DNA from: Succiniclasticum ruminis DSM 9236
GTDB lineage: Bacteria; Bacillota; Negativicutes; Acidaminococcales; Acidaminococcaceae
Length of the DNA stretch: 64,000 nucleotides
Direction of reading: 5' to 3'
NCBI RefSeq assembly: GCF_900112895.1
Contig: NZ_FONL01000001.1
Location: 124,001-188,000 of the forward strand
The notes beneath the pieces are model-generated. The model did no database searches. It saw only the letters and a program-made list of their open reading frames with translations, and had not been told where the DNA came from. Positions 1 through 64,000 of this stretch are shown piece after piece; position 1 is the first letter of the stretch, and each line of letters starts with the position of its first letter. The translations under genes were made by a program, and so were the position numbers.

Positions 1-111
1 AATCACAAACATTTTTTCCAGACCGGCCCTGCGCACCATATCTTTCATGACAAACTCCGCCATGGGCGAACGGCAGATGTTACCATGGCAGACAAACAAG
101 ATATTAATCAT
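1..111 (-). CDS. Low-molecular-weight protein-tyrosine-phosphatase (partial, left edge)
   Basis: Only the first 37 residues are in the window; the gene continues past base 1. Reading the minus strand from the ATG at 111 gives MINILFVCHGNICRSPMAEF, which holds the family P-loop C-x4-C-R-S with catalytic Cys8 and Arg14. The protein is a cytosolic phosphatase acting on phosphotyrosine; in bacteria it often counteracts tyrosine kinases of exopolysaccharide export. A GGAAAGGA ribosome site precedes the start. It diverges from the helicase gene to its right. Family assignment is secure from the P-loop; substrate is unknown. Confidence 0.9.
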   Translation of the reverse strand, partial: MINILFVCHGNICRSPMAEFVMKDMVRRAGLEKMFVI

Positions 112-320
112 CGGGTACAGTTTCCTTTCCGCAAAAAAGTTAAAATGCTGAAAAATTTATTTCATTCTCCGCAAATCAAATTAATTTTAACAGACTTCGC
201 AGATAATTGTATCGCAAACCCGTTAAAACATCCAGTGCTAATTCGCATAAAAAACTGTAAACACTTTTCACTTTTTTTGTAACATTTTAAAAAAAATCAA
301 AAAAACACTACAGATTTTGG

Positions 321-360
321 TACCCCTTGCGGAGATAGTAAGTAGAGGGGTAATTTTTTT
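321..360 (+). terminator. Inverted repeat followed by T-run upstream of the helicase gene
   Basis: The 327-base gap 112-438 holds no gene. Within it TACCCCT (321-327) and AGGGGTA (346-352) form a 7-bp perfect stem with an 18-nt loop, followed by ATTTTTTT. On the plus strand this resembles an intrinsic terminator, but no plus-strand gene lies upstream. It may instead act as a leader attenuator or a protein site for the gene at 439. Confidence 0.45.
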
Positions 361-438
361 GCAAATTGTGGTTTCGTTTTTTTCGTCTCACGGGATTATA
401 AAAGTGAACCAGAATACTTTTAGGAGGACCATATACCA

Positions 439-1950
439 ATGAACCAAACCCAGATCAAGCACCTGATGAACCTGCCCTGCACCAATCCGGGCAACGCGGA
501 ACGGCTCCACGCCCTGATTGGCGGCGATTGGAAATTTGTTCCGCAGATCAACCGGTGGATGCACTGGAACGGACAGCGCTGGCAGGAAGAAACCGGCGCG
601 GCGCTCCGCAACGCATCGGTGAACGCCTGCCGGCAGCTGGCTTCCGCCATTCGCAGCCTGCCCCAGACATTGGACCCGACAGAACAAAAGCACCGCGCTT
701 ACGTTTTGGACTGGCTGCGAAAATCGGAATCCCTGCACAGTTTTAAAGATACCGTAAACTACTGGCAGGGCAGCAACGCAACGGACTTTGCAGCGTTTGA
801 CGCGAATCCGTTTCTGCTGAATGTTCAGAACGGCACGATGAACCTGGCCACCGGTACGTTGCAGCCGTTTGACAAAAACGATCTGCTGACAAAAATCTGC
901 GCCGCAAGTTATGAGGAAAATGCTGTCACAAACGAATCTTTTTCTGATTTCAGCGAAGAGAAACCAGTTGCAATAGAAGAAACAAAAGATACTATTTCTC
1001 CGGAAAAAAACAGCTGTTTTGAAAACAGGACACAGGAAACAACCCAAAACGATTCCTCTCAAAACCTCTGGCTGCAGACCGTCAGCACCATCCTGCCCGA
1101 TCCGGCGGTCCGCCGCTGGATGCAGAAGTTTATGGGCTACTGCCTCACCGGCAGCACGGAAGAAGAAAAGTTCGTCATTGCCTGCGGACCCGGCGGCAGC
1201 GGCAAGGGCACGTTCTTTGAAACCATTGCGGCTGCCATCAGCGATTACAAGTCCACCCTGTCCATCGACACGCTGCTGGCTAACGCCTGCGTGACAGACG
1301 GGCAGCGCCCTACCCCGGAATTCGCCAAACTGCCCGGCAAGCGGTATGTACTATCCAGCGAAAGCAATGCCAACCGCCGTCTGGACGAAGCAAAGGTAAA
1401 ACTCCTCACCGGCGGCGATACGCTGACGGCCCGGCATCTTAACGCAGAGCCGTTTGAGTTCCGCCCTGCTTTCAAACTGATCCTACAGACCAACCATCTG
1501 CCTGCCATTGCCGACGCCATGGACAAAGGTATCCGCCGCCGTCTGGTGATCGTTCCTTTTACAGCGCAAATTAAAAACCGGGACACCAGGTTAAAACAGA
1601 AACTGCTGCAGCCGGAAAACCTGAACGCCTGCCTTGCCTGGTGCGTGGAAGGCGCAAAACTCTGGTTCGCAGAAGGACTGGACAACGATGTGCCGGACGA
1701 AGTGGCCAAAGCCGCTGCTTCCTATTATGAAGAAAGCGATTTGCTGCAGCAGTGGCTGGACGAACGGACGGAACCCAGCCTGGGTTTTCTGAAATTCAGC
1801 CGGGCGCTGGAAGATTTCAACAACTGGTTGTCCAAAAACGGCAGCCACGGCTGGCAGCGCAAAAGTTTTACCGAAGCCATGCATCTGCACGGGAAAATGA
1901 AAATACGCCGGGCAACCGGTTTTGGTTATGACAATTTATGTTTGCGCTGA
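439..1950 (+). CDS. P4-family phage/plasmid helicase-primase protein (D5_N plus SF3 helicase)
   Basis: A 503-residue protein of the type used to start replication of phages, satellites and plasmids. The N-terminal half resembles the D5_N region (about 70-215). The C-terminal half is a superfamily 3 helicase with Walker A GPGGSGKG at 250-257, Walker B/C-type segments around 300-360 (LSSES, ILQTNHLP) and an arginine-rich GIRRRL finger. No catalytic primase (TOPRIM or AEP) motif is visible, so it is probably a helicase/loader only. Residues about 158-208 form an acidic, low-complexity, AT-rich insertion absent from typical members. AGGAGG at 422-427 sets the start. No integrase, capsid or partition gene is nearby, so this is an orphan; the repeat array just downstream may be its origin. 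Confidence 0.85.
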   Translation: MNQTQIKHLMNLPCTNPGNAERLHALIGGDWKFVPQINRWMHWNGQRWQEETGAALRNASVNACRQLASAIRSLPQTLDPTEQKHRAYVLDWLRKSESLHSFKDTVNYWQGSNATDFAAFDANPFLLNVQNGTMNLATGTLQPFDKNDLLTKICAASYEENAVTNESFSDFSEEKPVAIEETKDTISPEKNSCFENRTQETTQNDSSQNLWLQTVSTILPDPAVRRWMQKFMGYCLTGSTEEEKFVIACGPGGSGKGTFFETIAAAISDYKSTLSIDTLLANACVTDGQRPTPEFAKLPGKRYVLSSESNANRRLDEAKVKLLTGGDTLTARHLNAEPFEFRPAFKLILQTNHLPAIADAMDKGIRRRLVIVPFTAQIKNRDTRLKQKLLQPENLNACLAWCVEGAKLWFAEGLDNDVPDEVAKAAASYYEESDLLQQWLDERTEPSLGFLKFSRALEDFNNWLSKNGSHGWQRKSFTEAMHLHGKMKIRRATGFGYDNLCLR

Positions 1951-2033
1951 AACAGGCTGCCGTTTTGAAATTTGCCTGCGCGTTTTATGTGTTCAATATG
2001 TTGCAGGCATCAGGGAAATGTTCAGGAGCCAAA

Positions 2034-2283
2034 TGTACTTTTTGCATCATTCGTGTACTTTTTCAATGGGCAATGCACTTTTTCTGAAAAAAGTACATCG
2101 ATGCTATTCCAGTATTCATGCGGTTTGCAGATATGCAATGTATTTAATGTACTTTTTCCCTTACTCTATTCCATATAACACATCTTTTACAGAAATGATG
2201 TATAAAAAAAGTACACTAAGTACATCCGGATTGTAAAAGCCGGCAGTGATGCTGGATTTGATACATGTACTTTTCATGTACTT
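2034..2283 (+). repeat. Iteron-like array of GTACTTTTT repeats (putative replication origin)
   Basis: The gap 1951-2458 has no credible gene but carries many copies of TGTACTTTTT. Direct copies start at 2034, 2054 and 2074 (the last reads TGCACTTTTT), exactly 20 bp apart. Further direct copies lie at 2148, 2266 and 2277 (the last shortened). Inverted copies (AAAAAAGTACA) lie at 2087-2097 and 2205-2215, with a short one at 2218-2224. Regular helical spacing, mixed orientation and AT-richness next to an SF3 helicase gene fit initiator-binding iterons of an origin. The role is inferred. Confidence 0.6.
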
Positions 2284-2458
2284 CGTGTATTTAATGCTCT
2301 ATTTTAATAACATCCCTGCAAAAACGAACACAAAAAATACATATTTCCGTCAAGCTTTCGCCCTTTTTTTCTATTACTATAAACACAACGAACCAGGATT
2401 GAATCAATCCGGCAAATTATTTAAAACAACGCAAACGATTTAAAGGAGGCGAAACAAG

Positions 2459-2839
2459 ATGAAATTCAACTTTAAAAAAATAGTAACAGCCGCATGTATG
2501 GCCGCTTTTCTTGCCACTTCGTTTTTACCGGGAATCAGTGAAGCCTCCAATGGCCGCATGAGCCTCGCGCAGGCACAGCAGGAGGTGAAACGCCCGCTGT
2601 ACCGTCATTACAAACCGGTTCAGAAACACGGTCACAAGCACTTTAAAAAACAGTTGCACCATCGGCATGACCTGCACAGACCTGCCATGCATACCAGAGG
2701 CCCCATTTCCCATACGTGGACTCCCGTCAGGCATGTTCCGGCCCACCATATGAAATCCCACAAACAGGCTTTTAAATCACATGGCCCGGTGCGGCACATG
2801 CCGCCAAAACATCACGATTATCGGGGCGCAAGACGATAA
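2459..2839 (+). CDS. Exported histidine-rich small protein
   Basis: A 126-residue protein with a clear Sec signal peptide (MKFNFKKIVTAACMAAFLA, cleavage probably after SEA near residue 30). The mature part is very basic and contains about 20 His residues, many in HxxH, HH and HGHKHF settings, plus Lys and Arg. No known domain is recognised. His-rich exported proteins often bind Ni, Zn or Cu, but binding here is only inferred. AAGGAGGCG at 2442-2450 fixes the start. It is monocistronic, ending in a strong terminator at 2847. Confidence 0.75.
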   Translation: MKFNFKKIVTAACMAAFLATSFLPGISEASNGRMSLAQAQQEVKRPLYRHYKPVQKHGHKHFKKQLHHRHDLHRPAMHTRGPISHTWTPVRHVPAHHMKSHKQAFKSHGPVRHMPPKHHDYRGARR

Positions 2840-2846
2840 GAACTGC

Positions 2847-2896
2847 AAACACCCCTGCCTGCCGCTTCTGATGTAACGGCAGACAGGGGTGTTTTA
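2847..2896 (+). terminator. Intrinsic terminator of the His-rich protein gene
   Basis: A long stem, CAAACACCCCTGCCTGCCG pairing with CGGCAGACAGGGGTGTTTT, with one mismatch and a loop of about 10 nt, ending in a T-rich tail. Confidence 0.85.
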
Positions 2897-3027
2897 TTGT
2901 CCTTTGCGTAAAAAATCTTTGTCAAACAAAAAGCGCCCACATTATGCAGGCGCTATGAAAAATAATCAATGGTTTCTTAAATGCTTATTTATTGAACAAA
3001 TGCAGCAGCGAACCTTGTTAATGTTTG

Positions 3028-5838
3028 TTATTTTCCCAGCTTCGCCTCAAGCGCCGCCAGCCTGGCTTCCAATGTTTCAATCTTTGCCGCCTGCTGCGCA
3101 TTTTCTTCCGTAAGGCTCACGATCTTCCTGGCCATGGCCGCCTTGCTGGTGGAAACGCCTTTGTCCAGCGCGAAGCTCACGCCAACATTCAACAGGTTTT
3201 CTCCGTTGCCCATACTGCCGCCCATGCTGAACAGCACCTGGTCGTTGGGACGGTAGAACAGGCCTAACGCCATGGCGTTGGCACTCCGGTAATTACCGAA
3301 GCCTGCCGCCGCGCTGAACTTGCCGTCCGTGTCCATCGGATGCAGGGCTGCCAGAGCTGCCGCGCCGGCGCCCACTTTTTCCACCTTGCTGTCCACATTG
3401 CTAATGCGGTGGCTGAGTTCATCAATGCCAGCTCCTGCGCCGCCTGCCAGAGCCGCTATTTCCGCATCCAGCGCGCCCAGGTTTTCACCGACGCTGTTCG
3501 ACGCCTTCACATAATTGCCGTCTGCCGTTGTGCCGATGGCATCTTCATTCTTCTTTACCTGAGTATCCAATGCAGTCAGGTTATCTGCCGTGCTGTCAGC
3601 CGCTTTAATATAATTGCCGTCAGCACTTACCCGGGTCTCCGTAAATACCGTACCGCCTGTTACGATGCCGGTATCACCGGAAGCAATCGTGCCATTGGTA
3701 ACCACGTTTACCGCATAAGTTTTTGCATTTCCGTCAGTGCCGTCTGTTACAGTAGTATTTGTGCCGTCTACTACTTTTACGGCCTCTTTGGCCAGGTCAC
3801 GGACTACGGTTTTCCCGGAATCGGTAATATTATCCAACGATTTATTTGCCTTTCCGTCAATCGCAGCAGACTGTAACTGTAACGCTTCATACACCGTGCC
3901 GCCGGTCACTACGCCTGTGTTGCCGGATTCCACTTTTCCGTCTTTCTTCAAAGTCAGTGTTCCGGAAGAATCAAAAGCAAAATCTTTGGTGTCTGCTTTT
4001 ACGCTGATTTCATTATCTGCTATGGAAACACCTTTTCCGGCCGTATATACTGCCCCTTCCGCCACCTTTTTCAGCTGCGCCACGTTCACGGCATCGGTAT
4101 CCTTGGAGCCTGCCGCCACACCGGTAATCTGGCGGGTAATACTCTTGGTATCATCACTGCTGTCAATATAGCCTACTGCAATATCATTCGCAGTAGATAT
4201 CCAGGCACTCCCTGTATCACTGTCTGTTTTCCGGTAAGCATCCGTCGCGCCCGCTGTACGGAAAGCCACTGATCCGCTGCCCAAGGCCACCGCATCCGCT
4301 ACGGTAACTTTAGCTCCCTTGCCGACGGCAGCAGAATTATCCGCTCCTGTGTCAACGACGCCGCCTAAAGCTGCCAGGGAGTTTTCCGCCATCGCCTGGG
4401 ACGAATCACCAAACGCCGTGGAATAATCACCGCCGGCTACCGACTTGTGGCTCCAGGCCGTGGAAGCCACACCACTGGCTTCTGTTTTAATACCAAAGGC
4501 CGTAGAAGCTAACCCGCTGGCAGTGCCGCCTTTGACATAATTAGAGCCATCGTGGTAACCGCCCCAAGCAGTAGCGCCTGATCCGCTGGCTTCTGTCTCT
4601 CTTCCAAAGGCCGTGGCATACTCACCCTTGGCAGCCGTACCACTTCCGAAGGCCGTTGAAGCTAACCCGCCGGCTATCGAGCCATTTCCAAATGCCGTTG
4701 ACCATACTCCGCCGGCTTCTGTAAAAGCACCGAACGCTGTAGAAGCACTTTCGGTGGCCTTTGTACCATTGCCCCAGGCCGTGGAATAATTATTGCTGGC
4801 CGTTGTTCCACTGCCAAACGCCGTGGCATACTCACCCTCGGCAACCGTACCGCTTCCGAAGGCCGTAGCGCCTTCGCCTTTGGCCGTTGTTCCCTCACCG
4901 AACGCCGTGGCACCTTTGCCGCTGGCCGTAATTTTACTACCTCCGCCAGATGCATAGCCAAACGCGGTAGCGCCTTCGGCTTCTGCAGAAATGCTTCCGC
5001 CTTCTTCAGCATAGCCAGACGCTGTAGCACCTCTCCCGCTCGCAGAAATGCTTCCGCCTTCATTAGTGCGACCAAAGGCTGTTGCGCCCCACTCTTCTGC
5101 TTTAATGGCACCGTCGCTGGCAGCGCCAAAAGCTGTCGCACCCATTTCCGTTGCTAATATCTGACCTTTTTCTCCGTAAGCACGTCCAAAGGCTGTAGCG
5201 CCTTCCTTATCGTTCGCCCCTCCTCCGGTTCCGGCTGATATCTTTCCGCCCATCGTAGCGCTGCCAAAGGCTGTAGCGCCTCCCCCTTCTGCCGAAATGG
5301 CTCCGCCTAACGTAGCATATCCGTAAGCCGTAGTGCCAATCTCGGCTGCTTTAATGCTGGGCGCATCATAACCACTTTTTTTTGTCCCGACATAACCGAA
5401 CGCCGTGGAATAATCGCCGACGGCTTCTGTTCTCATACCAAACGCCGTGGACCCTTCACCGTTTGCTGTTGTCGAAGCTCCAAACGCCGTGGAATAATCG
5501 CCGAAGGCGTTTGCCTCACTTCCGAACGCCGTGGAAGCTAAACCGCGTGCTTCTGTCCCAATTCCGAACGCTGTGGAATCATCGCCAGTAGCCCATGCTT
5601 GGAAACCGAATGCCGTGGCATTATTACGTTCTGCTTTGGTATTTGAGCCCCAGGCAGAAACATTGATTACTGCTGTCCCAAAAACATTACCGCTTCCTGA
5701 AACTTTGGCAGTACCTTCATTGTCAGCGCCCCACGCCACAGGCAGGCTGTATGCCCCTGTCAGATACGTACTCAGCAGCAGACCGCACAACACCCGTGCT
5801 GCCAGTTGTTTTTTGTTGGTTGTCCGGAAATTTGTCAT
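3028..5838 (-). CDS. YadA-like trimeric autotransporter adhesin
   Basis: A 936-residue surface protein. Residues 1-38 are an extended signal peptide. About 45-500 consist of dozens of head repeats built on STAFG or GATAFG every 14-25 residues (YadA head/Hep_Hag type). A neck and stalk follow (about 500-820) with TGVVTGGTVYEALQ-type and DAVNVAQL motifs. A C-terminal anchor (about 806-893) with four predicted beta strands (FSAAAGFGNY to LNVGVSFAL) would form the 12-stranded trimeric barrel. After the barrel comes a 43-residue coiled coil (894-936), which ordinary YadA proteins lack. AGGAGGT upstream sets the start. It is transcribed alone. Role: adhesion to host or other cells, inferred from family. 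Confidence 0.9.
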   Translation of the reverse strand: MTNFRTTNKKQLAARVLCGLLLSTYLTGAYSLPVAWGADNEGTAKVSGSGNVFGTAVINVSAWGSNTKAERNNATAFGFQAWATGDDSTAFGIGTEARGLASTAFGSEANAFGDYSTAFGASTTANGEGSTAFGMRTEAVGDYSTAFGYVGTKKSGYDAPSIKAAEIGTTAYGYATLGGAISAEGGGATAFGSATMGGKISAGTGGGANDKEGATAFGRAYGEKGQILATEMGATAFGAASDGAIKAEEWGATAFGRTNEGGSISASGRGATASGYAEEGGSISAEAEGATAFGYASGGGSKITASGKGATAFGEGTTAKGEGATAFGSGTVAEGEYATAFGSGTTASNNYSTAWGNGTKATESASTAFGAFTEAGGVWSTAFGNGSIAGGLASTAFGSGTAAKGEYATAFGRETEASGSGATAWGGYHDGSNYVKGGTASGLASTAFGIKTEASGVASTAWSHKSVAGGDYSTAFGDSSQAMAENSLAALGGVVDTGADNSAAVGKGAKVTVADAVALGSGSVAFRTAGATDAYRKTDSDTGSAWISTANDIAVGYIDSSDDTKSITRQITGVAAGSKDTDAVNVAQLKKVAEGAVYTAGKGVSIADNEISVKADTKDFAFDSSGTLTLKKDGKVESGNTGVVTGGTVYEALQLQSAAIDGKANKSLDNITDSGKTVVRDLAKEAVKVVDGTNTTVTDGTDGNAKTYAVNVVTNGTIASGDTGIVTGGTVFTETRVSADGNYIKAADSTADNLTALDTQVKKNEDAIGTTADGNYVKASNSVGENLGALDAEIAALAGGAGAGIDELSHRISNVDSKVEKVGAGAAALAALHPMDTDGKFSAAAGFGNYRSANAMALGLFYRPNDQVLFSMGGSMGNGENLLNVGVSFALDKGVSTSKAAMARKIVSLTEENAQQAAKIETLEARLAALEAKLGK

Positions 5839-6069
5839 GGCTGTACCTCCTGTTATTTGAAAAAAACATGCTATATTTATGCTAATCTATTATATTGATT
5901 ATGAATATAATACTTCAGTTTAATTATATTTTATCTTCGTGAATATCACAATTTTTTTAACATTTTTCAGGAATTGTATAGTTTTCTTTTGGAATTATGT
6001 TTCGTATGTGACAATTCGTTAAGCAGAGCCTTTTCCTTATAGCGCTATGATTCAAAGAAAAAATTTGCA

Positions 6070-6082
6070 GGAAAAGTTTTCC
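6070..6082. promoter_or_regulatory. Palindrome GGAAAAGTTTTCC upstream of the importer promoter
   Basis: A perfect 13-bp palindrome (6-bp arms, central G) 18 bp upstream of the -35 box. Position suits an activator or repressor site; the protein is unknown. The rest of the gap 5839-6217 holds only AT-rich DNA, the promoter and a second palindrome. Confidence 0.4.
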
Positions 6083-6099
6083 AAAACCCACACAAATCA

Positions 6100-6128
6100 T
6101 TGAATCATTTATGGGCATGCGTTATAAT
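6100..6128 (+). promoter_or_regulatory. Sigma-A promoter of the ABC importer operon
   Basis: TTGAAT at 6100-6105 and a consensus TATAAT at 6123-6128 are separated by exactly 17 bp. The predicted start lies about 6135, 80 bases before the binding-protein gene. Confidence 0.8.
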
Positions 6129-6135
6129 AATAGAG

Positions 6136-6154
6136 TAAACTTCCCATAAGTTTA
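6136..6154. promoter_or_regulatory. Operator-like inverted repeat at the transcription start
   Basis: TAAACTT-ccat-type inverted repeat: TAAACTT (6136-6142), spacer CCCAT, AAGTTTA (6148-6154), perfect in both arms. It starts 7 bp after the -10 box, so a bound repressor would block initiation. It does not obviously match the classic Fur box; the regulator is unknown. Confidence 0.55.
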
Positions 6155-6217
6155 CATTACCCTTATGATAATTTTAAAATCGTATTAAAATTTTAAAAAT
6201 CAAGGAGGAGAAGTTTT

Positions 6218-7267
6218 ATGAAAAAAACGTATGTTGCTGGTTCCCTGATGCTGGTTATGGCTCTCATGATGGCCGGTTGCGGCGGCGGGGACAAAAAGGC
6301 TGACGCCCCGAAGAAAGACGCTCCGAAAGCGGCAGCTGCCACCGATACCGTAATGCTGTATTCGTCCATGCAGGAAGACCAGCTGAACGCGGTTAAAAAA
6401 GCCTTTGAGAAGAAATATCCCAACATTAAGATGGATTATTACTTCGCAGGCACCGGCAAAGTTAAAACCAAAATCTTCACCGAAGCAAAAGGCGGCCAGG
6501 TTGCTGCTGACGTAATCTGGGTTGGCGACCCTGCCGACTATATCGGATTCAAAGCCGACGGGAAGATCCTCCAGAAATATGAATCTCCGGAAGCCAAGAA
6601 CATCGATAAGGCCTTTATCGATCCGGAAGGTTTCTACACCGGCGCCCGTATGATGAACATGGGCATCGCCTACAACACCACCAAAGTTAAGAAGGAAGAA
6701 GCCCCCAAGACCTGGAACGATTTACTGGATCCGAAATGGAAAGGCCAGATCGTTATGACCGACCCGGGCACTGCCGGCACCACCAAATACGCGGTTGGCG
6801 CATTGATGGCCAACAAGGATTACGGCCCTGCTTTCTTTGAAAAACTGAAAGCTAACGGCACGGAACTGCAGTCAGGCACCACCGCTTCCCACAACCAGAT
6901 CGCGGCCGGCGCTTACAAAGTCGGCATGTGCCTGGACTATGTTACCAACAACCTGAAAGCCAAAGGCTCCACTATCGACTTCGTATATCTGGATAAAGAT
7001 ATCGTTTCCATTTTCAGCCCCGTGGCTCTGGTTAAAGGCGCCAAGAATGAAAAGAACGGCAAACTGCTGATTGACTTCATCCTCTCCAAGGAAGGCCAGG
7101 AAGTTCTGGTTGCCAACAACCTGCTGTCCGTCCGCAAAGACGTAAAACAGAAGGGCGAAAGCGCCGAAACCATTGCCAAACGCGCTATGAAGGTTGACCT
7201 GCAGGCACTGGCAACCGGTTCCAAAGATATGCTGAAACAGTTTGACGGCATCTTCAAGAAAAAATAA
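6218..7267 (+). CDS. ABC transporter substrate-binding lipoprotein, iron(III)/phosphonate type
   Basis: A 349-residue periplasmic binding protein. The signal peptide ends in the lipobox MMAGC with lipidated Cys21, followed by a Lys/Ala-rich linker and a class 2 binding fold (about 43-349; LYSSMQEDQLNAVKKAFEKK, then ADVIWVGDP, TWNDLLDPKWKG). These motifs belong to the FbpA/FutA/PgtC-like group that binds ferric iron, 2-aminoethylphosphonate or phosphoglycerate. No clear Tyr-Tyr iron pair can be assigned by eye, so the substrate stays open. AGGAGGAG precedes the start. It is first in a four-gene operon and is followed by a partial terminator that would favour its excess over the transporter. 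Confidence 0.85.
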   Translation: MKKTYVAGSLMLVMALMMAGCGGGDKKADAPKKDAPKAAAATDTVMLYSSMQEDQLNAVKKAFEKKYPNIKMDYYFAGTGKVKTKIFTEAKGGQVAADVIWVGDPADYIGFKADGKILQKYESPEAKNIDKAFIDPEGFYTGARMMNMGIAYNTTKVKKEEAPKTWNDLLDPKWKGQIVMTDPGTAGTTKYAVGALMANKDYGPAFFEKLKANGTELQSGTTASHNQIAAGAYKVGMCLDYVTNNLKAKGSTIDFVYLDKDIVSIFSPVALVKGAKNEKNGKLLIDFILSKEGQEVLVANNLLSVRKDVKQKGESAETIAKRAMKVDLQALATGSKDMLKQFDGIFKKK

Positions 7268-7358
7268 TCCGTAACGTTAATTGCAAAAGGCAGCAATTTA
7301 GTTGACGCCTTTCCGATTCTAAGGAAGCACTGATCTAACAAGTGTCTCCTGAAACCTC

Positions 7359-7396
7359 ATGGTGAAGACAGGGGATAACCTGCCTTCACCATTTTT
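7359..7396 (+). terminator. Intra-operon terminator/attenuator after the binding-protein gene
   Basis: ATGGTGAAGACAGG (7359-7372) pairs with CCTGCCTTCACCAT (7379-7392) with one mismatch and a 6-nt loop, then TTTTT. It sits in the 155-bp gap before the ATPase gene, so partial read-through would lower expression of the membrane components relative to the binding protein. Confidence 0.75.
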
Positions 7397-7422
7397 CTAT
7401 TTCACCATCAGGAGGAAGACCT

Positions 7423-8514
7423 ATGGCTGATGTCCGTTTTGAAAACATCACGTTCCACTACGGGGATAAATGCATCCTGAAAAATTTTTCCCTCACCGTG
7501 GAAGAAAGCCAGATTATGTGCCTGGTAGGTCCTTCCGGCTGCGGCAAGACCACCCTGGTGCGCTGCCTGTTAGGTTTTATCAAACCCGAGACAGGCGCCA
7601 TCTATGTGGGTGACCGCTGTGTATTCAGCGCCAAAGACCGGATCGACGTCCCCCCCGAACGCCGCCACATCGGCGTGGTATTCCAGGATTACGCAGTCTG
7701 GCCCCATCTGACCGTTTTGGAAAATATTCTGTATCCTATGAAGAAGATGCGGATGAACCGGGACGAAATGGCCCGCCGGGCCAAACATGCCCTGGAACAG
7801 GTCCGCATGGTAGGATATGAAAATCATCTGCCCAGCCAGCTTTCCGGCGGGCAGCAGCAGCGCGTGGCCATCGCCCGTGCGCTGGTAAGCAGCGACGAAG
7901 TTATCGTCATGGACGAACCCATCACCAACCTGGACGCCAAACTCCGGGAAGAAATGCTACAGGAGATCCGGGTGATCCAGCACGATATCGGCACCACCAT
8001 CCTGTACATCACCCACGACCAGGAAGCGGCGCTGCAGCTCTGCGACAGAATGGCAATCATGGATTACGAAGGCAATCTGTGCCAGCTGGGCGCCGACGAG
8101 GATATCATCCTGCGTCCCGCCAACCGTTTTGTCTTTGAGTTTATCGGCGTATCCAATTTCCTTTCCCTGGTGCAGCAGAACGGCCGCGCCTATATCGACG
8201 TAGGCGAAAAATATCCGCTGGATGACTGCCCCATGGACATTTTCGCCAGCGGGCAGAAAATGGAAATGGGCGTACGTTCCAACGATATCGCCTTCGACAA
8301 TACGTCCCCCATCCGCGCGAAAGTCCGCAGTTCCGTCTTTCTGGGCAGCGAATACAACTACTTTATCCAGTTAGGCAACCGGGACCTGCGGGTACAGCAA
8401 AACGCCCTGGACGTAATCCAGCACGGCGAAGTGAAGGAAGGACAGGAAGTCGGCCTGCGTTTTCTGCAGCCCCGTTATTATCCGGCTAAAGAGCAGAAAG
8501 GAGGCAACGCATGA
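7423..8514 (+). CDS. ABC transporter ATP-binding protein (FbpC/PotA-like), first of two
   Basis: A 363-residue cytoplasmic ATPase. Walker A GPSGCGKTT is at 36-44, the signature LSGGQQQ near 140, Walker B VIVMDEP, D-loop NLDA and the switch His in THDQ. The C-terminal third (about 240-355) looks like a TOBE-type regulatory domain. GGAGG upstream fixes the start. Its stop overlaps the start of the permease by 4 bases (ATGA), showing translational coupling. Together with the second ATPase at 10239 it probably powers the fused permease. Confidence 0.88.
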   Translation: MADVRFENITFHYGDKCILKNFSLTVEESQIMCLVGPSGCGKTTLVRCLLGFIKPETGAIYVGDRCVFSAKDRIDVPPERRHIGVVFQDYAVWPHLTVLENILYPMKKMRMNRDEMARRAKHALEQVRMVGYENHLPSQLSGGQQQRVAIARALVSSDEVIVMDEPITNLDAKLREEMLQEIRVIQHDIGTTILYITHDQEAALQLCDRMAIMDYEGNLCQLGADEDIILRPANRFVFEFIGVSNFLSLVQQNGRAYIDVGEKYPLDDCPMDIFASGQKMEMGVRSNDIAFDNTSPIRAKVRSSVFLGSEYNYFIQLGNRDLRVQQNALDVIQHGEVKEGQEVGLRFLQPRYYPAKEQKGGNA

Positions 8515-10235
8515 ATATCGGCAAATCACGCAAAACGTCAGACTTAGCTGCTCTGGACGGCGCAACCTTCGGACTGGATAAGGCCATGACCCTGGTCAGC
8601 TTTGTCCTGCTGTTCGTCATCGTATTCATCCCCATCTTCATGATCGTGTACAATGCGTTCTTCTTTGAAGGACGGTTCGACATTGAAATGTTCCAGACCG
8701 TCGTGTTCAGCAAAGATAATGTGGAGGCCATGACCAACACCGTCATCATCGGCGTTGCTGTGACCGTCTTCGGCACCATCGTGGGCCTGTTCTACGCCTG
8801 GCTGCTGGGCCGCAGCGACATCCCCTGCAAAGGCCTCATGCGGGCCCTGTTCATGATCCCTTACATGTTCCCGCCTTTCTTCGGGGCCATGGCATGGGAC
8901 ATGCTGCTGTCCGGACGCGGCGGCTATGTGAACACCTGGCTGATGAACACCTTCGGCTTTGAAACCGCCCCGCTGAACATCAACTCCCTGTGGGGCATCA
9001 TCTTCGTGGAAGTTTCCTACTACTTCCCCTTCGTGTTCATGCAGGTGGTTTCCGCCCTGGAACGCATGGACCCCACGCTGGAAGAATCCGCCCGTATCGC
9101 TGGCGCCTCGCAGGGTACGGTTATCCGTAAGATCACGATCCCGCTGGTAACCCCGGCCATTTCCGCCGGCGCCCTGCTGATCCTGATCTCCTCCCTGGCA
9201 CACTTCGGTGTTCCGGCTATCTTAGGCTTCTCCAAACAGATCTACACACTGCCCACCGTAATTTACGCCTGCATCGACCGGGCGGGCGGCAGTTTTGAAG
9301 GCATCCGTCAGGGCGCGGCCCTCTCCATCCTGCTGGTATTTGTCGTAGCCATGGCGCTGATTTTACAGAAGATTGTCCTCAGCTCCGGTTCCTACGACAT
9401 CATCAAGGGCAAGAGCATGCGTCCTACCCTGATCAAACTGCGCGGCGCAAAATATCCGTTGCTGTTCTTATCGGTCATCACCCTGATCGTCATCGTTCTG
9501 GTTCCTCTGGTCATGATTTTCCTGGAAGGCCTGGTCAAAGCCTATGGCCTGCCGCTTATCCCGGAAAACTTTACGCTGGAAAACTTTCAGAATCTGGCAA
9601 CCAGCAAGGCGACCATGGATTCCATCCGCAATTCCCTGTTCCTGTCCATCTCCGCCGGTGTCATCTGTATGTTCCTGGGCGTTATGGTGGCGTATGTTGT
9701 TATTAAGATCAAACCCAAAGGGAAAGAAATTTTGGAAATGCTCTCCGTGCTTCCTTATTCCATTCCCGGCACCGTGCTGGCTATCGGTGTAATCCTGGCT
9801 TGGTCCGGCGCGCTATGGGGCATCAGCCTCTACAACACGATCTGGATCATCCTGGTAGCCTACATGGCCCGTTACCTGTCCTTCTCCATGAAGAGCGCCT
9901 CCGCCTCGCTGCAGCAGGTGCATCCTTCCCTGGAAGAAGCGGCAAGGGCCTGCGGCGCGTCCCATACGGAATCCCTGAAAGACGTAACGCTGCCGTTGAT
10001 CCGTCCCGCCATGGTGGCAGGCTTCTTCCTGATTTTCCTGCCCTCCATGCGCGAGCTGACCACGTCCATCCTGTTGTACGGTCCTTACACCCGTACCCTG
10101 GGCGTGCAGATCTTCGCACTGCGTGACTCCGGTCAGATTCCCCAGGCATCCGCGCTGGCTGCCATCGCGATCCTCATCATTATCGTCTGCAACTTTATCG
10201 TAACCCAGATTACCAAAGACAGAAAGGGTGTGTAA
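8511..10235 (+). CDS. ABC transporter permease, two fused transmembrane domains (FbpB-like)
   Basis: A 574-residue membrane protein with two tandem permease domains (about 60-300 and 340-570), each ending in an EAA-type loop that contacts an ATPase: EESARIAGASQGTVIRKITIPL near 195 and EEAARACGASHTESLKDVTLPL near 490. Around 12 hydrophobic segments are visible. This fused layout is usual for FbpB-type ferric importers and PhnU/V-like systems. It overlaps the upstream ATPase gene by 4 bases and lies 3 bases before the next one. Confidence 0.88.
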   Translation: MNIGKSRKTSDLAALDGATFGLDKAMTLVSFVLLFVIVFIPIFMIVYNAFFFEGRFDIEMFQTVVFSKDNVEAMTNTVIIGVAVTVFGTIVGLFYAWLLGRSDIPCKGLMRALFMIPYMFPPFFGAMAWDMLLSGRGGYVNTWLMNTFGFETAPLNINSLWGIIFVEVSYYFPFVFMQVVSALERMDPTLEESARIAGASQGTVIRKITIPLVTPAISAGALLILISSLAHFGVPAILGFSKQIYTLPTVIYACIDRAGGSFEGIRQGAALSILLVFVVAMALILQKIVLSSGSYDIIKGKSMRPTLIKLRGAKYPLLFLSVITLIVIVLVPLVMIFLEGLVKAYGLPLIPENFTLENFQNLATSKATMDSIRNSLFLSISAGVICMFLGVMVAYVVIKIKPKGKEILEMLSVLPYSIPGTVLAIGVILAWSGALWGISLYNTIWIILVAYMARYLSFSMKSASASLQQVHPSLEEAARACGASHTESLKDVTLPLIRPAMVAGFFLIFLPSMRELTTSILLYGPYTRTLGVQIFALRDSGQIPQASALAAIAILIIIVCNFIVTQITKDRKGV

Positions 10236-10238
10236 AAC

Positions 10239-11348
10239 ATGGCGGAAGATCAGATTATCTTAAAACATGTAACCAAACGTTTTACCACCAAGACCCTGGG
10301 CACGGTAACGGCGGTAAACGATTTCAATCTCAACATCCACGAGGGCGAATGCTTCTCGTTCTTAGGCCCCTCCGGCTGCGGCAAGACTACGACCCTGCGT
10401 ATGATCGCAGGCTTCGAAGACCTGTCGGAAGGTGAGATCCACCTCTGCGGCCAGCCGGTTTCCATCAAAGAAAAAAACCTCTACGTTCCTCCGGAAAAGC
10501 GGGGACTGGGCATGGTGTTCCAGGCTTTCGCAGTCTGGCCCCACATGAATATTTTTGATAACGTGGCTTTCCCCCTGCAGATCAAAAAGGTTCCTCACGA
10601 CGAGATCCGCAAACGGGTAAAGGAAGCGCTGCATCACACCAGTCTGGACAACATGGAAGACGTGTATCCTTCCGACCTGTCCGGCGGACAGCAGCAGCGT
10701 ATCGCCTTAGCCCGTGCCATCGTCACCAACCCCAAGGTCATGCTGCTGGACGAACCGCTGTCCAACCTGGATCCCAAACTGCGTGAAAGCATGCGTTTCG
10801 AAATCAAGGCCCTGCAGCGCAAGTTCGGTTTCACCGTTATCTTCGTAACCCATGACCAGAGCGAAGCCATGGCCATCTCCGACCGGATGATGGTCTGCGA
10901 CATGGGCAACATCATGCAGATCGACACCCCGTCCAATCTGTACAACAAACCGGTGAACCGTTTCGTGCACAACTTCCTGGGCCAGTCCACCTTCCTGCAC
11001 GTAGTGCTGAATCACGGCCAGGTCTATGCCCGGGGCGATATGCAGAACCCGCTGCCGCTGGCCATTCCGGAACATGCCGAGAGGGAAATGGTGGTAGCCA
11101 CCCGGCCCAACGCCATCGACCTGAACCGGGACCACGGCTTCAAGACCCACATTTACAGCCGCGTGTTCCTGACCGATACCACCGAGTATCTGGTACCGAT
11201 GGGCGACCAGCTTCTGAAGATCCAGACGCCGCACCGCATTGCCTTCGGCAAAGGCGAAGAATGTTATGTGGACTTTACTCACGTCATGTGGTATCCGGAA
11301 GAAGATGAAAGCGCCGAAGCGGAACGGGCTAAACGGCAGTTAGTGTAA
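10239..11348 (+). CDS. ABC transporter ATP-binding protein (FbpC/PotA-like), second of two
   Basis: A 369-residue ATPase with Walker A GPSGCGKTT at 43-51, signature LSGGQQQ, Walker B VMLLDEP, D-loop NLDP and THDQ, then a TOBE-like C-terminal domain. It clearly diverges from the first ATPase of the operon, so it is an old paralogue rather than a recent copy. All catalytic motifs are intact in both, suggesting a heterodimeric nucleotide-binding pair matching the two unlike halves of the permease. It is last in the operon and is followed by a strong terminator. Confidence 0.88.
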   Translation: MAEDQIILKHVTKRFTTKTLGTVTAVNDFNLNIHEGECFSFLGPSGCGKTTTLRMIAGFEDLSEGEIHLCGQPVSIKEKNLYVPPEKRGLGMVFQAFAVWPHMNIFDNVAFPLQIKKVPHDEIRKRVKEALHHTSLDNMEDVYPSDLSGGQQQRIALARAIVTNPKVMLLDEPLSNLDPKLRESMRFEIKALQRKFGFTVIFVTHDQSEAMAISDRMMVCDMGNIMQIDTPSNLYNKPVNRFVHNFLGQSTFLHVVLNHGQVYARGDMQNPLPLAIPEHAEREMVVATRPNAIDLNRDHGFKTHIYSRVFLTDTTEYLVPMGDQLLKIQTPHRIAFGKGEECYVDFTHVMWYPEEDESAEAERAKRQLV

Positions 11349-11374
11349 AACGGAAGTTAGTATAACATCAAAAT

Positions 11375-11407
11375 AAAAACAGGCGACGTTCAGTCGCCTG
11401 TTTTTAT
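11375..11407. terminator. Bidirectional terminator between importer operon and repeat protein
   Basis: AAAAACAGGCGAC, loop GTTCA, GTCGCCTGTTTTT: a perfect 13-bp stem with A-run and T-run on the two sides, serving the plus-strand importer operon and the convergent gene at 11420. Confidence 0.9.
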
Positions 11408-11419
11408 TTTACCCAACTA

Positions 11420-11902
11420 TCAGTTTTTATAACCGTGGGAAGCGTCATATTCTTTGTTGGCTTCCAGTGCTGCTTCCTGGGTCGCTTTGTCTTTAGCTAC
11501 CGCTTCTTTCCAGCTTTCATCAGCCGGAGCGGCAACTTTCTCAACCGCAGGGGCGGCCGCGGGTTCAGCCGGCGCGCCGTTTGTATAACCGTGGGCCTTG
11601 TCGAAATCTTTGTTTTCCTTTACCGCCTCAGCCTGGGTTGCTTTGTCCTTTTCCCATGCGGCGTTCTTGTCAGCAGCTACCTTTTCCGCCTTCTTTTCCG
11701 CAATTTCTTCTTTGATCACTGCGGCCGCTTCATTCTTGTAGCCGTGCGCTGCGTCATAGTCCTTGTTTTCCTGTAATGCCGCGGCCTGGGTCGCTTTATC
11801 CTGCTCCGGAGTCGTCGTTACCGTTTGCGCGAAAGCCGTGGAAGCAAACAGACAGGCCAGAACGCCTGCAACCATCATGGATTTTTTAACTACATGTTTC
11901 AT
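11420..11902 (-). CDS. Exported protein with three copies of a DKATQ...HGY repeat
   Basis: A 160-residue protein with a signal peptide (cleavage after AFA near residue 25). The mature part is three copies of one about 23-residue unit, DKATQ-x-A-x5-NK-x-(Y/F)D-x2-HGY-x-N, separated by Ala/Lys/Glu-rich helical linkers. No known domain is recognised. The ATG at 11902 is preferred over an upstream GTG at 11911 because GAAAGGGG lies 8 bases before it. An extended -10 (TGATATAAT) stands at 11960-11968. It diverges from the CHASE2/FecR-like/CHAT operon, so shared regulation or function is possible but unproven. Confidence 0.75.
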   Translation of the reverse strand: MKHVVKKSMMVAGVLACLFASTAFAQTVTTTPEQDKATQAAALQENKDYDAAHGYKNEAAAVIKEEIAEKKAEKVAADKNAAWEKDKATQAEAVKENKDFDKAHGYTNGAPAEPAAAPAVEKVAAPADESWKEAVAKDKATQEAALEANKEYDASHGYKN

Positions 11903-11959
11903 AAAACACACCCCTTTCAGATTTTTAACCCTGAGAACACTACATGAACTCTTTATTAA

Positions 11960-11968
11960 ATTATATCA
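11960..11968 (-). promoter_or_regulatory. Extended -10 promoter of the three-repeat protein gene
   Basis: On the minus strand TGATATAAT is an extended -10 element, with a TTACGT -35-like hexamer 16 bp upstream, 58 bp before the start codon. Confidence 0.55.
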
Positions 11969-12058
11969 CAAGTTAGCATAAACGTAACGATTATTTTATG
12001 TAATACCAGTTATCGACACAAAATTTAGTTTTCATAACATCGCCCTCTATATCTATGC

Positions 12059-12087
12059 TTGTAAAAAGAAACTTCATATAATATAAT
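12059..12087 (+). promoter_or_regulatory. Promoter of the CHASE2/FecR-like/CHAT operon
   Basis: TTGTAA at 12059-12064 and TATAAT at 12082-12087 with a 17-bp spacer, about 95 bp upstream of the first gene. The surrounding DNA (11903-12187) is very AT-rich and otherwise empty, apart from a small hairpin CTGCAA/TTGCAG at 12140-12160 that spans the possible ribosome site. Confidence 0.65.
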
Positions 12088-12187
12088 AAAATTGATAAAT
12101 TATAAGTTGGATATTAAAATAAAATGAACTGAAATGTAACTGCAAGGAATGTAGTTGCAGCTTTTAACAGGGCTGGTGATTAAATTA

Positions 12188-13654
12188 ATGAAAATGAATA
12201 AGATAGCACAGTATTTAAATTTTAGAAAATGGCCGAAAGCCAAACAACATGAGTTTCTGTTTAATCTTGTCCTTGGCATCGGGTTTATGGTTGTCTTTAT
12301 TTTGCTCCAAAATACAGCAGCGCGCCAGGCAGTGATTAATTCCTGGTTCGATAAGTACATTGCCTGGAGATTTGAAATAGACAGCAATAAATTTATATTA
12401 CAAAATGTATTGCCCGGTTTAAAAAAGAGTGATGCAAAAAAAGTTTCAGATAATATTGTGTTTTTGCGTTTTGACAGGCAGGCATTTAAGACATTGGGAC
12501 GCCCTGTTATTACACCGCGGGATAAAGTGGCTGACCTGGTTAATATTGCCTATAAGGGCGGTGCCAAAGTTATCTATCTGGATATGCTGTTTTCTGAACG
12601 TGATTACTCTCCAGCCCCGGCGAAGCCGTTGGCGGGCGATGTTACAGCAAAAGACGGATTAAGCAGGGACAGGACATTAGAGGATTTACTCAATGAGATA
12701 AAGAACGATGCCGGGTCGCAGACAAAGGTTTTACTTCCGTTTGAAACATATGAAATAGACGGAAAGCTGAAGGATATCATATTTTCATCAAAAGGGGAGT
12801 CAATCATTGATAATCATAAAATATTTGCAGTTACCCCGAAGTTTACAAGAGGCAGTGATTCCCGCGCCCGTTTCTGGATGCCCTATGAGGGATTAAAAGA
12901 CCAGGATAATAAAGGAAAAATAGCCGATGTGCTCTGGTCAGTTCCAATGACTGCATTAAGCCTGTTTTACGGAGACGGACAGCAGCTTGTAAAACTGAGA
13001 GAAGATATTTTGAAAAGAGACAGGTTTAACATTGATGATGAAGAATTCATCCTCGAATTGCCGGATCGCAGCGGGGCCTTTACGTTTTACAGGGAGAACT
13101 ATAAAAATAATGCTTCCGTCAGGGATTCGGAACATCTGCAATATAACAGGATACAATACACCCTTATGCAGGATCCGATTGATAAAAGGACTATAAGCAG
13201 TGATCATATCGGCAGCTGGATGAGAGACAGTTCCCATATAGATAATGAATATATTAAGTTTAAAGATAAGATTGTAATTATCGGAAGAGACGATCCGGAC
13301 TGTAAAGATTTCCACAGTACTCCGGTTGGCATAATGGCGGGAATGTATGTTCATGCAAACAGTATTGCGACAGCCATGGGAGAAACGCAGCCGCATCTTA
13401 CAACAACCGGCAGGCAAGTAATGGTTGATATATTACTAATTCTGCTGACCGCCTATGGGTATGCGCTTTTACCTTCATATTTAGTTAAATATTTCCTTAC
13501 ACTTCTGACATTGATTTTCGTTCCCTGTTCCTTTTTGTATTTTTGTCAGACAAATGAATTTGTTTATATCAGCTGGGCTTTTGCCAGCATAGGGGCATTG
13601 CGTTTATGGTTGTCTGTATTTTTTACCAAAATACAGCAGCGCGCCGGTCGGTGA
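12188..13654 (+). CDS. CHASE2-domain membrane sensor without an output domain
   Basis: A 488-residue protein: one transmembrane helix near 24-42, a large extracytoplasmic CHASE2 domain (about 50-405; IVFLRFDRQAFK, GGAKVIYLDMLFSE, KDKIVIIG-RDD, STPVG-MAGMYVHANSIATAM), then three C-terminal membrane helices. CHASE2 senses extracellular signals and normally feeds a kinase, cyclase or CHAT domain after the last helix; here the protein ends about 7 residues after it. The start is uncertain: ATG at 12188 has a weak GGCTGGTG site, while an in-frame TTG at 12155 has AAGGA 6 bases upstream. It is first in a three-gene operon with exported FecR-like and TPR-CHAT proteins, likely partners. Base composition is clearly AT-richer than the flanking operons. 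Confidence 0.85.
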   Translation: MKMNKIAQYLNFRKWPKAKQHEFLFNLVLGIGFMVVFILLQNTAARQAVINSWFDKYIAWRFEIDSNKFILQNVLPGLKKSDAKKVSDNIVFLRFDRQAFKTLGRPVITPRDKVADLVNIAYKGGAKVIYLDMLFSERDYSPAPAKPLAGDVTAKDGLSRDRTLEDLLNEIKNDAGSQTKVLLPFETYEIDGKLKDIIFSSKGESIIDNHKIFAVTPKFTRGSDSRARFWMPYEGLKDQDNKGKIADVLWSVPMTALSLFYGDGQQLVKLREDILKRDRFNIDDEEFILELPDRSGAFTFYRENYKNNASVRDSEHLQYNRIQYTLMQDPIDKRTISSDHIGSWMRDSSHIDNEYIKFKDKIVIIGRDDPDCKDFHSTPVGIMAGMYVHANSIATAMGETQPHLTTTGRQVMVDILLILLTAYGYALLPSYLVKYFLTLLTLIFVPCSFLYFCQTNEFVYISWAFASIGALRLWLSVFFTKIQQRAGR

Positions 13655-13751
13655 TTAATCAAACGCTTTACAGATGCTGTAAAAATACGTTGTTATATTA
13701 AAAAAGTTTTTGTATTTCATAAATATATTAAAAACGGAGGTGTACGAAATT

Positions 13752-14699
13752 ATGAAGAAACTTAACTTAAGAGCACTCTTTTGCATCCTTACGGTGATTG
13801 CATGTATGACATGTTCCGTTGCTTTTGCGGAAGATGAGGTTGCCGAATTTGTAAACTATGATGATATTGCGAATGAAGTTAAGATCATACATCCTGAAGG
13901 TTTGCAGCCAAAAGGTTCAAAAAGGCTGTTGTATAATGGCGATATAATTATGGGAGATACGCAGAAATTTTCAATAACATGTAAAGAATATGCGAGGGTG
14001 GTAAATTTAGATTCTAATGCTTGTATCATTATATATGAGCCGCCTACGGGGGCATCGCAAATAAGTAATGTGGTACTGAATTCGCTGGGACCATTTTGTT
14101 CCGCTCCGAAAAATGTGGAAGGTTTTGTTTATGGCGGAACCCGTGGACCGGCATCTCCTGCCGGTGACGGCAGCCTGAAAAAAGCAGCACAAAGCCTTAC
14201 GCCCCGGCCGGGCTGGAACGTTACGCTCTTAAAGAACCAGGAAGTGAATTTTGCATGGAAAAATGCAAATCATGAAACATTTGCCATTATTGACGGAAAC
14301 GGAAATAAAATTTATGAAAAGAATATCAAAAATCTCAATGGCCTGAGCATTGTTCCGGCCGATATTAAACTGGAAGCAAATGTTCCGTATTCATGGGGTT
14401 ATGATGGGGAATATACCGAATTTAAATTTACGGTTCTTGATTCACAGACAGAAACAGAAGTGATGGCGAAACTTGCGGAGCTTGACAAAATGAAGTTAAC
14501 AGAGGAAGAACGCATTTCAAGGAAGGCTCTTCTTGTACAATTGATCAGCGACAGCTTCCCGGATAAAGTCAATTTGTACTGGCTGAGTTCACAGTGGCTT
14601 GGAGCGTTTGAGAATCTGGGAGCTAATGAGAAGCAGGCACAGTATTTGCTGCAACGGTGCAAAAGACACCTGGATCAGGAAATGAATCAAAATCAATAA
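13752..14699 (+). CDS. Exported FecR-like / DUF928-like protein
   Basis: A 315-residue protein with a signal peptide (MKKLNLRALFCILTVIACM..., cleavage after AFA). Residues about 30-115 resemble a FecR-type fold (RLLYNGDIIMGDTQKFSITC, then ARVVNLDSNACI). A GGTRG motif near 133 leads to a second beta-rich domain (about 150-240) and a helical tail; GTRG followed by that layout recalls the DUF928 family found beside CHASE2 and CHAT genes in cyanobacteria. Both matches are by eye. ATG 13752 with GGAGGTG upstream is preferred over the in-frame start at 13710, which would precede the signal peptide. It sits between the CHASE2 and CHAT genes with no terminator on either side, so it may link sensor and protease in the periplasm. 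Confidence 0.7.
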   Translation: MKKLNLRALFCILTVIACMTCSVAFAEDEVAEFVNYDDIANEVKIIHPEGLQPKGSKRLLYNGDIIMGDTQKFSITCKEYARVVNLDSNACIIIYEPPTGASQISNVVLNSLGPFCSAPKNVEGFVYGGTRGPASPAGDGSLKKAAQSLTPRPGWNVTLLKNQEVNFAWKNANHETFAIIDGNGNKIYEKNIKNLNGLSIVPADIKLEANVPYSWGYDGEYTEFKFTVLDSQTETEVMAKLAELDKMKLTEEERISRKALLVQLISDSFPDKVNLYWLSSQWLGAFENLGANEKQAQYLLQRCKRHLDQEMNQNQ

Positions 14700-14757
14700 A
14701 TGATTTTGCGCAAAAATTGCAGGCTGGAACCACTGTGTTAGAAAGGGGCGTTTGAAA

Positions 14758-17700
14758 TTGCGTTTTCAATACGGATTACTCGCGTTTTGTCTGGCTATTA
14801 ACATATTGAATGTACCAACGTCTGCTTATGCTGAAACAAAAGATGCGACGTCAGTAATTCAGCAGGAAAATAAAAAGCCTGTATCAGAAGCAAACATTGT
14901 ACAATCTGACGATATACAGCCTGACGAAATGGTTGCAATTGAGAAAGCCCTTGAAGCAAAATCAAAGTTCTATAAAGATGTCAGTCCCTTTTTTGATTTA
15001 CAGCCTTTGCCCCGTTATTTACGTGACGGTAAAAAACAAATGCAAAAGTATGATGTAAATACTGACAAGGGTATTAAGGATTATGTAAATCACAGGCACG
15101 CGGAATATGAGAAGAAAGTTAAAAATCCTGTTCAGGCAAAAGCCATAAAGCTGAAGGCTGAGGACAGACTGGACAGTGCTGTTAATTTCAGCCGGACAGC
15201 GTTTTTAAAGCTTGTGACTGATTTAGAAAAAATATACAGTAATAAAAATCATTCATTAATTCTGGCTGTAGAATCGTTACCTGGTGTTTTTAATATGGGT
15301 GTGCCTGAACATACCTTTATACAAGATATTTTAGAACGTATAGAAAGAACAAAATACGGCGATGGCTTCCGGGACTATGGGTTAAGGCACGCTTCCGAGG
15401 ATTTAACACAAATCATGCGCGCGGCTTTTGCGGAAAACGAGAAAAATTATTATTTAGATAGTTTTAAAGAACTGGAAATAATGACGGCGGGCGTAAAACC
15501 TGAAACGTATGAGGATGAACTCCAACAAATGTTAAAAATTATGTTTCGGGCTTTGGAACAGGAAAGTAATATAAACCTAAAAGCATTTCGGATTAAAAAC
15601 CAGATAAACCTTCTGCAAAAGTTTTATCCTGACAGACGTATGGATATATTGAAACGGGAGATCATGCTGGCAGACTGTTACAGTATCCTGGGTGAGAACG
15701 CCCGGACAATCTCTGAAAGTAAAAGATTATTACCTTTAGTTCAGGACACTTTTGGAAAAACAAGTGACGAAGCACTGTCCCTGATGGATATTCTGGGAAG
15801 AGAATATGAAGTCGCGGGAAAATATCGTGACAGTGAAAGAATCTTTAAGGAAATGACAGAGATCCGGTCAGCAAAATACGGTAAGGATTCCCCACAGGCA
15901 CTCTCCGGTTTTAATGCGCTTGCCCGTATATATAGTAAATTGGGAAACTATAATGAAGCGGGGGCATTATTAGGGAAAATTAATCCTGTCGCAAAACAGG
16001 TATTGCCGAAAGAAGATCCGGTCAGAAGTGACATTGGTCTTTCTCAATATATATTTACTAAATTAATATTGAAGGATGACAATGATAAATTTAATCTCAG
16101 TTCTCTGATAGTAAACGGCAATGGAACAGCAGCTGCGTTACGCAGGTTGAATACAGACCGCGCATTTGAACGATGGTTTAAAATGAATAACCTTTTAGGA
16201 CTGGCCCTGAAATATGATTTGAAATCAGTTGCCGTGTGTATGGAAAAGTTCGGCGATACCCATCATGTAACGCTGCGTACGTTGTGCGATCTCTGTAACA
16301 CATATTTAAAACTTAATTGTTTGGAAGATTCGCTGGAATTAGCTGCTATTGTATTGCAAAAAAGCCGTGGGCGTTACGGTGAGATGCACCCATGTACTGT
16401 GAACGCGTTACATACGCTGGCTGATGCGTACAGGGAATCGGGCAAAGCCAAAGAAGCAAAGGAACTGGACGAACAGGCCCTGACTGTTTGCGGAACCGTG
16501 TTTGGCAATAATTCACTTGAAGAACTGGATGCCCGGGCAAGGTTAGCGCAGGACTATTGCCGGGAAAAGAAATTTGATCCGGCCATAAGTATATATGAAG
16601 AAGTAGTCCGTTCTTATAAAAGCCATGGAACGGACAATGCAAAGCTATGGGACCTGATGATAAATCTGGCGGAAGCATATGAATTAAACGGTGACTATGC
16701 AAAAGCAATCAGTTTATGTGATGAGGTCAGCAGGTATAGCCCAAATCATTTTAAAATGGGGCAACTCAATCAGGACCATATAAAAGCGGTGCATATTTTG
16801 GCCAATTCATACAGGAATTCGGGCCAGACAGAATTTGCTGCAGATAAATATATAGAAATGCTGCAGGCACTTGAGAAAGTCCGTCAAATTGATATTAAGA
16901 GAGATGAAAAACTTTCGCAATGGTTTGTTACTATGGTTCCCGTTTACAGAGAACTGGCCTCTTTATATCTCGCAGATGAAAGTAAAGGAACTGAAATATT
17001 AAAACTGATGGATCTTTGCAAGGCAAGGATTTTGACAGAGCGGTATCATGAACAGATGATGCTGCACGCAGACGGAATCAGTGATGAAGAGCAAAAAGAG
17101 GTGGATGACCTTTTAAAAACAATACGGATTCATGACAGAGATATGGAAACGGCCAAACAAGATGGAGATAGTGATTTCTACTTAAGTTTAACCGTTTCAA
17201 AAATGAGGCAGCTTGATAAGTATTGGCGCTGCATAGCCAGTTTAAATGAGAAACACCCTGAAGTCATACGTTTTGGCGGTTTCAGTTTAACAAATAATTC
17301 GGATATCCTGCAAAAACTTCAGGCCATTCCCCAAGATGCCTGTTTCATTGACTTTACCGTGTTGCGGGAGGATAATCAGGATAATCTGCTTCTGGCCTGC
17401 ATTGCCAGTCGTGGCGGAACTGTTAAAGCAGTTCCGATACCGGTTGATAAAAGCTTTTTTGATAACTGTCACATTTATCACGATATACTTTCTTATCCTT
17501 CTCTTGAAGGTATGCAGGGGGAAGATAAATATCTGTGGAAAAGGCAGGACGGAAGTTACAGAATTGTAACGGATAACGAATATAAAGAACCGGGCGCAAG
17601 CCGCGTCAGAACTGCGGAAGAGTTTGAAAATGCGCGGCGGGAGTTAGCTGCCAGGATAAGCAAAAGCCTGATCGCGCCGGTTAAAGACGTGATACCGGCG

Positions 17701-18621
17701 TCTGCATCCAGATGGATCATCTCTCCCGACGGGGCGTTGAACAACGTACCGTTTGAGACGCTTGTATACAATGGAAAAGCAATTATTGATTCGAAAGATG
17801 TCAGTTACGTCCCGTCTTTATCCGTGATGAAGATGATGAAGGACCTTGCAGCAGGACGGTCTCAAACATTAGACCGTAAAGAACTGTTTGCGATGGGCTG
17901 CCCTGATTACGGCGGCTTTGCATCTGCCAAAAAGCGCAGCAGTATGCAGGATCTGGATAAGTCTGTGCAGGCGGTTCATCAGAAAGGAAATTCCGGCATA
18001 GTACCGCCGGATATCCTGTCAGGATTGAAATGGAATGACCTTCCCGGAACCGGGAAAGAACTAAACGGAGTCTCCACGTTGTTTGCAAAAGACAGGCAAA
18101 TTACTTTTAAAGGAAAAAATGCTTCCGAAAGTAATTTAAAATCCTTAGATAAAAATGGAGAACTCGGAAAATATAAGTATCTTTTGTTTGCGACGCACGG
18201 GCTGTTCGTACCGGAGTTCCCGGAATTCAGCTCTATTGTATTAAGCCAGGATGCGGCGCAGAAGAATAAAGGATTCGGGAACGACGGTTACGTTACTGTC
18301 GGCGAATGGATGGGGTACAAACTCAACAGTGATTTAGTCTATCTGTCGGCGTGTGAATCCGGGCGTGGGAAATACCAGGTTGGTGAAGGCATCGTAGGCA
18401 TACCGTATGCGCTGACTTTGGCAGGCAACCAGAATACGGTGATGAGCCTGTGGAAGGTGGAAGACGATTCCACGGCGGAATTTTCAAAGGCGTTTTTTGA
18501 AAAACTGAGCCGGGGCGTACCGCAGGTGAAAGCGTTAAACGATACGAAACGGGAATTTTTGCGACACAAAAGGTTCAGCAGCCCGTCAGTGTGGTCGGCG
18601 TTCCTGTTGTATGGGATTTAG
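14758..18621 (+). CDS. Exported TPR-CHAT (caspase-like) protein
   Basis: A 1287-residue protein with an N-terminal signal peptide (cleavage after AYA near residue 26). About 250-730 is helical with several 42-residue kinesin-light-chain-type TPRs (for example LHTLADAYRESGKAKEAKEL and NLAEAYELNGDYAKAISLCD). The C-terminal 350 residues form a CHAT domain with catalytic His1147 in FATHG and Cys1199 in SACESG, both present. CHAT proteins are caspase/separase-related proteases; TPRs recognise partners. Two TTG starts are possible; 14758 is chosen because AAAGGGG at 14742-14748 is 9 bases away, against 3 for 14752. Export makes it a predicted periplasmic or surface protease, controlled perhaps by the CHASE2 and FecR-like partners. 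Substrate unknown. Confidence 0.88.
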   Translation: MRFQYGLLAFCLAINILNVPTSAYAETKDATSVIQQENKKPVSEANIVQSDDIQPDEMVAIEKALEAKSKFYKDVSPFFDLQPLPRYLRDGKKQMQKYDVNTDKGIKDYVNHRHAEYEKKVKNPVQAKAIKLKAEDRLDSAVNFSRTAFLKLVTDLEKIYSNKNHSLILAVESLPGVFNMGVPEHTFIQDILERIERTKYGDGFRDYGLRHASEDLTQIMRAAFAENEKNYYLDSFKELEIMTAGVKPETYEDELQQMLKIMFRALEQESNINLKAFRIKNQINLLQKFYPDRRMDILKREIMLADCYSILGENARTISESKRLLPLVQDTFGKTSDEALSLMDILGREYEVAGKYRDSERIFKEMTEIRSAKYGKDSPQALSGFNALARIYSKLGNYNEAGALLGKINPVAKQVLPKEDPVRSDIGLSQYIFTKLILKDDNDKFNLSSLIVNGNGTAAALRRLNTDRAFERWFKMNNLLGLALKYDLKSVAVCMEKFGDTHHVTLRTLCDLCNTYLKLNCLEDSLELAAIVLQKSRGRYGEMHPCTVNALHTLADAYRESGKAKEAKELDEQALTVCGTVFGNNSLEELDARARLAQDYCREKKFDPAISIYEEVVRSYKSHGTDNAKLWDLMINLAEAYELNGDYAKAISLCDEVSRYSPNHFKMGQLNQDHIKAVHILANSYRNSGQTEFAADKYIEMLQALEKVRQIDIKRDEKLSQWFVTMVPVYRELASLYLADESKGTEILKLMDLCKARILTERYHEQMMLHADGISDEEQKEVDDLLKTIRIHDRDMETAKQDGDSDFYLSLTVSKMRQLDKYWRCIASLNEKHPEVIRFGGFSLTNNSDILQKLQAIPQDACFIDFTVLREDNQDNLLLACIASRGGTVKAVPIPVDKSFFDNCHIYHDILSYPSLEGMQGEDKYLWKRQDGSYRIVTDNEYKEPGASRVRTAEEFENARRELAARISKSLIAPVKDVIPASASRWIISPDGALNNVPFETLVYNGKAIIDSKDVSYVPSLSVMKMMKDLAAGRSQTLDRKELFAMGCPDYGGFASAKKRSSMQDLDKSVQAVHQKGNSGIVPPDILSGLKWNDLPGTGKELNGVSTLFAKDRQITFKGKNASESNLKSLDKNGELGKYKYLLFATHGLFVPEFPEFSSIVLSQDAAQKNKGFGNDGYVTVGEWMGYKLNSDLVYLSACESGRGKYQVGEGIVGIPYALTLAGNQNTVMSLWKVEDDSTAEFSKAFFEKLSRGVPQVKALNDTKREFLRHKRFSSPSVWSAFLLYGI

Positions 18622-18697
18622 AGAATTTGGTTTTCAGTACTATAAAAGCTTTAACAAAAAATCTGCTTAAAGCCATATAAAATTTAAGAGTGTAAGA

Positions 18698-18734
18698 TAA
18701 AAAAACCAGCGGCCTTCATAACCGCCGGTTTTTA
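18698..18734. terminator. Terminator after the CHAT operon
   Basis: AAAAAACCaGCGG, loop, CCGCcGGTTTTTA: a GC stem with A and T flanks between convergent genes, able to stop both the CHAT operon and the minus-strand gene at 18792. Confidence 0.8.
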
Positions 18735-18791
18735 ATTCAAAAAAATGCACATGTTACCTGACAAACTTAAAAATTCAGAATTTGTATGCTT

Positions 18792-19247
18792 TTAATGCTC
18801 CTGCTTAATTATAATCTTGTCAATGAGTAGCAGGGATCCGTCTTTACCGCTTGCGTTGATGGCATAATACCGGGTCTTTCCTTCGGAATCGGTATAGGAA
18901 AAACCGTTATTGGGAACCGAGCCGTACAAACACAATTTTACTAACAGCGGCCGTTCCGGATTCAGTACTTCTTTTGTGTACAGGGTTTGCGCCAAAAAGA
19001 CCGGTTTATCTTCGAATTTTTCAAGTTTCAGCGATAGAATTTTAAAATCCTTTAACGGACATTTCGCAAAATACACAACGCCGGTCCGCGTCTCCCCTAA
19101 CTGGCTGGTGACAAATTCATCATGAGCCCCCAGCTGTTGCACATTCTTTTCCCACTGTGCTTCGATGTCCTCCTGGGCATACACGCTGCCCATTAAAAAA
19201 CTTAATGAAATGATCATTGCCGTAAGCAAAATTTTAATCGTTTTCAT
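18792..19247 (-). CDS. Exported protein of unknown function
   Basis: A 151-residue protein with a signal peptide (MKTIKILLTAMIISLSFLMG..., cleavage after VYA near residue 24). The mature part is mixed alpha/beta with one stretch rich in Leu and Lys (DFKILSLKLEKFEDK) and a C-terminal Ile/Lys strand. No family is recognised. A GGGGGTAAT-type ribosome site precedes the start. It is convergent with the CHAT operon, 58 bases past the shared terminator, and begins a series of exported proteins. Confidence 0.65.
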   Translation of the reverse strand: MKTIKILLTAMIISLSFLMGSVYAQEDIEAQWEKNVQQLGAHDEFVTSQLGETRTGVVYFAKCPLKDFKILSLKLEKFEDKPVFLAQTLYTKEVLNPERPLLVKLCLYGSVPNNGFSYTDSEGKTRYYAINASGKDGSLLLIDKIIIKQEH

Positions 19248-19338
19248 ATTATAATTACCCCCTTATTGTTTTCCTCTTCTTATTCAACATATGAGGAATG
19301 TGGCAGTTTACTTCGTATTGACGACCGGAAAAGGCCTG

Positions 19339-19773
19339 CTATTTTCCTGCGAACTGTTCTCGTACATTTTTGGCCAACAATGTCTCATAGTGCTGATCTT
19401 TCAACGGCACATAACTGATTATATTCGCCGGGAACTCGTTTGATTCAATAACTGCTCCGTTCCTGTCTTTTGTCAGGCACGCTTTGACGGCAAAGGATTT
19501 ATCTTTGTAGTTGATGTAAATCAATTCGAAGTCATAGTGGTCGCCGGCATGGTTCTGGCAACCGTCATGAAAATGATAGCACATCCATACCTCAGCAAAG
19601 TCACCATCATAATTCTTTGAATAATATTTTGCCGTTTCCCGGTCATAATACACTTTCGCCATTTTGTCCGAGCCAATTTGTTTCCACCAGTCCGGACCGG
19701 AATCCACATTAGCAAAAGCCACTGTTGAAAACATTGTCAGAACCAACGTCAACAGGATGAATAGCTTTTTCAT
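19339..19773 (-). CDS. Exported protein, possibly surface-adhesin E-like
   Basis: A 144-residue protein with a signal peptide (cleavage after AFA near 21). After it come DWWKQIGSDKMAKVYYDRET and several Tyr/Trp-rich strands (FAEVWMCYHF, DFELIYINYKDKSFAVKAC). This layout (a Trp, the protein's own name-giving YYD, then strands reporting a residue-by-residue beta sheet) recalls the small Adhesin_E family common in Negativicutes; the match is tentative. GGGAATGAG upstream sets the start. Two Cys residues (about 65 and 72) could form a disulfide. Confidence 0.6.
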   Translation of the reverse strand: MKKLFILLTLVLTMFSTVAFANVDSGPDWWKQIGSDKMAKVYYDRETAKYYSKNYDGDFAEVWMCYHFHDGCQNHAGDHYDFELIYINYKDKSFAVKACLTKDRNGAVIESNEFPANIISYVPLKDQHYETLLAKNVREQFAGK

Positions 19774-19827
19774 TTTCTCATTCCCTTTCCATACTCAAAA
19801 TCCGTCATACGTAAAGATGCACACTGC

Positions 19828-21180
19828 TTATCCTTTCGCACCTTCCACCTCGAGCACTTCCGGCGCTCCGTCTTCGCCGACACGGCAGCGCAGCCGTTTG
19901 CCCGGAACCAGGTTGCTGTCCATCGTAGCCGTCGTATAAAAATCATCGGGATCACTCATCACATACCAGCTGCGTTTGGCCGTATCCTTCAGAGGGGAAG
20001 CAAGCCGCGTCATCGGATACACACCCACAAACCGGGGTGACGTCCCGTTCAGGTCATACACATACAGTTTGTAACACGATGCGCTGTATTTGCTGGCAGG
20101 TTCTTCGTAATCCACATACAGATATTTCCGGCCATCGGAGCAATTGACAAGGGTCGGACGGATATCGGTATTCCTTAATTCTAATTCGTTTCTGTACTCT
20201 TCGCCCCGGAATTCAATTTGTATGCCATCATTATCGCGGCCCACGGTCAGTTTTTCGCCGGGTTTACCGGACACACGGACGGCAGTGTACAAGCGGATAT
20301 CCATGCAGTATCTTTCCAGGGCGCGCCAGGCAAATGCGTCTGTTCCTTTATTCCTTTTGAAGAGCTCCGGCGATTCTAAATAGAACAGCGTTGTCACAAA
20401 CATTTCCTCTGCATACGTGCCGCCCAGTCGGTACGGATTGAACCAAAACGTAACGCCGTATGGTTCCAGTGTCCAGACCAGCGAATCCTCTTTTATCATC
20501 CGGTCCACGGACTCATCCGCAGCCGCCCCTCCGTTTTCCATAAAGCTTGCGTCGGGATAGTCTTCCTTCAGCCGCTTTTTTATCGCTTCGGCCAGAGTAT
20601 ATTTATTTACAAATACGTCGGAAAGCTGTAACTCCTTCCCTGTACGGGCGTCATAATTTCTTGCCGCGAGTTCACTGCCGGCATGCGTTCCCCCTGCATA
20701 TATACCTTTGTCCTCCAAAAAACTTACCGCAGCAGAATCAGACCGGCGTACCAGAATATCGCCGGTAAACCAGTATGGCCCGTAATAAGGCGAACCATCT
20801 TTGATCCGCTGGCTCCAGTCTGCTTTGGAATCAGTAAACATCAGCTTTCGCGTTCTCCCAAAGTCATCGCTTTTCATCCTGCTGAAACCAGATAACGCCT
20901 TTGCAACTTTTTGTTCAGGAGCTTTTGCGTTTCCGTAAAAACCGATATCTGTCCAGTGGGAACGAAGCATTTCAAACGGCCCGTCCCAGTCTGAATAAAA
21001 ATGCACACTTGTAACCAGCGGCAGCGAATGCAGCGACGCTTCCTGGTTTGCCACATCTTTTGCCTGGGCAAAAACAGGCCGGGACAAATCCATTTCTGCG
21101 ATGCCGGTATCAAGAGTCGGTGCAAACGTAACCGCGCATGCTGCTGCCAGTACAGCAGCCAACAGTTTTTCTTTTTTCAT
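19828..21180 (-). CDS. Exported DUF3298/RsiV-like protein
   Basis: A 450-residue protein with a signal peptide. Residues about 50-290 resemble the DUF4163/DUF3298 pair found in RsiV and PdaC: GDILVRRSDSAAVSFLED, then YAGGTHAGSE and NYDARTGKELQLSDVF, then a KRLKEDYP helix and a FWFNPYRLG strand. The C-terminal 160 residues are beta-rich and unassigned. In other bacteria this fold binds lysozyme or acts on peptidoglycan; here no catalytic deacetylase domain is present. GGAGGTGAA precedes the start. It is the middle of a run of exported proteins on this strand. Confidence 0.7.
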   Translation of the reverse strand: MKKEKLLAAVLAAACAVTFAPTLDTGIAEMDLSRPVFAQAKDVANQEASLHSLPLVTSVHFYSDWDGPFEMLRSHWTDIGFYGNAKAPEQKVAKALSGFSRMKSDDFGRTRKLMFTDSKADWSQRIKDGSPYYGPYWFTGDILVRRSDSAAVSFLEDKGIYAGGTHAGSELAARNYDARTGKELQLSDVFVNKYTLAEAIKKRLKEDYPDASFMENGGAAADESVDRMIKEDSLVWTLEPYGVTFWFNPYRLGGTYAEEMFVTTLFYLESPELFKRNKGTDAFAWRALERYCMDIRLYTAVRVSGKPGEKLTVGRDNDGIQIEFRGEEYRNELELRNTDIRPTLVNCSDGRKYLYVDYEEPASKYSASCYKLYVYDLNGTSPRFVGVYPMTRLASPLKDTAKRSWYVMSDPDDFYTTATMDSNLVPGKRLRCRVGEDGAPEVLEVEGAKG

Positions 21181-21250
21181 GCGATATTCACCTCCTTGAG
21201 ATTTAAAAGCATACTTTCAACGGAACCATATTTTTTCATTTTTTAACAGC

Positions 21251-22165
21251 TTATCCTTTAGAGCCGTCGATATTGTATATCATAATATCATCCCCATTTT
21301 TGTCAAAACGGTATACAGCGTTTAAATCTTTCGGCAACACGAAAGTGCGGAGCAACGTACCGTTCCGGAACACTTTAACAGCAAAACCGTAATTGCCGAT
21401 AATGTATTGATACCGGGGCATCATGCTGCCCGTAACCGCTTCCGGAACAATTTGCAATGTATTGTCAGTAAAATCTGTATCCGTTTCGTTTATAGGCAGC
21501 GCTCCGACCAATGCACAGGCGGCAAATTCGTCAGCCCCGGGCATGCTGTCTTTTTTCAACACATATTTTCCCCGGACATCCGGTAACCGTAATCCGTTAT
21601 GCCCGAAATAGTCCAGCACCAGCCCGTCTTTCTCGGAAGTGACGCCGGCATGCATCAGATTAACCTGAACATTATCCAGCAAGCCCCGGATTCCGTTTCC
21701 ACCGTATATGCCATTGGTTTCAGCCCCGGCGACAAAACGGGCACCCAAGCCTATTTCAACCGGCATCACATCGCTCTTGCTACGCTTTTTACCCGAAGGA
21801 TAGTCTGTGAATGCCTTACTGGCAATCCATCCGCCCATCCTGACTGCGGGAGCCTGAGATAATGCTTCCCTGTCCTTTTCGTCATCTGTCCCCTCGTAAT
21901 CGCAGGCATGCAACGTAATCACCGGCCATTGGTTCGGCAGAATGGTTACGTCGATATAGGCATTGGTTATGCCGTTGGCATTTTTCCGTTCATACCGTCC
22001 GGCAACAGGTGGCCACACCTCGCCTTTCTCACTCTGATACCAGTCCGCCACAGACCGTTGCCCGGCCCTGGCTGTTTTGGGAGCGGCATTCACCGCGTCC
22101 GTAGCAGAAGAGAGGGTCAAAGCAAAACACACTGCCATCACTACAAATCTAAAACTTTTTCTCAT
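21251..22165 (-). CDS. Exported protein of unknown function
   Basis: A 304-residue protein with a signal peptide (MRKSFRFVVMAVCFALTLSS, cleavage after NAA near 26). The mature part starts with a GRYERKNANGITNAYIDVTI segment typical of small periplasmic lipocalin-like or META-like proteins, repeated loosely near residue 210 (RGKYVLKKDSMPGADEF). No family is secure. ATG 22165 with GGTGAGG 8 bases upstream is chosen over a longer frame opening at 22291, which would put about 42 non-signal residues first. Confidence 0.65.
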   Translation of the reverse strand: MRKSFRFVVMAVCFALTLSSATDAVNAAPKTARAGQRSVADWYQSEKGEVWPPVAGRYERKNANGITNAYIDVTILPNQWPVITLHACDYEGTDDEKDREALSQAPAVRMGGWIASKAFTDYPSGKKRSKSDVMPVEIGLGARFVAGAETNGIYGGNGIRGLLDNVQVNLMHAGVTSEKDGLVLDYFGHNGLRLPDVRGKYVLKKDSMPGADEFAACALVGALPINETDTDFTDNTLQIVPEAVTGSMMPRYQYIIGNYGFAVKVFRNGTLLRTFVLPKDLNAVYRFDKNGDDIMIYNIDGSKG

Positions 22166-22230
22166 TATCGGATCCTCACCTTCTTCCAAAAAACACCGCC
22201 GCTCACTGGACATGCCCTCCATATTTGTTA

Positions 22231-22252
22231 GGTAATTTGAAACCAAATTACC
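22231..22252. promoter_or_regulatory. Perfect 9-bp inverted repeat upstream of exported-protein gene
   Basis: GGTAATTTG (22231-22239), spacer AAAC, CAAATTACC (22244-22252). It lies 65 bp before the gene ending at 22165 and fits a dimeric regulator site. A second palindrome, GTTTTATATAAAAC, stands at 22313-22326. The rest of 22166-22708 shows only AT-rich DNA and the hairpin at 22583. Confidence 0.45.
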
Positions 22253-22582
22253 CCGGAAAACAAAATAACCGTTTTGCGCAACATACATCATGTTACGTTA
22301 AACGGTCATTCTGTTTTATATAAAACTGTAAAAGGCAAAATACTACCCTGCTCTGGTCAGCTCTGAAAATCGTATCCCGACCTGACATTTCCTGTCAACC
22401 CCTTATTTCACTGAATGCGTGAACTGTTTGTATCTTTTATAGCACGATTATACAATTATTACTTACATGTATCTTTTGCTAAGTTTATGATGTTTAATAA
22501 ATTATGTAATAGCTGTTTATTTAATTATAATCTAAAACCGTGGGAATAGTAAATTTGTATTTGATTAAGATACATAAAGACG

Positions 22583-22613
22583 ACGCCTGCCGTTATGATT
22601 TTCCGGCAGGCGT
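22583..22613 (-). terminator. Hairpin downstream of the gene at 22709
   Basis: ACGCCTGCCG pairs perfectly with CGGCAGGCGT around an 11-nt loop. It lies about 95 bases past the stop of the minus-strand gene. The following T content is low (GTCTTTATG), so termination may be factor-assisted. Confidence 0.5.
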
Positions 22614-22708
22614 AATAGAAGCAATGCCCGTTCTATTGACAAGCCGGTGTATTCTCATTTTTAGATTAATTATTCAGCTTCCCGTATTTCCGGGATTCCA
22701 CCATAGTT

Positions 22709-23116
22709 TTAACCGGGGTTTCTGGTCCAAGCCGTGACGATATTTTTCATCGACCAGCGATAACGTCCCTTGTATCCGGCGGGGATATGTGCATTACGTA
22801 TGTTGATTGTGTATGAAACACGCCTGCGTGCCGGAACCCTGAGGCTGTTTACGTAGTGCTGGTTGCCGTAAGTCTTCCACAGTGTCTTGCCAGTGTCGGA
22901 AGCAATAAGGAATAAATCAAACTCACACCGGGTGACATAACCCTTTTCGTCCCCGGTATTTTCAAAATAGCCGACAAATTCCAACCTGCCCGGGTACAGA
23001 TAAACACGTTCGCCATGCCATTGGATGCTGATCTTTGCTGACGCTGCCAGCGGAAAAATTACAGTACAGAGCGCAGTAATAACAAAGAGCAAACAGAATC
23101 TAGACGCTGTTTTCAT
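22709..23116 (-). CDS. Exported protein of unknown function
   Basis: A 135-residue protein with a signal peptide (cleavage after ASA near 27). The mature domain is a single beta sandwich-like region (RVYLYPGRLEFVGYFENTG, then RCEFDLFLIASDTGKTLW, then VPARRRVSYTINI), similar in pattern to FxLYD/DUF-type domains that carry extracellular contacts. No family is assigned. The ATG at 23116 has AGAGGTGA 4 bases upstream; the longer frame from 23212 adds 32 residues ahead of the signal peptide and is rejected. Confidence 0.6.
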   Translation of the reverse strand: MKTASRFCLLFVITALCTVIFPLAASAKISIQWHGERVYLYPGRLEFVGYFENTGDEKGYVTRCEFDLFLIASDTGKTLWKTYGNQHYVNSLRVPARRRVSYTINIRNAHIPAGYKGRYRWSMKNIVTAWTRNPG

Positions 23117-23285
23117 AAACTCACCTCTTCCTCGTTTCGTTAGTTCTCTATAATTTAGTATGAAAGGGAATCTACATTTTGTCAATGAGCATTTTCGAAC
23201 TTCTGCAGTCATGACGGTGAGTGGCTAGTTTTCAATAAAATTTAGCCAATGTCCATTATTCAGTCCTCACGTAAGTACCATCAAA

Positions 23286-24035
23286 CTACTTTAAATCCTT
23301 ATTTGTCTCTTCTTCTTCTTCTTCAAGAGCTTTCATATAGCCGGCAGTAACTATACCTGATGGCAAAGCTATAACTGCAATACCTATGATAGAAGATGCC
23401 ATGGTAACAATCCTGCCGAACATTGTGGTTGGAACAATATCGCCATACCCCACCGTAGTAAGAGAAACTGTCGCCCAGTACAATGCTTCAAAGAAATCTT
23501 TAAAACCCGGTTCAATATGAAAAATAATCAGGGAAGAAATTATGATATATGTAATAGCAAAAGCCAATACTGCTTTTAAGGGTCGGATACTATTCTTGAT
23601 AACCGCTCTCAATACCCTGAAGCTGTGGGAATACTCCAAGATTTTCAACGACCGGAGCACCCTGGCAAGTCTGGTCAACCGAAGCAGCATCAATGTCATG
23701 AATTCCGGATTATGATAAGTAATGCTTACCAATATGCCCGGCAATATAGACAGTAAATCAATAATGGGCATCGGTTGATATATATACTGCAAAAACGGGA
23801 GTTTTAAACCCGGATATTCATAATCAGCAACAAACCACCGCAAAATATAATCAATAATAAAAATAGTAACAGCTATGTGCTCAACATATATGACCCAGTG
23901 TGGTTCTGCTTCAGGTTTGTATGTCAAAGGTAACAGGCTAAGAATGATGACTACCATCATAAAATAGTCATATAACGTTGTTTCACTATTACCTTCTGTA
24001 GGAGACTTGATAATTTGATATAACTTTTCCCTCAT
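23286..24035 (-). CDS. Voltage-gated-type potassium channel (6 TM ion transporter)
   Basis: A 249-residue membrane protein with six helices. S4 (about 115-133) carries Arg/Lys every third residue (LLRLTRLARVLRSLK), and the pore loop holds the K+ selectivity filter TVGYGD at 194-199. The tail is a short acidic Glu-run with no RCK or cyclic-nucleotide domain. ATG 24035 is chosen because GGAGG lies 8 bases upstream; an in-frame start at 24059 has none. It is transcribed alone. Function: K+ flux set by membrane potential, from family knowledge. Confidence 0.85.
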   Translation of the reverse strand: MREKLYQIIKSPTEGNSETTLYDYFMMVVIILSLLPLTYKPEAEPHWVIYVEHIAVTIFIIDYILRWFVADYEYPGLKLPFLQYIYQPMPIIDLLSILPGILVSITYHNPEFMTLMLLRLTRLARVLRSLKILEYSHSFRVLRAVIKNSIRPLKAVLAFAITYIIISSLIIFHIEPGFKDFFEALYWATVSLTTVGYGDIVPTTMFGRIVTMASSIIGIAVIALPSGIVTAGYMKALEEEEEETNKDLK

Positions 24036-24290
24036 AACAGTAGCCTCCAATGCATACAAGCTTTGATAATATCCTTATTTAATATTTTACCACATAATTG
24101 AGCCAAGTGGTATAGTTTGTCGGCTTATATCCAAAAAAGTACACTTTCAGGGACAAAATTTCCCCTTTGCCAATAATTAAGCAAGGGGGAAATTTTTATT
24201 ACAAACAGCGCTTGAAATTTTAGAGATTGATAATGCTTTTCCCCGATATTTGCTGTAAAATTACTGTATTTTTTAATCAATACTTTTCTT

Positions 24291-24328
24291 AGAAAAAAAT
24301 AACCACGCAAGCCTAAACCTGCGTGGTT
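24291..24328 (-). terminator. Terminator of the tRNA-Arg gene
   Basis: On the minus strand AACCACGCA pairs with TGCGTGGTT around a 10-nt loop, then ATTTTTTT, starting 14 bases after the tRNA 3' end. Confidence 0.9.
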
Positions 24329-24341
24329 ACTGATTTTTAAT

Positions 24342-24418
<77 letters not shown>

Positions 24419-24447
24419 ACAGTAAGCTGTTTTTCAACAGCAAAGCT

Positions 24448-24476
24448 ATTATAACTAAAATGACCGGGATTGTCAA
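24448..24476 (-). promoter_or_regulatory. Consensus promoter of the tRNA-Arg gene
   Basis: Full consensus TTGACA (24471-24476) and TATAAT (24448-24453) on the minus strand with a 17-bp spacer, 30 bp before the mature tRNA 5' end. Confidence 0.9.
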
Positions 24477-24505
24477 CAGTTTTTAAAAGAAATTTCAGGA
24501 TTTTT

Positions 24506-25219
24506 TTAGCGTATCCTTACCGGCGTAAAATCCTGCGTGTCGCAGGAAACCAGCTTATACCTGCAGCCGTCCCGTTCCCCTTCAAATATCGCGGCCGCGC
24601 CTTCCGCTCCGTGGATGTGCCCGAACACACAGGTCTTCACTCCGTATTCGTCAATAATCTGCTTGAAAACGGAATCTTCTTCTGCCGAATAAAACGGGGG
24701 ATAATGCAGTGCCAGGATAATGTCTTCGAATCCTTCCTTTTTTGCGGCATCCAGCGAGGCTTTGATACGTAATTCTTCGTGACGCAGAATACTGTCATCC
24801 GTTTCCGGATCGTACCCTTCACAGGCGGGCGTCAGCCAGCCCCGGGAGCCGCAGATGGCAAGTTTTGCGCCTTCCGTTTCTACAGGGTAAAAATTGTTCT
24901 GCAAAAAGAAGAACGCGCCCCCTGTGGCCTGTTTCATCTTGGCAAGGCCGGTCCACCAGTAATCGTGGTTACCACGCAGCATAACCTTGTTACCGGAAAA
25001 TTCCGCAATATAACGCAGGTCATCCTGCACTGCGTCCGGCAGTTTCATTGCCCAGGAAATATCCCCGCAGAGAACGACGATGTCTTCAGGCGTGACAGTA
25101 TGTTTCCAGTTTTCTGTAATGCGCTGCCGGTGATCCTGCCAGTGTTCCCCGAACACAGTCATGGGTTTGGCTTCAGGTACTCCGGAAAAATGCAGGTCCC
25201 CGATGGCATAAATGTGCAC
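24506..25219 (-). CDS. Metallophosphoesterase (calcineurin-like)
   Basis: A 237-residue cytosolic hydrolase with the full two-metal motif set: GDLH (Asp8, His10), CGDIS, GNHDYWW, ALHYPP and GHIHG. Members cleave phosphate mono- or diesters; the substrate here is unknown. A GTG start at 25219 is preferred: GGAGG lies 8 bases upstream and the protein then begins MHIYAIGDLH, as in relatives. A TTG at 25237 would place the ribosome site inside the gene. It stands alone between tRNA-Arg and the TM2 gene. Confidence 0.85.
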   Translation of the reverse strand: MHIYAIGDLHFSGVPEAKPMTVFGEHWQDHRQRITENWKHTVTPEDIVVLCGDISWAMKLPDAVQDDLRYIAEFSGNKVMLRGNHDYWWTGLAKMKQATGGAFFFLQNNFYPVETEGAKLAICGSRGWLTPACEGYDPETDDSILRHEELRIKASLDAAKKEGFEDIILALHYPPFYSAEEDSVFKQIIDEYGVKTCVFGHIHGAEGAAAIFEGERDGCRYKLVSCDTQDFTPVRIR

Positions 25220-25603
25220 GTCTTTCTCCTCCGTCAACTGATTCAGCAGCGGTCAAAAAAATCTTACTGTTGAAGCTTTTACGTTTATATCGACTTCATT
25301 GTATCACAAAACTCCGTGAAACAAAAACTCTTTGCAAAGAACCGGTATTACCTGCGCCTCTGCCTTCATCACCCCGGTACATACTTTCTTCACATTTTTG
25401 CCCGACTTTCGTTACAAATTCTGTTTGCGTTTTCCTTATAATAAAACCGGTCCGGCAGAGATGCTTGTCCGGTCCCTCTCGATAAAACATGGCCGTATGC
25501 GCACAGGCGCACGGAAAACGGCGGTAACCTGCAGCATCTTTGCATTCAGTTTTCAATCCACAGCCGCTTTTCCGCAAGTTGTATAGAGTCAGGAGGAACA
25601 ACA

Positions 25604-25978
25604 ATGGACGCACAGACCAGATTGGAAATTCAGAATTTGACGGAACAGCAGCAGCAATATGTAATACAGACGCTGCCCGCAAAAGAAAAATCCCTTTCGT
25701 CTGCTTATATTTTCTGGGTACTGTTCGGGGCGCACTATTTTTATTTACACAAGCCGTTTAAAAACATCTTTTTGTGGCTGCTGTGTTGTATTTACATCGG
25801 CGTCATCTGGTGGGTTTTTGATCTTTTCCGCATGAAAAGCCTGGTTGCAGACTGCAACCGGGAAATCGCCAAACAGGTGATCCACGATGCGATACTGCTG
25901 TACCCGAAACCCCAGAAAGTACACGGCGAAACCATCGACGCGGAATTTGAAGAAAGCAAAAAAGAAGAAAAGGCGTAA
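25604..25978 (+). CDS. TM2-domain membrane protein
   Basis: A 124-residue protein with the TM2 pair of helices (about 32-77): SSAYIFWVLFGAHYFYLHKP, a turn, then WWVFDLFRM. The N-terminal 30 residues are a Gln/Leu-rich helix (LTEQQQQYVIQTL) and the tail is acidic and charged (EFEESKKEEKA). TM2 proteins are small inner-membrane proteins of poorly known role. AGGAGGAAC 5 bases upstream sets the start. A TATAAT is present at 25436-25441 but its -35 is unclear. The gap 25238-25603 shows no other gene. Confidence 0.85.
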   Translation: MDAQTRLEIQNLTEQQQQYVIQTLPAKEKSLSSAYIFWVLFGAHYFYLHKPFKNIFLWLLCCIYIGVIWWVFDLFRMKSLVADCNREIAKQVIHDAILLYPKPQKVHGETIDAEFEESKKEEKA

Positions 25979-26008
25979 AAAGCGCAGCAGAACTACCCTG
26001 TAACTGCA

Positions 26009-26046
26009 AACCGGCATCAGCCTGTCGAACTGATGCCGGTTTTCTT
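26009..26046. terminator. Bidirectional terminator between TM2 gene and dtd
   Basis: AACCGGCATCAG pairs with CTGATGCCGGTT around a 9-nt loop, then TTCTTTT on the plus strand. It lies between convergent genes. Confidence 0.85.
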
Positions 26047-26060
26047 TTGCGAATTTGATG

Positions 26061-26504
26061 TTACATTTCAGCGCTGTCGAATAGCAGCGTGACCGGTCCG
26101 TCGTTTACGGAATACACCTGCATGTCAGCGGCGAATTCTCCGTGTTCCACGGCAAAACCTCTGGCACGGCAGGTCTCCATGAATCTCTCATACAGGGGAA
26201 CCGCCAGTTCCGGTTTGGCCGCATGGGAAAATCCGGGGCGGCGTTTCTTCAAATCGGCATAAAGGGTGAACTGGGAAATCACTAAAAGGGAACCGCCCAC
26301 CTGATCCAGGCTCAGGTTCATCTTTCCGTTCTCATCTTCAAAAACCCGGCAGTTACAGATTTTTTCCGCCATTTTATCCGCTATGGATTCCGTGTCTTCC
26401 GGCCCGATCCCCAGCAGGATCAGAAAACCCTGTCCGATTTTCCCTGTTGTCTTTCCTTCAATCACTACGGATGCTTCTTTTACTCTGGTTACAACGGCAC
26501 GCAT
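26061..26504 (-). CDS. dtd: D-aminoacyl-tRNA deacylase
   Basis: A 147-residue enzyme that removes D-amino acids (and glycine) mischarged on tRNA. It spans the whole family length, with the start motif MRAVVTRVKEASV, the SQFTL-x-AD active-site segment (about 76-83) and the Gly-cisPro NDGPVT near 134. The segment after SQFTLYAD reads LKKRRPGF, one residue shorter than the usual RKGRRPSF form. It is a single gene after its own start; dtd is often near relA/metabolic genes, but here it lies beside metQ. Confidence 0.93.
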   Translation of the reverse strand: MRAVVTRVKEASVVIEGKTTGKIGQGFLILLGIGPEDTESIADKMAEKICNCRVFEDENGKMNLSLDQVGGSLLVISQFTLYADLKKRRPGFSHAAKPELAVPLYERFMETCRARGFAVEHGEFAADMQVYSVNDGPVTLLFDSAEM

Positions 26505-26536
26505 AAATACACTCCTGAATAGTATGTTTAGTTTAG

Positions 26537-26575
26537 AAAAAAGAGCTTTTGTCCTGCTTGTCAGACAAAAGCTCT
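26537..26575 (-). terminator. Terminator of metQ-like gene
   Basis: On the minus strand GAGCTTTTGTC pairs perfectly with GACAAAAGCTC around a 10-nt loop, followed by TTTTTT. Confidence 0.92.
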
Positions 26576-26582
26576 GTCCTTA

Positions 26583-27413
26583 TTACCATGCGCTGAGAAT
26601 ACTGCCCTTGAAGTGGTCAAGAATAAATTTCTTGTTTTCTTCCGAACGGTACACTTTCTCAATCTGTTTGATCCGCGGATCGTTGAAATTCTTTTCCGTT
26701 GTAACGAAAATATTTACATAGGGATTATCCGCGCCTTCCACAATGATAGCATCCTTCAGGGGATTCAGGCCGGCCGGCAGCGCGTAGTTTACGTTGATGC
26801 AGGCGATGGTCACGTCCTTGATGCTTCTGGGAATGCCCGCGGCGTCCAGTTCCTGGAATTTAAAGTTGTGTTTGTTCTCGATCACATCGGTTAATGCGGT
26901 AACGGAATTTTTCTTGTCTTTTACTTTGATCAGTCCCGCATTGTCCAGCATCAGCAGCGCGCGGCCGCCGTTGGACGGATCGTTGGGAATCGCAACCGTT
27001 GCGCCGTCGGGAATGGGTTCACCCTTTTTCACTTTGGTAGAATATACGGCCATCGGGAAAATTACGGTCTTAAAGCATTCTTTTAATTTGAAGCTGGGTT
27101 CCTTTTTCAGGGTCGCCGCCAGATACGGCGCGTGCTGCATGCTGTTGGCAAACAGTTCGCCCTGGTTCAGGGCTACGTTGGGCGTTACGAAATCGTTGAA
27201 TTCCACAACTTCGATCTTCAGGCCCTGCTTATCCGCCAGTTTCTTTACGTTGTCCATGATTTCCGCGTGCGGACCTGCGGTTACACCGATTTTAATCGGT
27301 TTATCCGCCGCCGGCGCTTTCTTTTCTTCTTTCTTGTCTCCGCCGCCGCAGCCCGTCAGGCTGAAAGCCAGAAGAGCGGTTGCCAGGATCAGTGAAACTT
27401 TTTTCAAAAACAT
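26583..27413 (-). CDS. metQ: MetQ/NlpA-family methionine-binding lipoprotein
   Basis: A 276-residue binding lipoprotein with lipobox SLTGC (Cys22), a Lys/Glu linker, then the NlpA fold: IGVTAGPHAEIMD, FNDFVTPNVALNQGE, QHAPYLA, AIPNDPSNGGRALLML, INVNYALPAGL. These match MetQ of the methionine importer. The MetN ATPase and MetI permease genes are not beside it, so it is an orphan or works with components elsewhere. GGAGGGGAA precedes the start. No SAM riboswitch was recognised in 27414-27560. Confidence 0.88.
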   Translation of the reverse strand: MFLKKVSLILATALLAFSLTGCGGGDKKEEKKAPAADKPIKIGVTAGPHAEIMDNVKKLADKQGLKIEVVEFNDFVTPNVALNQGELFANSMQHAPYLAATLKKEPSFKLKECFKTVIFPMAVYSTKVKKGEPIPDGATVAIPNDPSNGGRALLMLDNAGLIKVKDKKNSVTALTDVIENKHNFKFQELDAAGIPRSIKDVTIACINVNYALPAGLNPLKDAIIVEGADNPYVNIFVTTEKNFNDPRIKQIEKVYRSEENKKFILDHFKGSILSAW

Positions 27414-27560
27414 GTTAATTCCCCTCCAATATCCATTTTTCTCATATCATATTTAAAAAGTATGATATAGAACTATTATTTCAAATTATAACCAACTTTA
27501 CCTTTCTGTCAACAAAATTTGTTAATCAGCAAACTTTTTTCGACGGAAAATCAAAATTAA

Positions 27561-27600
27561 ATGGCAGATTGTATAGTAAGTTACACTAACAATCTGCCAT
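27561..27600 (-). terminator. Terminator of the histidine phosphatase gene
   Basis: ATGGCAGATTGT pairs perfectly with ACAATCTGCCAT (12 bp) around a 16-nt loop; the minus strand continues TTAATTTTGATTTT. Confidence 0.75.
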
Positions 27601-27617
27601 CACCGTTCCATTAATTG

Positions 27618-28268
27618 TCATTTAACCCTGCCGAAAGGCTGCTTCAGCCGGAATGCTTCCGGGATATGGTCGTCCCGGCTCCAATCCGTAATAACCGCAT
27701 TGCCTTCGCTGTCCGCCTCCACAATATTCAGGGCAGCGTTGCCGATGGGGTGCTGCCAGATATCGTCCAGCGGGATGCCCGCAATGGTCAGCAGGATGCT
27801 GCTGATACACATCATGTGGGAAACGATCAGCACGGTCTGTCCTTCGTGCTTTTTGACAATCTCCCAAAAGGTTCTCCAGGCGCGCTTCCGGGTTTCCTCA
27901 AAAGGCTCCCCGCCTTTGAGACGGATTTGCGTAGGAGCCGTACGCCAGATATCATACCAGCCCGGATACTTTTCATCAATTTCCGATACCAGCAGACCTT
28001 CCCACTCGCCCACGCCCATTTCCTGCAGCCCGTCTGTGGGATAAACGGGGATATTCCTTTCGCCCCGGATGATTTCCGCTGTTTCCACAGCACGCTGTAA
28101 AGGACTGGTATAAATGACATCCAGCTCCATGCCCTGCAGCCCGTTTTTGGCAAAACCGGCCTGCTGCCGTCCCGTATCATTCAGGGGAATGTCTGAAAGC
28201 CCCTGGAAACGGTGCAGCACGTTCCACTCCGTTTCCCCGTGGCGTATTAAAATCACTGTCGTTTTCAT
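27618..28268 (-). CDS. Histidine phosphatase family protein (phosphoglycerate-mutase-like)
   Basis: A 216-residue cytosolic enzyme with the RHGETEWN motif (catalytic His9-10 region), QGLSDIPLN, TSPLQRAVETAEI and the second His in VSHMM. Size and motifs fit cofactor-dependent phosphatases such as alpha-ribazole phosphatase or broad-specificity GpmB-like enzymes; the exact substrate cannot be told. It follows the flavodiiron gene by 6 bases, so the two are probably one operon. Confidence 0.85.
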   Translation of the reverse strand: MKTTVILIRHGETEWNVLHRFQGLSDIPLNDTGRQQAGFAKNGLQGMELDVIYTSPLQRAVETAEIIRGERNIPVYPTDGLQEMGVGEWEGLLVSEIDEKYPGWYDIWRTAPTQIRLKGGEPFEETRKRAWRTFWEIVKKHEGQTVLIVSHMMCISSILLTIAGIPLDDIWQHPIGNAALNIVEADSEGNAVITDWSRDDHIPEAFRLKQPFGRVK

Positions 28269-28274
28269 TATTAT

Positions 28275-29465
28275 TTATTTTACTGCTTCCCCAAAGGCCC
28301 GGCCGTACTGACGACATTCTTCCATATGGGCTTCATCCGGCACCCACTGGCAGCGAATCCCGTCATTGACAATCGCAAAGCCTGCGCCCTGCAGCAGTTC
28401 CGTCATCTGTTTCACCGCTTCGCCGCTCCAGCCGTAGCTGCCGAACGCAGCAGCTTTTTTATTCTTAAACTTCAGGCCCCGGATCAGTTCCAGCATGCCG
28501 CCGATGGAATAAGCGAACCCGTAATTGATGGTAGGCGAACCCACCAGGATCGCTTTGGACTTAAACACTTCCGTGGCAATATCGCTTTTGTCTTCTTTGG
28601 CCGCGTTCATCAGCTTGATGACCACGTCCGGGTCAGCCTGCCGGATGCCTTCCGCGATGCACTCTGCCATACGGCGGGTGGATTCCCACATGGTATCATA
28701 CACAAAGGTGATCTGGTTTTCCTGATAATTGGCCGCCCATTTCTGATAGGTCTCCACAATCTGCATGGGGTTATCCCGCCAGATGATGCCATGACTGGGG
28801 CAGATCATGTCAACCGGCACGTTCATGGCCAGGATTTCCTTAATCTTTCGGGTCACCATGGGACTGTAGGGATTCAAAATGTTTACGTAATATTTCATGG
28901 CTTCGCTGTACATTTCATGAACGTCCACTTTGTCATTGTACAGTTCTTCGCTGGCAAAATGTTGGCCGAAGCCGTCGTTGCTGAAGAGAATATTTTCCCC
29001 GGTCATGTAGGTAAACATGGTGTCCGGCCAGTGCAGCATGGGCGCTTCGATGAAAACAAGCTTGGAGTCACCCAGGTCCAGGGTGTCGCCGGTCTTTACA
29101 TTCACAAAGTTCCAGTCCTGATGATAGTGTCCGCGGATAATGCCCTCGCCCTTTTTGGTGCAGTAAATAGGCACGTCCGGAATTTCCCGCATCAGGGCAG
29201 GCAAAGCGCCGCTGTGATCGATCTCATTGTGGTTCATGATTACATAATCGATCTTCTTCAGGTCAATCGTTTCTTTTAAATTAGTTACATATTCCTCATC
29301 GTACGGTTTCCAGCAGGTATCAATCAGCGCGGTCTTTTTGTCCTGCACCAGATAGGAATTGTAGGAAGAACCTTTGTAGGTGGAGAGCTCATGTCCGTGA
29401 AAATACACCAGCTCCCAGTCGATCTTCCCTACCCAGGTCACTTTATCGGTAATCTTTTTAGCCAT
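28275..29465 (-). CDS. Flavodiiron protein (FprA-type A-flavoprotein)
   Basis: A 396-residue enzyme with an N-terminal metallo-beta-lactamase-like diiron domain (ligands in MNHNEIDHSG near 79-87 and MLHWPDTMF) and a C-terminal flavodoxin domain (about 250-396; VYDTMWESTRRMAE binds FMN). Flavodiiron proteins reduce O2 to water or NO to N2O and protect anaerobes. There is no fused rubredoxin. AAAGGAGAC upstream sets the start. It leads the unit with the histidine phosphatase. Confidence 0.93.
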   Translation of the reverse strand: MAKKITDKVTWVGKIDWELVYFHGHELSTYKGSSYNSYLVQDKKTALIDTCWKPYDEEYVTNLKETIDLKKIDYVIMNHNEIDHSGALPALMREIPDVPIYCTKKGEGIIRGHYHQDWNFVNVKTGDTLDLGDSKLVFIEAPMLHWPDTMFTYMTGENILFSNDGFGQHFASEELYNDKVDVHEMYSEAMKYYVNILNPYSPMVTRKIKEILAMNVPVDMICPSHGIIWRDNPMQIVETYQKWAANYQENQITFVYDTMWESTRRMAECIAEGIRQADPDVVIKLMNAAKEDKSDIATEVFKSKAILVGSPTINYGFAYSIGGMLELIRGLKFKNKKAAAFGSYGWSGEAVKQMTELLQGAGFAIVNDGIRCQWVPDEAHMEECRQYGRAFGEAVK

Positions 29466-29560
29466 GCAAAGTCTCCTTTCAGATTTATCCGCCGGCAGCC
29501 GGCAAAATCAGCCAGCTTGTTGTTTATTTTACGCAACAGGAAACAGTGTTTTCCTGTCAA

Positions 29561-30910
29561 TTATCTGTGGCTGCGGAAATAGTTCAACGCTACATCCGGG
29601 AACAGCGCGTAAGACAGTACGTCTTCTACGCTGAGGCCGGGATAACCCGCCTCATCCAGACGGTCCCGCATGGTCTTAAGCTGGGGCTTAATGTCATCGG
29701 CAGGACGGTGGTCAATGACCGGCTCGTCTCCGATAGCCAGTTTTTGCACTTCCGGATTGATGGGGCCTGCAGTTTTGCCGTAACGGCCGCGGATCAGTTC
29801 TTTTACTTCACGGGGAATCATTTTGTAACGGCCCATAGCTACGTTCATAACCGCCATGGAACCGACAATCTGGCTGGTGGGCGTAACCAGGGGCGGATAA
29901 CCTAAGTCTTTCCGTACCTGAGGCATTTCCTTCAGCACTTCGTCCAGCTTGTCGCCGATGCCCATGCCTGCCATCTGGCTGCGCAGGTTGGAAAGCATGC
30001 CGCCGGGAATCTGATACAGCAGCACTTTGGGATTTACGTTAAAGTTCGGGTTCACATGGAACTCGTTGACAATTTTGCTCTTGACGCCGGTGAAATATTC
30101 TGCCAGATCATTTAACGTTTCGAGGTTTAGTCCGGTATCCCGGGGGCTTTCCGCCAACGTAGCCACCATGGCTTCCGTGCATGGCTGGCTCGTGGTTCCC
30201 GAGAACGGGGCCAGCGCCGTATCCAGAATGTCCACGCCGGCTTCTGCCGCTTTCAGCGCGGTCATGTGGCCCAGACCCGTGGTGCAGTGATTGTGAAGTT
30301 CTATCGGCACAGCGATTTCCTTTTTCAGGGCTTTGATCAGATGTTCCGCGCCATAGGGACTCAGCAGACCCGCCATGTCTTTAATGCAGATGGAATCGGC
30401 TCCCATCTGTACCATTTCCTTAGCCAGACGCACAAAGTCCTCCGGCTTGTGATACGGGCTGGTAGTATAGACCAGCGCGCCCTGCATATGTGCCCCGGCC
30501 TTTTTGCCTGCCTGGAAAGAGGTTTCCAGGTTTCTCGTATCGTTGAGCGCGTCAAATACGCGGATGATGGAAACGCCGTTTTCCACGCTCTTTTTAATAA
30601 ATTCAGACACTACATCGTCCGCATAATGGTTATAGCCTAACAGGTTTTGGCCCCGCAGCAGCATCTGGATGGGTGTGTTCGGCATCCGGTGCCGCAGGAT
30701 CCGCAGGCGGCCCCAGGGATCTTCATCCAAAAAACGCAGGCAGGCGTCAAAAGTCGCTCCGCCCCAGGCTTCAATGGCATGGTAGCCAACATTATCCAGT
30801 TTTTCCAGCACCGGGATCATATCCTGCACCCTCATCCGGGTCGCAACCAAAGACTGCGGGCCATCCCGCAATACTGTTTCTGTAATCTTCAGGGGTTTTA
30901 CTTCTGTCAT
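29561..30910 (-). CDS. Biotin-dependent carboxyltransferase subunit (OadA/PycB/5S-like), no biotin domain
   Basis: A 449-residue protein with an HMGL-type TIM barrel (ETVLRDGPQSL near 11; metal-binding LHNHCTTG near 205; catalytic Lys in CIKDMAG) and the PYC_OADA C-terminal region. It matches the carboxyltransferase part of oxaloacetate decarboxylase alpha, pyruvate carboxylase B or transcarboxylase 5S. It ends where a biotinyl domain would start, so a separate biotin carrier is needed; none is beside it, nor are the membrane beta or gamma subunits. AAGGAGTG precedes the start. Which reaction it serves is uncertain. Confidence 0.85.
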   Translation of the reverse strand: MTEVKPLKITETVLRDGPQSLVATRMRVQDMIPVLEKLDNVGYHAIEAWGGATFDACLRFLDEDPWGRLRILRHRMPNTPIQMLLRGQNLLGYNHYADDVVSEFIKKSVENGVSIIRVFDALNDTRNLETSFQAGKKAGAHMQGALVYTTSPYHKPEDFVRLAKEMVQMGADSICIKDMAGLLSPYGAEHLIKALKKEIAVPIELHNHCTTGLGHMTALKAAEAGVDILDTALAPFSGTTSQPCTEAMVATLAESPRDTGLNLETLNDLAEYFTGVKSKIVNEFHVNPNFNVNPKVLLYQIPGGMLSNLRSQMAGMGIGDKLDEVLKEMPQVRKDLGYPPLVTPTSQIVGSMAVMNVAMGRYKMIPREVKELIRGRYGKTAGPINPEVQKLAIGDEPVIDHRPADDIKPQLKTMRDRLDEAGYPGLSVEDVLSYALFPDVALNYFRSHR

Positions 30911-30995
30911 CTTAACACTCCTTTACTGAACTCCATGGAAAATCATATTTTGAATTGTATAAAAAACACTTTCCATTGCAAAATATTATCAAGAT

Positions 30996-31004
30996 ATTAT
31001 ATCA
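30996..31004 (-). promoter_or_regulatory. Extended -10 promoter of the carboxyltransferase gene
   Basis: TGATATAAT on the minus strand, about 85 bp upstream of the ATG. No good -35 at 16-18 bp, as often with extended -10 promoters. Confidence 0.5.
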
Positions 31005-31051
31005 TAAAAACTTCCTTATGTATACAAAATACACTGGGAATGATTCCTGAT

Positions 31052-31084
31052 AAAAAAGGCTGCGGGGTTGCCGCAGCCTTTTAT
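31052..31084. terminator. Terminator of leuA
   Basis: AAAAAAGGCTGCGG, loop GGTTG, CCGCAGCCTTTT: GC stem with A and T flanks just past the leuA stop on the minus strand. Confidence 0.9.
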
Positions 31085-31107
31085 AAAAGAATTGAAATTG
31101 TTGAATT

Positions 31108-32805
31108 TTATGCTTTCTGTTTTTCCGCCCGGTTGATGGCGCACAGGATACCCAGCAGGGACGCCACAACAATACCGCTGTGGATGCCTACGCCGAAAAT
31201 GTGGTTTCCGTCCGGCTTCTGGAGTTCAATATAACAGATAGCCTTGGCATTGGAACCGACGCTGATTGCGTGTTCGTCGTAGTTAATAAATTTATAACCC
31301 GTCACGCCGACTTTCGAAAGGGCGTTGAAGAACGCATCGATAGGACCGTTGCCTCTGCCAATCACATCGGTCTTCTGTCCGTCCACGGCAATGACGCCGG
31401 TAAAAACAGTAGGATTCTCCTGCGCGTCCTCCGACTGTTTGGCTTGATGGAAGTGCCGTTCAACCAGTTCATATTTTCCTTTCAGGTCCACAAACTCTTT
31501 GTTGAACAGTGAAACGATCTGTACTTCGTTCAGTTCATCGCCGTAAGCGTCCGCCGCTGCTTTGACAATATCGCCGAATTCGGGCTGCATGGACTTTGGC
31601 ATACGGTAACCTTTCGCCTGTTCCAGTACATAGGCTGCGCCGCCTTTGCCGGACTGGCTGTTGATCCGGATGATAGGATCATACTGGCGGTTGATGTCTT
31701 CCGGATTGATAGGCAGGTACGGAACTTCCCAGTATTCCGTGCCGGTGTTCTTCATATAGTCAAAGCCTTTTTTGATGGCGTCCTGATGGGAACCGGAAAA
31801 GGCGGTGAAAGCCAGCTGTCCCACATAAGGCTGCCGGGGGGGGATTTCCATTTTTGTACATTCCTCATATACTTTTCCTACCGATAAAATATCATGGAAG
31901 TCCAGTTTCGGATCCACACCCTGGGTGTACATGTTAAGCGCTACCGTTACGATATCCAGATTGCCTGTACGTTCCCCGTTGCCAAACAGGCAGCCTTCGA
32001 TGCGTTCCGCACCGGCCAGAAGTCCCAGTTCCGCGCAGGCTACGCCGGTACCCCGGTCATTATGGGGATGCAGGCTGATGATGGCCGCTTCCCGGTTGGG
32101 CAGATGCTTGATAAAATACTCGATCTGGTCGGCATAGGTATTGGGGGTACACATTTCCACCGTGGCCGGCAGGTTGATGATAACCGGGTTTTCTTTCGTA
32201 GCGCCCAGCGCTTCCATGACTTCGTGACAGATGCGTACGGCAAAGTCCTGCTCTGTTCCCGTATAGCTTTCCGGAGAGTATTCGTAACGGATGTTCATGC
32301 CGCTGCGGGCTATTTCCTCTTCCGTCAGCTGACGGATCAGTTTGGCACCCTGCACTGCGATATCCACGATACCGTCCATATCTTTCTGGAAAACAATTTT
32401 GCGCTGCAGCGTAGAGGTGGAATTATAAAAATGAATGATAACATTCTTTGCGCCCTTGACCGATTCAAAGGTTTTCTTGATCAATTCCGGCCTTGCCTGT
32501 ACCAGCACCTGCAGCGTCACGTCATCCGGTACCAGATCCTGTTCGATCAGGGTACGGATAATTTCATATTCGGTTTCCGAAGCGGAAGGAAAACCGATTT
32601 CAATTTCCTTGAAGCCGATATCAATCAGCGTACGGAACATACGCAGCTTTTCATGCAGCTGCATAGGCGTTACCAGCGCCTGGTTGCCGTCCCGCAGGTC
32701 TACGCTGCACCATACGGGCGCCTTATCAATGATATGATCCGGCCAGTCACGGTGTTCCAGCGGAATCTGTGCAAACGGGATATACTTCTTGGCAGGTGCT
32801 TTCAT
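31108..32805 (-). CDS. leuA: 2-isopropylmalate synthase
   Basis: A 565-residue enzyme that condenses acetyl-CoA with 2-oxoisovalerate, the first committed step of leucine synthesis. The N-terminal TIM barrel has SVDLRDGNQAL (metal Asp and Arg), GFKEIEIGFP, and HPHNDRGTGVA near 246; the C-terminal region (about 430-560) is the LeuA allosteric domain for leucine feedback. Length and motifs match the long LeuA2 type. It is a single gene controlled by a Leu T-box, apart from leuCDB at 48627-51525. Confidence 0.95.
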   Translation of the reverse strand: MKAPAKKYIPFAQIPLEHRDWPDHIIDKAPVWCSVDLRDGNQALVTPMQLHEKLRMFRTLIDIGFKEIEIGFPSASETEYEIIRTLIEQDLVPDDVTLQVLVQARPELIKKTFESVKGAKNVIIHFYNSTSTLQRKIVFQKDMDGIVDIAVQGAKLIRQLTEEEIARSGMNIRYEYSPESYTGTEQDFAVRICHEVMEALGATKENPVIINLPATVEMCTPNTYADQIEYFIKHLPNREAAIISLHPHNDRGTGVACAELGLLAGAERIEGCLFGNGERTGNLDIVTVALNMYTQGVDPKLDFHDILSVGKVYEECTKMEIPPRQPYVGQLAFTAFSGSHQDAIKKGFDYMKNTGTEYWEVPYLPINPEDINRQYDPIIRINSQSGKGGAAYVLEQAKGYRMPKSMQPEFGDIVKAAADAYGDELNEVQIVSLFNKEFVDLKGKYELVERHFHQAKQSEDAQENPTVFTGVIAVDGQKTDVIGRGNGPIDAFFNALSKVGVTGYKFINYDEHAISVGSNAKAICYIELQKPDGNHIFGVGIHSGIVVASLLGILCAINRAEKQKA

Positions 32806-32833
32806 TTTCCAGTCCTCTCTTCTTCTCTAAAAT

Positions 32834-33115
32834 AAAAAACCTCACTCCCATATATCTGCAAGGGGCGAGGAAATAAAACCACGCTGTACCACCCTTTTTC
32901 AACCGGCTGCCGCCGATCCTCTCAGCCTCCAACAAGGCCTTTGCCAATAACGCGGCATTGCGTCCTGCCCTACAGCTATTTCAGGCAGACAGCTCTGAGA
33001 CCAGTCATCCATACAGGCGCTGTCACCGGTTCGCACCTTCCACCGGTTCTCTGGCACATACATCCTGTATCTTTTTCTCTTCACAGCTTTTAGGTGAAAC
33101 AGTATTAACTTGTTA
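32834..33115 (-). promoter_or_regulatory. T-box leader (leucine) of leuA
   Basis: The minus-strand leader has the stem I apical signature (CCAGAGA..., GGTGCGAACC), a specifier region GACTGGTCTCAGAG in which CUG (or CUC) would read Leu, the T-box AAGGGTGGTACAGCGTG near 32878-32895, and the terminator CCTCGCCCCTTGC.../GGGAGTGAGGTTTTTT at 32834-32870. Uncharged tRNA-Leu would favour the antiterminator and turn on leuA. Confidence 0.92.
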
Positions 33116-33125
33116 TTTGAAAGAC

Positions 33126-33154
33126 ATTATATCAATTTGTAAAAAATAAGTCAA
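33126..33154 (-). promoter_or_regulatory. Promoter of the leuA T-box transcript
   Basis: TTGACT (33149-33154) and TATAAT (33126-33131) on the minus strand with a 17-bp spacer. Confidence 0.85.
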
Positions 33155-33192
33155 TTTCTGTGGTGAAAATTCCTGAAAAAACAGTTTGCCGG

Positions 33193-34500
33193 TTATTTTT
33201 CTTCCTTCGTTTCCCCGCCGTTTCCGGTTACATGGGTAACGATTATTTTTTTCAGCCTGTGCTGGTCGACTTTTGAAACCTCAACTTTTAAATCCCGGTA
33301 GGTAAACGTGTCTCCCTTTTTGGGGACTTCCCCCAGGGACTCCACGACCCAGCCGCTGATGGACTGGTTTTCCAGATTGTAAAGGTCAAAATCCAGCTGG
33401 ATGTATTCGAACAGGTCGCGCAGGCTGGCATTCCGGGAATTGCTGTCGCAGGAGACCAGGTACCGGTTGTCGCCCAGTTTATGGAACACGGACACGGCCT
33501 CATCGTGCTCGTCCCAGATTTCCCCGACCAGTTCTTCCAGTATATCTTCAATTGTAATTACACCGGCCACGCTTCCGTAACTGTCGATTACCGCCGCCAT
33601 CTGCAGTTTATTATGCTGGAGATTTTTCAGCAGCAGGGAAATCTTTGTAGAACGGTGGACATAGGCAATATTTTTTAAAATCGTTTTGATATTAAATTTT
33701 GGGTCTTTTAAATAGGAATTGTAAAAATCCTTGGCGTGGAGCAGACCTATAATGTTGTCTTCTTCTTCATCGTAAACAGGAAGACGGGTAAAATGATTGG
33801 TCGTGAACAGGCGGTAAATTTCCGCATTGCTGTTGGTCACGCTGCAGGCTACCATATCGACCCGGGGGGTAAATATTTCCTTGACACGGATGTCGTTAAA
33901 CTCAATGGCGGACTTAATCAGATCGCTTTCATCCTCACTGATGGTCCCTTCATTTTCCACTTCGTCAACCATAACTTTCAGTTCAGCTTCTGTAATCGTA
34001 GGCCTGGCCGTCTTTTTCCCGGCTATATTCTGGCTAAGGCAATCTTTCAGCTTTTTAAAAATATAATTAAGGGGGGTAAACAGCCTGGTATTCCACCACA
34101 GCAGCTTATGCACAGCCAGCAGAAACGGCTCGGAATACTCTTTCGCCAGGCTTTTGGGGGAAATTTCACCTACTACAAGTATAACAACCGTTGTAATTGC
34201 CGTAGCTATGGACACACTGCCCTCATCCCCGATCAGTTTAATACACAAAAGGGTAGCAATCGAGGCCGTACCTATATTCACAATATTGTTTCCTACCAGA
34301 ATTGTGGAAAGGACTTCGTCAAAATGGTCCAGCAACTGCAATATACCGGCGGCGTCTTTGTTCCCATTTCGGGCCAGATGCTTTATGCGGATTTTATTCA
34401 CGGTACTGAGCGCCGTTTCCGATGCGGAATAAAACGCGGAGCCGCAAAGAAAAATGACAAGGATCACCAGATACCGGTACAGTTCGTTTTCAACAATCAT
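33193..34500 (-). CDS. CNNM/CorC-family transporter-associated protein (DUF21-CBS-CorC)
   Basis: A 435-residue membrane protein: DUF21/CNNM domain (about 1-185) with four hydrophobic segments and the SASETALSTV motif, a CBS pair (about 205-325; FTPRVDMVA, RLPVYDEEEDNIIGLLHAKDF, GSVAGVITIEDILEELVGEI), and a C-terminal CorC_HlyC domain. The family exports or regulates Mg2+/Co2+; the old name hemolysin is misleading. AGGAAGGA precedes the start. It follows the P-type Ca2+ ATPase gene by 50 bases on the same strand, suggesting a cation-homeostasis unit. Confidence 0.88.
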   Translation of the reverse strand: MIVENELYRYLVILVIFLCGSAFYSASETALSTVNKIRIKHLARNGNKDAAGILQLLDHFDEVLSTILVGNNIVNIGTASIATLLCIKLIGDEGSVSIATAITTVVILVVGEISPKSLAKEYSEPFLLAVHKLLWWNTRLFTPLNYIFKKLKDCLSQNIAGKKTARPTITEAELKVMVDEVENEGTISEDESDLIKSAIEFNDIRVKEIFTPRVDMVACSVTNSNAEIYRLFTTNHFTRLPVYDEEEDNIIGLLHAKDFYNSYLKDPKFNIKTILKNIAYVHRSTKISLLLKNLQHNKLQMAAVIDSYGSVAGVITIEDILEELVGEIWDEHDEAVSVFHKLGDNRYLVSCDSNSRNASLRDLFEYIQLDFDLYNLENQSISGWVVESLGEVPKKGDTFTYRDLKVEVSKVDQHRLKKIIVTHVTGNGGETKEEK

Positions 34501-34550
34501 AAAACACTATCCTTCCTCATTTGTGATTGCTTTTAACGTTACCTATGTTT

Positions 34551-37175
34551 TTATTTAAGGAGATGCTGTCGGAACAGCTTATGCAACCCGACAACAATAA
34601 TGATAGACAACGCGCAAAGAATTACAACGGCCCATTCCTCTCCGCTCAGAGGCGCCGTACGCAGCACGCTTCCGCCAAACAGTGTCAGAAGATATTGGAT
34701 GAGAACGATGCCGCCCATGACCTGGATAAATCCTTTATTGTCCAGAATATGGTCAAACAGGTCCAGTCCTTCCACCCTGACGTTAAACCCGTTGGCTACC
34801 GCCATGAAAATGTAGGCACAGAAAAAGCCCGTGTAGGTGTAAATATGGTCCGGCGCGTCACGGAAGAGGGAATCCACCCACGCGCTTTTATAAAACGCAA
34901 CCGCAACCAGCGTCATCCATAAGCCGCCCAGCACAATCGTTGACATCATGCCTTTGGAAACGATGGGGCCGCCCCGTTCCTTAGGCTTTTCCTGCATATA
35001 TTTTTCCAGTGCCGGCTCGCCGCCGAATGCTAAAGCAGCCAGCGTATCCATCACCAGGTTGATCCATAAAATCTGGATAATGGTCAGCGGTTTTTCCACG
35101 CCGATAAAAGGCGCGATGAAGTTGATCAGCACCGCGGAAAAATTAATGGAGAGCTGGAACGTAATAAATTTACAGATGGAATTATAAATGGTACGCCCGT
35201 ACAAAATCGCCTGTTTGATAGACAGGAAATTGTCATCCAGAATGACAATATCGCCGGCTTCTTTGGCCACTTCCGTGCCGCTGCCCATGGCAAACCCCAC
35301 ATCTGCCCGTTTCAGGGCCGGGGAATCGTTGACCCCGTCGCCGGTCATGCCTGTTACCAGGTTCATTTCCTGGGCAACACTGACAAGACGCAGTTTGTCC
35401 AGAGGCAGTGCCCGGGATACCACCCTGAGGAAAGGAAGATTGAGTTTTACCTCTTCATCGGACATAGCCGCCAGTTCCTGACTGGTCCACACCTGCTCTT
35501 CAGGCCGCTGCAGCAGTCCGGCATCTCTGGCAATAGCCACAGCCGTTTCTTTCCGGTCTCCGGTGATCATGACAATCTGCACACCGGCTTCGTGCACTTT
35601 TTGAATGGCTTCCACCGCTTCCGGACGCACCTCGTCCCGGATCGCCAGGATTCCCGTCAACGCCATTCCCTTTTGCGGCAGTTCCGGTCCGTAAACGGAT
35701 TTTGGGAAGGTACATAAGGCCAGCATGCGGATGGCCCGGCCTGCCAGTTCCACCATCTTCTCATCCAGAGCCTGTTTCATGGCCTCTGTAAAAGGAAGGC
35801 AGTGCCCTTTTTCGTCCCAGTAATAATCGCAGTACTGCAACAGTTTTTCCGGCGCGCCTTTGGCCAGGGTATATTCACTGGCGCCCTGCACTCCCGCAAA
35901 GGAATATTTGGTGGCGCTGTTGAAAGGAACAAATGTATTCCGTAACGGCATCTGCAGCTTGCGGTAGCCGCCAATATACCGGGTCAGAGCCCGTTCCGTA
36001 ATATTACCGCCCACAATGGCGCCTTCCGCAACGGCGGCCGAGGTATTGAGGACCACGTTTTCATAGGCCATTTCCCGGATCGGAACAGGGAGCTGGTCAA
36101 AGGATTCGTATTCCTTAAGGTCTCCGGTGATAAAGTCCACAACCTCCAGCTGCCCTTTGGTAATGGTACCGGTTTTATCCGTAAACAGCAGGTTCAAACT
36201 GCCTGCCGTTTCAATCCCGTTCAGCTTGCGGACCAGCACATGGTCGTTCAGCATCTTCCGCATATTCAGGGAAGAAACGATGGCGATCATCAGGGGCAGC
36301 CCTTCCGGCACCGCCATTACAATGATGATGACAGCCAGGATCAGGGCCTGCACTACATCGCTGAGGACCTGGGCCGTATTGGCAATATACAGTGACCAGC
36401 CGCCTGCCAGAAACATCTTGTGCAGCAACACCGCAATAAAAATCAGCAGGCCTCCTGCATAGCCGAAGTAACTGATCTTATCCGCCAGATGCTTCAGCTT
36501 CAGTTTCAGCGGGCTGTCCCGTTCCACTTCCTTCAATTCCTGTACCAGCTGCCCGTAAACGGATGCGTCGCCGACCTTCTCCGCCCGCATCAGGCCCTGC
36601 CCTTCCACTACGACAGAACCGCGGTACAGGCAGTACGGATTCAGGAAATCCGTCTCGGCCCCCCAGGAAAAATCAGGGGAAGCCGGCTTTTTCTTCGCTT
36701 CTTCGCTTTCTCCGTTCAAAGCAGCCTGATCCAGTTTCAGGGAACCTTCCAGCAACAAACCGTCCACCGGGATCTTGTCCCCGCTTTCCAGCTGCACCGC
36801 GTCCCCGACTACAATATCATCAATGCGCAGTTCCACCGGTTTCCCGTCGCGCCATACCTTGCAGGTGATGCGGCTGGCCTCTTCCTGCAGTTTCTGAAAG
36901 GCATTCTCGTTGCTGTATTCAGACAGTGTGGACACAAATGTCGCCAGTATAATCGCGACAAAAATACCCACCGTCTCAATCCAGTCCGCGTAACCCATAT
37001 ACACAAAAACCACATTGATGAGCAAAGCCACAATGAGAATACGGATGATGGGATCCTGGAAATTATCCAGCAGTTTATCAAAAAATGTTTGTTGCGGCGG
37101 TTTGCTTAACGCGTTGTTGCCGTATTTTTGTAATGACTGTGCAGCTTCTTCGCTGGTCAGGCCAATTTTGGTCAT
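34551..37175 (-). CDS. P-type calcium-transporting ATPase (type IIB/PMCA-like)
   Basis: An 874-residue ion pump with about 10 membrane helices. The actuator loop has LNGESE, helix M4 has AVPEGLP, the phosphorylation site is DKTGT with Asp near 331, and the hinge is TGDGVNDSPALK. These motifs are those of Ca2+ ATPases exporting Ca2+ from the cytosol. TTAGGAGAC upstream sets the start. The CNNM/CorC gene lies just downstream. Confidence 0.93.
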   Translation of the reverse strand: MTKIGLTSEEAAQSLQKYGNNALSKPPQQTFFDKLLDNFQDPIIRILIVALLINVVFVYMGYADWIETVGIFVAIILATFVSTLSEYSNENAFQKLQEEASRITCKVWRDGKPVELRIDDIVVGDAVQLESGDKIPVDGLLLEGSLKLDQAALNGESEEAKKKPASPDFSWGAETDFLNPYCLYRGSVVVEGQGLMRAEKVGDASVYGQLVQELKEVERDSPLKLKLKHLADKISYFGYAGGLLIFIAVLLHKMFLAGGWSLYIANTAQVLSDVVQALILAVIIIVMAVPEGLPLMIAIVSSLNMRKMLNDHVLVRKLNGIETAGSLNLLFTDKTGTITKGQLEVVDFITGDLKEYESFDQLPVPIREMAYENVVLNTSAAVAEGAIVGGNITERALTRYIGGYRKLQMPLRNTFVPFNSATKYSFAGVQGASEYTLAKGAPEKLLQYCDYYWDEKGHCLPFTEAMKQALDEKMVELAGRAIRMLALCTFPKSVYGPELPQKGMALTGILAIRDEVRPEAVEAIQKVHEAGVQIVMITGDRKETAVAIARDAGLLQRPEEQVWTSQELAAMSDEEVKLNLPFLRVVSRALPLDKLRLVSVAQEMNLVTGMTGDGVNDSPALKRADVGFAMGSGTEVAKEAGDIVILDDNFLSIKQAILYGRTIYNSICKFITFQLSINFSAVLINFIAPFIGVEKPLTIIQILWINLVMDTLAALAFGGEPALEKYMQEKPKERGGPIVSKGMMSTIVLGGLWMTLVAVAFYKSAWVDSLFRDAPDHIYTYTGFFCAYIFMAVANGFNVRVEGLDLFDHILDNKGFIQVMGGIVLIQYLLTLFGGSVLRTAPLSGEEWAVVILCALSIIIVVGLHKLFRQHLLK

Positions 37176-37213
37176 GAAGTCTCCTAATTAGTAAATGCGA
37201 ATTGTTTCTGTGA

Positions 37214-37295
37214 ATAAAAATAATGCGGCAAGGATAAGACATCGCAAAACCGTCCGAAGTTTTGCTCATGTCTTGTCCTTTTCCGCATCATTATT
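37214..37295 (-). terminator. Long terminator hairpin after the YbjN-like gene
   Basis: On the minus strand AATGATGCGGAAAAGGACAA through GACAT pairs with ATGTC, TATCCTTGCCGCATTATT, with a nested loop GAGCAAAACTTCGGACGGTTTTGCG, ending in TTTTTATTC. It starts at the stop codon of the upstream gene and precedes the Ca2+ ATPase gene. Confidence 0.85.
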
Positions 37296-37830
37296 AATGT
37301 ACAGGATGAATCGGGCTTTCGTCTTTTCCTTCTTCTTCCACATTAACGCCTACCGGGCCGCCTACTACGGCAGGCAGACGCAGCAGTTCGCTTTCCAGAT
37401 GGGGCTGGATCACGTTCAGCAGCATGACAACGATTACTTCCGGATCAAAGGTTTCATCATTAGCAACCAGGCTGCAGTCCAGTTCCAGATTACCGTCCGG
37501 GGTCACGATGTATTTGAAAGCGCCAAAACGGTTGTTCAGCTGGTTCACATATTCCAGCACTTTTGCCTGGTTCTCTGTATTCACTACTTTATGGCCGATC
37601 AGTACCTTGATCATGCCGTAAATGGAATCATTCAGCACTACCTGTACAAACTGCTGCTGTCCCGCGGTCTGCAGTCCGCTGAAATACACTACTGTACGGA
37701 ACTGGTCATCGTATACTTCCTTATGGAAACCGCTGACTTCACGTTCCTGCATAAACTTATCAAACTTTTCCGCTTTCACCCGGGGCGGATTTGTGTTACC
37801 CATCTGATCCTGTAAACTTTCCAATGCCAT
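37294..37830 (-). CDS. YbjN-like/secretion-chaperone-fold protein
   Basis: A 178-residue cytosolic protein without a signal peptide. The pattern (FDKFMQEREVSGFHKEV, TVVYFSGLQTAGQQQFVQVV, NSIYGMIKVLI, LEYVNQLNNRFGAFKYIVT) suits the YbjN or type III chaperone-like alpha/beta fold, known for folding-partner roles; assignment is tentative. The tail is acidic. ATG 37830 has GAGAGGTG 6 bases upstream, so the frame opening at 37839 is not used. It has its own extended -10 promoter overlapping the end of the ABC gene upstream. Confidence 0.65.
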   Translation of the reverse strand: MALESLQDQMGNTNPPRVKAEKFDKFMQEREVSGFHKEVYDDQFRTVVYFSGLQTAGQQQFVQVVLNDSIYGMIKVLIGHKVVNTENQAKVLEYVNQLNNRFGAFKYIVTPDGNLELDCSLVANDETFDPEVIVVMLLNVIQPHLESELLRLPAVVGGPVGVNVEEEGKDESPIHPVH

Positions 37831-37970
37831 GTTAAACACCTCTCAACATATTAAATATTTTTAATAAAAAACTATTTCCGGCTGCCACAACGGTCATCCG
37901 GTTTAAAGGAACCGCTGATCAGGCAGCGTCCCCTTACAAAGCATAACTAATACCATATATAGTAATTTTA

Positions 37971-37979
37971 ATTATATCA
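37971..37979 (-). promoter_or_regulatory. Extended -10 promoter of the YbjN-like gene
   Basis: TGATATAAT on the minus strand. Its TGA is also the stop codon of the upstream ABC transporter gene, so promoter and stop share bases. Transcript leader about 130 bases. Confidence 0.5.
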
Positions 37980-39713
37980 TAAAGAAGCCTGTTCCTGCCA
38001 GTACAGGGAATGAGTTTCCTTATCCAGATACAATACTTTCTGATGATATTTGTTCAGCGTGCTGCGGTGCCCTACGCTCACCAGCGTGGTCTGTTGCGCC
38101 TCTTCCATCAGCAGCGTGTAGACCTTCGCTTCCGTTTCCTCATCCAGGGCGGAAGAAGCCTCATCCAGGAACAGCCACACCGGTTTGTAAATCAGCGCCC
38201 GGACAAACGCCAGCCGCTGCTGCTCGCCTACGGAAAGCACGTGGCTCCAGTCCGCTTCCATGTACAGCTTATCGTACAGGTAGCCGATGCAGCAGTCTTC
38301 CATCAGCTGTTTCAGTTCTTCATCGGTGCGGGTTTCCGTTCCGGGATACAGCAGGGACTCCTTCAATGTACCCAGAGGAAGATACGGCCGCTGGGGAATG
38401 AACATCAGTTTGTTCTCCGCAGGGATTTCCAGCGTGCCTTTTACATAAGGCCAGATTCCTGCAAGCGCACGCAGCAACGTACTCTTGCCGCTGCCGGACA
38501 CACCCTTGATCAGCACATTGGTCCCTGGTTCCAGCGTGAAAGAAACGTTTTGCAAAACAGCCGCCTCATCCGGCAGGGTCACATCCATGTCCGTGGCTGT
38601 AATCGCATCCGTCGCGCCGGGCCTGCGTTGCAGGTCCTGCTGCGCGTTTTCCTGCTTCACCTGCTTCATGTGGAGGCCGAAGCCGGTGAGACGTTCTACC
38701 ACAGCCTGCCATTCCGCAATGGAGGAATACATATCCACAAAATACGAAAGGCTTTCCTGCACACGGCCAAAGGCGCTGGAGATCTGCATCAGGCCGCCCA
38801 GAGTGATTTCTTTGGCCAGGTACCGGGGCATGGCCACTACCAGCGGAAAGATGATGGCGATCTGGGAATACCAGCTGTTCAGCCAGGTCAGCTGCTTCTG
38901 TTTCTTGATGATGTTCCAGAAATTATTCAGCAACAACGTGAAGCGTTTTTTAAAGACGCTGCCTTCATGGCCTTCGCCGCTGTAAAAGGCTACGCTTTCC
39001 GCGTTCTCGCGCATGCGCATCATAGCAAAACGGAAGTCCGCTTCATATTTCTGCTGCACGAAATTAAGCCCTACCAGTTTGTTGCCCACTTTATAAGTCA
39101 GCCAGGTACCAATCATGGAATACAGCAGGGCCGTCCAGACCAGATATCCCGGAATGTGGATATCCATTCCGGCAAGTTTGAACTGCAGGGGACCCGACAG
39201 ATTATACAGGATAACCACAAAAGATGCAAATGTGGTAAATGCTTTCAGGATGCCGATGCCGAAGCGCAGTGTATATTCCACGAACATCCGGACGTCTTCA
39301 CTGATACGCTGGTCAGGGTTATCGGTTGCCGTCCCGAACATCTGCAGGCGGTAATAGGTCTTGTGGTTCAGCCATTCATCAATGTATTCATTGGTGAGCC
39401 AGCGGCGCCAGTTGATGATCAGTACCTGCTGCAGATAAAAGGCGTACACGGCCAGGATGATATAGATAAAAGCCAGCCAACTGAAGTGGAACAGTTCCGA
39501 AAAGATTTTTTCCTTTTCGTAATTCTGCAGCGCGCTGTAAAAAATATTATACCACTGGTTGAGCTGCACCAGCATGAACACCACGCCCAGTGTCAATGCG
39601 ATAATGGCCAGCAGCAGCAGATAGGCTTTTTTCTTTTCCTCACTCTGCCAGTATGACTTGGTCAGCGCCCAGACATTTTTTACAAAGCGGACGCTTTCAT
39701 CCATCTTTTTCAT
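37977..39713 (-). CDS. ABC exporter/importer of the SbmA/BacA-like fused type
   Basis: A 578-residue protein with an N-terminal ABC_membrane_2 domain (about 30-340, six helices; INWRRWLTNEYIDEWL and DNPDQRISEDVRMF are family marks) and a C-terminal ATPase (Walker A GVSGSGKST near 408, signature LSVGEQQRL, Walker B WLFLDEAS). Relatives (YddA, SbmA, BacA, vitamin B12 transporter Rv1819c) move peptides or cobalamin. ATG 39713 has AAGGTG 7 bases upstream; the TTG one codon earlier is not needed. Direction and substrate are uncertain. Confidence 0.85.
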   Translation of the reverse strand: MKKMDESVRFVKNVWALTKSYWQSEEKKKAYLLLLAIIALTLGVVFMLVQLNQWYNIFYSALQNYEKEKIFSELFHFSWLAFIYIILAVYAFYLQQVLIINWRRWLTNEYIDEWLNHKTYYRLQMFGTATDNPDQRISEDVRMFVEYTLRFGIGILKAFTTFASFVVILYNLSGPLQFKLAGMDIHIPGYLVWTALLYSMIGTWLTYKVGNKLVGLNFVQQKYEADFRFAMMRMRENAESVAFYSGEGHEGSVFKKRFTLLLNNFWNIIKKQKQLTWLNSWYSQIAIIFPLVVAMPRYLAKEITLGGLMQISSAFGRVQESLSYFVDMYSSIAEWQAVVERLTGFGLHMKQVKQENAQQDLQRRPGATDAITATDMDVTLPDEAAVLQNVSFTLEPGTNVLIKGVSGSGKSTLLRALAGIWPYVKGTLEIPAENKLMFIPQRPYLPLGTLKESLLYPGTETRTDEELKQLMEDCCIGYLYDKLYMEADWSHVLSVGEQQRLAFVRALIYKPVWLFLDEASSALDEETEAKVYTLLMEEAQQTTLVSVGHRSTLNKYHQKVLYLDKETHSLYWQEQASL

Positions 39714-39771
39714 CAAAAAACACCTTCACCACGTTACATTATGTAAATTACATCCCTATTTTATAAGAAAG

Positions 39772-39806
39772 AAAAACGTCTGGCAAGTATTTCACACCTG
39801 CCAGAC
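39772..39806 (-). terminator. Terminator of the RND pump operon
   Basis: On the minus strand GTCTGGCA pairs with TGCCAGAC around a 13-nt loop, followed by GTTTTTC, 38 bases past the pump stop. Confidence 0.85.
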
Positions 39807-39843
39807 AAAATAAATTTCAGGTTTTTTTACAACTTTTCATAAA

Positions 39844-42800
39844 TCATGCTTCCGTCGTTTCTTCTTTATGTTTTCCTCTGCTGAAGAACCGTTCCACCAC
39901 CACGAACAGCACCGGAATCAGGAAGATGCCTACGAAAGTGTTGAAGGTCATTCCGCCTACTACTGCGTTACCCATGGATACACGGGAACCGGCACCGGGG
40001 CCGGTAGCGATAGCCAGGGGCAGACAGCCCAGAATAAATGCGAATGAGGTCATCAGAATGGGACGCAGACGGAGATGGGCCGCATTGATGGCCGCCGTCA
40101 CCACATCCTGCCCGCCTTCCAGATTCATCTTGGCATATTCCACGATCAGGATGGCGTTCTTGGCTGCCAGACCAATCAGCATGATCATGGCAACCTGCAT
40201 GTAAATATCATTCTGCTGGCCACGCAGGAACTGGGAACCCAGGCAGCCCATGACCGCCGGGGGAACCGACAGCAGTACGGCGATGGGGATAGTCCAGCTT
40301 TCGTACAGGGCACACAGTACCAGGAATACGAATACGAGGGAAATCGCGTACAGTCCGTAAGCCTGGTTGCCCGCTTCCCGTTCGTCGCGGCTCTGATCGG
40401 TCCATTCAAAGGTGTAGGTGGTAGGAAGCACTTCGTGGGCCACTTCTTCCAGCGCAGCCATAGCCTGGCCGGTGGAATAGCCGTCAGCCGGGGTACCGGC
40501 AATTTTGAACGCGCTGGCGCCGTTAAACCGGGTAATGGAGGGAACCGTCATCTCAGATTCTACGGTAACAAGGGAATCCAGCGGAACCATTTCGCCGTTG
40601 TTGCTGCGTACAAAGAAGAACCGCATATTCTTCACATCATCGCGGTACTGGGGCTGGGCCTGCATGACCACTTTCCAGGTACGGCCGAAGTTATTGAAGT
40701 CATTCACTTCCATACCGCCCAGGAATGTCTGCAGCGTCGTAAAGACGCTGGCAACAGGAACATTCAGGGATTCTGCCTTTTCACGGTTTACATTGAATTT
40801 GTAACCGGGGGTATCCGTATTGAATGTTGTGTATGCTACGCCGATTTCCGGACGCTGGTTGGCTTTCATAACAAACTGACGCGCATATTCATTCATCTGA
40901 TTAATAGAGTCGCCGCCCAGATTCATAATGTACATACTCAGAGAACCTGTGCTGGAAAGTCCCGGCAGCGCCGGCTCGTTAAAGGCCATGATATTCATTT
41001 CCGGCGTTTCGGCAGCCATGGCATAGGTCCGTCCTATCAGCTCAAAGGTGCTGGTGGAGCGTTTGTCATATTCTTCCATCATGACCGGGATGATACCGGC
41101 GCTGGATTTCGGCGCCATGCTCAGAATATCAAATCCGTTTACAGGCATAACATATTTTACGCCAGGTAATTTAGCCAGTTTCCGTGAAAAGTCTTCCATC
41201 TGTTTCATGCCGCGGTTAGAAGACGCGCCTTCCGGCAGGTTATAGGAAATAATATACATACCCTGGTCTTCGTCCGGCACGTAACCGGTGGGCGTAATTT
41301 TGAAGAGGAGTCCGGTCAGGATACAGATCACCAGCAGGCCGCACATCATCGCTTTGGAATAGCGAATGCACTTGCCCACCTGATTTGTATATTTTGCCAA
41401 CGTGTTGGCATACCATACATTAAAACGATAGATGATCTTGCCGATAAACCCCTTATTTGCGTCTTCACTGGCTGCGCTTGCGTGTGGTTTCAGCAGCTTG
41501 GCACAGAGCGCCGGCGTCAGCGACAGGGCAACGACAGCCGACAGCATCATGGATACGGAAATTGTAAGAGCAAACTGTTTGTAGAGCTGACCGGTGGAGC
41601 CGCTCATGAAAGAAATCGGCACAAAAACCGCGGCCAGCACGCAGGCAATCGCTACTACAGGGCCAGACACTTCTTTCATGGCCCGATACGTAGCTTCTTT
41701 CGGACTCAGACCGGTTTCCTGAATGTGATGCTCTACTGCTTCAACCACGACGATGGCGTCATCGACAACCAGGCCGATGGCGAGGATCATAGCAAACATA
41801 GACAGGGTATTGATGGAAAAGCCCAGCAATACAAAGGCGCCAAAGGTACCTATCAGGGAAACCGGGACCGCCAGCATGGGAACCAGAGTCGCCCGGAAAT
41901 TTCCCAGGAAAATATAAACTACAACCAATACCAGGACCAGCGCTTCAAAGAAAGTGTGTGCTACTTTTTCAAGAGACTCTTTAACGAACTGCGTCTTATC
42001 CTGGGCGATTACCAGCTTCATATCCGGCGGGAACCGGGTTTCCGCATCTGCCAGCACTTTCCGGATTTCCGCTACGGTTTCAATGGCATTGGCATCCGTT
42101 GTAAGAGAAATCGGATAAATGACGGATTCACCGCCTTCGCCTTGATCCAAAAACAGGGAGGAAGGCGTATCCATACGCTCCCCTTCATAAATTTTGGCAA
42201 TGTCTTTCAGTTTCATAATCTGCCCGTTCGCAGCCCGGACAATAATGTTGCCAAATTCTTCCGGCGTTTTCAGACGCCCCTGGGCGCTGGCAGAATATTT
42301 GAATTCCTGATCTTCCGCCGTAGGTTTAGCACCGATAGAACCAACCGGCGCCTGGATGTTCTGGCTCTGGATCGCGGCCGCAATATCGGCTGCAGTCAGC
42401 CCCAGCTGGGCCATCATGTCCGGTTTCACTTCCACGCGCATGGAATATTCCGGGCCGTATTCGCCGACGGACGAAACACCTTTGACACGCTTGACCGGGT
42501 CAACCACGTTAGACGCGCCATAAGCTTTCAGGAACATACCGTCGTAGGTCTTATTAGGAGACGTCAACGCAAAATACATAATGGTCTGGGACGACATTTT
42601 AGCCGTTGTGATACCGTACTGGGCTACCTCGGTAGGCATAGAAGCCTTGGCCTGGTCCACGCGGTTCTGCACTTCAACAGACGCGATGTCGCCGTTCTTT
42701 TCCAGGTTGAAGTTTACGTCCAGCACATAACGGCCGGTATTGGTAGAAGTAGAACGCATGTCGCGCATGTTCTCTACGCCGTTGACCTTCTGTTCGATAG

Positions 42801-42990
42801 CCTGGGCGATGGATTCTTCTACCGTGGATGCGTTAGCGCCCACATAGTTGGTTTCCACTTCAATCTGGGGTTTTGTGATATTGGGATACTGTGCAATAGG
42901 CAGGCTGAACCCCGCGATAACGCCGGCAAAGACGATAACCAGGGAAAGGGCTATTGCAAATATCGGTCGGTCGATAAAAAACTTAGCCAC
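39844..42990 (-). CDS. RND multidrug efflux transporter, HAE1/AcrB type
   Basis: A 1048-residue inner-membrane pump. It starts MAKFFIDRPIFAIALSLVIV, the hallmark of HAE1, and has 12 helices with two large periplasmic loops. Helix 4 carries the proton-relay Asp pair in GLVVDDAIVVVE near 405; QSQNIQAPVGSIG and GPGAGSRVSMGNAVVGG are other family marks. It would export drugs, bile salts or detergents using proton force. It lies 12 bases after the adaptor gene. No outer-membrane channel (TolC/OprM) gene follows. Confidence 0.95.
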   Translation of the reverse strand: MAKFFIDRPIFAIALSLVIVFAGVIAGFSLPIAQYPNITKPQIEVETNYVGANASTVEESIAQAIEQKVNGVENMRDMRSTSTNTGRYVLDVNFNLEKNGDIASVEVQNRVDQAKASMPTEVAQYGITTAKMSSQTIMYFALTSPNKTYDGMFLKAYGASNVVDPVKRVKGVSSVGEYGPEYSMRVEVKPDMMAQLGLTAADIAAAIQSQNIQAPVGSIGAKPTAEDQEFKYSASAQGRLKTPEEFGNIIVRAANGQIMKLKDIAKIYEGERMDTPSSLFLDQGEGGESVIYPISLTTDANAIETVAEIRKVLADAETRFPPDMKLVIAQDKTQFVKESLEKVAHTFFEALVLVLVVVYIFLGNFRATLVPMLAVPVSLIGTFGAFVLLGFSINTLSMFAMILAIGLVVDDAIVVVEAVEHHIQETGLSPKEATYRAMKEVSGPVVAIACVLAAVFVPISFMSGSTGQLYKQFALTISVSMMLSAVVALSLTPALCAKLLKPHASAASEDANKGFIGKIIYRFNVWYANTLAKYTNQVGKCIRYSKAMMCGLLVICILTGLLFKITPTGYVPDEDQGMYIISYNLPEGASSNRGMKQMEDFSRKLAKLPGVKYVMPVNGFDILSMAPKSSAGIIPVMMEEYDKRSTSTFELIGRTYAMAAETPEMNIMAFNEPALPGLSSTGSLSMYIMNLGGDSINQMNEYARQFVMKANQRPEIGVAYTTFNTDTPGYKFNVNREKAESLNVPVASVFTTLQTFLGGMEVNDFNNFGRTWKVVMQAQPQYRDDVKNMRFFFVRSNNGEMVPLDSLVTVESEMTVPSITRFNGASAFKIAGTPADGYSTGQAMAALEEVAHEVLPTTYTFEWTDQSRDEREAGNQAYGLYAISLVFVFLVLCALYESWTIPIAVLLSVPPAVMGCLGSQFLRGQQNDIYMQVAMIMLIGLAAKNAILIVEYAKMNLEGGQDVVTAAINAAHLRLRPILMTSFAFILGCLPLAIATGPGAGSRVSMGNAVVGGMTFNTFVGIFLIPVLFVVVERFFSRGKHKEETTEA

Positions 42991-43002
42991 TTGGATTCCC
43001 TC

Positions 43003-44166
43003 CTACTGTTTGCTTTCATTGCTCAGGTCGGCTTCCGTCATAGCGGCAGGTTTTACTTCGGACCCTTTATTTACTTTCTGCACGCCTTCCACCACCAGCG
43101 TCTCGTCGCCGTTCAGGCCGGCTTCCACCAGCCACAGCTTACCCACGCGGGCACCCAGCGTAACTTCTTTCATATCCACCTTATTGTCACTGCCTACGGT
43201 AAATACAAACTTTTTGTACAGCATTTCCTTTACTGCGCGCTGCGGAATCAGCATTGCGTTTTTAACTGTACCCGCATTGGCCTGAAGACGGGCGAACATG
43301 CCCGGCATCAGCCGGTTGTCGTCATTGCTGAACCGCGCCTTTAAGGTCAGGGCACCGGTACCGCTGCCGATTTCCCGGTCAACCTGGTCTACAACACCGG
43401 CTCCGGTATAAATGCTGCCATCGGATAAAACCAGTTTCAGGTCTTCCAGGGCTTTGGCGCCGGAATCGGAATGGGCTTTGGAAAGCTGCAGGTATTCGTT
43501 TTCCGACATACTGAACTTAATCCGCACCGGATTGGTATTGCTCATGGTAGCGAGCACGGTCTGCCCGGCCGCCACAAAGTTGCCTACGGACAAATCGCTG
43601 GTACTGATCCTTCCGGAGAAAGGTGCCCTTACTTCTGTATCGCCCATACTGATCTGCGCGTTTTCCAGAATGGCTTCATGAGCCGCAACCTGGGCCTGGG
43701 CGGAATCCCGCTGGGCCATCACCAGATCATACTGCTGTTTGGACACAGCATTCTGCTCATATAATTTTTTATAGCGTTCCGCATCCGCTGCCAGACGGTT
43801 ATATTCTGTTCTTGCCGCGGCAAGGCCTGCCTGGGCATTCAAAAGGTTTGCCTTATACGTGCGCTGATCGATAGTGAACAATACCTGACCTGCTTCCACC
43901 CGGTCGCCGCCGTTAAAATACTTTCCGGTAATCTTGCCGGAAACATTCGCCGTCAGCTTCGCTTCCTGCTGGGCTTCCACAAAACCGGTAAACTCATGGA
44001 CGTTAGGCGTGTCCCTCTTTATGACCTGCATAGTTTTTACAGCTACCGCAGCCGGCGCTTTCTGCTGCGCCTTCTTGTTACCGCACCCGGCAAAAACCAG
44101 CAGCCCGGAAACCGCCAACGCAACAGCTAAACTTTTTCCCCATTTCCCACGGAAATTTCGTAACAT
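43003..44166 (-). CDS. RND efflux periplasmic adaptor lipoprotein, AcrA type
   Basis: A 387-residue membrane-fusion protein with lipobox VFAGC (Cys28). It has the biotinyl-lipoyl half motifs (GFVEAQQEAKLTANVSG and RAPFSGRIS), an alpha-hairpin (about 95-165; LLNAQAGLAAARTEYNRLAAD), a beta barrel and the membrane-proximal domain. It bridges the AcrB-type pump to an outer-membrane channel. An AGGGGGGAT ribosome site is present. Upstream (44253-44263) is an 11-bp palindrome, CATTCTGAATG, a possible TetR-type operator; no regulator gene is adjacent. Confidence 0.93.
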   Translation of the reverse strand: MLRNFRGKWGKSLAVALAVSGLLVFAGCGNKKAQQKAPAAVAVKTMQVIKRDTPNVHEFTGFVEAQQEAKLTANVSGKITGKYFNGGDRVEAGQVLFTIDQRTYKANLLNAQAGLAAARTEYNRLAADAERYKKLYEQNAVSKQQYDLVMAQRDSAQAQVAAHEAILENAQISMGDTEVRAPFSGRISTSDLSVGNFVAAGQTVLATMSNTNPVRIKFSMSENEYLQLSKAHSDSGAKALEDLKLVLSDGSIYTGAGVVDQVDREIGSGTGALTLKARFSNDDNRLMPGMFARLQANAGTVKNAMLIPQRAVKEMLYKKFVFTVGSDNKVDMKEVTLGARVGKLWLVEAGLNGDETLVVEGVQKVNKGSEVKPAAMTEADLSNESKQ

Positions 44167-44366
44167 AAATCTGATCCCCCCTGAACCGACATGCCTTTCA
44201 TTTTCTGAAAGAGCACCTTGCTTATCAACGATTGTATTATTAATGAAGCTTTCATTCTGAATGTATTGAACGGGCGCGTTCCCGTTTTTTCAGCGTCGAA
44301 ATATTCTAACAAAAAATAATTAAAAAATCAAATTAAATTTGTTAAAAAACAGTACCTGTTTTATCC

Positions 44367-45821
44367 TCATTCATCCAAAATCTTTTTGTTTTTTACAAAA
44401 GGAATCATGTCGTCCTTTTCCACCACGGCCAGATGAATGGCCTCTTCATCCTGGAATCCCTCTTCCAGCAAACGGTCCTGCAATACAAAGTGTTTTCCGG
44501 TAAAATGCCAGAAAGCCGGTTTCGCTTCGGAAAAACAGTTATCGGGTTTTCCCACCAGGTTAATGACTTTTATAAAATCAGGATTTTTGGTGTTAAACAT
44601 CTCATCTAACTTAAGATGTTCTCCGTTCTGCATATTAAAATTATAGAGTTCCCGGATCACTTCCCCTTTTTTATTCCTGCGCCCCAGTTCCAGGCTTAAC
44701 AGATTCGACCCGGCGTATTTCACCTGAAACGCCCTTTCGTCTTCTTCCGGCGCCTTGGCAAACCATGCTTGCAGTTTATCATTGATTTTATTCTGCAGCT
44801 CCGGTTTTTCCTCAACCGCCACAACCGGACGACTGATTACTCGGTCCCCGATAAACGCCCTGCGGGGATAAAGCCTCCAGTTTCCTGCCCCATCAGCCCG
44901 GTTCGCGCTATCAGCATCAGGCTTAAGCAAGTCGTCCAAGGTATCCGTCAGATTTATTTCCTCCGGTATCCATTTTGCTTCTTTTTGTGCCCATCGTACC
45001 GCAAGGCGCCCCAACAGTTCCTGTCCATCGGCAGACAGTACATTTTGCTCCGTAAACAAACGTCCGTCCAGCATTGCAAGGGACGCAACCTCCGTCACCT
45101 GCGGACGCAGGTACGGCTTGGCAATACTGCCGTCTTCATTATAAAGCCGCAAGACATTTTTCGCGTTGCCGGAAAAAGATACTTTCTTTTCTGCACCGTC
45201 CGCTTCCGGCAAACTGCTTTCCACGCTAAACCGGTTATCCGGTTTGTATTCGGCTTTTGCCGCTACGCCAAGGCTATCCGCGCCGGAGAACACTTCACAC
45301 ACCTGCTTATAGTCGGAAAAGTCGAGGATCCGGCAGTTCACTGCCGCGTTCTTTCCCCCCTTCGCCGCCATCAGCAGGATCTGGTCGTGGGGTTTATCTG
45401 AAATTTTGGTTTTACTGTTCTTCTGATCTGTTCCTTCACCTGTTGCTTCTTTTAATGACTCAAGAAGATTGTCAAACCGTTTCTCCGCTTCCTCTTTTCT
45501 GTCTTTTTGTTTTGCTTTTTTATTATCCTGTTTAGCTTTGGCGTTTACCGGCATTTTTTCCAGCAGGCAATAGTAACCGCCGTCCAGATTTGCCTTCCAG
45601 GCGGTCAGCATTTTTCCTTCCCCATTCTTCACCATGATCCACAAATCGGAATAATAATTGCTGCCGGGCATTTTCTTTTCACCGGTCAGCTCCACAATCT
45701 CTTTCTGGCCGCTGCCGTCAACATCTGCTTCCACTTTAGCCAGAAGAGCTGCCTGAGCGGAAGAAAAGGGCGCCGATATCAACAGAAAAGCGCCGATTCC
45801 CGTTACTACACGTTTAAACAT
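44367..45821 (-). CDS. Exported protein with DUF3298-like C-terminal domain
   Basis: A 484-residue protein with a signal peptide (cleavage after AQA near 24). It begins with a VEADVDGSGQKEIVELTG segment like an EF/VCBS calcium loop, then a charged Lys/Glu linker (about 90-135). The C-terminal part (about 320-480) has LSLELGRRN and YNFNMQNGEHLKLDEMF, matching the DUF3298 pattern also seen in the gene at 19828. ATG 45821 with GGAGG 6 bases upstream is chosen over 45863. The gap 44167-44366 holds only the pump promoter region and a small hairpin. Confidence 0.7.
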   Translation of the reverse strand: MFKRVVTGIGAFLLISAPFSSAQAALLAKVEADVDGSGQKEIVELTGEKKMPGSNYYSDLWIMVKNGEGKMLTAWKANLDGGYYCLLEKMPVNAKAKQDNKKAKQKDRKEEAEKRFDNLLESLKEATGEGTDQKNSKTKISDKPHDQILLMAAKGGKNAAVNCRILDFSDYKQVCEVFSGADSLGVAAKAEYKPDNRFSVESSLPEADGAEKKVSFSGNAKNVLRLYNEDGSIAKPYLRPQVTEVASLAMLDGRLFTEQNVLSADGQELLGRLAVRWAQKEAKWIPEEINLTDTLDDLLKPDADSANRADGAGNWRLYPRRAFIGDRVISRPVVAVEEKPELQNKINDKLQAWFAKAPEEDERAFQVKYAGSNLLSLELGRRNKKGEVIRELYNFNMQNGEHLKLDEMFNTKNPDFIKVINLVGKPDNCFSEAKPAFWHFTGKHFVLQDRLLEEGFQDEEAIHLAVVEKDDMIPFVKNKKILDE

Positions 45822-45938
45822 CGTTATCCTCCATCCTGCTGACTCCGTCAGGAGCCTGACCATTATGCAACTGACCGTTCCCGGTGTCGAATATTATATA
45901 ATCGCAAATTTACAAATTCGGAAATCAAATAACATTAT

Positions 45939-46745
45939 CTATAACCCTTTATAGTCCGGTGGAACCGCAGTCAGCCACTGGCGTACCTTTTCCTTTTCAC
46001 GGAACAGACTGGCATCAAACCACATGTAATAGAAGCGTGTTGCGGAAATAATGTTATACCCGTCCTGGGCGTGGTCTGTGGTATCATATGGATCCGCTAA
46101 GATCAGTACATCATTCATCTCGTTCTTGTCGCCCAGCGTATCAAGGCCGATGATTACCCGCCAGTGACCGCCCCAGTCAACATTTTCCACCATAATGGGG
46201 ATACCCCGCTTCAAGTTGTCATCCACAAACACCAAAAACTTTTCGTAGGTTTCCGGAGATCCGTCTTTTAACGCATTCTTAACCTTCCAGCCTTTTTGTT
46301 CAAAATAACGGCTCATGCCCCGGGTGTTGGTGCCGGGGTCTTTTACACCGGCCGGATGCGTCCCCATGATTTTCGCCATTTCCATTTCCGAATCAGGCGT
46401 CTTGCCCAGAAAATGCTGCACCACCGTCAGCGCCGCAGCAGGACCGCAGGTGTAGTAAGTATGCTGCTGATGCGTTTTATATTTTTCCAGAAGCAGCAGG
46501 CTGCCGCCGGACTTCATATTATATACATCAACCTTTTTAAAATATGGTGAATCCTTCACGTCTGACTGGCCCTGCACAGAAGCCGGACCGCCTCCGTCCT
46601 TTTGCAGCAGCAGAACCATTTTGGTTGTAATTTCATCCAATACACCGGATTGTTCTGCATTTCCGGTGTGTTTTGTACCGGTATAAAAGTTAAATACTGC
46701 AACCGCAATCAATGCGGCAGCCAGTAAAACGGCACTTTTCTTCAC
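45939..46745 (-). CDS. C39-family-like cysteine peptidase, membrane-anchored or exported
   Basis: A 268-residue protein with an N-terminal hydrophobic segment (about 4-21) that is a signal peptide or anchor. The papain-like triad of C39 peptidases is visible: Cys100 in YYTCGPAA, His194 in GGHWRV and Asp218 in ILADPYD. Without the ABC exporter of bacteriocin systems, such stand-alone C39 domains are usually exported hydrolases of unknown substrate. It follows the CCA enzyme gene by 53 bases on the same strand. AAAGGTGAT precedes the start. Confidence 0.8.
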   Translation of the reverse strand: MKKSAVLLAAALIAVAVFNFYTGTKHTGNAEQSGVLDEITTKMVLLLQKDGGGPASVQGQSDVKDSPYFKKVDVYNMKSGGSLLLLEKYKTHQQHTYYTCGPAAALTVVQHFLGKTPDSEMEMAKIMGTHPAGVKDPGTNTRGMSRYFEQKGWKVKNALKDGSPETYEKFLVFVDDNLKRGIPIMVENVDWGGHWRVIIGLDTLGDKNEMNDVLILADPYDTTDHAQDGYNIISATRFYYMWFDASLFREKEKVRQWLTAVPPDYKGL

Positions 46746-46798
46746 GGTATCACCTTTCTTTTCGCTTCTTTTAATGAAACGTTTTAACAGGTTTGTCC

Positions 46799-48502
46799 TT
46801 ATTCCGCTTTGGTAATCTTCTCCAGCTTTTTTGCCAAAGCCTGCAGCAACGCGCCTCTTTCGTTGGGAATGCTGCCGCTTTGTACACGGGCCAGCAGATA
46901 TTTCATAGCATCGCCTACGGTAAGCGGCGGTAAAACCTTTATTTCACTACCCCGGACATGTAAATCTGAAGTGTGTACGGGCATCCGTTCACGGGCAATT
47001 CGTACGGCTTCTTCTCCCAACCGGCGGCCTTCCTCCATCACCGGTTCCTGCAGCACGCCGGCCCAGGTAGCTCCCATGTCCGCTAAAAAAACATCTGTGA
47101 GCTGGGAAAAAGCTTCCGCCATTTCCTTTTCTGTACGGAATTCACCGCCTGTGGCTTCGCTGCGGATCCAGCGCAGCAATGTATTGTTTTTATGGATCAT
47201 CATGGGCGCAAAGCGCATGTGCTTCGCCACCAGCCAGCTTACCCGGCGCACAAAAGGACGGGGATAACGCAGACGGACAAGTATTGCTTCCGCCATTTTT
47301 GCGCTTTCTTTTTCGTGGCCGTGATCATTCGGATATCCGTCCGGCGTGGCTCCCCGGACCCCTGGCAGGCCTTTCGCCACATCGTGCAGCAACAGGCCCC
47401 AGCGCAACGTTAATTCCCGGGGACCGTTGTCCACTGCCGCCAGGATATGCTCCCAGACGTTATAACAATGAAACCGGATATTCTGGGGTAAAGCCGGCAA
47501 GTGCGCCAGTTCCGGCAGCACATCCACAAACGTTTCGTTGCCCTTGTCCCTCACCCTGCACTGCGCGTTTGCCAGACCGCTGGAAAGGAACAGTGCCAGA
47601 CCTTTTCCGGCTGCTTTCCCTAACAGCATTTTATCCAGTTCTGTTTTGACGCGTTCCAGGGAAAGGTTGCGGCACCGGCTTACATCAAAGACATACCGCT
47701 TCTTCAGGTAGTACTTTGTACCGGGCTGCCCGAAGGGCAGGCCGGCTGCCGCCCCATCGTCTTGCAACAAACGGTCCCGGGATGAGCCGTCTGAACCGGG
47801 TATCGCATTGCCATGGGTCAGCTGGGCATCCGGACCCATGGTTTTCAGGTTTTCCGGAACGGTCTTCCCCGCTTTTACCATAGCAATCCGCAGATTTTGC
47901 TCCACGGTCAGGCTTGCAGAATAATCGCCAAGCACATCTTCTGCCGTATCATTTCCTTCCACGTAAGTAAAATCCAGCTGCGCCACGAAACGGCAGGCCC
48001 GGTACATACGTAACGCGTCCTCCGCGAAACGCTTCCGGGGATTGCCTACCGTACGAAGCACCTTTGCCTGCAAGTCCTCTTGCCCGCCATAATAGTCATA
48101 CAGTTTCCCCCTGCTGTCCATGGCCATGGCGTTCACTGTAAAATCCCGGCGCGATAAATCTTCTTTTAATGTGTCGCAAAACCACACTTCCGCCGGCCGG
48201 TGGGCATCCTGCCCATAGGCATAGCGCTCATTGCGGAAGGTGGCGATTTCCAGCGAACGGCCTTCGGTTACAGCCACCACCACGCCGAAATTTTCACCCA
48301 GCTTTTCCACCAGCAAGTAATCGGCATTACGAAGAACCGCCGCAATCTGTTCCGGGCGTCCGTCAGTCGCAATATCGTAGTCCCCGGGTTCCAGCCCCAG
48401 CAGCAGGTCGCGCACCGCGCCCCCCACCACATAGGCTTCATACCCGGCCGCATTCAGTATATTCAATGTTTTCGTCACATAATCGGGAAACTGTATTTGC
48501 AT
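46799..48502 (-). CDS. cca: CCA tRNA nucleotidyltransferase with HD domain and an unusual insertion
   Basis: A 567-residue enzyme that adds CCA to tRNA 3' ends. The head has GGAVRDLLLG and DYDIATDGRPEQ (catalytic Asp pair), then the SRRDFTVNAMAMD and RFAEDALRMYRACRF motifs; the C-terminal part has an HD phosphohydrolase core (LLHDVAKG, then HGHEKES). Residues about 207-277 are an extra Gly/Asp-rich segment splitting the neck helix region, missing from usual family members of about 450 residues. The frame is intact, so it is an insertion, not a frameshift. Confidence 0.9.
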   Translation of the reverse strand: MQIQFPDYVTKTLNILNAAGYEAYVVGGAVRDLLLGLEPGDYDIATDGRPEQIAAVLRNADYLLVEKLGENFGVVVAVTEGRSLEIATFRNERYAYGQDAHRPAEVWFCDTLKEDLSRRDFTVNAMAMDSRGKLYDYYGGQEDLQAKVLRTVGNPRKRFAEDALRMYRACRFVAQLDFTYVEGNDTAEDVLGDYSASLTVEQNLRIAMVKAGKTVPENLKTMGPDAQLTHGNAIPGSDGSSRDRLLQDDGAAAGLPFGQPGTKYYLKKRYVFDVSRCRNLSLERVKTELDKMLLGKAAGKGLALFLSSGLANAQCRVRDKGNETFVDVLPELAHLPALPQNIRFHCYNVWEHILAAVDNGPRELTLRWGLLLHDVAKGLPGVRGATPDGYPNDHGHEKESAKMAEAILVRLRYPRPFVRRVSWLVAKHMRFAPMMIHKNNTLLRWIRSEATGGEFRTEKEMAEAFSQLTDVFLADMGATWAGVLQEPVMEEGRRLGEEAVRIARERMPVHTSDLHVRGSEIKVLPPLTVGDAMKYLLARVQSGSIPNERGALLQALAKKLEKITKAE

Positions 48503-48564
48503 GTTACATTCTTGTCCTTAAACTCGTTATCTATTAATTATAACATACATTTTGCGTAAAAAAC

Positions 48565-48596
48565 AAAAAACCGTCAGTATGTACTGACGGTTTTGA
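48565..48596 (-). terminator. Terminator of the leuCDB operon
   Basis: AAAACCGTCAGTA pairs with TACTGACGGTTTT around a tight loop and is followed on the minus strand by TTTGTTTTTTA, 31 bases after the leuB stop. Confidence 0.9.
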
Positions 48597-48626
48597 TTGA
48601 AATTAATGCGTAAAAAGACTACAGTC

Positions 48627-49700
48627 TTACGCTTCCAGCAGCGCTTTGGCTACCAGCTCGCCCATCTCCTGGGTGTTGACCTTCGTCATGCCCTCGCCAA
48701 ACAGGTCTGCCGTGCGGTACCCCGCTTCGTATACCTTGTCAACGGCTGCTTCCACCGCGTCTGCAGCTGCCTGCTGGTCCAGGGAATAACGGAACAGCAT
48801 AGCTGCGGAAAGGATGGTGCCCGTAGGATTGGCAATGCCCTGCCCCGCGATATCCGGCGCGCTGCCGTGGATGGGCTCATAGAGACCGGTGCCGTCGCCC
48901 AGGCTGGCGCTGGGTAAAAGGCCGATGGAACCGCCCAGCACGGACGCTTCGTCCGACAGGATGTCGCCGAAAATATTATTGGTCAGCACCACGTCAAACT
49001 GGCCGGGATTCAGTACCAGCTGCATAGCGCAGTTATCTACATACAGATGGTTCAGTTCGATTTCCGGATATTCCTTTGCCTGCATTTCCGTAACGATGCG
49101 GCGCCACATGCGGGATTCCGCCAGCACGTTGGCCTTGTCCACGGAGGTTACCTTGCCCCGGCGTACTTTAGCCGCTTCAAAGGCTTTCCGGGCAATCCGT
49201 TCCACTTCCGGGCGGGTGTAGAGGTCAACATCTGACGCAGTCTCCACGCCGTCGACCATAGCCGCTTCATTATGGGTACCGAAGTAAATGCCGCCGGTGA
49301 GTTCACGGACAATCAGCAGGTCCGTATTTTCTACCCGTTCCGGTTTTAACGGAGACAAATGCGCCGTAAACTTGCTTACCTTCATGGGACGCAGGTTGCA
49401 GTACAGGCCTAAATCTTTACGGATGCGCAGCAGGCCTTTTTCCGGACGGATGGACGGATCCACGTTATCCCATTTGGGTCCGCCTACCGCGCCTAACAGC
49501 ACCGCATCCGCCGCTTTGGCGGATTTTTGCGTCACTTCCGGATAGGGGTCATTATACGCATCAATGGCGCAGCCACCCAGCAGCTGATGGTCGTATTCCA
49601 ATGCAAAGCCGAACTTTTTGGCCGCCGCGTCCATAACTTTTACAGTAGCAGTTACAATTTCCGGACCGATGCCGTCGCCCGGCAATAACGTGATTTTCAT
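48627..49700 (-). CDS. leuB: 3-isopropylmalate dehydrogenase
   Basis: A 357-residue enzyme that oxidises 3-isopropylmalate with NAD in leucine synthesis. Marks: [23 protein letters not shown], the substrate-binding [10 protein letters not shown], the NAD loop and metal Asp in [20 protein letters not shown], and [15 protein letters not shown]. It lies 86 bases after leuD and closes the T-box-controlled leuC-leuD-leuB operon with a terminator. Confidence 0.96.
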
Positions 49701-49786
49701 AACCGACAGTCTCCTTGTCTTTGTACTTTTATGTATTCAGCCAGACAGCGTAAGGCAAAGTCGGGATGACTTCGCCTTTGCTTTTA

Positions 49787-50266
49787 TTATGCCTGCGTTT
49801 TTGCGTAATTAACCAGGCCGCCGCAGTCTGCGATTTTCTGGCAGAAGTCCGGCAGCGGTTTTGTTTTGATGACCAGGTTTTTATTCACAATTCTGATTTC
49901 GCCGGTCTTCAGGTCCACTTCCACATCGTCGCCCTTTTCAATCTTTTCCACCTCTGCGCCAATCTCCAGAACCGGCAGGCCGATGTTGATGGCATTGCGG
50001 TAGAAGATACGGGCAAAGCTGTCCGCGATGATGCACTTGATGCCTTTTACTTTGATTACCACGGGGGCGTGCTCACGGGATGAGCCGCAGCCGAAATTCT
50101 TACCTGCCACCATGATCTCATCTTTTTTCACATTGGGGGCAAAAGTTGTGTCAATATCTTCCATGGCGTGTTCCGCCAGTTCGTTGAAGTCAGAAATATT
50201 CAGGTAACGGGCCGGGATAATAACATCCGTATCCACATGATCCCCATAACGCCAGATCTTGCTCAT
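49787..50266 (-). CDS. leuD: 3-isopropylmalate dehydratase small subunit
   Basis: A 159-residue swivel-domain subunit. It has the [11 protein letters not shown] start region and the [14 protein letters not shown] loop characteristic of LeuD (short form). With LeuC it isomerises 2- to 3-isopropylmalate. Its ATG overlaps the leuC stop by 4 bases, so translation is coupled. Confidence 0.95.
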
Positions 50267-51525
50267 CCTAATACCTCCTCTGCCGAAGCGATGTAACCTT
50301 TTACCGCGCTGGCTGCCGCCGTGTAGGGACTGGCCAGATACACTTCACTGTCCACATGACCCATACGCCCGCGGAAATTCCGGTTTGTGGTGGAAACACA
50401 GCGTTCGCCTGCCGCCAGGATTCCCATATAGCCTCCCAGGCAGGGGCCGCAGGTCGGTGTGGAAACCGCCGCGCCTGCATTGATGAAAATATCCACGTAG
50501 CCTAAGCGGATGGCTTCCTGGTAAATTTCCTGGGTCGCCGGGATGATGATGCAGCGGACGTTCTCGTTCACTTTATGATCTTTCAGCACTTCCGCAGCCT
50601 GGGCGATGTCTTCCAGCCGCCCATTGGTACAAGAGCCTACAACCACCTGATCGATCTTGATATGGTGGGATTCACTGACGGGATGGGTATTTTCCGGCAG
50701 GTGCGGATACGAAGTTACGGGTACCAGTTTGGACAGGTCAATCTGTACGACCCGGTCATATACTGCGTCCGGATCTGCTTCCACCGCCATCCAGGGGCGG
50801 GTCACCCTGCCTTTCAGGAAGGCTTCCGTCTTGGCGTCCACCGGGAAGATGCCGTTCTTGCCACCTGCCTCAATGGCCATGTTGCAGATGGTGAAACGGT
50901 CGGACATATCCAGTTCCGCTACGCCGGGGCCGGTAAATTCCAGACTCTGGTAACGGGCGCCGTCCACGCCGATCATGCCGATGAGGGTCAGGATCAGGTC
51001 TTTGCCTTTTACATATTTGGGCATTTTGCCGGTAAGTTCCACCTTAATGGCAGCAGGAACCTTGAACCAGGTTGTGCCGCTGGCCATGGCGCAGCCGATA
51101 TCCGTCTGGCCCATGCCGGTAGACAGAGCATTTAATGCGCCGTAGGTGCAGGTGTGGGAATCCGCGCCGATGACAATCTCGCCGGGAGCCACCAGACCCT
51201 TGTCCGGCAGCAGCGCATGTTCGATGCCCATGCGCCCCACTTCAAAGTAATTAGTAATGTTATGCTTTCTGGCGAAATCACGCATCTGTTTGCACAGAGT
51301 AGCGGATTTGATATCCTTGCAGGGAGAAAAATGATCCGGCACCAGCGCGATTTTATCTTTATCAAACACCGGGCGCCCAATCTTTTCAAATTCATTGATC
51401 GCCGGCGGACCGGTAATATCATTTGCCAGGATCAGATCCACCTGGGAAACCAGCAGGTCCCCGGCCTCCACAAAATCCCGCCCTACATGCATGGCGAGAA
51501 TTTTCTGTGTCATTGTCATGCCCAT
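50263..51525 (-). CDS. leuC: 3-isopropylmalate dehydratase large subunit
   Basis: A 420-residue Fe-S hydro-lyase. The three [4Fe-4S] cysteines lie in VVGSCTNGR (near 300) and [11 protein letters not shown] (near 360); [20 protein letters not shown] is a further family mark. ATG 51525 is chosen: GAGGAGGGG stands 6 bases upstream. The frame is open up to 51624, but that extension is the T-box terminator region and not protein. Confidence 0.95.
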
Positions 51526-51552
51526 AAGAAACCCCTCCTCAAAAATTATAAT

Positions 51553-51815
51553 TAAAAATTGAAAAGCCCCTGCCTGTTTCCAGACAGGGGCGAATTGTAT
51601 CGCGGTACCACCCTGATTTATCACTCATTGGATTCCGGTCTTTTCAACCGGGCGGTTAACGCACGCTGACGTTGCCCGCTACTTTTTTCACAGGCAAAGC
51701 TCCCGGACGAGATGGTCTTTATCCGGGAAAAGCTCGCACCAGCCGCTTTTTCTCTGAACGCCTTCCAAAAACCAGTTTCCGTTCATTGCATTTAACACAT
51801 TATTCATGTTAATGT
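51553..51815 (-). promoter_or_regulatory. T-box leader (leucine) of leuCDB
   Basis: Stem I has GTTCAGAGA and GGCTGGTGCGAGC marks; the specifier loop reads CTC (Leu) in CATCTCGTCCGGGAG. The canonical T-box AGGGTGGTACCGCG lies at 51600-51613 and the terminator GCCCCTGTCTGGAAACAGGC-type hairpin with a TTTT tail at 51553-51591. Confidence 0.95.
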
Positions 51816-51823
51816 ACTATTTC

Positions 51824-51852
51824 ATTATCCTAAAAATGTAATAATAAGTCAA
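51824..51852 (-). promoter_or_regulatory. Promoter of the leuCDB T-box transcript
   Basis: TTGACT (51847-51852) and GATAAT (51824-51829) on the minus strand with a 17-bp spacer, just after the stop of the purine permease gene. Confidence 0.85.
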
Positions 51853-51872
51853 GGTTTTTTTAGCAACGCCGG

Positions 51873-53261
51873 TTAAATCAGCACATATTTCGCGATAAAG
51901 ATAACAGCCAGTATATACAGCAGCGGGCTGACACGGCTGGTATGACCGGTCAGCGTATTCACGATTACGTACGAAACGATGCCAAAGGAAATGCCCTCCG
52001 AGATGCTGTATGCAAAGGGCATGGCGATGATACACATGTAAGCAGGGATTGCTTCCGGCAGATTGCCAAAATCAATCTGGGCAATAGAGGAAACCATCAG
52101 GAACCCTACCATGACCAGAGCCGGAGCTGTCGCAAACGCGGGGATCGCCATAAAGAAAGGAGCCAGGAACAGCGACAGGAAGAACAGCACAGCCGTGGTA
52201 ACAGCTGTCAGTCCGGTACGCCCGCCTTCGCTGACACCGGAAGCGGATTCCACAAACGTCGTAACGGTACTGGTGCCCATCAGCGCGCCGGCCACTGTGC
52301 CCAGAGAGTCAGCCATTAAAGCGCCTTTAATGTTGGGCAGCGTGCCGTCTTTGCGCAGCATGTTCGCTTTGGAAGCAACGCCCATCAGGGTGCCGAGGGT
52401 ATCAAAAAAGTCCACAAACAGGAAGGACATGACGATAACCAGGAAATCAACGGAAGCAACCTTACTGAAATCCAGTTTCAGGAAAATGGGGGACGGATCC
52501 GCCGGCAGGAAAGAAGCCAGGCCTGCTGAAAAATCCGGCAGTACACTGAAAGCCCCCACTTTGGGATCCGGCACGTACAGACCGGTTACTTCACAGAGTA
52601 TGCCCAGGATCCAGGTTGCCAGGATACCCCAGAGAATACCGCCTTTCACGTCCCGCGCCAGCATGATACCGGTGATGACGATACCGATCAACGCCAGCAC
52701 TACAGTAATACCTACCGTATGGAAGGTTCCTCCCAGCACAGACTGTTTAAAGTTAAACAGGGCAATTTTGGTTGCTGGGTTGCCCACGATGATCTGCGCG
52801 TTGAACAGGCCGATCAGGGCGATGAACAGACCGATGCCTACGGATACAGCCCGTTTCAGGCTGAGGGGAATGACATCAAATACCGCCTGCCGTATATTTG
52901 TCAGGGACAGGACAATAAAGATGATGCCTTCCACACAGACGGCAGCCAGCGCCATCTCCCAGGAATAACCCATCTGTTTGACCACTGTAAAGGCAAAAAA
53001 GGCATTCAGACCCATGCCTGCAGATAACGCAAAGGGATAGTTGGCAAATGCAGCCATCAAAAGCGTTGCAAAACAGGAGGCCAGCGCCGTAACTGTCAGC
53101 AGCGCCCCCTTGTCCATACCAGTCACGCTCAGAATCGACGGGTTAACAGCCAGAATATAGGCCATGGTCATAAATGTAGTGATACCGGCCATGATCTCTG
53201 TTTTTACCGTGGTACCGTTTTCCCGCAGGTGAAATAATTTTTCCAGTGTTCCGTCCTGCAT
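51873..53261 (-). CDS. NCS2-family purine permease (AzgA/PbuG-like)
   Basis: A 462-residue membrane protein with about 13 helices. Marks of the adenine/guanine/hypoxanthine group are the TEIMAGITTFMTMAYIL start, NPSILS, SAGMGLNAFFAF, the FVDFFDTLGTLMGVA motif and GTSTVTTFVESASGVSEGGRTGLTA. It imports purine bases with protons. It lies 9 bases after the CBS-domain gene; the TAG stop of that gene is embedded in this gene's AGGAGG site, so the two are tightly coupled. Confidence 0.93.
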   Translation of the reverse strand: MQDGTLEKLFHLRENGTTVKTEIMAGITTFMTMAYILAVNPSILSVTGMDKGALLTVTALASCFATLLMAAFANYPFALSAGMGLNAFFAFTVVKQMGYSWEMALAAVCVEGIIFIVLSLTNIRQAVFDVIPLSLKRAVSVGIGLFIALIGLFNAQIIVGNPATKIALFNFKQSVLGGTFHTVGITVVLALIGIVITGIMLARDVKGGILWGILATWILGILCEVTGLYVPDPKVGAFSVLPDFSAGLASFLPADPSPIFLKLDFSKVASVDFLVIVMSFLFVDFFDTLGTLMGVASKANMLRKDGTLPNIKGALMADSLGTVAGALMGTSTVTTFVESASGVSEGGRTGLTAVTTAVLFFLSLFLAPFFMAIPAFATAPALVMVGFLMVSSIAQIDFGNLPEAIPAYMCIIAMPFAYSISEGISFGIVSYVIVNTLTGHTSRVSPLLYILAVIFIAKYVLI

Positions 53262-53270
53262 GATGACCTC

Positions 53271-53759
53271 CTATTCCTTTAAGAGCAATTCCACAAAAAC
53301 AGAACGGCTGATGACCCCCAGAAGATGTCCTTCTTCTGCCACAAAAACGCGCTTCACCTTATCGTCAAGCATAACCCGGCCGACGCTTTCAATGGTATCC
53401 TCAGGGCTTACGCAGATAGCGGGAGCCGTCATGGCGTCCTTCGCGGTTTTTGCGTTCCAGCGGGTCAACGCCTGGCGGTATTCCAGAACTTTATCGCTTG
53501 GCGCAAGGGCCGCATGGTACAGTAAGGTCATGATCCCGGGTTCATGGGGCCTGACGATCTTATTGATCAAATCGTTTTCACTTACCACACCCACGATTTC
53601 ATTATACTTGGTAACCACGGGAATGGCAGAAATTTTATTGTCAATCATGAGACGGGCAACTTCCTTTACCGGCGTCTCCGGCAGTACGGAAATGATTTCG
53701 GTCGTCATTACCTCTTTGGCCAAAACGTTCCCGTTTGTATTCACCGCATTTGCATCCAT
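53271..53759 (-). CDS. Two-CBS-domain protein coupled to the purine permease
   Basis: A 162-residue cytosolic protein made of two CBS domains (about 15-70 and 98-160; VMTTEIISVLPETPVKEVA, VVGVVSENDLI, DAMTAPAICVSPEDTIESV, LLGVISRSVFVELLL). CBS pairs bind adenine nucleotides such as AMP, ATP or SAM. ATG 53759 has AAGGAGG 7 bases upstream. Because the permease start sits next to its stop, it may sense purine nucleotide status for uptake; this is inferred. Confidence 0.85.
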   Translation of the reverse strand: MDANAVNTNGNVLAKEVMTTEIISVLPETPVKEVARLMIDNKISAIPVVTKYNEIVGVVSENDLINKIVRPHEPGIMTLLYHAALAPSDKVLEYRQALTRWNAKTAKDAMTAPAICVSPEDTIESVGRVMLDDKVKRVFVAEEGHLLGVISRSVFVELLLKE

Positions 53760-53943
53760 AAAAAAGCCTCCTTCATACATATTCAGGATACAGAAAAAAA
53801 AACTAACTAATAGGTAATTAAATTACAATATATTATACCATTTTATAAAAATCCTGTGAACTGAATTTTAAGATTATAAAGACAGCGAACAAAATGAATT
53901 CTGCGCAAATTGGCTAAATATACCAATCACCGCAGGAAATCTT

Positions 53944-55173
53944 TTATTGAAATGAATTTATCCGGTTTCCGTTTCTGTATGAGAGAAGTACTGGCGAATT
54001 ACAATTCAGCGCCTCGTAATAATTTCTGGCATCCAGCACAATAAAACTGGCCGGTTTCCCGGGTTCGAGACCATATCGGTCAGACACGTGCAGCGTTCTT
54101 GCGGCATTCGTTGTAATGAACCGGTAACTTTCCATGATATCCTGATATCCCATCATCTGGCACACATGCAGTCCCATGAACACCACATCCCGCAGATTAC
54201 CGTTCCCCATCGGATACCATGGATCGCAGATATCATCGTGTCCGAAGGAAACGTTGATGCCTTCCGACAGCAGTTCTTTTACGCGGGTTACACCCCGGCG
54301 TTTCGGATACGAGTCTGCTCTTCCCTGCAAATGCGTATTCACCAGCGGGTTCGCCACAAAGTTGATACGGCTCATTTTCAGCAGCCGCATCAGCCGCAGC
54401 ACATAGGCATTGTTATAGGAATGCATGGCTGTGGTATGGCTGGCAGTAACGCGGTCATACAATTCCAGTTCCAATGCACGGGCAGCCAGCGTCTCCAATC
54501 CGCGCGAGGCTTCGTCGTCAATTTCATCGCAGTGCACATCCACCAGAAGATCATGCTCCGCAGCCAGCTGCAAAGCAAAATTCAGGGATTCCACGCTGTA
54601 TTCCCGGGTAAATTCAAAGTGCGGAATGGCGCCTACCGCATCCGCTCCCATGTACACCGCCTCCTGCATGAGCCGCCTGCCGTCAGGATAACTGAGGATG
54701 CCTTCCTGGGGAAAGGCCACTATTTGGATCTCCACAAAGTCTTTCAGTTCTTCCCTGAGCTCCAGCATGGTTTCCAAAGCCAGCAGCGAAGGGTCGGTCA
54801 CATCAACATGGGTACGGATATACTGGACGCCATGAGCTGCGTACATGCGGACTGCCCGGATGACCCGGTCCCGTATATCGGCTTTATTCAGCCTGCTCTT
54901 CCGTTTAGCCCAGCATTCAATACCTTCAAACAATGTCCCGGACTCGTTCCAGACCGGATCACCCGCAGTCAGGCAGGTATCCAGATGGACATGGGATTCA
55001 ATGAACGGGGGGAGAACCAGCCTGCCCTCCAGGTCCGTCACGGTTTCGCCCTGTTCAGGCAACAGCTTCGTTCCGATTTCCAAAAACATGCCTTTTCTGA
55101 TCCGGATATCCTGTAACGTTGTTTTGTTTTCAATACACGCATTTGTGAATAACATGGTACTCTCCTGTTTCAT
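53944..55173 (-). CDS. codA: Cytosine deaminase
   Basis: A 409-residue amidohydrolase converting cytosine to uracil and ammonia. Metal ligands match the family: HVHLD (His61, His63), VHCDEIDD, ASHTTAMHSY and FGHDDICDPWYPMG. Its Asp in the last motif is catalytic. It lies 10 bases after codB, forming a codBA cytosine salvage operon. Two ATG codons (55173 and 55155) both have ribosome sites; the first is given. Confidence 0.93.
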   Translation of the reverse strand: MKQESTMLFTNACIENKTTLQDIRIRKGMFLEIGTKLLPEQGETVTDLEGRLVLPPFIESHVHLDTCLTAGDPVWNESGTLFEGIECWAKRKSRLNKADIRDRVIRAVRMYAAHGVQYIRTHVDVTDPSLLALETMLELREELKDFVEIQIVAFPQEGILSYPDGRRLMQEAVYMGADAVGAIPHFEFTREYSVESLNFALQLAAEHDLLVDVHCDEIDDEASRGLETLAARALELELYDRVTASHTTAMHSYNNAYVLRLMRLLKMSRINFVANPLVNTHLQGRADSYPKRRGVTRVKELLSEGINVSFGHDDICDPWYPMGNGNLRDVVFMGLHVCQMMGYQDIMESYRFITTNAARTLHVSDRYGLEPGKPASFIVLDARNYYEALNCNSPVLLSYRNGNRINSFQ

Positions 55174-55182
55174 CAGATCACC

Positions 55183-56412
55183 TCACCGGTCCGTTGCTTT
55201 ATCATAGACCATGTAGCAGATACAGCCGACGAGCATGGCATTGATACTGGCAATGCCGGCATGGATAAAATTTCCGGCCAGCGCACCGGCAATGACGCCT
55301 GCCACTGCGCCCCAGTGAACGCCCGGAACCGCTTCCGCCCCAGCTTTGTAATGCTGTGGATGCGCGAAATAATCAAAGATGATGATAGCGCCTATCGGCG
55401 GCAGGGTTGCGTTTAAAAAGCTGAGCCAGCTCACAAAGTTATTGTACAGATAGACAGAAGCCACTGTGCCGATCACGCCGCTTACGATTACCAGAGGGCG
55501 TTTGCGGATCCCGGTAATATTGGAAAGGCTGAGGCCGCCACTGTACAGGGCATTGTCATTCGTTGTCCAGATGTTGGCTCCCAGCACCACAAGGGCGGGC
55601 AGCAGAAGCCCCTGCGCCATCATCACATAAAAAATATCGTCTTTCCCGGTAAAGGCTCCTCCGACCGCACCGAACGCAAACATCAGCGAGTTTCCGATCA
55701 GGAACGCAACAACCGTTGTGAACACGGCAGTTTTTCTATTCGGAGCAAAGCGGGTAAAATTGGGTGTTGTCGTTCCGCCGCTGACAAAAGAACCAACCAC
55801 CATCCCGATGGCGTTAAAGACAGTAATACTGCCGACACTTCTGGCAAAAACCGCCGCAAGCCCGCCGCCGTCATGGGTAGCCGTGACCATTGAGTAAGTA
55901 CCCAGAATCAGAATCAGCGGAACAGACACATAACTGACTATTTCCATGCCCCGGATGCCAAAGTACGCGGATGCAGTCATGCAGAAACCGCCGGCAGTAA
56001 TCAGCAGTAACGGGTTTACACGGAGCACTTCTGCAGCGGGAAACGCAAACATGGCAACCCCCACGCCGAACCAGCCAATCTGCGTAAGACTGATCAGCAG
56101 GGACGGAAGGCGGGAACCGGCCACACCAAAGGAACGCCTGGCCAGCAAGTCAAATGAAAGTCCTGTTCCGCAGCCGATATATCCTAAAACGCCGGTATAT
56201 ATTGCAAGAATGATGCCACCGGCTACGACGGAAAAGATAAATTCAGAAAGATCCAGCCCGTTACCCATGGTGGCGCCTACTGACATGCTGGCAGAAAAAA
56301 AGGTGAAGCCCAGCATAATGAAAAACATGGACCAGAATGTCTTTCTGGCATACAGCGGAACGGATTCAAAACTGTAATCTTTGTCTGTATGCGGCCGCTT
56401 ATTGGATGACAT
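55183..56412 (-). CDS. codB: Cytosine permease (NCS1 family)
   Basis: A 409-residue membrane protein with about 12 helices, starting with a charged N-terminus then YSFESVPLYARKTFWSM. Family marks: SVGATMGNGLDLSEF near 43 and FARSVGSITVFNAIGM. It takes up cytosine with protons for CodA. ATG 56412 has GGGGAGG 6 bases upstream; the longer frame at 56451 is not used. Co-transcribed with codA. Confidence 0.92.
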   Translation of the reverse strand: MSSNKRPHTDKDYSFESVPLYARKTFWSMFFIMLGFTFFSASMSVGATMGNGLDLSEFIFSVVAGGIILAIYTGVLGYIGCGTGLSFDLLARRSFGVAGSRLPSLLISLTQIGWFGVGVAMFAFPAAEVLRVNPLLLITAGGFCMTASAYFGIRGMEIVSYVSVPLILILGTYSMVTATHDGGGLAAVFARSVGSITVFNAIGMVVGSFVSGGTTTPNFTRFAPNRKTAVFTTVVAFLIGNSLMFAFGAVGGAFTGKDDIFYVMMAQGLLLPALVVLGANIWTTNDNALYSGGLSLSNITGIRKRPLVIVSGVIGTVASVYLYNNFVSWLSFLNATLPPIGAIIIFDYFAHPQHYKAGAEAVPGVHWGAVAGVIAGALAGNFIHAGIASINAMLVGCICYMVYDKATDR

Positions 56413-56604
56413 GGCAAACCTCCCCTCATGCTCTCCTGTTTGTCTCATCATTGGTCAATCTTGATGCTTTTATTCTTTGCCAATCTGCATCCATTATAAC
56501 AAAACAGCTGTAAAAAAATCTACGAGCATAAGAAATTTCTTAATTTAGGTTTAATTATTTGACCGACTCTGTTTATTAGAACTGCCTGTTAAGCCCATGT
56601 TTCC

Positions 56605-56637
56605 AAAAAAAGAAGCGCAGATTCCTCTGCGCTTCTC
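56605..56637 (-). terminator. Terminator of serA
   Basis: AGAAGCGCAG, loop ATTC-, CTGCGCTTCT, then TTTTTTT on the minus strand; starts about 25 bases after the serA stop. Confidence 0.92.
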
Positions 56638-56659
56638 CTTAAACTCACTAAAATTCTAA

Positions 56660-58237
56660 TCAGATTTTCAGCAACCGCACCTTGCTGATGCCGTCCAGAC
56701 CCTGCAGCAGCCGGATGGTTTCCTTGCCCACTTCGCTGTCTACGGTAAGGAACATCATCGCCACGCCATTCTGCTGGTTGCGGCTTACCTGCATGGTAGC
56801 GATATTAACCTTGGACGCGCCCAACAGTGTGCCGATCTGACCGATCATACCGGGCTTATCTTCGTTGTTAACCGCCAGCATGAAAGCAGCAGGCTCTATG
56901 TCAAACTGATAACCGTTGATATCTTTGATGCGTACTTCCCCTTCCGGATTTACATTGCCGGCTGCCGTAAACATGCCTTTCTTTGTATGCACCTTTACTG
57001 TCAGCAGGTTCACCGGGCTGTTTTCCTTGCTTTCAATCACTTCCACACCGCGGCCTTCCGCCGTCAGTTCTGCATTGACATAGTTGACCCGTTCTTTCAG
57101 GACAGGCTCAAACAGTCCTTTCAGGACAGCACGGGTCACCATATCGGTTTCGATTTCCGCTAATGCGCCTCTGTAGATCACTTCCACCTTTTCTACGGCA
57201 TCATGCTCCAGCTGGTAGTACAGCTTGCCCAGGTCTTCGCCCAGGGCCATGATTTTTTTCACCTCGTCCAGTTCGCTTGCCTGCAGCGCCGGCAGGTTGA
57301 CTGCGTTGGGCACCATTTCGCCCCGCAACGCGGCGATAACTTCTTCCGCAATGGCAATGCCTACGTTATCCTGCGCTTCCTGAGTGTCAGCGCCCAGATG
57401 GGGCGTCAGCACGCACTGGGGCAGATCAATCAGCGGGGAGATCGGTTTCGGCTCGTCTACCAGAACGTCGATGCCGGCGCTGGCTACAATGCCTTCCCGG
57501 ATTGCGCGGGCCAGATCCTGTTCATTGTACAGACCGCCCCGGGCGCAGTTTACAACGCGAACGCCCTTTTTGCATTTCTGCCATTCTTTATAGGTAATCA
57601 TGTTCATCGTTTCCTCGGTTTTCGGGGTATGGATGGAGATTACGTCGGACTCCTTCAGCAGTTCATCCAGGGTCTCGCATTTTTTAACATTGTATTTTCT
57701 GAAACGGGCGTCCGCAATATACGGGTCGTAAGCAATTACCTTCATGCCGAAAGCCTGCATACGGGTGGTCAGCAGACCGCCGATACGGCCCAGACCGATA
57801 ATTCCCAGCGTCTTCCCCAGCAGTTCCATGCCCTTCAGACCGTCCCGGTTCCAGACGCGGCTTTCGATCATCTTATGGGCCTTCACTGTATTGCGGCAGG
57901 AAGCCAGCAGCAGCCCTACCGTGTGCTCACAGGCGGAAACGATGTTGGATTCCGGTGTATTGACTACGATAATACCGCGTTTCGTAGCACCTTCCATCTG
58001 AATATTATCCACACCGTTGCCGGCACGGCCCACAACCTTCAGGTTGGTTGCGTGTTCATAAAACTCTTCATTAATCTTCGTAACGCTGCGTACAACGATT
58101 GCGTCATACTCGGGAATGCGTTTCAACAGTTCTTCCCGGGACAGATTCATCTCCACATCAACCTGCAGGTCTTTCTGCGCTTTCAACAGTGCAACGCCTT
58201 TGTCCGAAATTTTCTCCGTTACAATAATTTTTTTCAT
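56660..58237 (-). CDS. serA: D-3-phosphoglycerate dehydrogenase
   Basis: A 525-residue enzyme, first step of serine synthesis. It has the NAD-binding GxGxxG in LGIIGLGRIGG near 145, catalytic Arg in NCARGGL and His in LTPHLGADT near 280, then an intervening ASB-type domain and a C-terminal ACT domain (about 455-525; NKDEDKPGMIGQIGTLL-like) for serine control. ATG 58237 with AAGGAGG 7 bases upstream is the start; frame extension to 58387 is T-box RNA. Serine feedback plus T-box gives two controls. Confidence 0.95.
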   Translation of the reverse strand: MKKIIVTEKISDKGVALLKAQKDLQVDVEMNLSREELLKRIPEYDAIVVRSVTKINEEFYEHATNLKVVGRAGNGVDNIQMEGATKRGIIVVNTPESNIVSACEHTVGLLLASCRNTVKAHKMIESRVWNRDGLKGMELLGKTLGIIGLGRIGGLLTTRMQAFGMKVIAYDPYIADARFRKYNVKKCETLDELLKESDVISIHTPKTEETMNMITYKEWQKCKKGVRVVNCARGGLYNEQDLARAIREGIVASAGIDVLVDEPKPISPLIDLPQCVLTPHLGADTQEAQDNVGIAIAEEVIAALRGEMVPNAVNLPALQASELDEVKKIMALGEDLGKLYYQLEHDAVEKVEVIYRGALAEIETDMVTRAVLKGLFEPVLKERVNYVNAELTAEGRGVEVIESKENSPVNLLTVKVHTKKGMFTAAGNVNPEGEVRIKDINGYQFDIEPAAFMLAVNNEDKPGMIGQIGTLLGASKVNIATMQVSRNQQNGVAMMFLTVDSEVGKETIRLLQGLDGISKVRLLKI

Positions 58238-58343
58238 TTTTTTCCTCCTTTTCGTTTGCGGCACATTGCAATCACGTTGCGCCACCGGTAAGGAACTGCA
58301 GAGAAACAGTTTGGCAGTTCCGAAGGACCGAAGCAAAAGCAAT

Positions 58344-58650
58344 AAAAAACTCCCGTCCCTTCGTAAGGACGGGAGTTCGTATTTCATCGTATGAGCTCGC
58401 GTGGTGCCACCTTAGTTCACTGCAACCGTACATTAAAGCCGGATCACCTGCTCCTGCGCAACTGTTTTCCTGCTTTTACTGTAACCTGTTACAGCCTCAT
58501 TCCCGGGATATCGGCCGGAACCGGACAGGTTGCAACCCCTGCCTTCTCCAGAGCGGAATTCAATCTTCGACAGGGCGGTTCTCACTGACCACCGCCTCTC
58601 TGCACAGTCTGGGATTTACTTTTCTCTTTCATAAAATTGCATTTTGCTTT
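58344..58650 (-). promoter_or_regulatory. T-box leader (serine) of serA
   Basis: Stem I: GCAGAGAGGCGGTGGTCAG with matching GAACCGCC; the specifier position by the same spacing rule as the leu leaders is TCC (Ser) in TTCCGCTCTGGAG. The T-box is a variant, AAGGTGGCACCACGCG (58400-58415), and the terminator CTCCCGTCC/GGACGGGAG with TTTTTT lies at 58344-58375. Confidence 0.9.
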
Positions 58651-58660
58651 TATAAGTGAG

Positions 58661-58689
58661 ATTATAGGCGTTTCGTTACAAAAAGTCAA
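58661..58689 (-). promoter_or_regulatory. Promoter of the serA T-box transcript
   Basis: TTGACT (58684-58689) and TATAAT (58661-58666), 17-bp spacer, minus strand. Confidence 0.85.
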
Positions 58690-58723
58690 ATAGAAGTTTT
58701 GTAAAATTTGATACAGGTTTCCG

Positions 58724-60322
58724 CTAATACTTCAATACTTTGTCCGGTTTTGGCCGAAAGGCCTTGTCATAATCAAGGCCATGTCCGCCGTCATGCTCCG
58801 CCAGGAGCTTTCCATACAATTCGCGCCAGTCTGAGAGAGCGCTTTCTGCGTTATCGCGAAGAACCTGCGTGAAAACCTCCTTCGGCCAACCGGAAGAACT
58901 CTTGACCAGTTCCATGGAACGCTGCTCCCCTTTACGGGCGGCGTTCAGCACTTTGGGGATCACTGCGCTGTAATAGCCCTTTGTCAGGGCCGTCACCTGC
59001 TGGGCGATCCACCAGGCCTTCCCGGGATCATAGTGGGAGCGGTCGTTTCTGGCATAAGCCTCCGGCAAGGGAGCTACAGCAAGAGGGATATACGTGCTTT
59101 CCGCCGGGGCGCTCATGGAGAGCCAGAAAACCGGGGCTGGCAGCCTGTCGTTCGCCTGGGCGATCCATGTATAAGCAATGTTCGAGCTGGTGATAGATCG
59201 TTCCCATTTCGTTTTGCCATACCGGTACGGCGAGGCAAAAGGCCCGGCATTCTTTCCGGTTCTGCGGTCAAAAGCAGTGCCTTCGTAGGCGTCCCGGTGA
59301 AGATCCATTATCTCCGTCAGTGTCATGGGATGGTCAGGGCGGAGGGAAAAAGGATAGGCTTCCGTATCCCAGTTCTTTACTTTCGCCGGAAGCTTCGCCG
59401 ATGGCGCCGCAAGGGAGAGAGCGCGCCAGACACGCCGCAGGGCAAAATACGGATGGAAATCCTCGACGGCCTTCATGGAACGCACCCAGTCGAGACGGCC
59501 CTTTTTGTCATAGGCAGCCCAGCCGGCCTCTTTCAACATGCCGGGCAGCCGGGGATTGAATATCTGGTCCGGGTCACCCGGTCTGACGGCGCGGATACGG
59601 AACTGGTTCGCGGCTACAAAAAACTCCCCGTCCGGCACACGCTGGGCAATCCAAAAGCCGCCCTTACCCGTTGGCGCCGGCTGCATTTCCAGAACCCAGC
59701 CTTCCTCGCGATCCGCCACCAGAAGCGTCTCACCCGTCCCCCAGAGACCGTATTGATCAATCAGACTGCCCATCAGCCGGACTGCTTCCCGGGCCGTACG
59801 GCAGCGTTCCAGGGCCACGCGCCCCAGTTCCGAGGCATAAAAAATACCGCGGCCCTCCTTTGGTTCCAGATATTCTAGACGGGCAGAATTATTCGTGCAT
59901 TCGCCGAGCATCAGACCGTGCTCGTTCATTACACCATAGTCACTGTCGATATAGGCATAAGTATGGGCAGTCTCCGGTATTTCTCCCAGCGGCTTCGTCC
60001 GCGCCTTCCCCGGATAGTCGTAATCCGCCGCACGCTCCGGCGCAACGAGTCTAGGATTCGAGAAGCAGGCGTACTCCGGCAGGTCGTCCCAGGCAATGGC
60101 GGAGGGGTACACTTTCCGCATCGCGCCGGCCGGGTGATCTTTTGCCGGCACAAAAACGATACTGGGATCGCTGGAGTAGGAATCGTTGGAATGCGTCACA
60201 TACGTACTGCCGTCTGCAGAAGCCCCTCTGGTCACAATCGTCGTAGTGCAGGCTTCCGTGCAGGAGGCAGTAAGGCAGACAACACCCAACGCTACGGATA
60301 TAAAGACAGATCTGGTTTTCAA
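58724..60322 (-). CDS. C69-family dipeptidase (exported)
   Basis: A 532-residue N-terminal-nucleophile hydrolase. After a signal/propeptide (about 1-25), the mature enzyme would begin with the catalytic Cys in ACTTTIVTRGASADGSTYV, as in C69/U34 dipeptidases. Other marks are HSNDSYSSDP, MNEHGLMLGECT and QYGLWGTGETLLVAD. It cleaves dipeptides in the periplasm or outside. The TTG at 60322 is chosen because AAAGGAG is 8 bases upstream; an ATG at 60340 has no good site. Fits a peptide- or amino-acid-fermenting lifestyle. Confidence 0.88.
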   Translation of the reverse strand: MKTRSVFISVALGVVCLTASCTEACTTTIVTRGASADGSTYVTHSNDSYSSDPSIVFVPAKDHPAGAMRKVYPSAIAWDDLPEYACFSNPRLVAPERAADYDYPGKARTKPLGEIPETAHTYAYIDSDYGVMNEHGLMLGECTNNSARLEYLEPKEGRGIFYASELGRVALERCRTAREAVRLMGSLIDQYGLWGTGETLLVADREEGWVLEMQPAPTGKGGFWIAQRVPDGEFFVAANQFRIRAVRPGDPDQIFNPRLPGMLKEAGWAAYDKKGRLDWVRSMKAVEDFHPYFALRRVWRALSLAAPSAKLPAKVKNWDTEAYPFSLRPDHPMTLTEIMDLHRDAYEGTAFDRRTGKNAGPFASPYRYGKTKWERSITSSNIAYTWIAQANDRLPAPVFWLSMSAPAESTYIPLAVAPLPEAYARNDRSHYDPGKAWWIAQQVTALTKGYYSAVIPKVLNAARKGEQRSMELVKSSSGWPKEVFTQVLRDNAESALSDWRELYGKLLAEHDGGHGLDYDKAFRPKPDKVLKY

Positions 60323-60365
60323 GCAGAAAACTCCTTTCATGTAAAACACATATTTTATTTCAGTA

Positions 60366-60399
60366 TAACAAAACAGCCGCGGAAAAAACTACGGCTGTT
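60366..60399 (-). terminator. Terminator of the waaA/deoxyribosyltransferase unit
   Basis: On the minus strand AACAGCCG pairs with CGGCTGTT around a 12-nt loop, followed by TTGTTATAC. Confidence 0.65.
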
Positions 60400-60429
60400 C
60401 AAATTAATATGGATTTTTGCTATTCCGGC

Positions 60430-61026
60430 TTAAAGCGCGTTTTTAGACAAATATTCTTTTATTTCTTCTATCAGTTTGTCGCCATCGAAGTTTTTGAAGA
60501 TTTTGATCATGCATCCGCTTATCATCGGGTTCATCTCTAGACCGAACTCTACAGCGCGGACATCGGTTTTGAACCCGTAACACCGTTTGCCTGCAGCGTA
60601 AGCGATACCCAGTTCAACGCTGGCCCCTTCATCGGGAACCCGGCCGTCTATATTCATAAAGACAATATCCGCTTTTCTTACTTCCCCGGCATCCAACGGA
60701 AAAATCATTTTTACGAGTTCTTCTTCTGTCTTTCCCTCTAACTTTGCGGCTTCAATACCGTCGCGCTGTGGTAAAAAGACCTGATAGCCGTACTCTTCCA
60801 GCACCTGCGTAACCTTCAGATTAAAGCCCTTTTCGGCAGCGTTAAACATCGGACCTGCAAAATACACCTTTTTCCCGTGTCCGATATTTTTGACTATCTT
60901 TGCTTTAAAAGCCTGTTCGTCAGCAGCAAAGTTTTCATCACCGTTGTTGTTTGCATATGCGGCAACCGAAAACAGCATCATCGCGCACAATACAGCAACG
61001 CTTATCATTTCTGACAATTTTTTCAT
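60430..61026 (-). CDS. Exported nucleoside 2-deoxyribosyltransferase-like protein
   Basis: A 198-residue protein. From about 52 it matches nucleoside 2-deoxyribosyltransferase: VYFAGPMFNAAEKGFN, NIDGRVPDEGASVELGIAYA with catalytic Glu138, and YQVFLPQRDG. The N-terminal 25 residues are a classic signal peptide (MKKLSEMISVAVLCAMML..., cleavage after AYA), which is strange because the known enzyme works on nucleosides in the cytosol. Its start overlaps the stop of waaA by 4 bases (ATGA), so it is coupled to an outer-membrane synthesis gene. Either a periplasmic nucleoside enzyme or a repurposed fold. Confidence 0.8.
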   Translation of the reverse strand: MKKLSEMISVAVLCAMMLFSVAAYANNNGDENFAADEQAFKAKIVKNIGHGKKVYFAGPMFNAAEKGFNLKVTQVLEEYGYQVFLPQRDGIEAAKLEGKTEEELVKMIFPLDAGEVRKADIVFMNIDGRVPDEGASVELGIAYAAGKRCYGFKTDVRAVEFGLEMNPMISGCMIKIFKNFDGDKLIEEIKEYLSKNAL

Positions 61027-62348
61027 AAAGTGACGGCCTCCTTTGCTTCCTTATCCAAAAGATCTGTCAGATAATGTATGGTCTTCAGGGCAGCGCCACG
61101 GTTCTCCCTGATAATCTGGATAGATGCTTCCCCCATTCTTTTACGCAGGTTGTCGTCCCCGGCAATTTCCAGAAAAGCTTCTGTAAGGCCGTCTGTATCT
61201 GCCACCATGCGGCAGGCGCCCGCTTTGCTTAACAGGGAGTACGAGTCTTTAAAATCTTCCATGCTGGGGCCAACCAGAATCGGTTTGGCATGGGCTGCCG
61301 GCTCCAGCACATTATGACCCCCGTAACGCACCAGGCTGCCGCCGACGAATACGATGTCCCCTATGGCATATATGCGGCCCAGTTCACCGATGGTATCAAG
61401 CAGAAGGACCGGAAATTCAGGCCGCCGCCCTTCCATCTCCTTTAATTTGGAACGGAAGCCCATCTCGTAGCCAAATTTGGCATTCACCTTTTTAATCTCT
61501 TCAATCCGGTTCAGCTTACGGGGCGCAATGATCAGGCGGGCATGGGGATATTTCTTACGCAGGGCGGTAAAGGAAGTCAGCACAGCTTCCTCTTCCGTGC
61601 GGTGGGTGGAGCCTGCCACAATAATCGGCCAGGCATCTTCCCCCAGCCCCAGTTCTGTTTTATAGGTTGTCAGATCTTCCGGAGAAACCTCCGCATAGGT
61701 CTGATCAAATTTCGTATTGCCGGTAACAATGATTTTTGCCGGATCCGCACCCAGCTGGGTAATATATTTGGCGTCAATGCTGGACTGCATACAGAAAAGA
61801 TTTATGGTATTCAGCATATCACGAAGAAGGCTGGACAGATACCGGTAACTTTTTGCGGATTTTTCCGAGATACGACCATTCATCATCATTGCAGGGATAT
61901 TCCGTTCCCGGATGGCCCGCAGAAAATTAGGCCATAATTCCGTTTCTACCATTATGAAGATGCCCGGACGGATACGGCTTACCATGGATGACGCCACAAA
62001 CGGCAGATCCAGAGGAAAATTGATGATGGCATCTGCTTCCGGCATAATCTGCCTGGCCATATCATAACCGCCCACAGTAACCGCGGAAACCAGTACTTTC
62101 CGTTCCGGCATCAGGTTTTTGATTTCTTTTACCAGGGGACTGATAGCCACCATTTCCCCTACCGAAGCACCGTGAAGCCAGATGCAATTGGTATCTGCCA
62201 CAGGAGCAATTTCTTCCCTGCGGACCAGTCCCATGTTTTGCCGGAAACGGTGTCCGAAACCTTTTTCCACAACCAGCCGGTACAGGAAGTAGGGAAGTGC
62301 CACGAAGATAAACACAAGTATGATTAAAATATTGTAAATAACATACAT
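61023..62348 (-). CDS. waaA: 3-deoxy-D-manno-octulosonic acid (Kdo) transferase
   Basis: A 441-residue GT30 glycosyltransferase that adds Kdo to lipid A. One N-terminal helix (about 4-24) anchors it on the inner face of the membrane. Marks: WLHGASVGE near 57, VETELWPNF near 133, IVAGSTH near 245, and GGSLVRYGGHNVLEPAA near 338. It is strong evidence of an LPS-bearing outer membrane. It is followed by the overlapping deoxyribosyltransferase gene. Confidence 0.95.
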   Translation of the reverse strand: MYVIYNILIILVFIFVALPYFLYRLVVEKGFGHRFRQNMGLVRREEIAPVADTNCIWLHGASVGEMVAISPLVKEIKNLMPERKVLVSAVTVGGYDMARQIMPEADAIINFPLDLPFVASSMVSRIRPGIFIMVETELWPNFLRAIRERNIPAMMMNGRISEKSAKSYRYLSSLLRDMLNTINLFCMQSSIDAKYITQLGADPAKIIVTGNTKFDQTYAEVSPEDLTTYKTELGLGEDAWPIIVAGSTHRTEEEAVLTSFTALRKKYPHARLIIAPRKLNRIEEIKKVNAKFGYEMGFRSKLKEMEGRRPEFPVLLLDTIGELGRIYAIGDIVFVGGSLVRYGGHNVLEPAAHAKPILVGPSMEDFKDSYSLLSKAGACRMVADTDGLTEAFLEIAGDDNLRKRMGEASIQIIRENRGAALKTIHYLTDLLDKEAKEAVTL

Positions 62349-62452
62349 AAGGTTTAATCAGCTCTCTTTCTTGTTGTTGCAGTATTGTTTTAGCAGCTGT
62401 CACTTATTTAATATTTTATCATTGTGAATTTTACTTTGCAACATGACAAACT

Positions 62453-62502
62453 AAAAAAGGGCGAAACGCATGCATCGGTGTGACACATGATTTTCTCCCT
62501 TG
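62453..62502 (-). terminator. Putative terminator of the aro operon
   Basis: On the minus strand AAGGGAGAAAA pairs imperfectly with TTTCGCCCTT across a long loop, followed by TTTTTAG, 32 bases past the aroQ stop. Confidence 0.5.
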
Positions 62503-62533
62503 TAATAAATAATTAACTGCATTTCAAAATGCG

Positions 62534-62962
62534 CTACTTTCCGGCCAGGTACTCCAGCGCCAGCAAATAGCCCTGCAATCCTAATCCGCAGATCTGTCCG
62601 GTACAGCCGGCTGTAGTAACACAGTGATGCCGGAATTCTTCCCGCTGGTGGATGTTGCTGATGTGCACTTCCACCGCAGGGATGTTCACAGATTTCAGCG
62701 CGTCCAAAATTGCCACGCTGTAATGGGTATAGGCGCCGGGATTCATGACTATGCCGTCCGCGTTATTATGACAGGCCTGGATCCAGTCTACCAGTTGTCC
62801 CTCGGAATTGCTCTGCTTAATATCTACCGCGACTTGCAATTCTTCTGCTTTTTTACGGATCATTTCACACAGGTCATCATAGGTTGCCGTTCCGTACACA
62901 CCGGGTTCCCGGACACCTAACATATTAATGTTAGGCCCGTTCAACACTAAAATCTTTTTCAT
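62534..62962 (-). CDS. aroQ: 3-dehydroquinate dehydratase, type II
   Basis: A 142-residue dodecamer-type enzyme, third step of the shikimate pathway. It has LNGPNINMLGVREPGVYG with catalytic Tyr23, the QSNSEGQLVDWI lid, NPGAYTHYSVAI and VEVHISNIHQREEFRHH. It comes last in the aroE-aroK-aroQ cluster. Confidence 0.96.
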   Translation of the reverse strand: MKKILVLNGPNINMLGVREPGVYGTATYDDLCEMIRKKAEELQVAVDIKQSNSEGQLVDWIQACHNNADGIVMNPGAYTHYSVAILDALKSVNIPAVEVHISNIHQREEFRHHCVTTAGCTGQICGLGLQGYLLALEYLAGK

Positions 62963-62991
62963 ATCAGCACATCCTTTTCGTTATTTCATAA

Positions 62992-63504
62992 TTATAAGTT
63001 ATTGCGTTGCTGCAAAACCCTCGCTGCATCCACTAATCGTAACAACACGTCCTGCATGCTGCCTTTGTTCTGCACCGTCACGTCTGCAACGGCGCGGTAC
63101 AAGGCTTCCCGCTGCGCATATAAATCATAGATTCGCCGACGCCCCGCTGCCAGCAGGGGTCTGGTTTTTGTATCCACGTCGCCGATGATATCTTCCGGAG
63201 AACGATCCAAAAATATGATCAGGCCGTTTTCTTTTAAGCTGATTATGTTTTCCTGCCGCAACACTACGCCGCCCCCCATGGCCAGCACCTTATCCTGCAA
63301 CGCGGACAGCCGCTTCGTTGTCCTGGTTTCCTGTTTGCGAAAGAAGTCTTCACTCACTGCAAAAAGTTCCGGAATCGTTTTACCAGAATCCTTTTCAATT
63401 TCCGGATCGGCGTCAATAAAATCCCTGCCCAGCCTTTCCGCCAGACAACGCCCCAGCGTACTCTTCCCGCAGCCGGGCATACCAATCAGCACAATGTTTT
63501 TCAT
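62992..63504 (-). CDS. aroK: Shikimate kinase
   Basis: A 170-residue kinase that phosphorylates shikimate. Walker A GMPGCGKST is at 8-16, followed by DFIDADPEIE (Asp for Mg and shikimate), the GGGVVLR motif and TRPLL in the lid. ATG 63504 is chosen as the protein then begins MKNIVLIGMPGCGKS like relatives; a GTG at 63516 is possible since the ribosome site is weak. It lies 69 bases after aroE and 29 before aroQ. Confidence 0.94.
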   Translation of the reverse strand: MKNIVLIGMPGCGKSTLGRCLAERLGRDFIDADPEIEKDSGKTIPELFAVSEDFFRKQETRTTKRLSALQDKVLAMGGGVVLRQENIISLKENGLIIFLDRSPEDIIGDVDTKTRPLLAAGRRRIYDLYAQREALYRAVADVTVQNKGSMQDVLLRLVDAARVLQQRNNL

Positions 63505-63573
63505 TACTCCCACCACTTATTTACAGACAAAGATAATCAGTATTGCGAGTGCTGCAGCCCATACCTTTTGCAA

Positions 63574-64000
63574 CTATAACAATTTTGCAATCTTATCCGT
63601 AACGTCTGCAATCAGCCCTTCGTCCAGTTTACGCCCCAGCCAGATCTCCTCTGCCGCTACTGCCTGGGCCACCAGCATGAACAGGCCGTTTACTGCAGTT
63701 TTTCCCTGCTGCCGGGCCAGCTTCATGAATTTTGTTTCTGCCGGATTATAGATAATATCAACTGCCGCGGCAAAGTGGTCCATTACTGTCCCGTCCACAG
63801 GTGAGGCATCGGTTTTCGGAAACATTCCTACCGGGGTGCAGTTAATCAGCAAATCGCCGCCCAATACCTTCAAATCTTCATAGGTTTTCACTGTATAATG
63901 GGCCCGGATATCTTCCGGGGCGTTTTCGATTACCCGGGAAATCACCGTGATGCTATGGGCCTGCATATCTTTGACACATTGCAGAATCGCCCGGCTGGCT
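63574..64000 (-). CDS. aroE: Shikimate dehydrogenase (5' end missing, right edge)
   Basis: Only the last about 140 codons are in the window; the frame stays open to base 64000, with the edge encoding the end of the NADP-binding GASRAI loop. Further marks: LINCTPVGMFPK, DIIYNPAETKFM and NGLFMLVAQAVAAEEIW, which is the family's closing motif. It reduces 3-dehydroshikimate to shikimate with NADPH. It heads the aroE-aroK-aroQ set within this window. Confidence 0.94.
   Translation of the reverse strand, partial: ASRAILQCVKDMQAHSITVISRVIENAPEDIRAHYTVKTYEDLKVLGGDLLINCTPVGMFPKTDASPVDGTVMDHFAAAVDIIYNPAETKFMKLARQQGKTAVNGLFMLVAQAVAAEEIWLGRKLDEGLIADVTDKIAKLL

Follow-up and report, generated by a model that had tools for sequence, protein, structure and literature searches.

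A co-inherited CHASE2, MtxA-like and TPR-CHAT gene trio as a candidate envelope sensor-protease module

Three neighbouring genes in the window, the stretch of 64,000 nucleotides that we analysed, encode a CHASE2 membrane protein, a predicted MtxA-like middle protein and a TPR-CHAT protein, and are, as judged from their sequences, inherited together as a module across several families and in a second phylum. On balance we favour the view that the trio is a FecR/MtxA-CHASE2 type of module for signalling at the envelope, the output of which would be an exported caspase-like protease. The direct basis of this reading is the genes themselves, their co-inheritance, the export-type N-termini, the conserved catalytic pair of the CHAT domain and a CHASE2 protein in which no cytoplasmic output domain is recognised. 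From this basis we infer physical contacts between the proteins, control of CHAT by CHASE2, CHAT activity in the periplasm and a substrate at the surface or among secreted proteins. The exported MtxA-like protein would meet the periplasmic CHASE2 domain and report an outer-membrane or periplasmic cue, and CHASE2 would hold or release the exported TPR-CHAT protein, whose TPRs would dock partners and whose His/Cys pair would cleave an envelope or surface protein. The trio is perhaps a periplasmic protease switch acting on surface proteins.

The trio consists of three plus-strand open reading frames (12155-13654, 13710-14699 and 14752-18621). Their likely starts are given in Table 1, the middle gene starting behind AAAACGGAGG, and leave intergenic gaps of 97 and of 52 or 58 bases. 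The terminator scan gave no plus-strand terminator-like site within the operon. The gene layout proposed in the preliminary description stands, with a second gap that depends on the CHAT start. The single promoter proposed at the operon start had to be rejected: the site is a 10/12 match, the scan found 23 such sites against 18.7 +/- 4.1 in shuffled sequences, which is no better than chance, and it falls in DNA that does not align to the sole congener carrying the operon.

Table 1. Features of the trio and its flanks in window coordinates.
Feature	Position	Strand	Basis
CHASE2 inner-membrane protein (predicted), start ATG 12188 or 12194 (longest ORF from 12155)	12188..13654	+	Pfam PF05226, hydropathy, model helices
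Middle protein, 315 aa, predicted exported and MtxA-like, unnamed family	13752..14699	+	no Pfam family; AlphaFold model; VIA-align; family alignment
TPR-CHAT protein, predicted exported, 1289 aa from TTG 14752 (alternative TTG 14758)	14752..18621	+	Pfam CHAT, TPR_12; N-terminus
Codon of predicted catalytic His1149 of CHAT	18196..18198	+	letter checked; invariant in 9/9 CHAT domains
Codon of predicted catalytic Cys1201 of CHAT	18352..18354	+	letter checked; invariant in 9/9 CHAT domains
Promoter-like site TTGTAA-17-TATAAT, unproven	12059..12087	+	promoter scan; congener without it
Terminator-like hairpin between operon and convergent gene	18701..18733	.	scan; scored on the minus strand only

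The trio is AT-rich (GC 0.416, against at least 0.448 in 90 other overlapping 6.4-kb segments), patchy in its distribution, being found in 2 of the 14 genomes of the genus, and inverted in the congener; the idea of an operon fixed in place is wrong, as this inversion shows. Comparison with the congener copies shows purifying selection on each of the genes, with dN/dS values of 0.15, 0.12 and 0.22 in gene order. Searches for plasmid relatives gave no near match to the 8.1-kb region and none to the Nitrospirae CHASE2 and middle proteins. The host is a relative of gut bacteria.

Strong CHAT matches occur in 8 of the 380 genomes of the class, and in each of the eight CHASE2 and the middle family are present too. 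The three genes are adjacent on one strand in seven of them; in the eighth, G193, they lie apart at the ends of contigs. The Nitrospirae MAG L056 has the same trio in the same order. The clustering of the three genes is far above chance, and the pairwise identities of the three proteins correlate with r between 0.88 and 0.98 (28 pairs, 8 genomes). The conserved co-occurrence on which the preliminary description made its reading depend was found, and together with the export-type N-termini of all nine module CHATs it makes an extracytoplasmic sensor-protease unit the best reading of the predicted proteins.

Each component was also followed separately. CHASE2 is present in 34 of the 380 class genomes, 26 of which are without a strong CHAT, and the middle family has true matches in 12 class genomes, plus one weak partial match. 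In Nitrospirota the middle family was found in 2 of 198 genomes, namely that of L056, which holds a second, partial copy, and G565, and in Acidobacteriota one weak partial match was found in 189 genomes. The middle gene adjoins the CHASE2 gene, in the manner of mtxA, in the eight module genomes and L056, in G183 across the CHAT gene. There are also copies next to which no CHASE2 gene lies (L046, L077, L079, L080, L081 and the partial L078), and neither CHASE2 nor CHAT lies beside the middle gene in 4 of the 12 class genomes and in one of the two Nitrospirota genomes, G565, which suggests another use for this family and, like the CHASE2 genomes without a strong CHAT, counts against the sensor-protease reading. 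At the Acidobacteriaceae CHASE2 locus L059 neither partner was recognised.

The CHASE2 assignment is firm, PF05226 matching at 72 bits against a cut-off of 26.3 over profile positions 4-254 of 257. Hydropathy and model helices indicate an N-terminal transmembrane helix, a periplasmic CHASE2 domain and C-terminal transmembrane helices; by crude hydropathy the segments are 18-44, 408-428 and 429-453. No other domain exceeds the Pfam cut-off, and no cytoplasmic output domain is recognised in the window's protein. The class also has longer CHASE2 genes, of about 600 aa; the three that were scanned with Pfam all encode CHASE2-cyclases. Fold comparison of the model (pLDDT 67) gave no convincing match, the best Z being 4.4, and PHROGs returned one weak match (E 0.0007) to a family of unknown function.

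The family to which the middle protein belongs has no name; the model of its C-terminal half resembles MtxA, and any likeness to FecR extends at most to the N-terminal strands. The protein has a putative signal peptide with a hydrophobic core (2.87 for the best 11 residues), an N-terminal beta region, an Ig-like domain and a helical C-terminal domain. In the AlphaFold model (mean pLDDT 72) the C-terminal half is best matched by 4z29, MtxA, at a VIA-align Z of 8.9 against 4.3 for the next entry; VIA-align itself describes Z values of 7 to 8 as usual where a model lacks clear relatives, and the match exceeds these only slightly. The match covers 140 of 169 residues at an rmsd of 3.1 and comprises the Ig-like and helical C-terminal fold. 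Foldseek alone gave the same match at E 1.6e-3 and none at 1e-3 or below, and 4z29 was not among the matches listed (60 of 827) in a profile search of PDB sequences.

The preliminary description had called this protein exported and FecR-like. Its export-type N-terminus stands; the FecR label is unsupported by Pfam, which confirms CHASE2 and TPR-CHAT. None of ten family members matches any Pfam family or reaches the cut-off of FecR (PF04773), and FecR was found in 1 of 200 class genomes searched and not in the window's own genome. An hhalign comparison with four FecR domains is in register, at a probability of only 1.6% (P 0.032), and scores above all 100 column shuffles. DUF928 (PF06051) is only suggestive as an identity for the family: two of ten members give sub-cut-off matches (best E 0.12), and hhalign gives P 0.0009 with two sequences and 0.0089 with five (probabilities 22.9 and 4.6%), the score with five exceeding 100 of 100 shuffles. 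The reading as a FecR/MtxA-CHASE2 pair is suggested by the predicted MtxA fold, by the place of mtxA beside a CHASE2-cyclase gene and by the position of a FecR gene immediately before CHASE2 in all six Pseudomonadota CHASE2 records opened (four through annotation and Pfam, two unannotated through Pfam).

The third protein matches CHAT at 178 bits (cut-off 24) and TPR_12 at 108 bits. We take His1149 and Cys1201 to be its catalytic pair on the basis of the CHAT motif, and this pair is unchanged in all nine CHAT domains of the module, which come from two phyla, at overall identities down to 23%. By inspection the N-terminus is of export type and ends AYA-ET, with a hydrophobic core of 2.69 for the best 11 residues; the same measure indicates export-type N-termini in all nine module CHATs, two of which, those of the window and G087, were missed by a stricter 19-residue threshold. 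The earlier claim of an exported TPR-CHAT protein with intact His and Cys is thereby upheld as a prediction. A profile search found no solved structure that matches the module CHATs, so that protease activity is predicted from family membership and from the His/Cys pair. The wider claim of an extracytoplasmic module keeps its co-inheritance and its putatively exported CHATs and loses the FecR identity of the middle protein, while its last step, that sensing activates proteolysis, may be how such a module would work.

The neighbourhoods of the trio bear on other readings. It could be a conflict or defence module that senses envelope damage by phage, toxin or competitor and in which CHAT proteolysis kills or arrests the cell, in parallel with proposals for many TPR-CHAT and STAND systems. 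The CHASE2 proteins of G087 and G299 include an nSTAND1 ATPase, at 301 and 333 bits, and their start resembles DUF4062, though at 19.6 and 23.3 bits it stays below the cut-off of 24.7; nSTAND1 and CHASE2 are both named in conflict systems in the accessible part of one study (PMC8195603). In G193 a DNA methylase gene adjoins the CHASE2 gene, and the patchiness and low GC are as for mobile genes. However, PADLOC matched no defence protein to CHASE2 or the middle protein and, for CHAT, found nothing beyond a weak similarity to BovA (E 0.0074). CHAT appears exported, the ORF lists around the module, read by eye, showed neither an integrase nor a phage gene, and two relatives have surface-protein secretion genes as neighbours. 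We consider a defence role unlikely.

These secretion genes raise the question whether the trio serves outer-membrane assembly or quality control, with TPR-CHAT as a scaffold that processes or escorts proteins to a translocon and CHASE2-MtxA as its inner-membrane anchor. The G087 and G299 clusters add SlipAM (Slam-like) and TbpB-barrel-like genes beside the module, while a search for SlipAM did not find it in 6 of 9 module genomes and matched 0 of 14 control genomes. In Nitrospirota, CHAT-CHASE2 genes lie beside two-partner secretion genes (a TPS exoprotein and ShlB in L131, ShlB in L132), with a DUF928 protein nearby and a cyclase on CHASE2. Such surroundings also count in favour of the sensor-protease reading with a surface protein as substrate. 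The TPRs, at up to 108 bits, would also suit a scaffold. Yet among the genes flanking the trio no secretion gene could be recognised in the window, the congener or L056, which weighs against the sensor-protease reading too, nor any translocon gene in the window. CHASE2 is a receptor domain in the published systems compared, as far as the available portions of those papers go; this role is rather improbable. That CHAT is a receptor scaffold in a trio that only senses would fit its lack of a solved relative by sequence, but is very unlikely given the invariant His and Cys and a CHAT dN/dS of 0.215.

The preliminary description linked CHASE2 and CHAT genes in cyanobacteria; CHAT-CHASE2 neighbours occur in Nitrospirota. 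Five plasmid CHAT regions, picked from 30 listed matches of 306 records, were viewed in the PLSDB tables, which are incomplete and cover plasmids only: no annotated CHASE2 lay near CHAT in the two cyanobacterial ones, where the neighbours were CHAT or caspase-family genes, or neither, nor in the three from Pseudomonadota.

If the sensor-protease reading is right, caspase-like proteolysis would reach the diderm envelope, through an exported CHAT accompanied by a membrane receptor and an exported adaptor; the CHAT proteases described in the portions of the literature available work with CRISPR effectors or are candidates for a part in immunity and cell death. The reading would further point to a role for MtxA and DUF928 proteins as accessory partners of CHASE2 receptors. 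The trio is compact, so that the question is open to heterologous expression. None of the listings and passages obtained from the open-licence PMC literature reports CHASE2 together with an exported CHAT and the middle family, and several known systems share parts of it.

In Sinorhizobium meliloti the exported FecR/beta-barrel protein NsrA is encoded directly beside the CHASE2 adenylate cyclase CyaK, and both are required for the response to a protein signal from outside, according to the part of the report available (PMC7529298). Unlike the trio, this system has cytoplasmic cAMP as its output, and NsrA, an outer-membrane protein of 1200 aa, contains a true FecR domain (57 bits). CyaD1 without CHASE2 produces cAMP constitutively, in the section of the paper accessible (PMC5498481). 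MtxA of Magnetospirillum resembles the middle protein in length (about 313 aa), in having a signal peptide and a beta region, in its Ig-like and helical domains and in the CHASE2-cyclase gene that follows mtxA, and its deletion gave no phenotype under standard conditions, as the available excerpt states (PMC4439547); there a cyclase takes the place of CHAT, and the likeness is the modelled fold match at Z 8.9. The BiofilmReg operon of Burkholderia, a layout also found in L091 and L093, likewise joins an exported FecR protein and a CHASE2 sensor in one operon, which in the accessible text (PMC5192318) comprises a response regulator, a LysM-FecR protein and a CHASE2 histidine kinase, and thus has a two-component output and no CHAT. 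The Nitrospirota loci share the TPR-CHAT gene beside CHASE2 and differ in the cyclase on CHASE2, in DUF928 replacing the MtxA-like protein and in the secretion genes of the cluster.

Craspase shares the TPR and CHAT protease architecture in its TPR-CHAT protein (Csx29) and is, in the portions of its literature available, an RNA-guided Cas7-11 partner, whereas the window's CHAT has an apparent export-type N-terminus and a CHASE2 partner; such N-termini in all nine module CHATs would argue against a Craspase-like cytoplasmic location. In the LapD/LapG system an inner-membrane receptor controls a periplasmic Cys protease whose target is a surface adhesin. The likeness to the trio lies in this idea of a receptor-controlled periplasmic Cys protease: the protein families differ, and LapD-type receptors have cytoplasmic domains that read c-di-GMP, while in the window's CHASE2 protein only CHASE2 exceeds the Pfam cut-off and no c-di-GMP domain is found. 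We tentatively suggest, as a possible though doubtful extension, that the trio is a caspase-fold counterpart of LapD/LapG, in which CHASE2 and its MtxA-like partner would gate an exported CHAT that cuts or releases surface proteins from Slam-type or two-partner translocons. The outputs of CHASE2 receptors would then include proteolysis outside the cytoplasm as well as cyclases and kinases.

The CHASE2 membrane protein, the middle protein and the TPR-CHAT protein are encoded by three neighbouring genes on the plus strand (see the table). The first gap between them is 97 bases and the second 52 or 58, and no terminator turned up inside the operon when the plus strand was scanned, as the preliminary description had it. 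Its CHASE2 and TPR-CHAT assignments were borne out by Pfam, and the CHAT domain has its catalytic residues. The single promoter that it placed at 12059 did not hold up, with 23 promoter-like sites in the scan against 18.7 in shuffles. NCBIfam and PADLOC gave nothing above cut-off or specific for the trio proteins.

Features of the operon in window coordinates
Feature	Position	Strand	Evidence
CHASE2 membrane protein	12188-13654	+	Pfam CHASE2, 72 bits
Middle protein, 315 aa, predicted exported	13752-14699	+	no Pfam family
TPR-CHAT protein, 1289 aa, predicted exported	14752-18621	+	Pfam CHAT, 178 bits
Promoter-like site	12059		1 of 23 such sites in scan

Profile searches of 380 Negativicutes genomes found CHASE2 in 34, CHAT in 13 (every one above the Pfam cut-off) and the middle family in 12, with one further weak partial match. 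The best CHAT match is strong in eight of the 13 genomes (157-189 bits) and weak in the other five (at most 46 bits), and the class search found no CHASE2 in these five. All eight strong-CHAT genomes have all three families, and in seven of them the trio genes are same-strand neighbours. The gene-neighbourhood check supports the linkage, and a complete trio in the gene order of the window is also found in a Nitrospirae MAG (L056). The eighth genome, G193, has the trio split between the ends of two contigs: one carries CHASE2, the middle gene and the beginning of a TPR gene, the other CHAT. The order is CHASE2, CHAT, middle in G183, where the module contig bears only the C-terminal part of CHASE2, and in G175 an additional 173-aa exported protein is inserted. 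The pairwise identities of the three proteins correlate with r of 0.88 to 0.98 (28 pairs from eight genomes), to which species relatedness contributes, and because the genomes share ancestry we attach no probability to the co-occurrence. The named relatives are mostly MAGs, from the ruminant gut (Acidaminococcaceae and Selenomonadaceae) and, for one of Sporomusaceae, from a reactor. The middle gene is found on its own in four genomes of one genus with similar neighbourhoods (G050, G083, G084 and G085; loci L046, L079, L080 and L081), and no CHASE2, CHAT or FecR profile matches occur in the surrounding 18 to 19 kb.

The middle protein had been labelled FecR-like, a label we do not retain, as none of ten family members has a Pfam match above cut-off. 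In profile comparison the family scores above 100 of 100 column shuffles against FecR, with P 0.032 and a probability of only 1.6%. For DUF928 the values are P 0.0009 with a low probability of 22.9% from two sequences, and P 0.0089 with a low 4.6% from five, the latter again scoring above 100 of 100 column shuffles. In an AlphaFold model (pLDDT 72, from a 10-sequence alignment), an N-terminal beta region is followed by Ig-like and helical domains. The model's top VIA-align match is the C-terminal domain of MtxA (140 residues aligned with Z 8.9 and rmsd 3.1; runner-up Z 4.3), to be read with caution since models lacking relatives typically reach Z 7 to 8. Foldseek also places this domain first (E 1.6e-3), and MtxA has near-equal length and an identical domain order. 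In the mtxA cluster a CHASE2-cyclase gene is reported to come after mtxA, whose deletion is described as giving no visible phenotype (PMC4439547).

Accessory genes beside CHASE2 are also seen in other bacteria. FecR lies directly before CHASE2 in all six Pseudomonadota records opened of the 33 matches listed, four annotated and two unannotated with Pfam FecR at 60 and 69 bits. The CHASE2 output is a cyclase in S. meliloti and Methylocystis, and a histidine kinase in Variovorax and Eleftheria. The S. meliloti response to a protein signal is reported to need both NsrA and CyaK (PMC7529298), and CyaD1 without CHASE2 is described as constitutive (PMC5498481). A Burkholderia operon of LysM-FecR and CHASE2-kinase is reported to have been uncovered via a biofilm-defective mutant (PMC5192318), and a metacaspase-CHASE2 fusion with a predicted cytoplasmic caspase part is described in Trichodesmium (PMC3501461). 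Within the class, all three long CHASE2 proteins scanned are cyclases. CHASE2 occurs in 124 of 188 Nitrospirota genomes; among the best-scoring 30 loci (flanks of about 1.5 kb) CHAT adjoins it in two and a FecR profile match in four. At L136 6520-9413 (+), in the genome of L056, DUF928 comes immediately after a CHASE2-cyclase gene, another form of CHASE2-accessory pair.

Export and topology were judged by hydropathy and inspection, using the best 11-residue hydrophobic core within the first 40 residues. This core is 2.17 to 3.42 in all nine module CHATs (2.69 in the window) and 2.64 to 3.16 in the nine middle proteins. Of the window proteins scored in this way, enzymes such as ATPases and hydrolases mostly stay under 1.8, and membrane or exported proteins mostly exceed 2.2. 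A stricter 19-residue test is passed by six of eight CHATs and failed by those of the window and G087.

The operon is patchy and mobile-looking. It is present in only two of the 14 genomes of the genus, several of them incomplete, and its GC of 0.416 compares with at least 0.448 in each of 90 further overlapping segments of 6.4 kb from the window. The copies in the congener G012 are 95% (CHASE2), 95% (middle) and 94% (CHAT) identical at the protein level, with dN/dS of 0.15, 0.12 and 0.22. Relative to G012 the whole operon lies in inverted orientation (window 12187-18683 against L038 8418-14926); the breakpoints fall at its edges, one near 12187 and the other between 18683 and 18770, and in G012 an inverted repeat (43 nt, 84%) flanks it. 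The two therefore do not share the sequence upstream, which in the window holds the promoter-like site. A 163-aa exported-looking protein with three degenerate repeats and no Pfam family lies at 11420-11911 (-), and its relative in G012 is on the operon's other side. The CHASE2 gene has a 66-nt direct repeat (86%) at its start and end (12275-12340 and 13594-13659), present in the congener too (77%), and the C-terminus of CHASE2 appears to derive from duplicated N-terminal DNA of the gene itself, in another reading frame.

TPR-CHAT with CHASE2 recurs near surface-protein machinery at four loci. The module's cluster in G087, and likewise in G299, contains on the same strand a SlipAM gene (69.5 bits in the former, 32.7 bits in the latter; cut-off 22) together with one for a protein that ends in a TbpB-like barrel (25.6 and 25.2 bits, slightly short of the cut-off of 26). 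Two Nitrospirota loci have a ShlB transporter, TPR-CHAT, CHASE2-cyclase and DUF928, preceded in L131 by a TPS exoprotein (with DUF928 on the opposite strand) and in L132 by a partial protein of 1499 aa without a Pfam match. SlipAM matches occur in three of nine module genomes, the third being that of L056, twice and on other contigs; no surface-protein machinery was recognised beside the module in L056 or the other module genomes. Counting against a surface reading, the module CHASE2 in G193 has as its neighbour a gene for a DNA methylase (N6_N4_Mtase, 140 bits; L037 3490-4557 (+)). The CHASE2 proteins of G087 and G299 (L042 9740-12793 (-) and L043 7315-10392 (+)) combine the receptor with an nSTAND1 ATPase (301 and 333 bits) in a single chain, begin with a DUF4062-like region (19.6 and 23.3 bits, under the cut-off of 24.7) and show no C-terminal TM helices. 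Locus L043 also encodes, on the same strand and within the module's cluster, a protein of 700 aa (5159-7261 (+)) that contains integrin-type VWA, Calx-beta and beta-propeller repeats. The nearest surface-protein gene seen in the window encodes a YadA-type trimeric autotransporter adhesin (3028-5838 (-)), 6 kb off and outside the operon.

No cytoplasmic output domain was recognised in the window CHASE2 protein, so its output is probably located elsewhere, and the exported CHAT encoded alongside is the candidate. Our best reading is that the exported MtxA-like protein would engage CHASE2 and that this pair would control an exported caspase-like protease; the analysis shows the genes, their linkage, N-termini of export type and the catalytic residues, and from these we infer the contacts, the direction of control, the protease activity and the substrate. 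The trio falls outside LapD/LapG by the membership test, and the likeness to that system concerns the way of working only, for which LapD/LapG offers the comparison.
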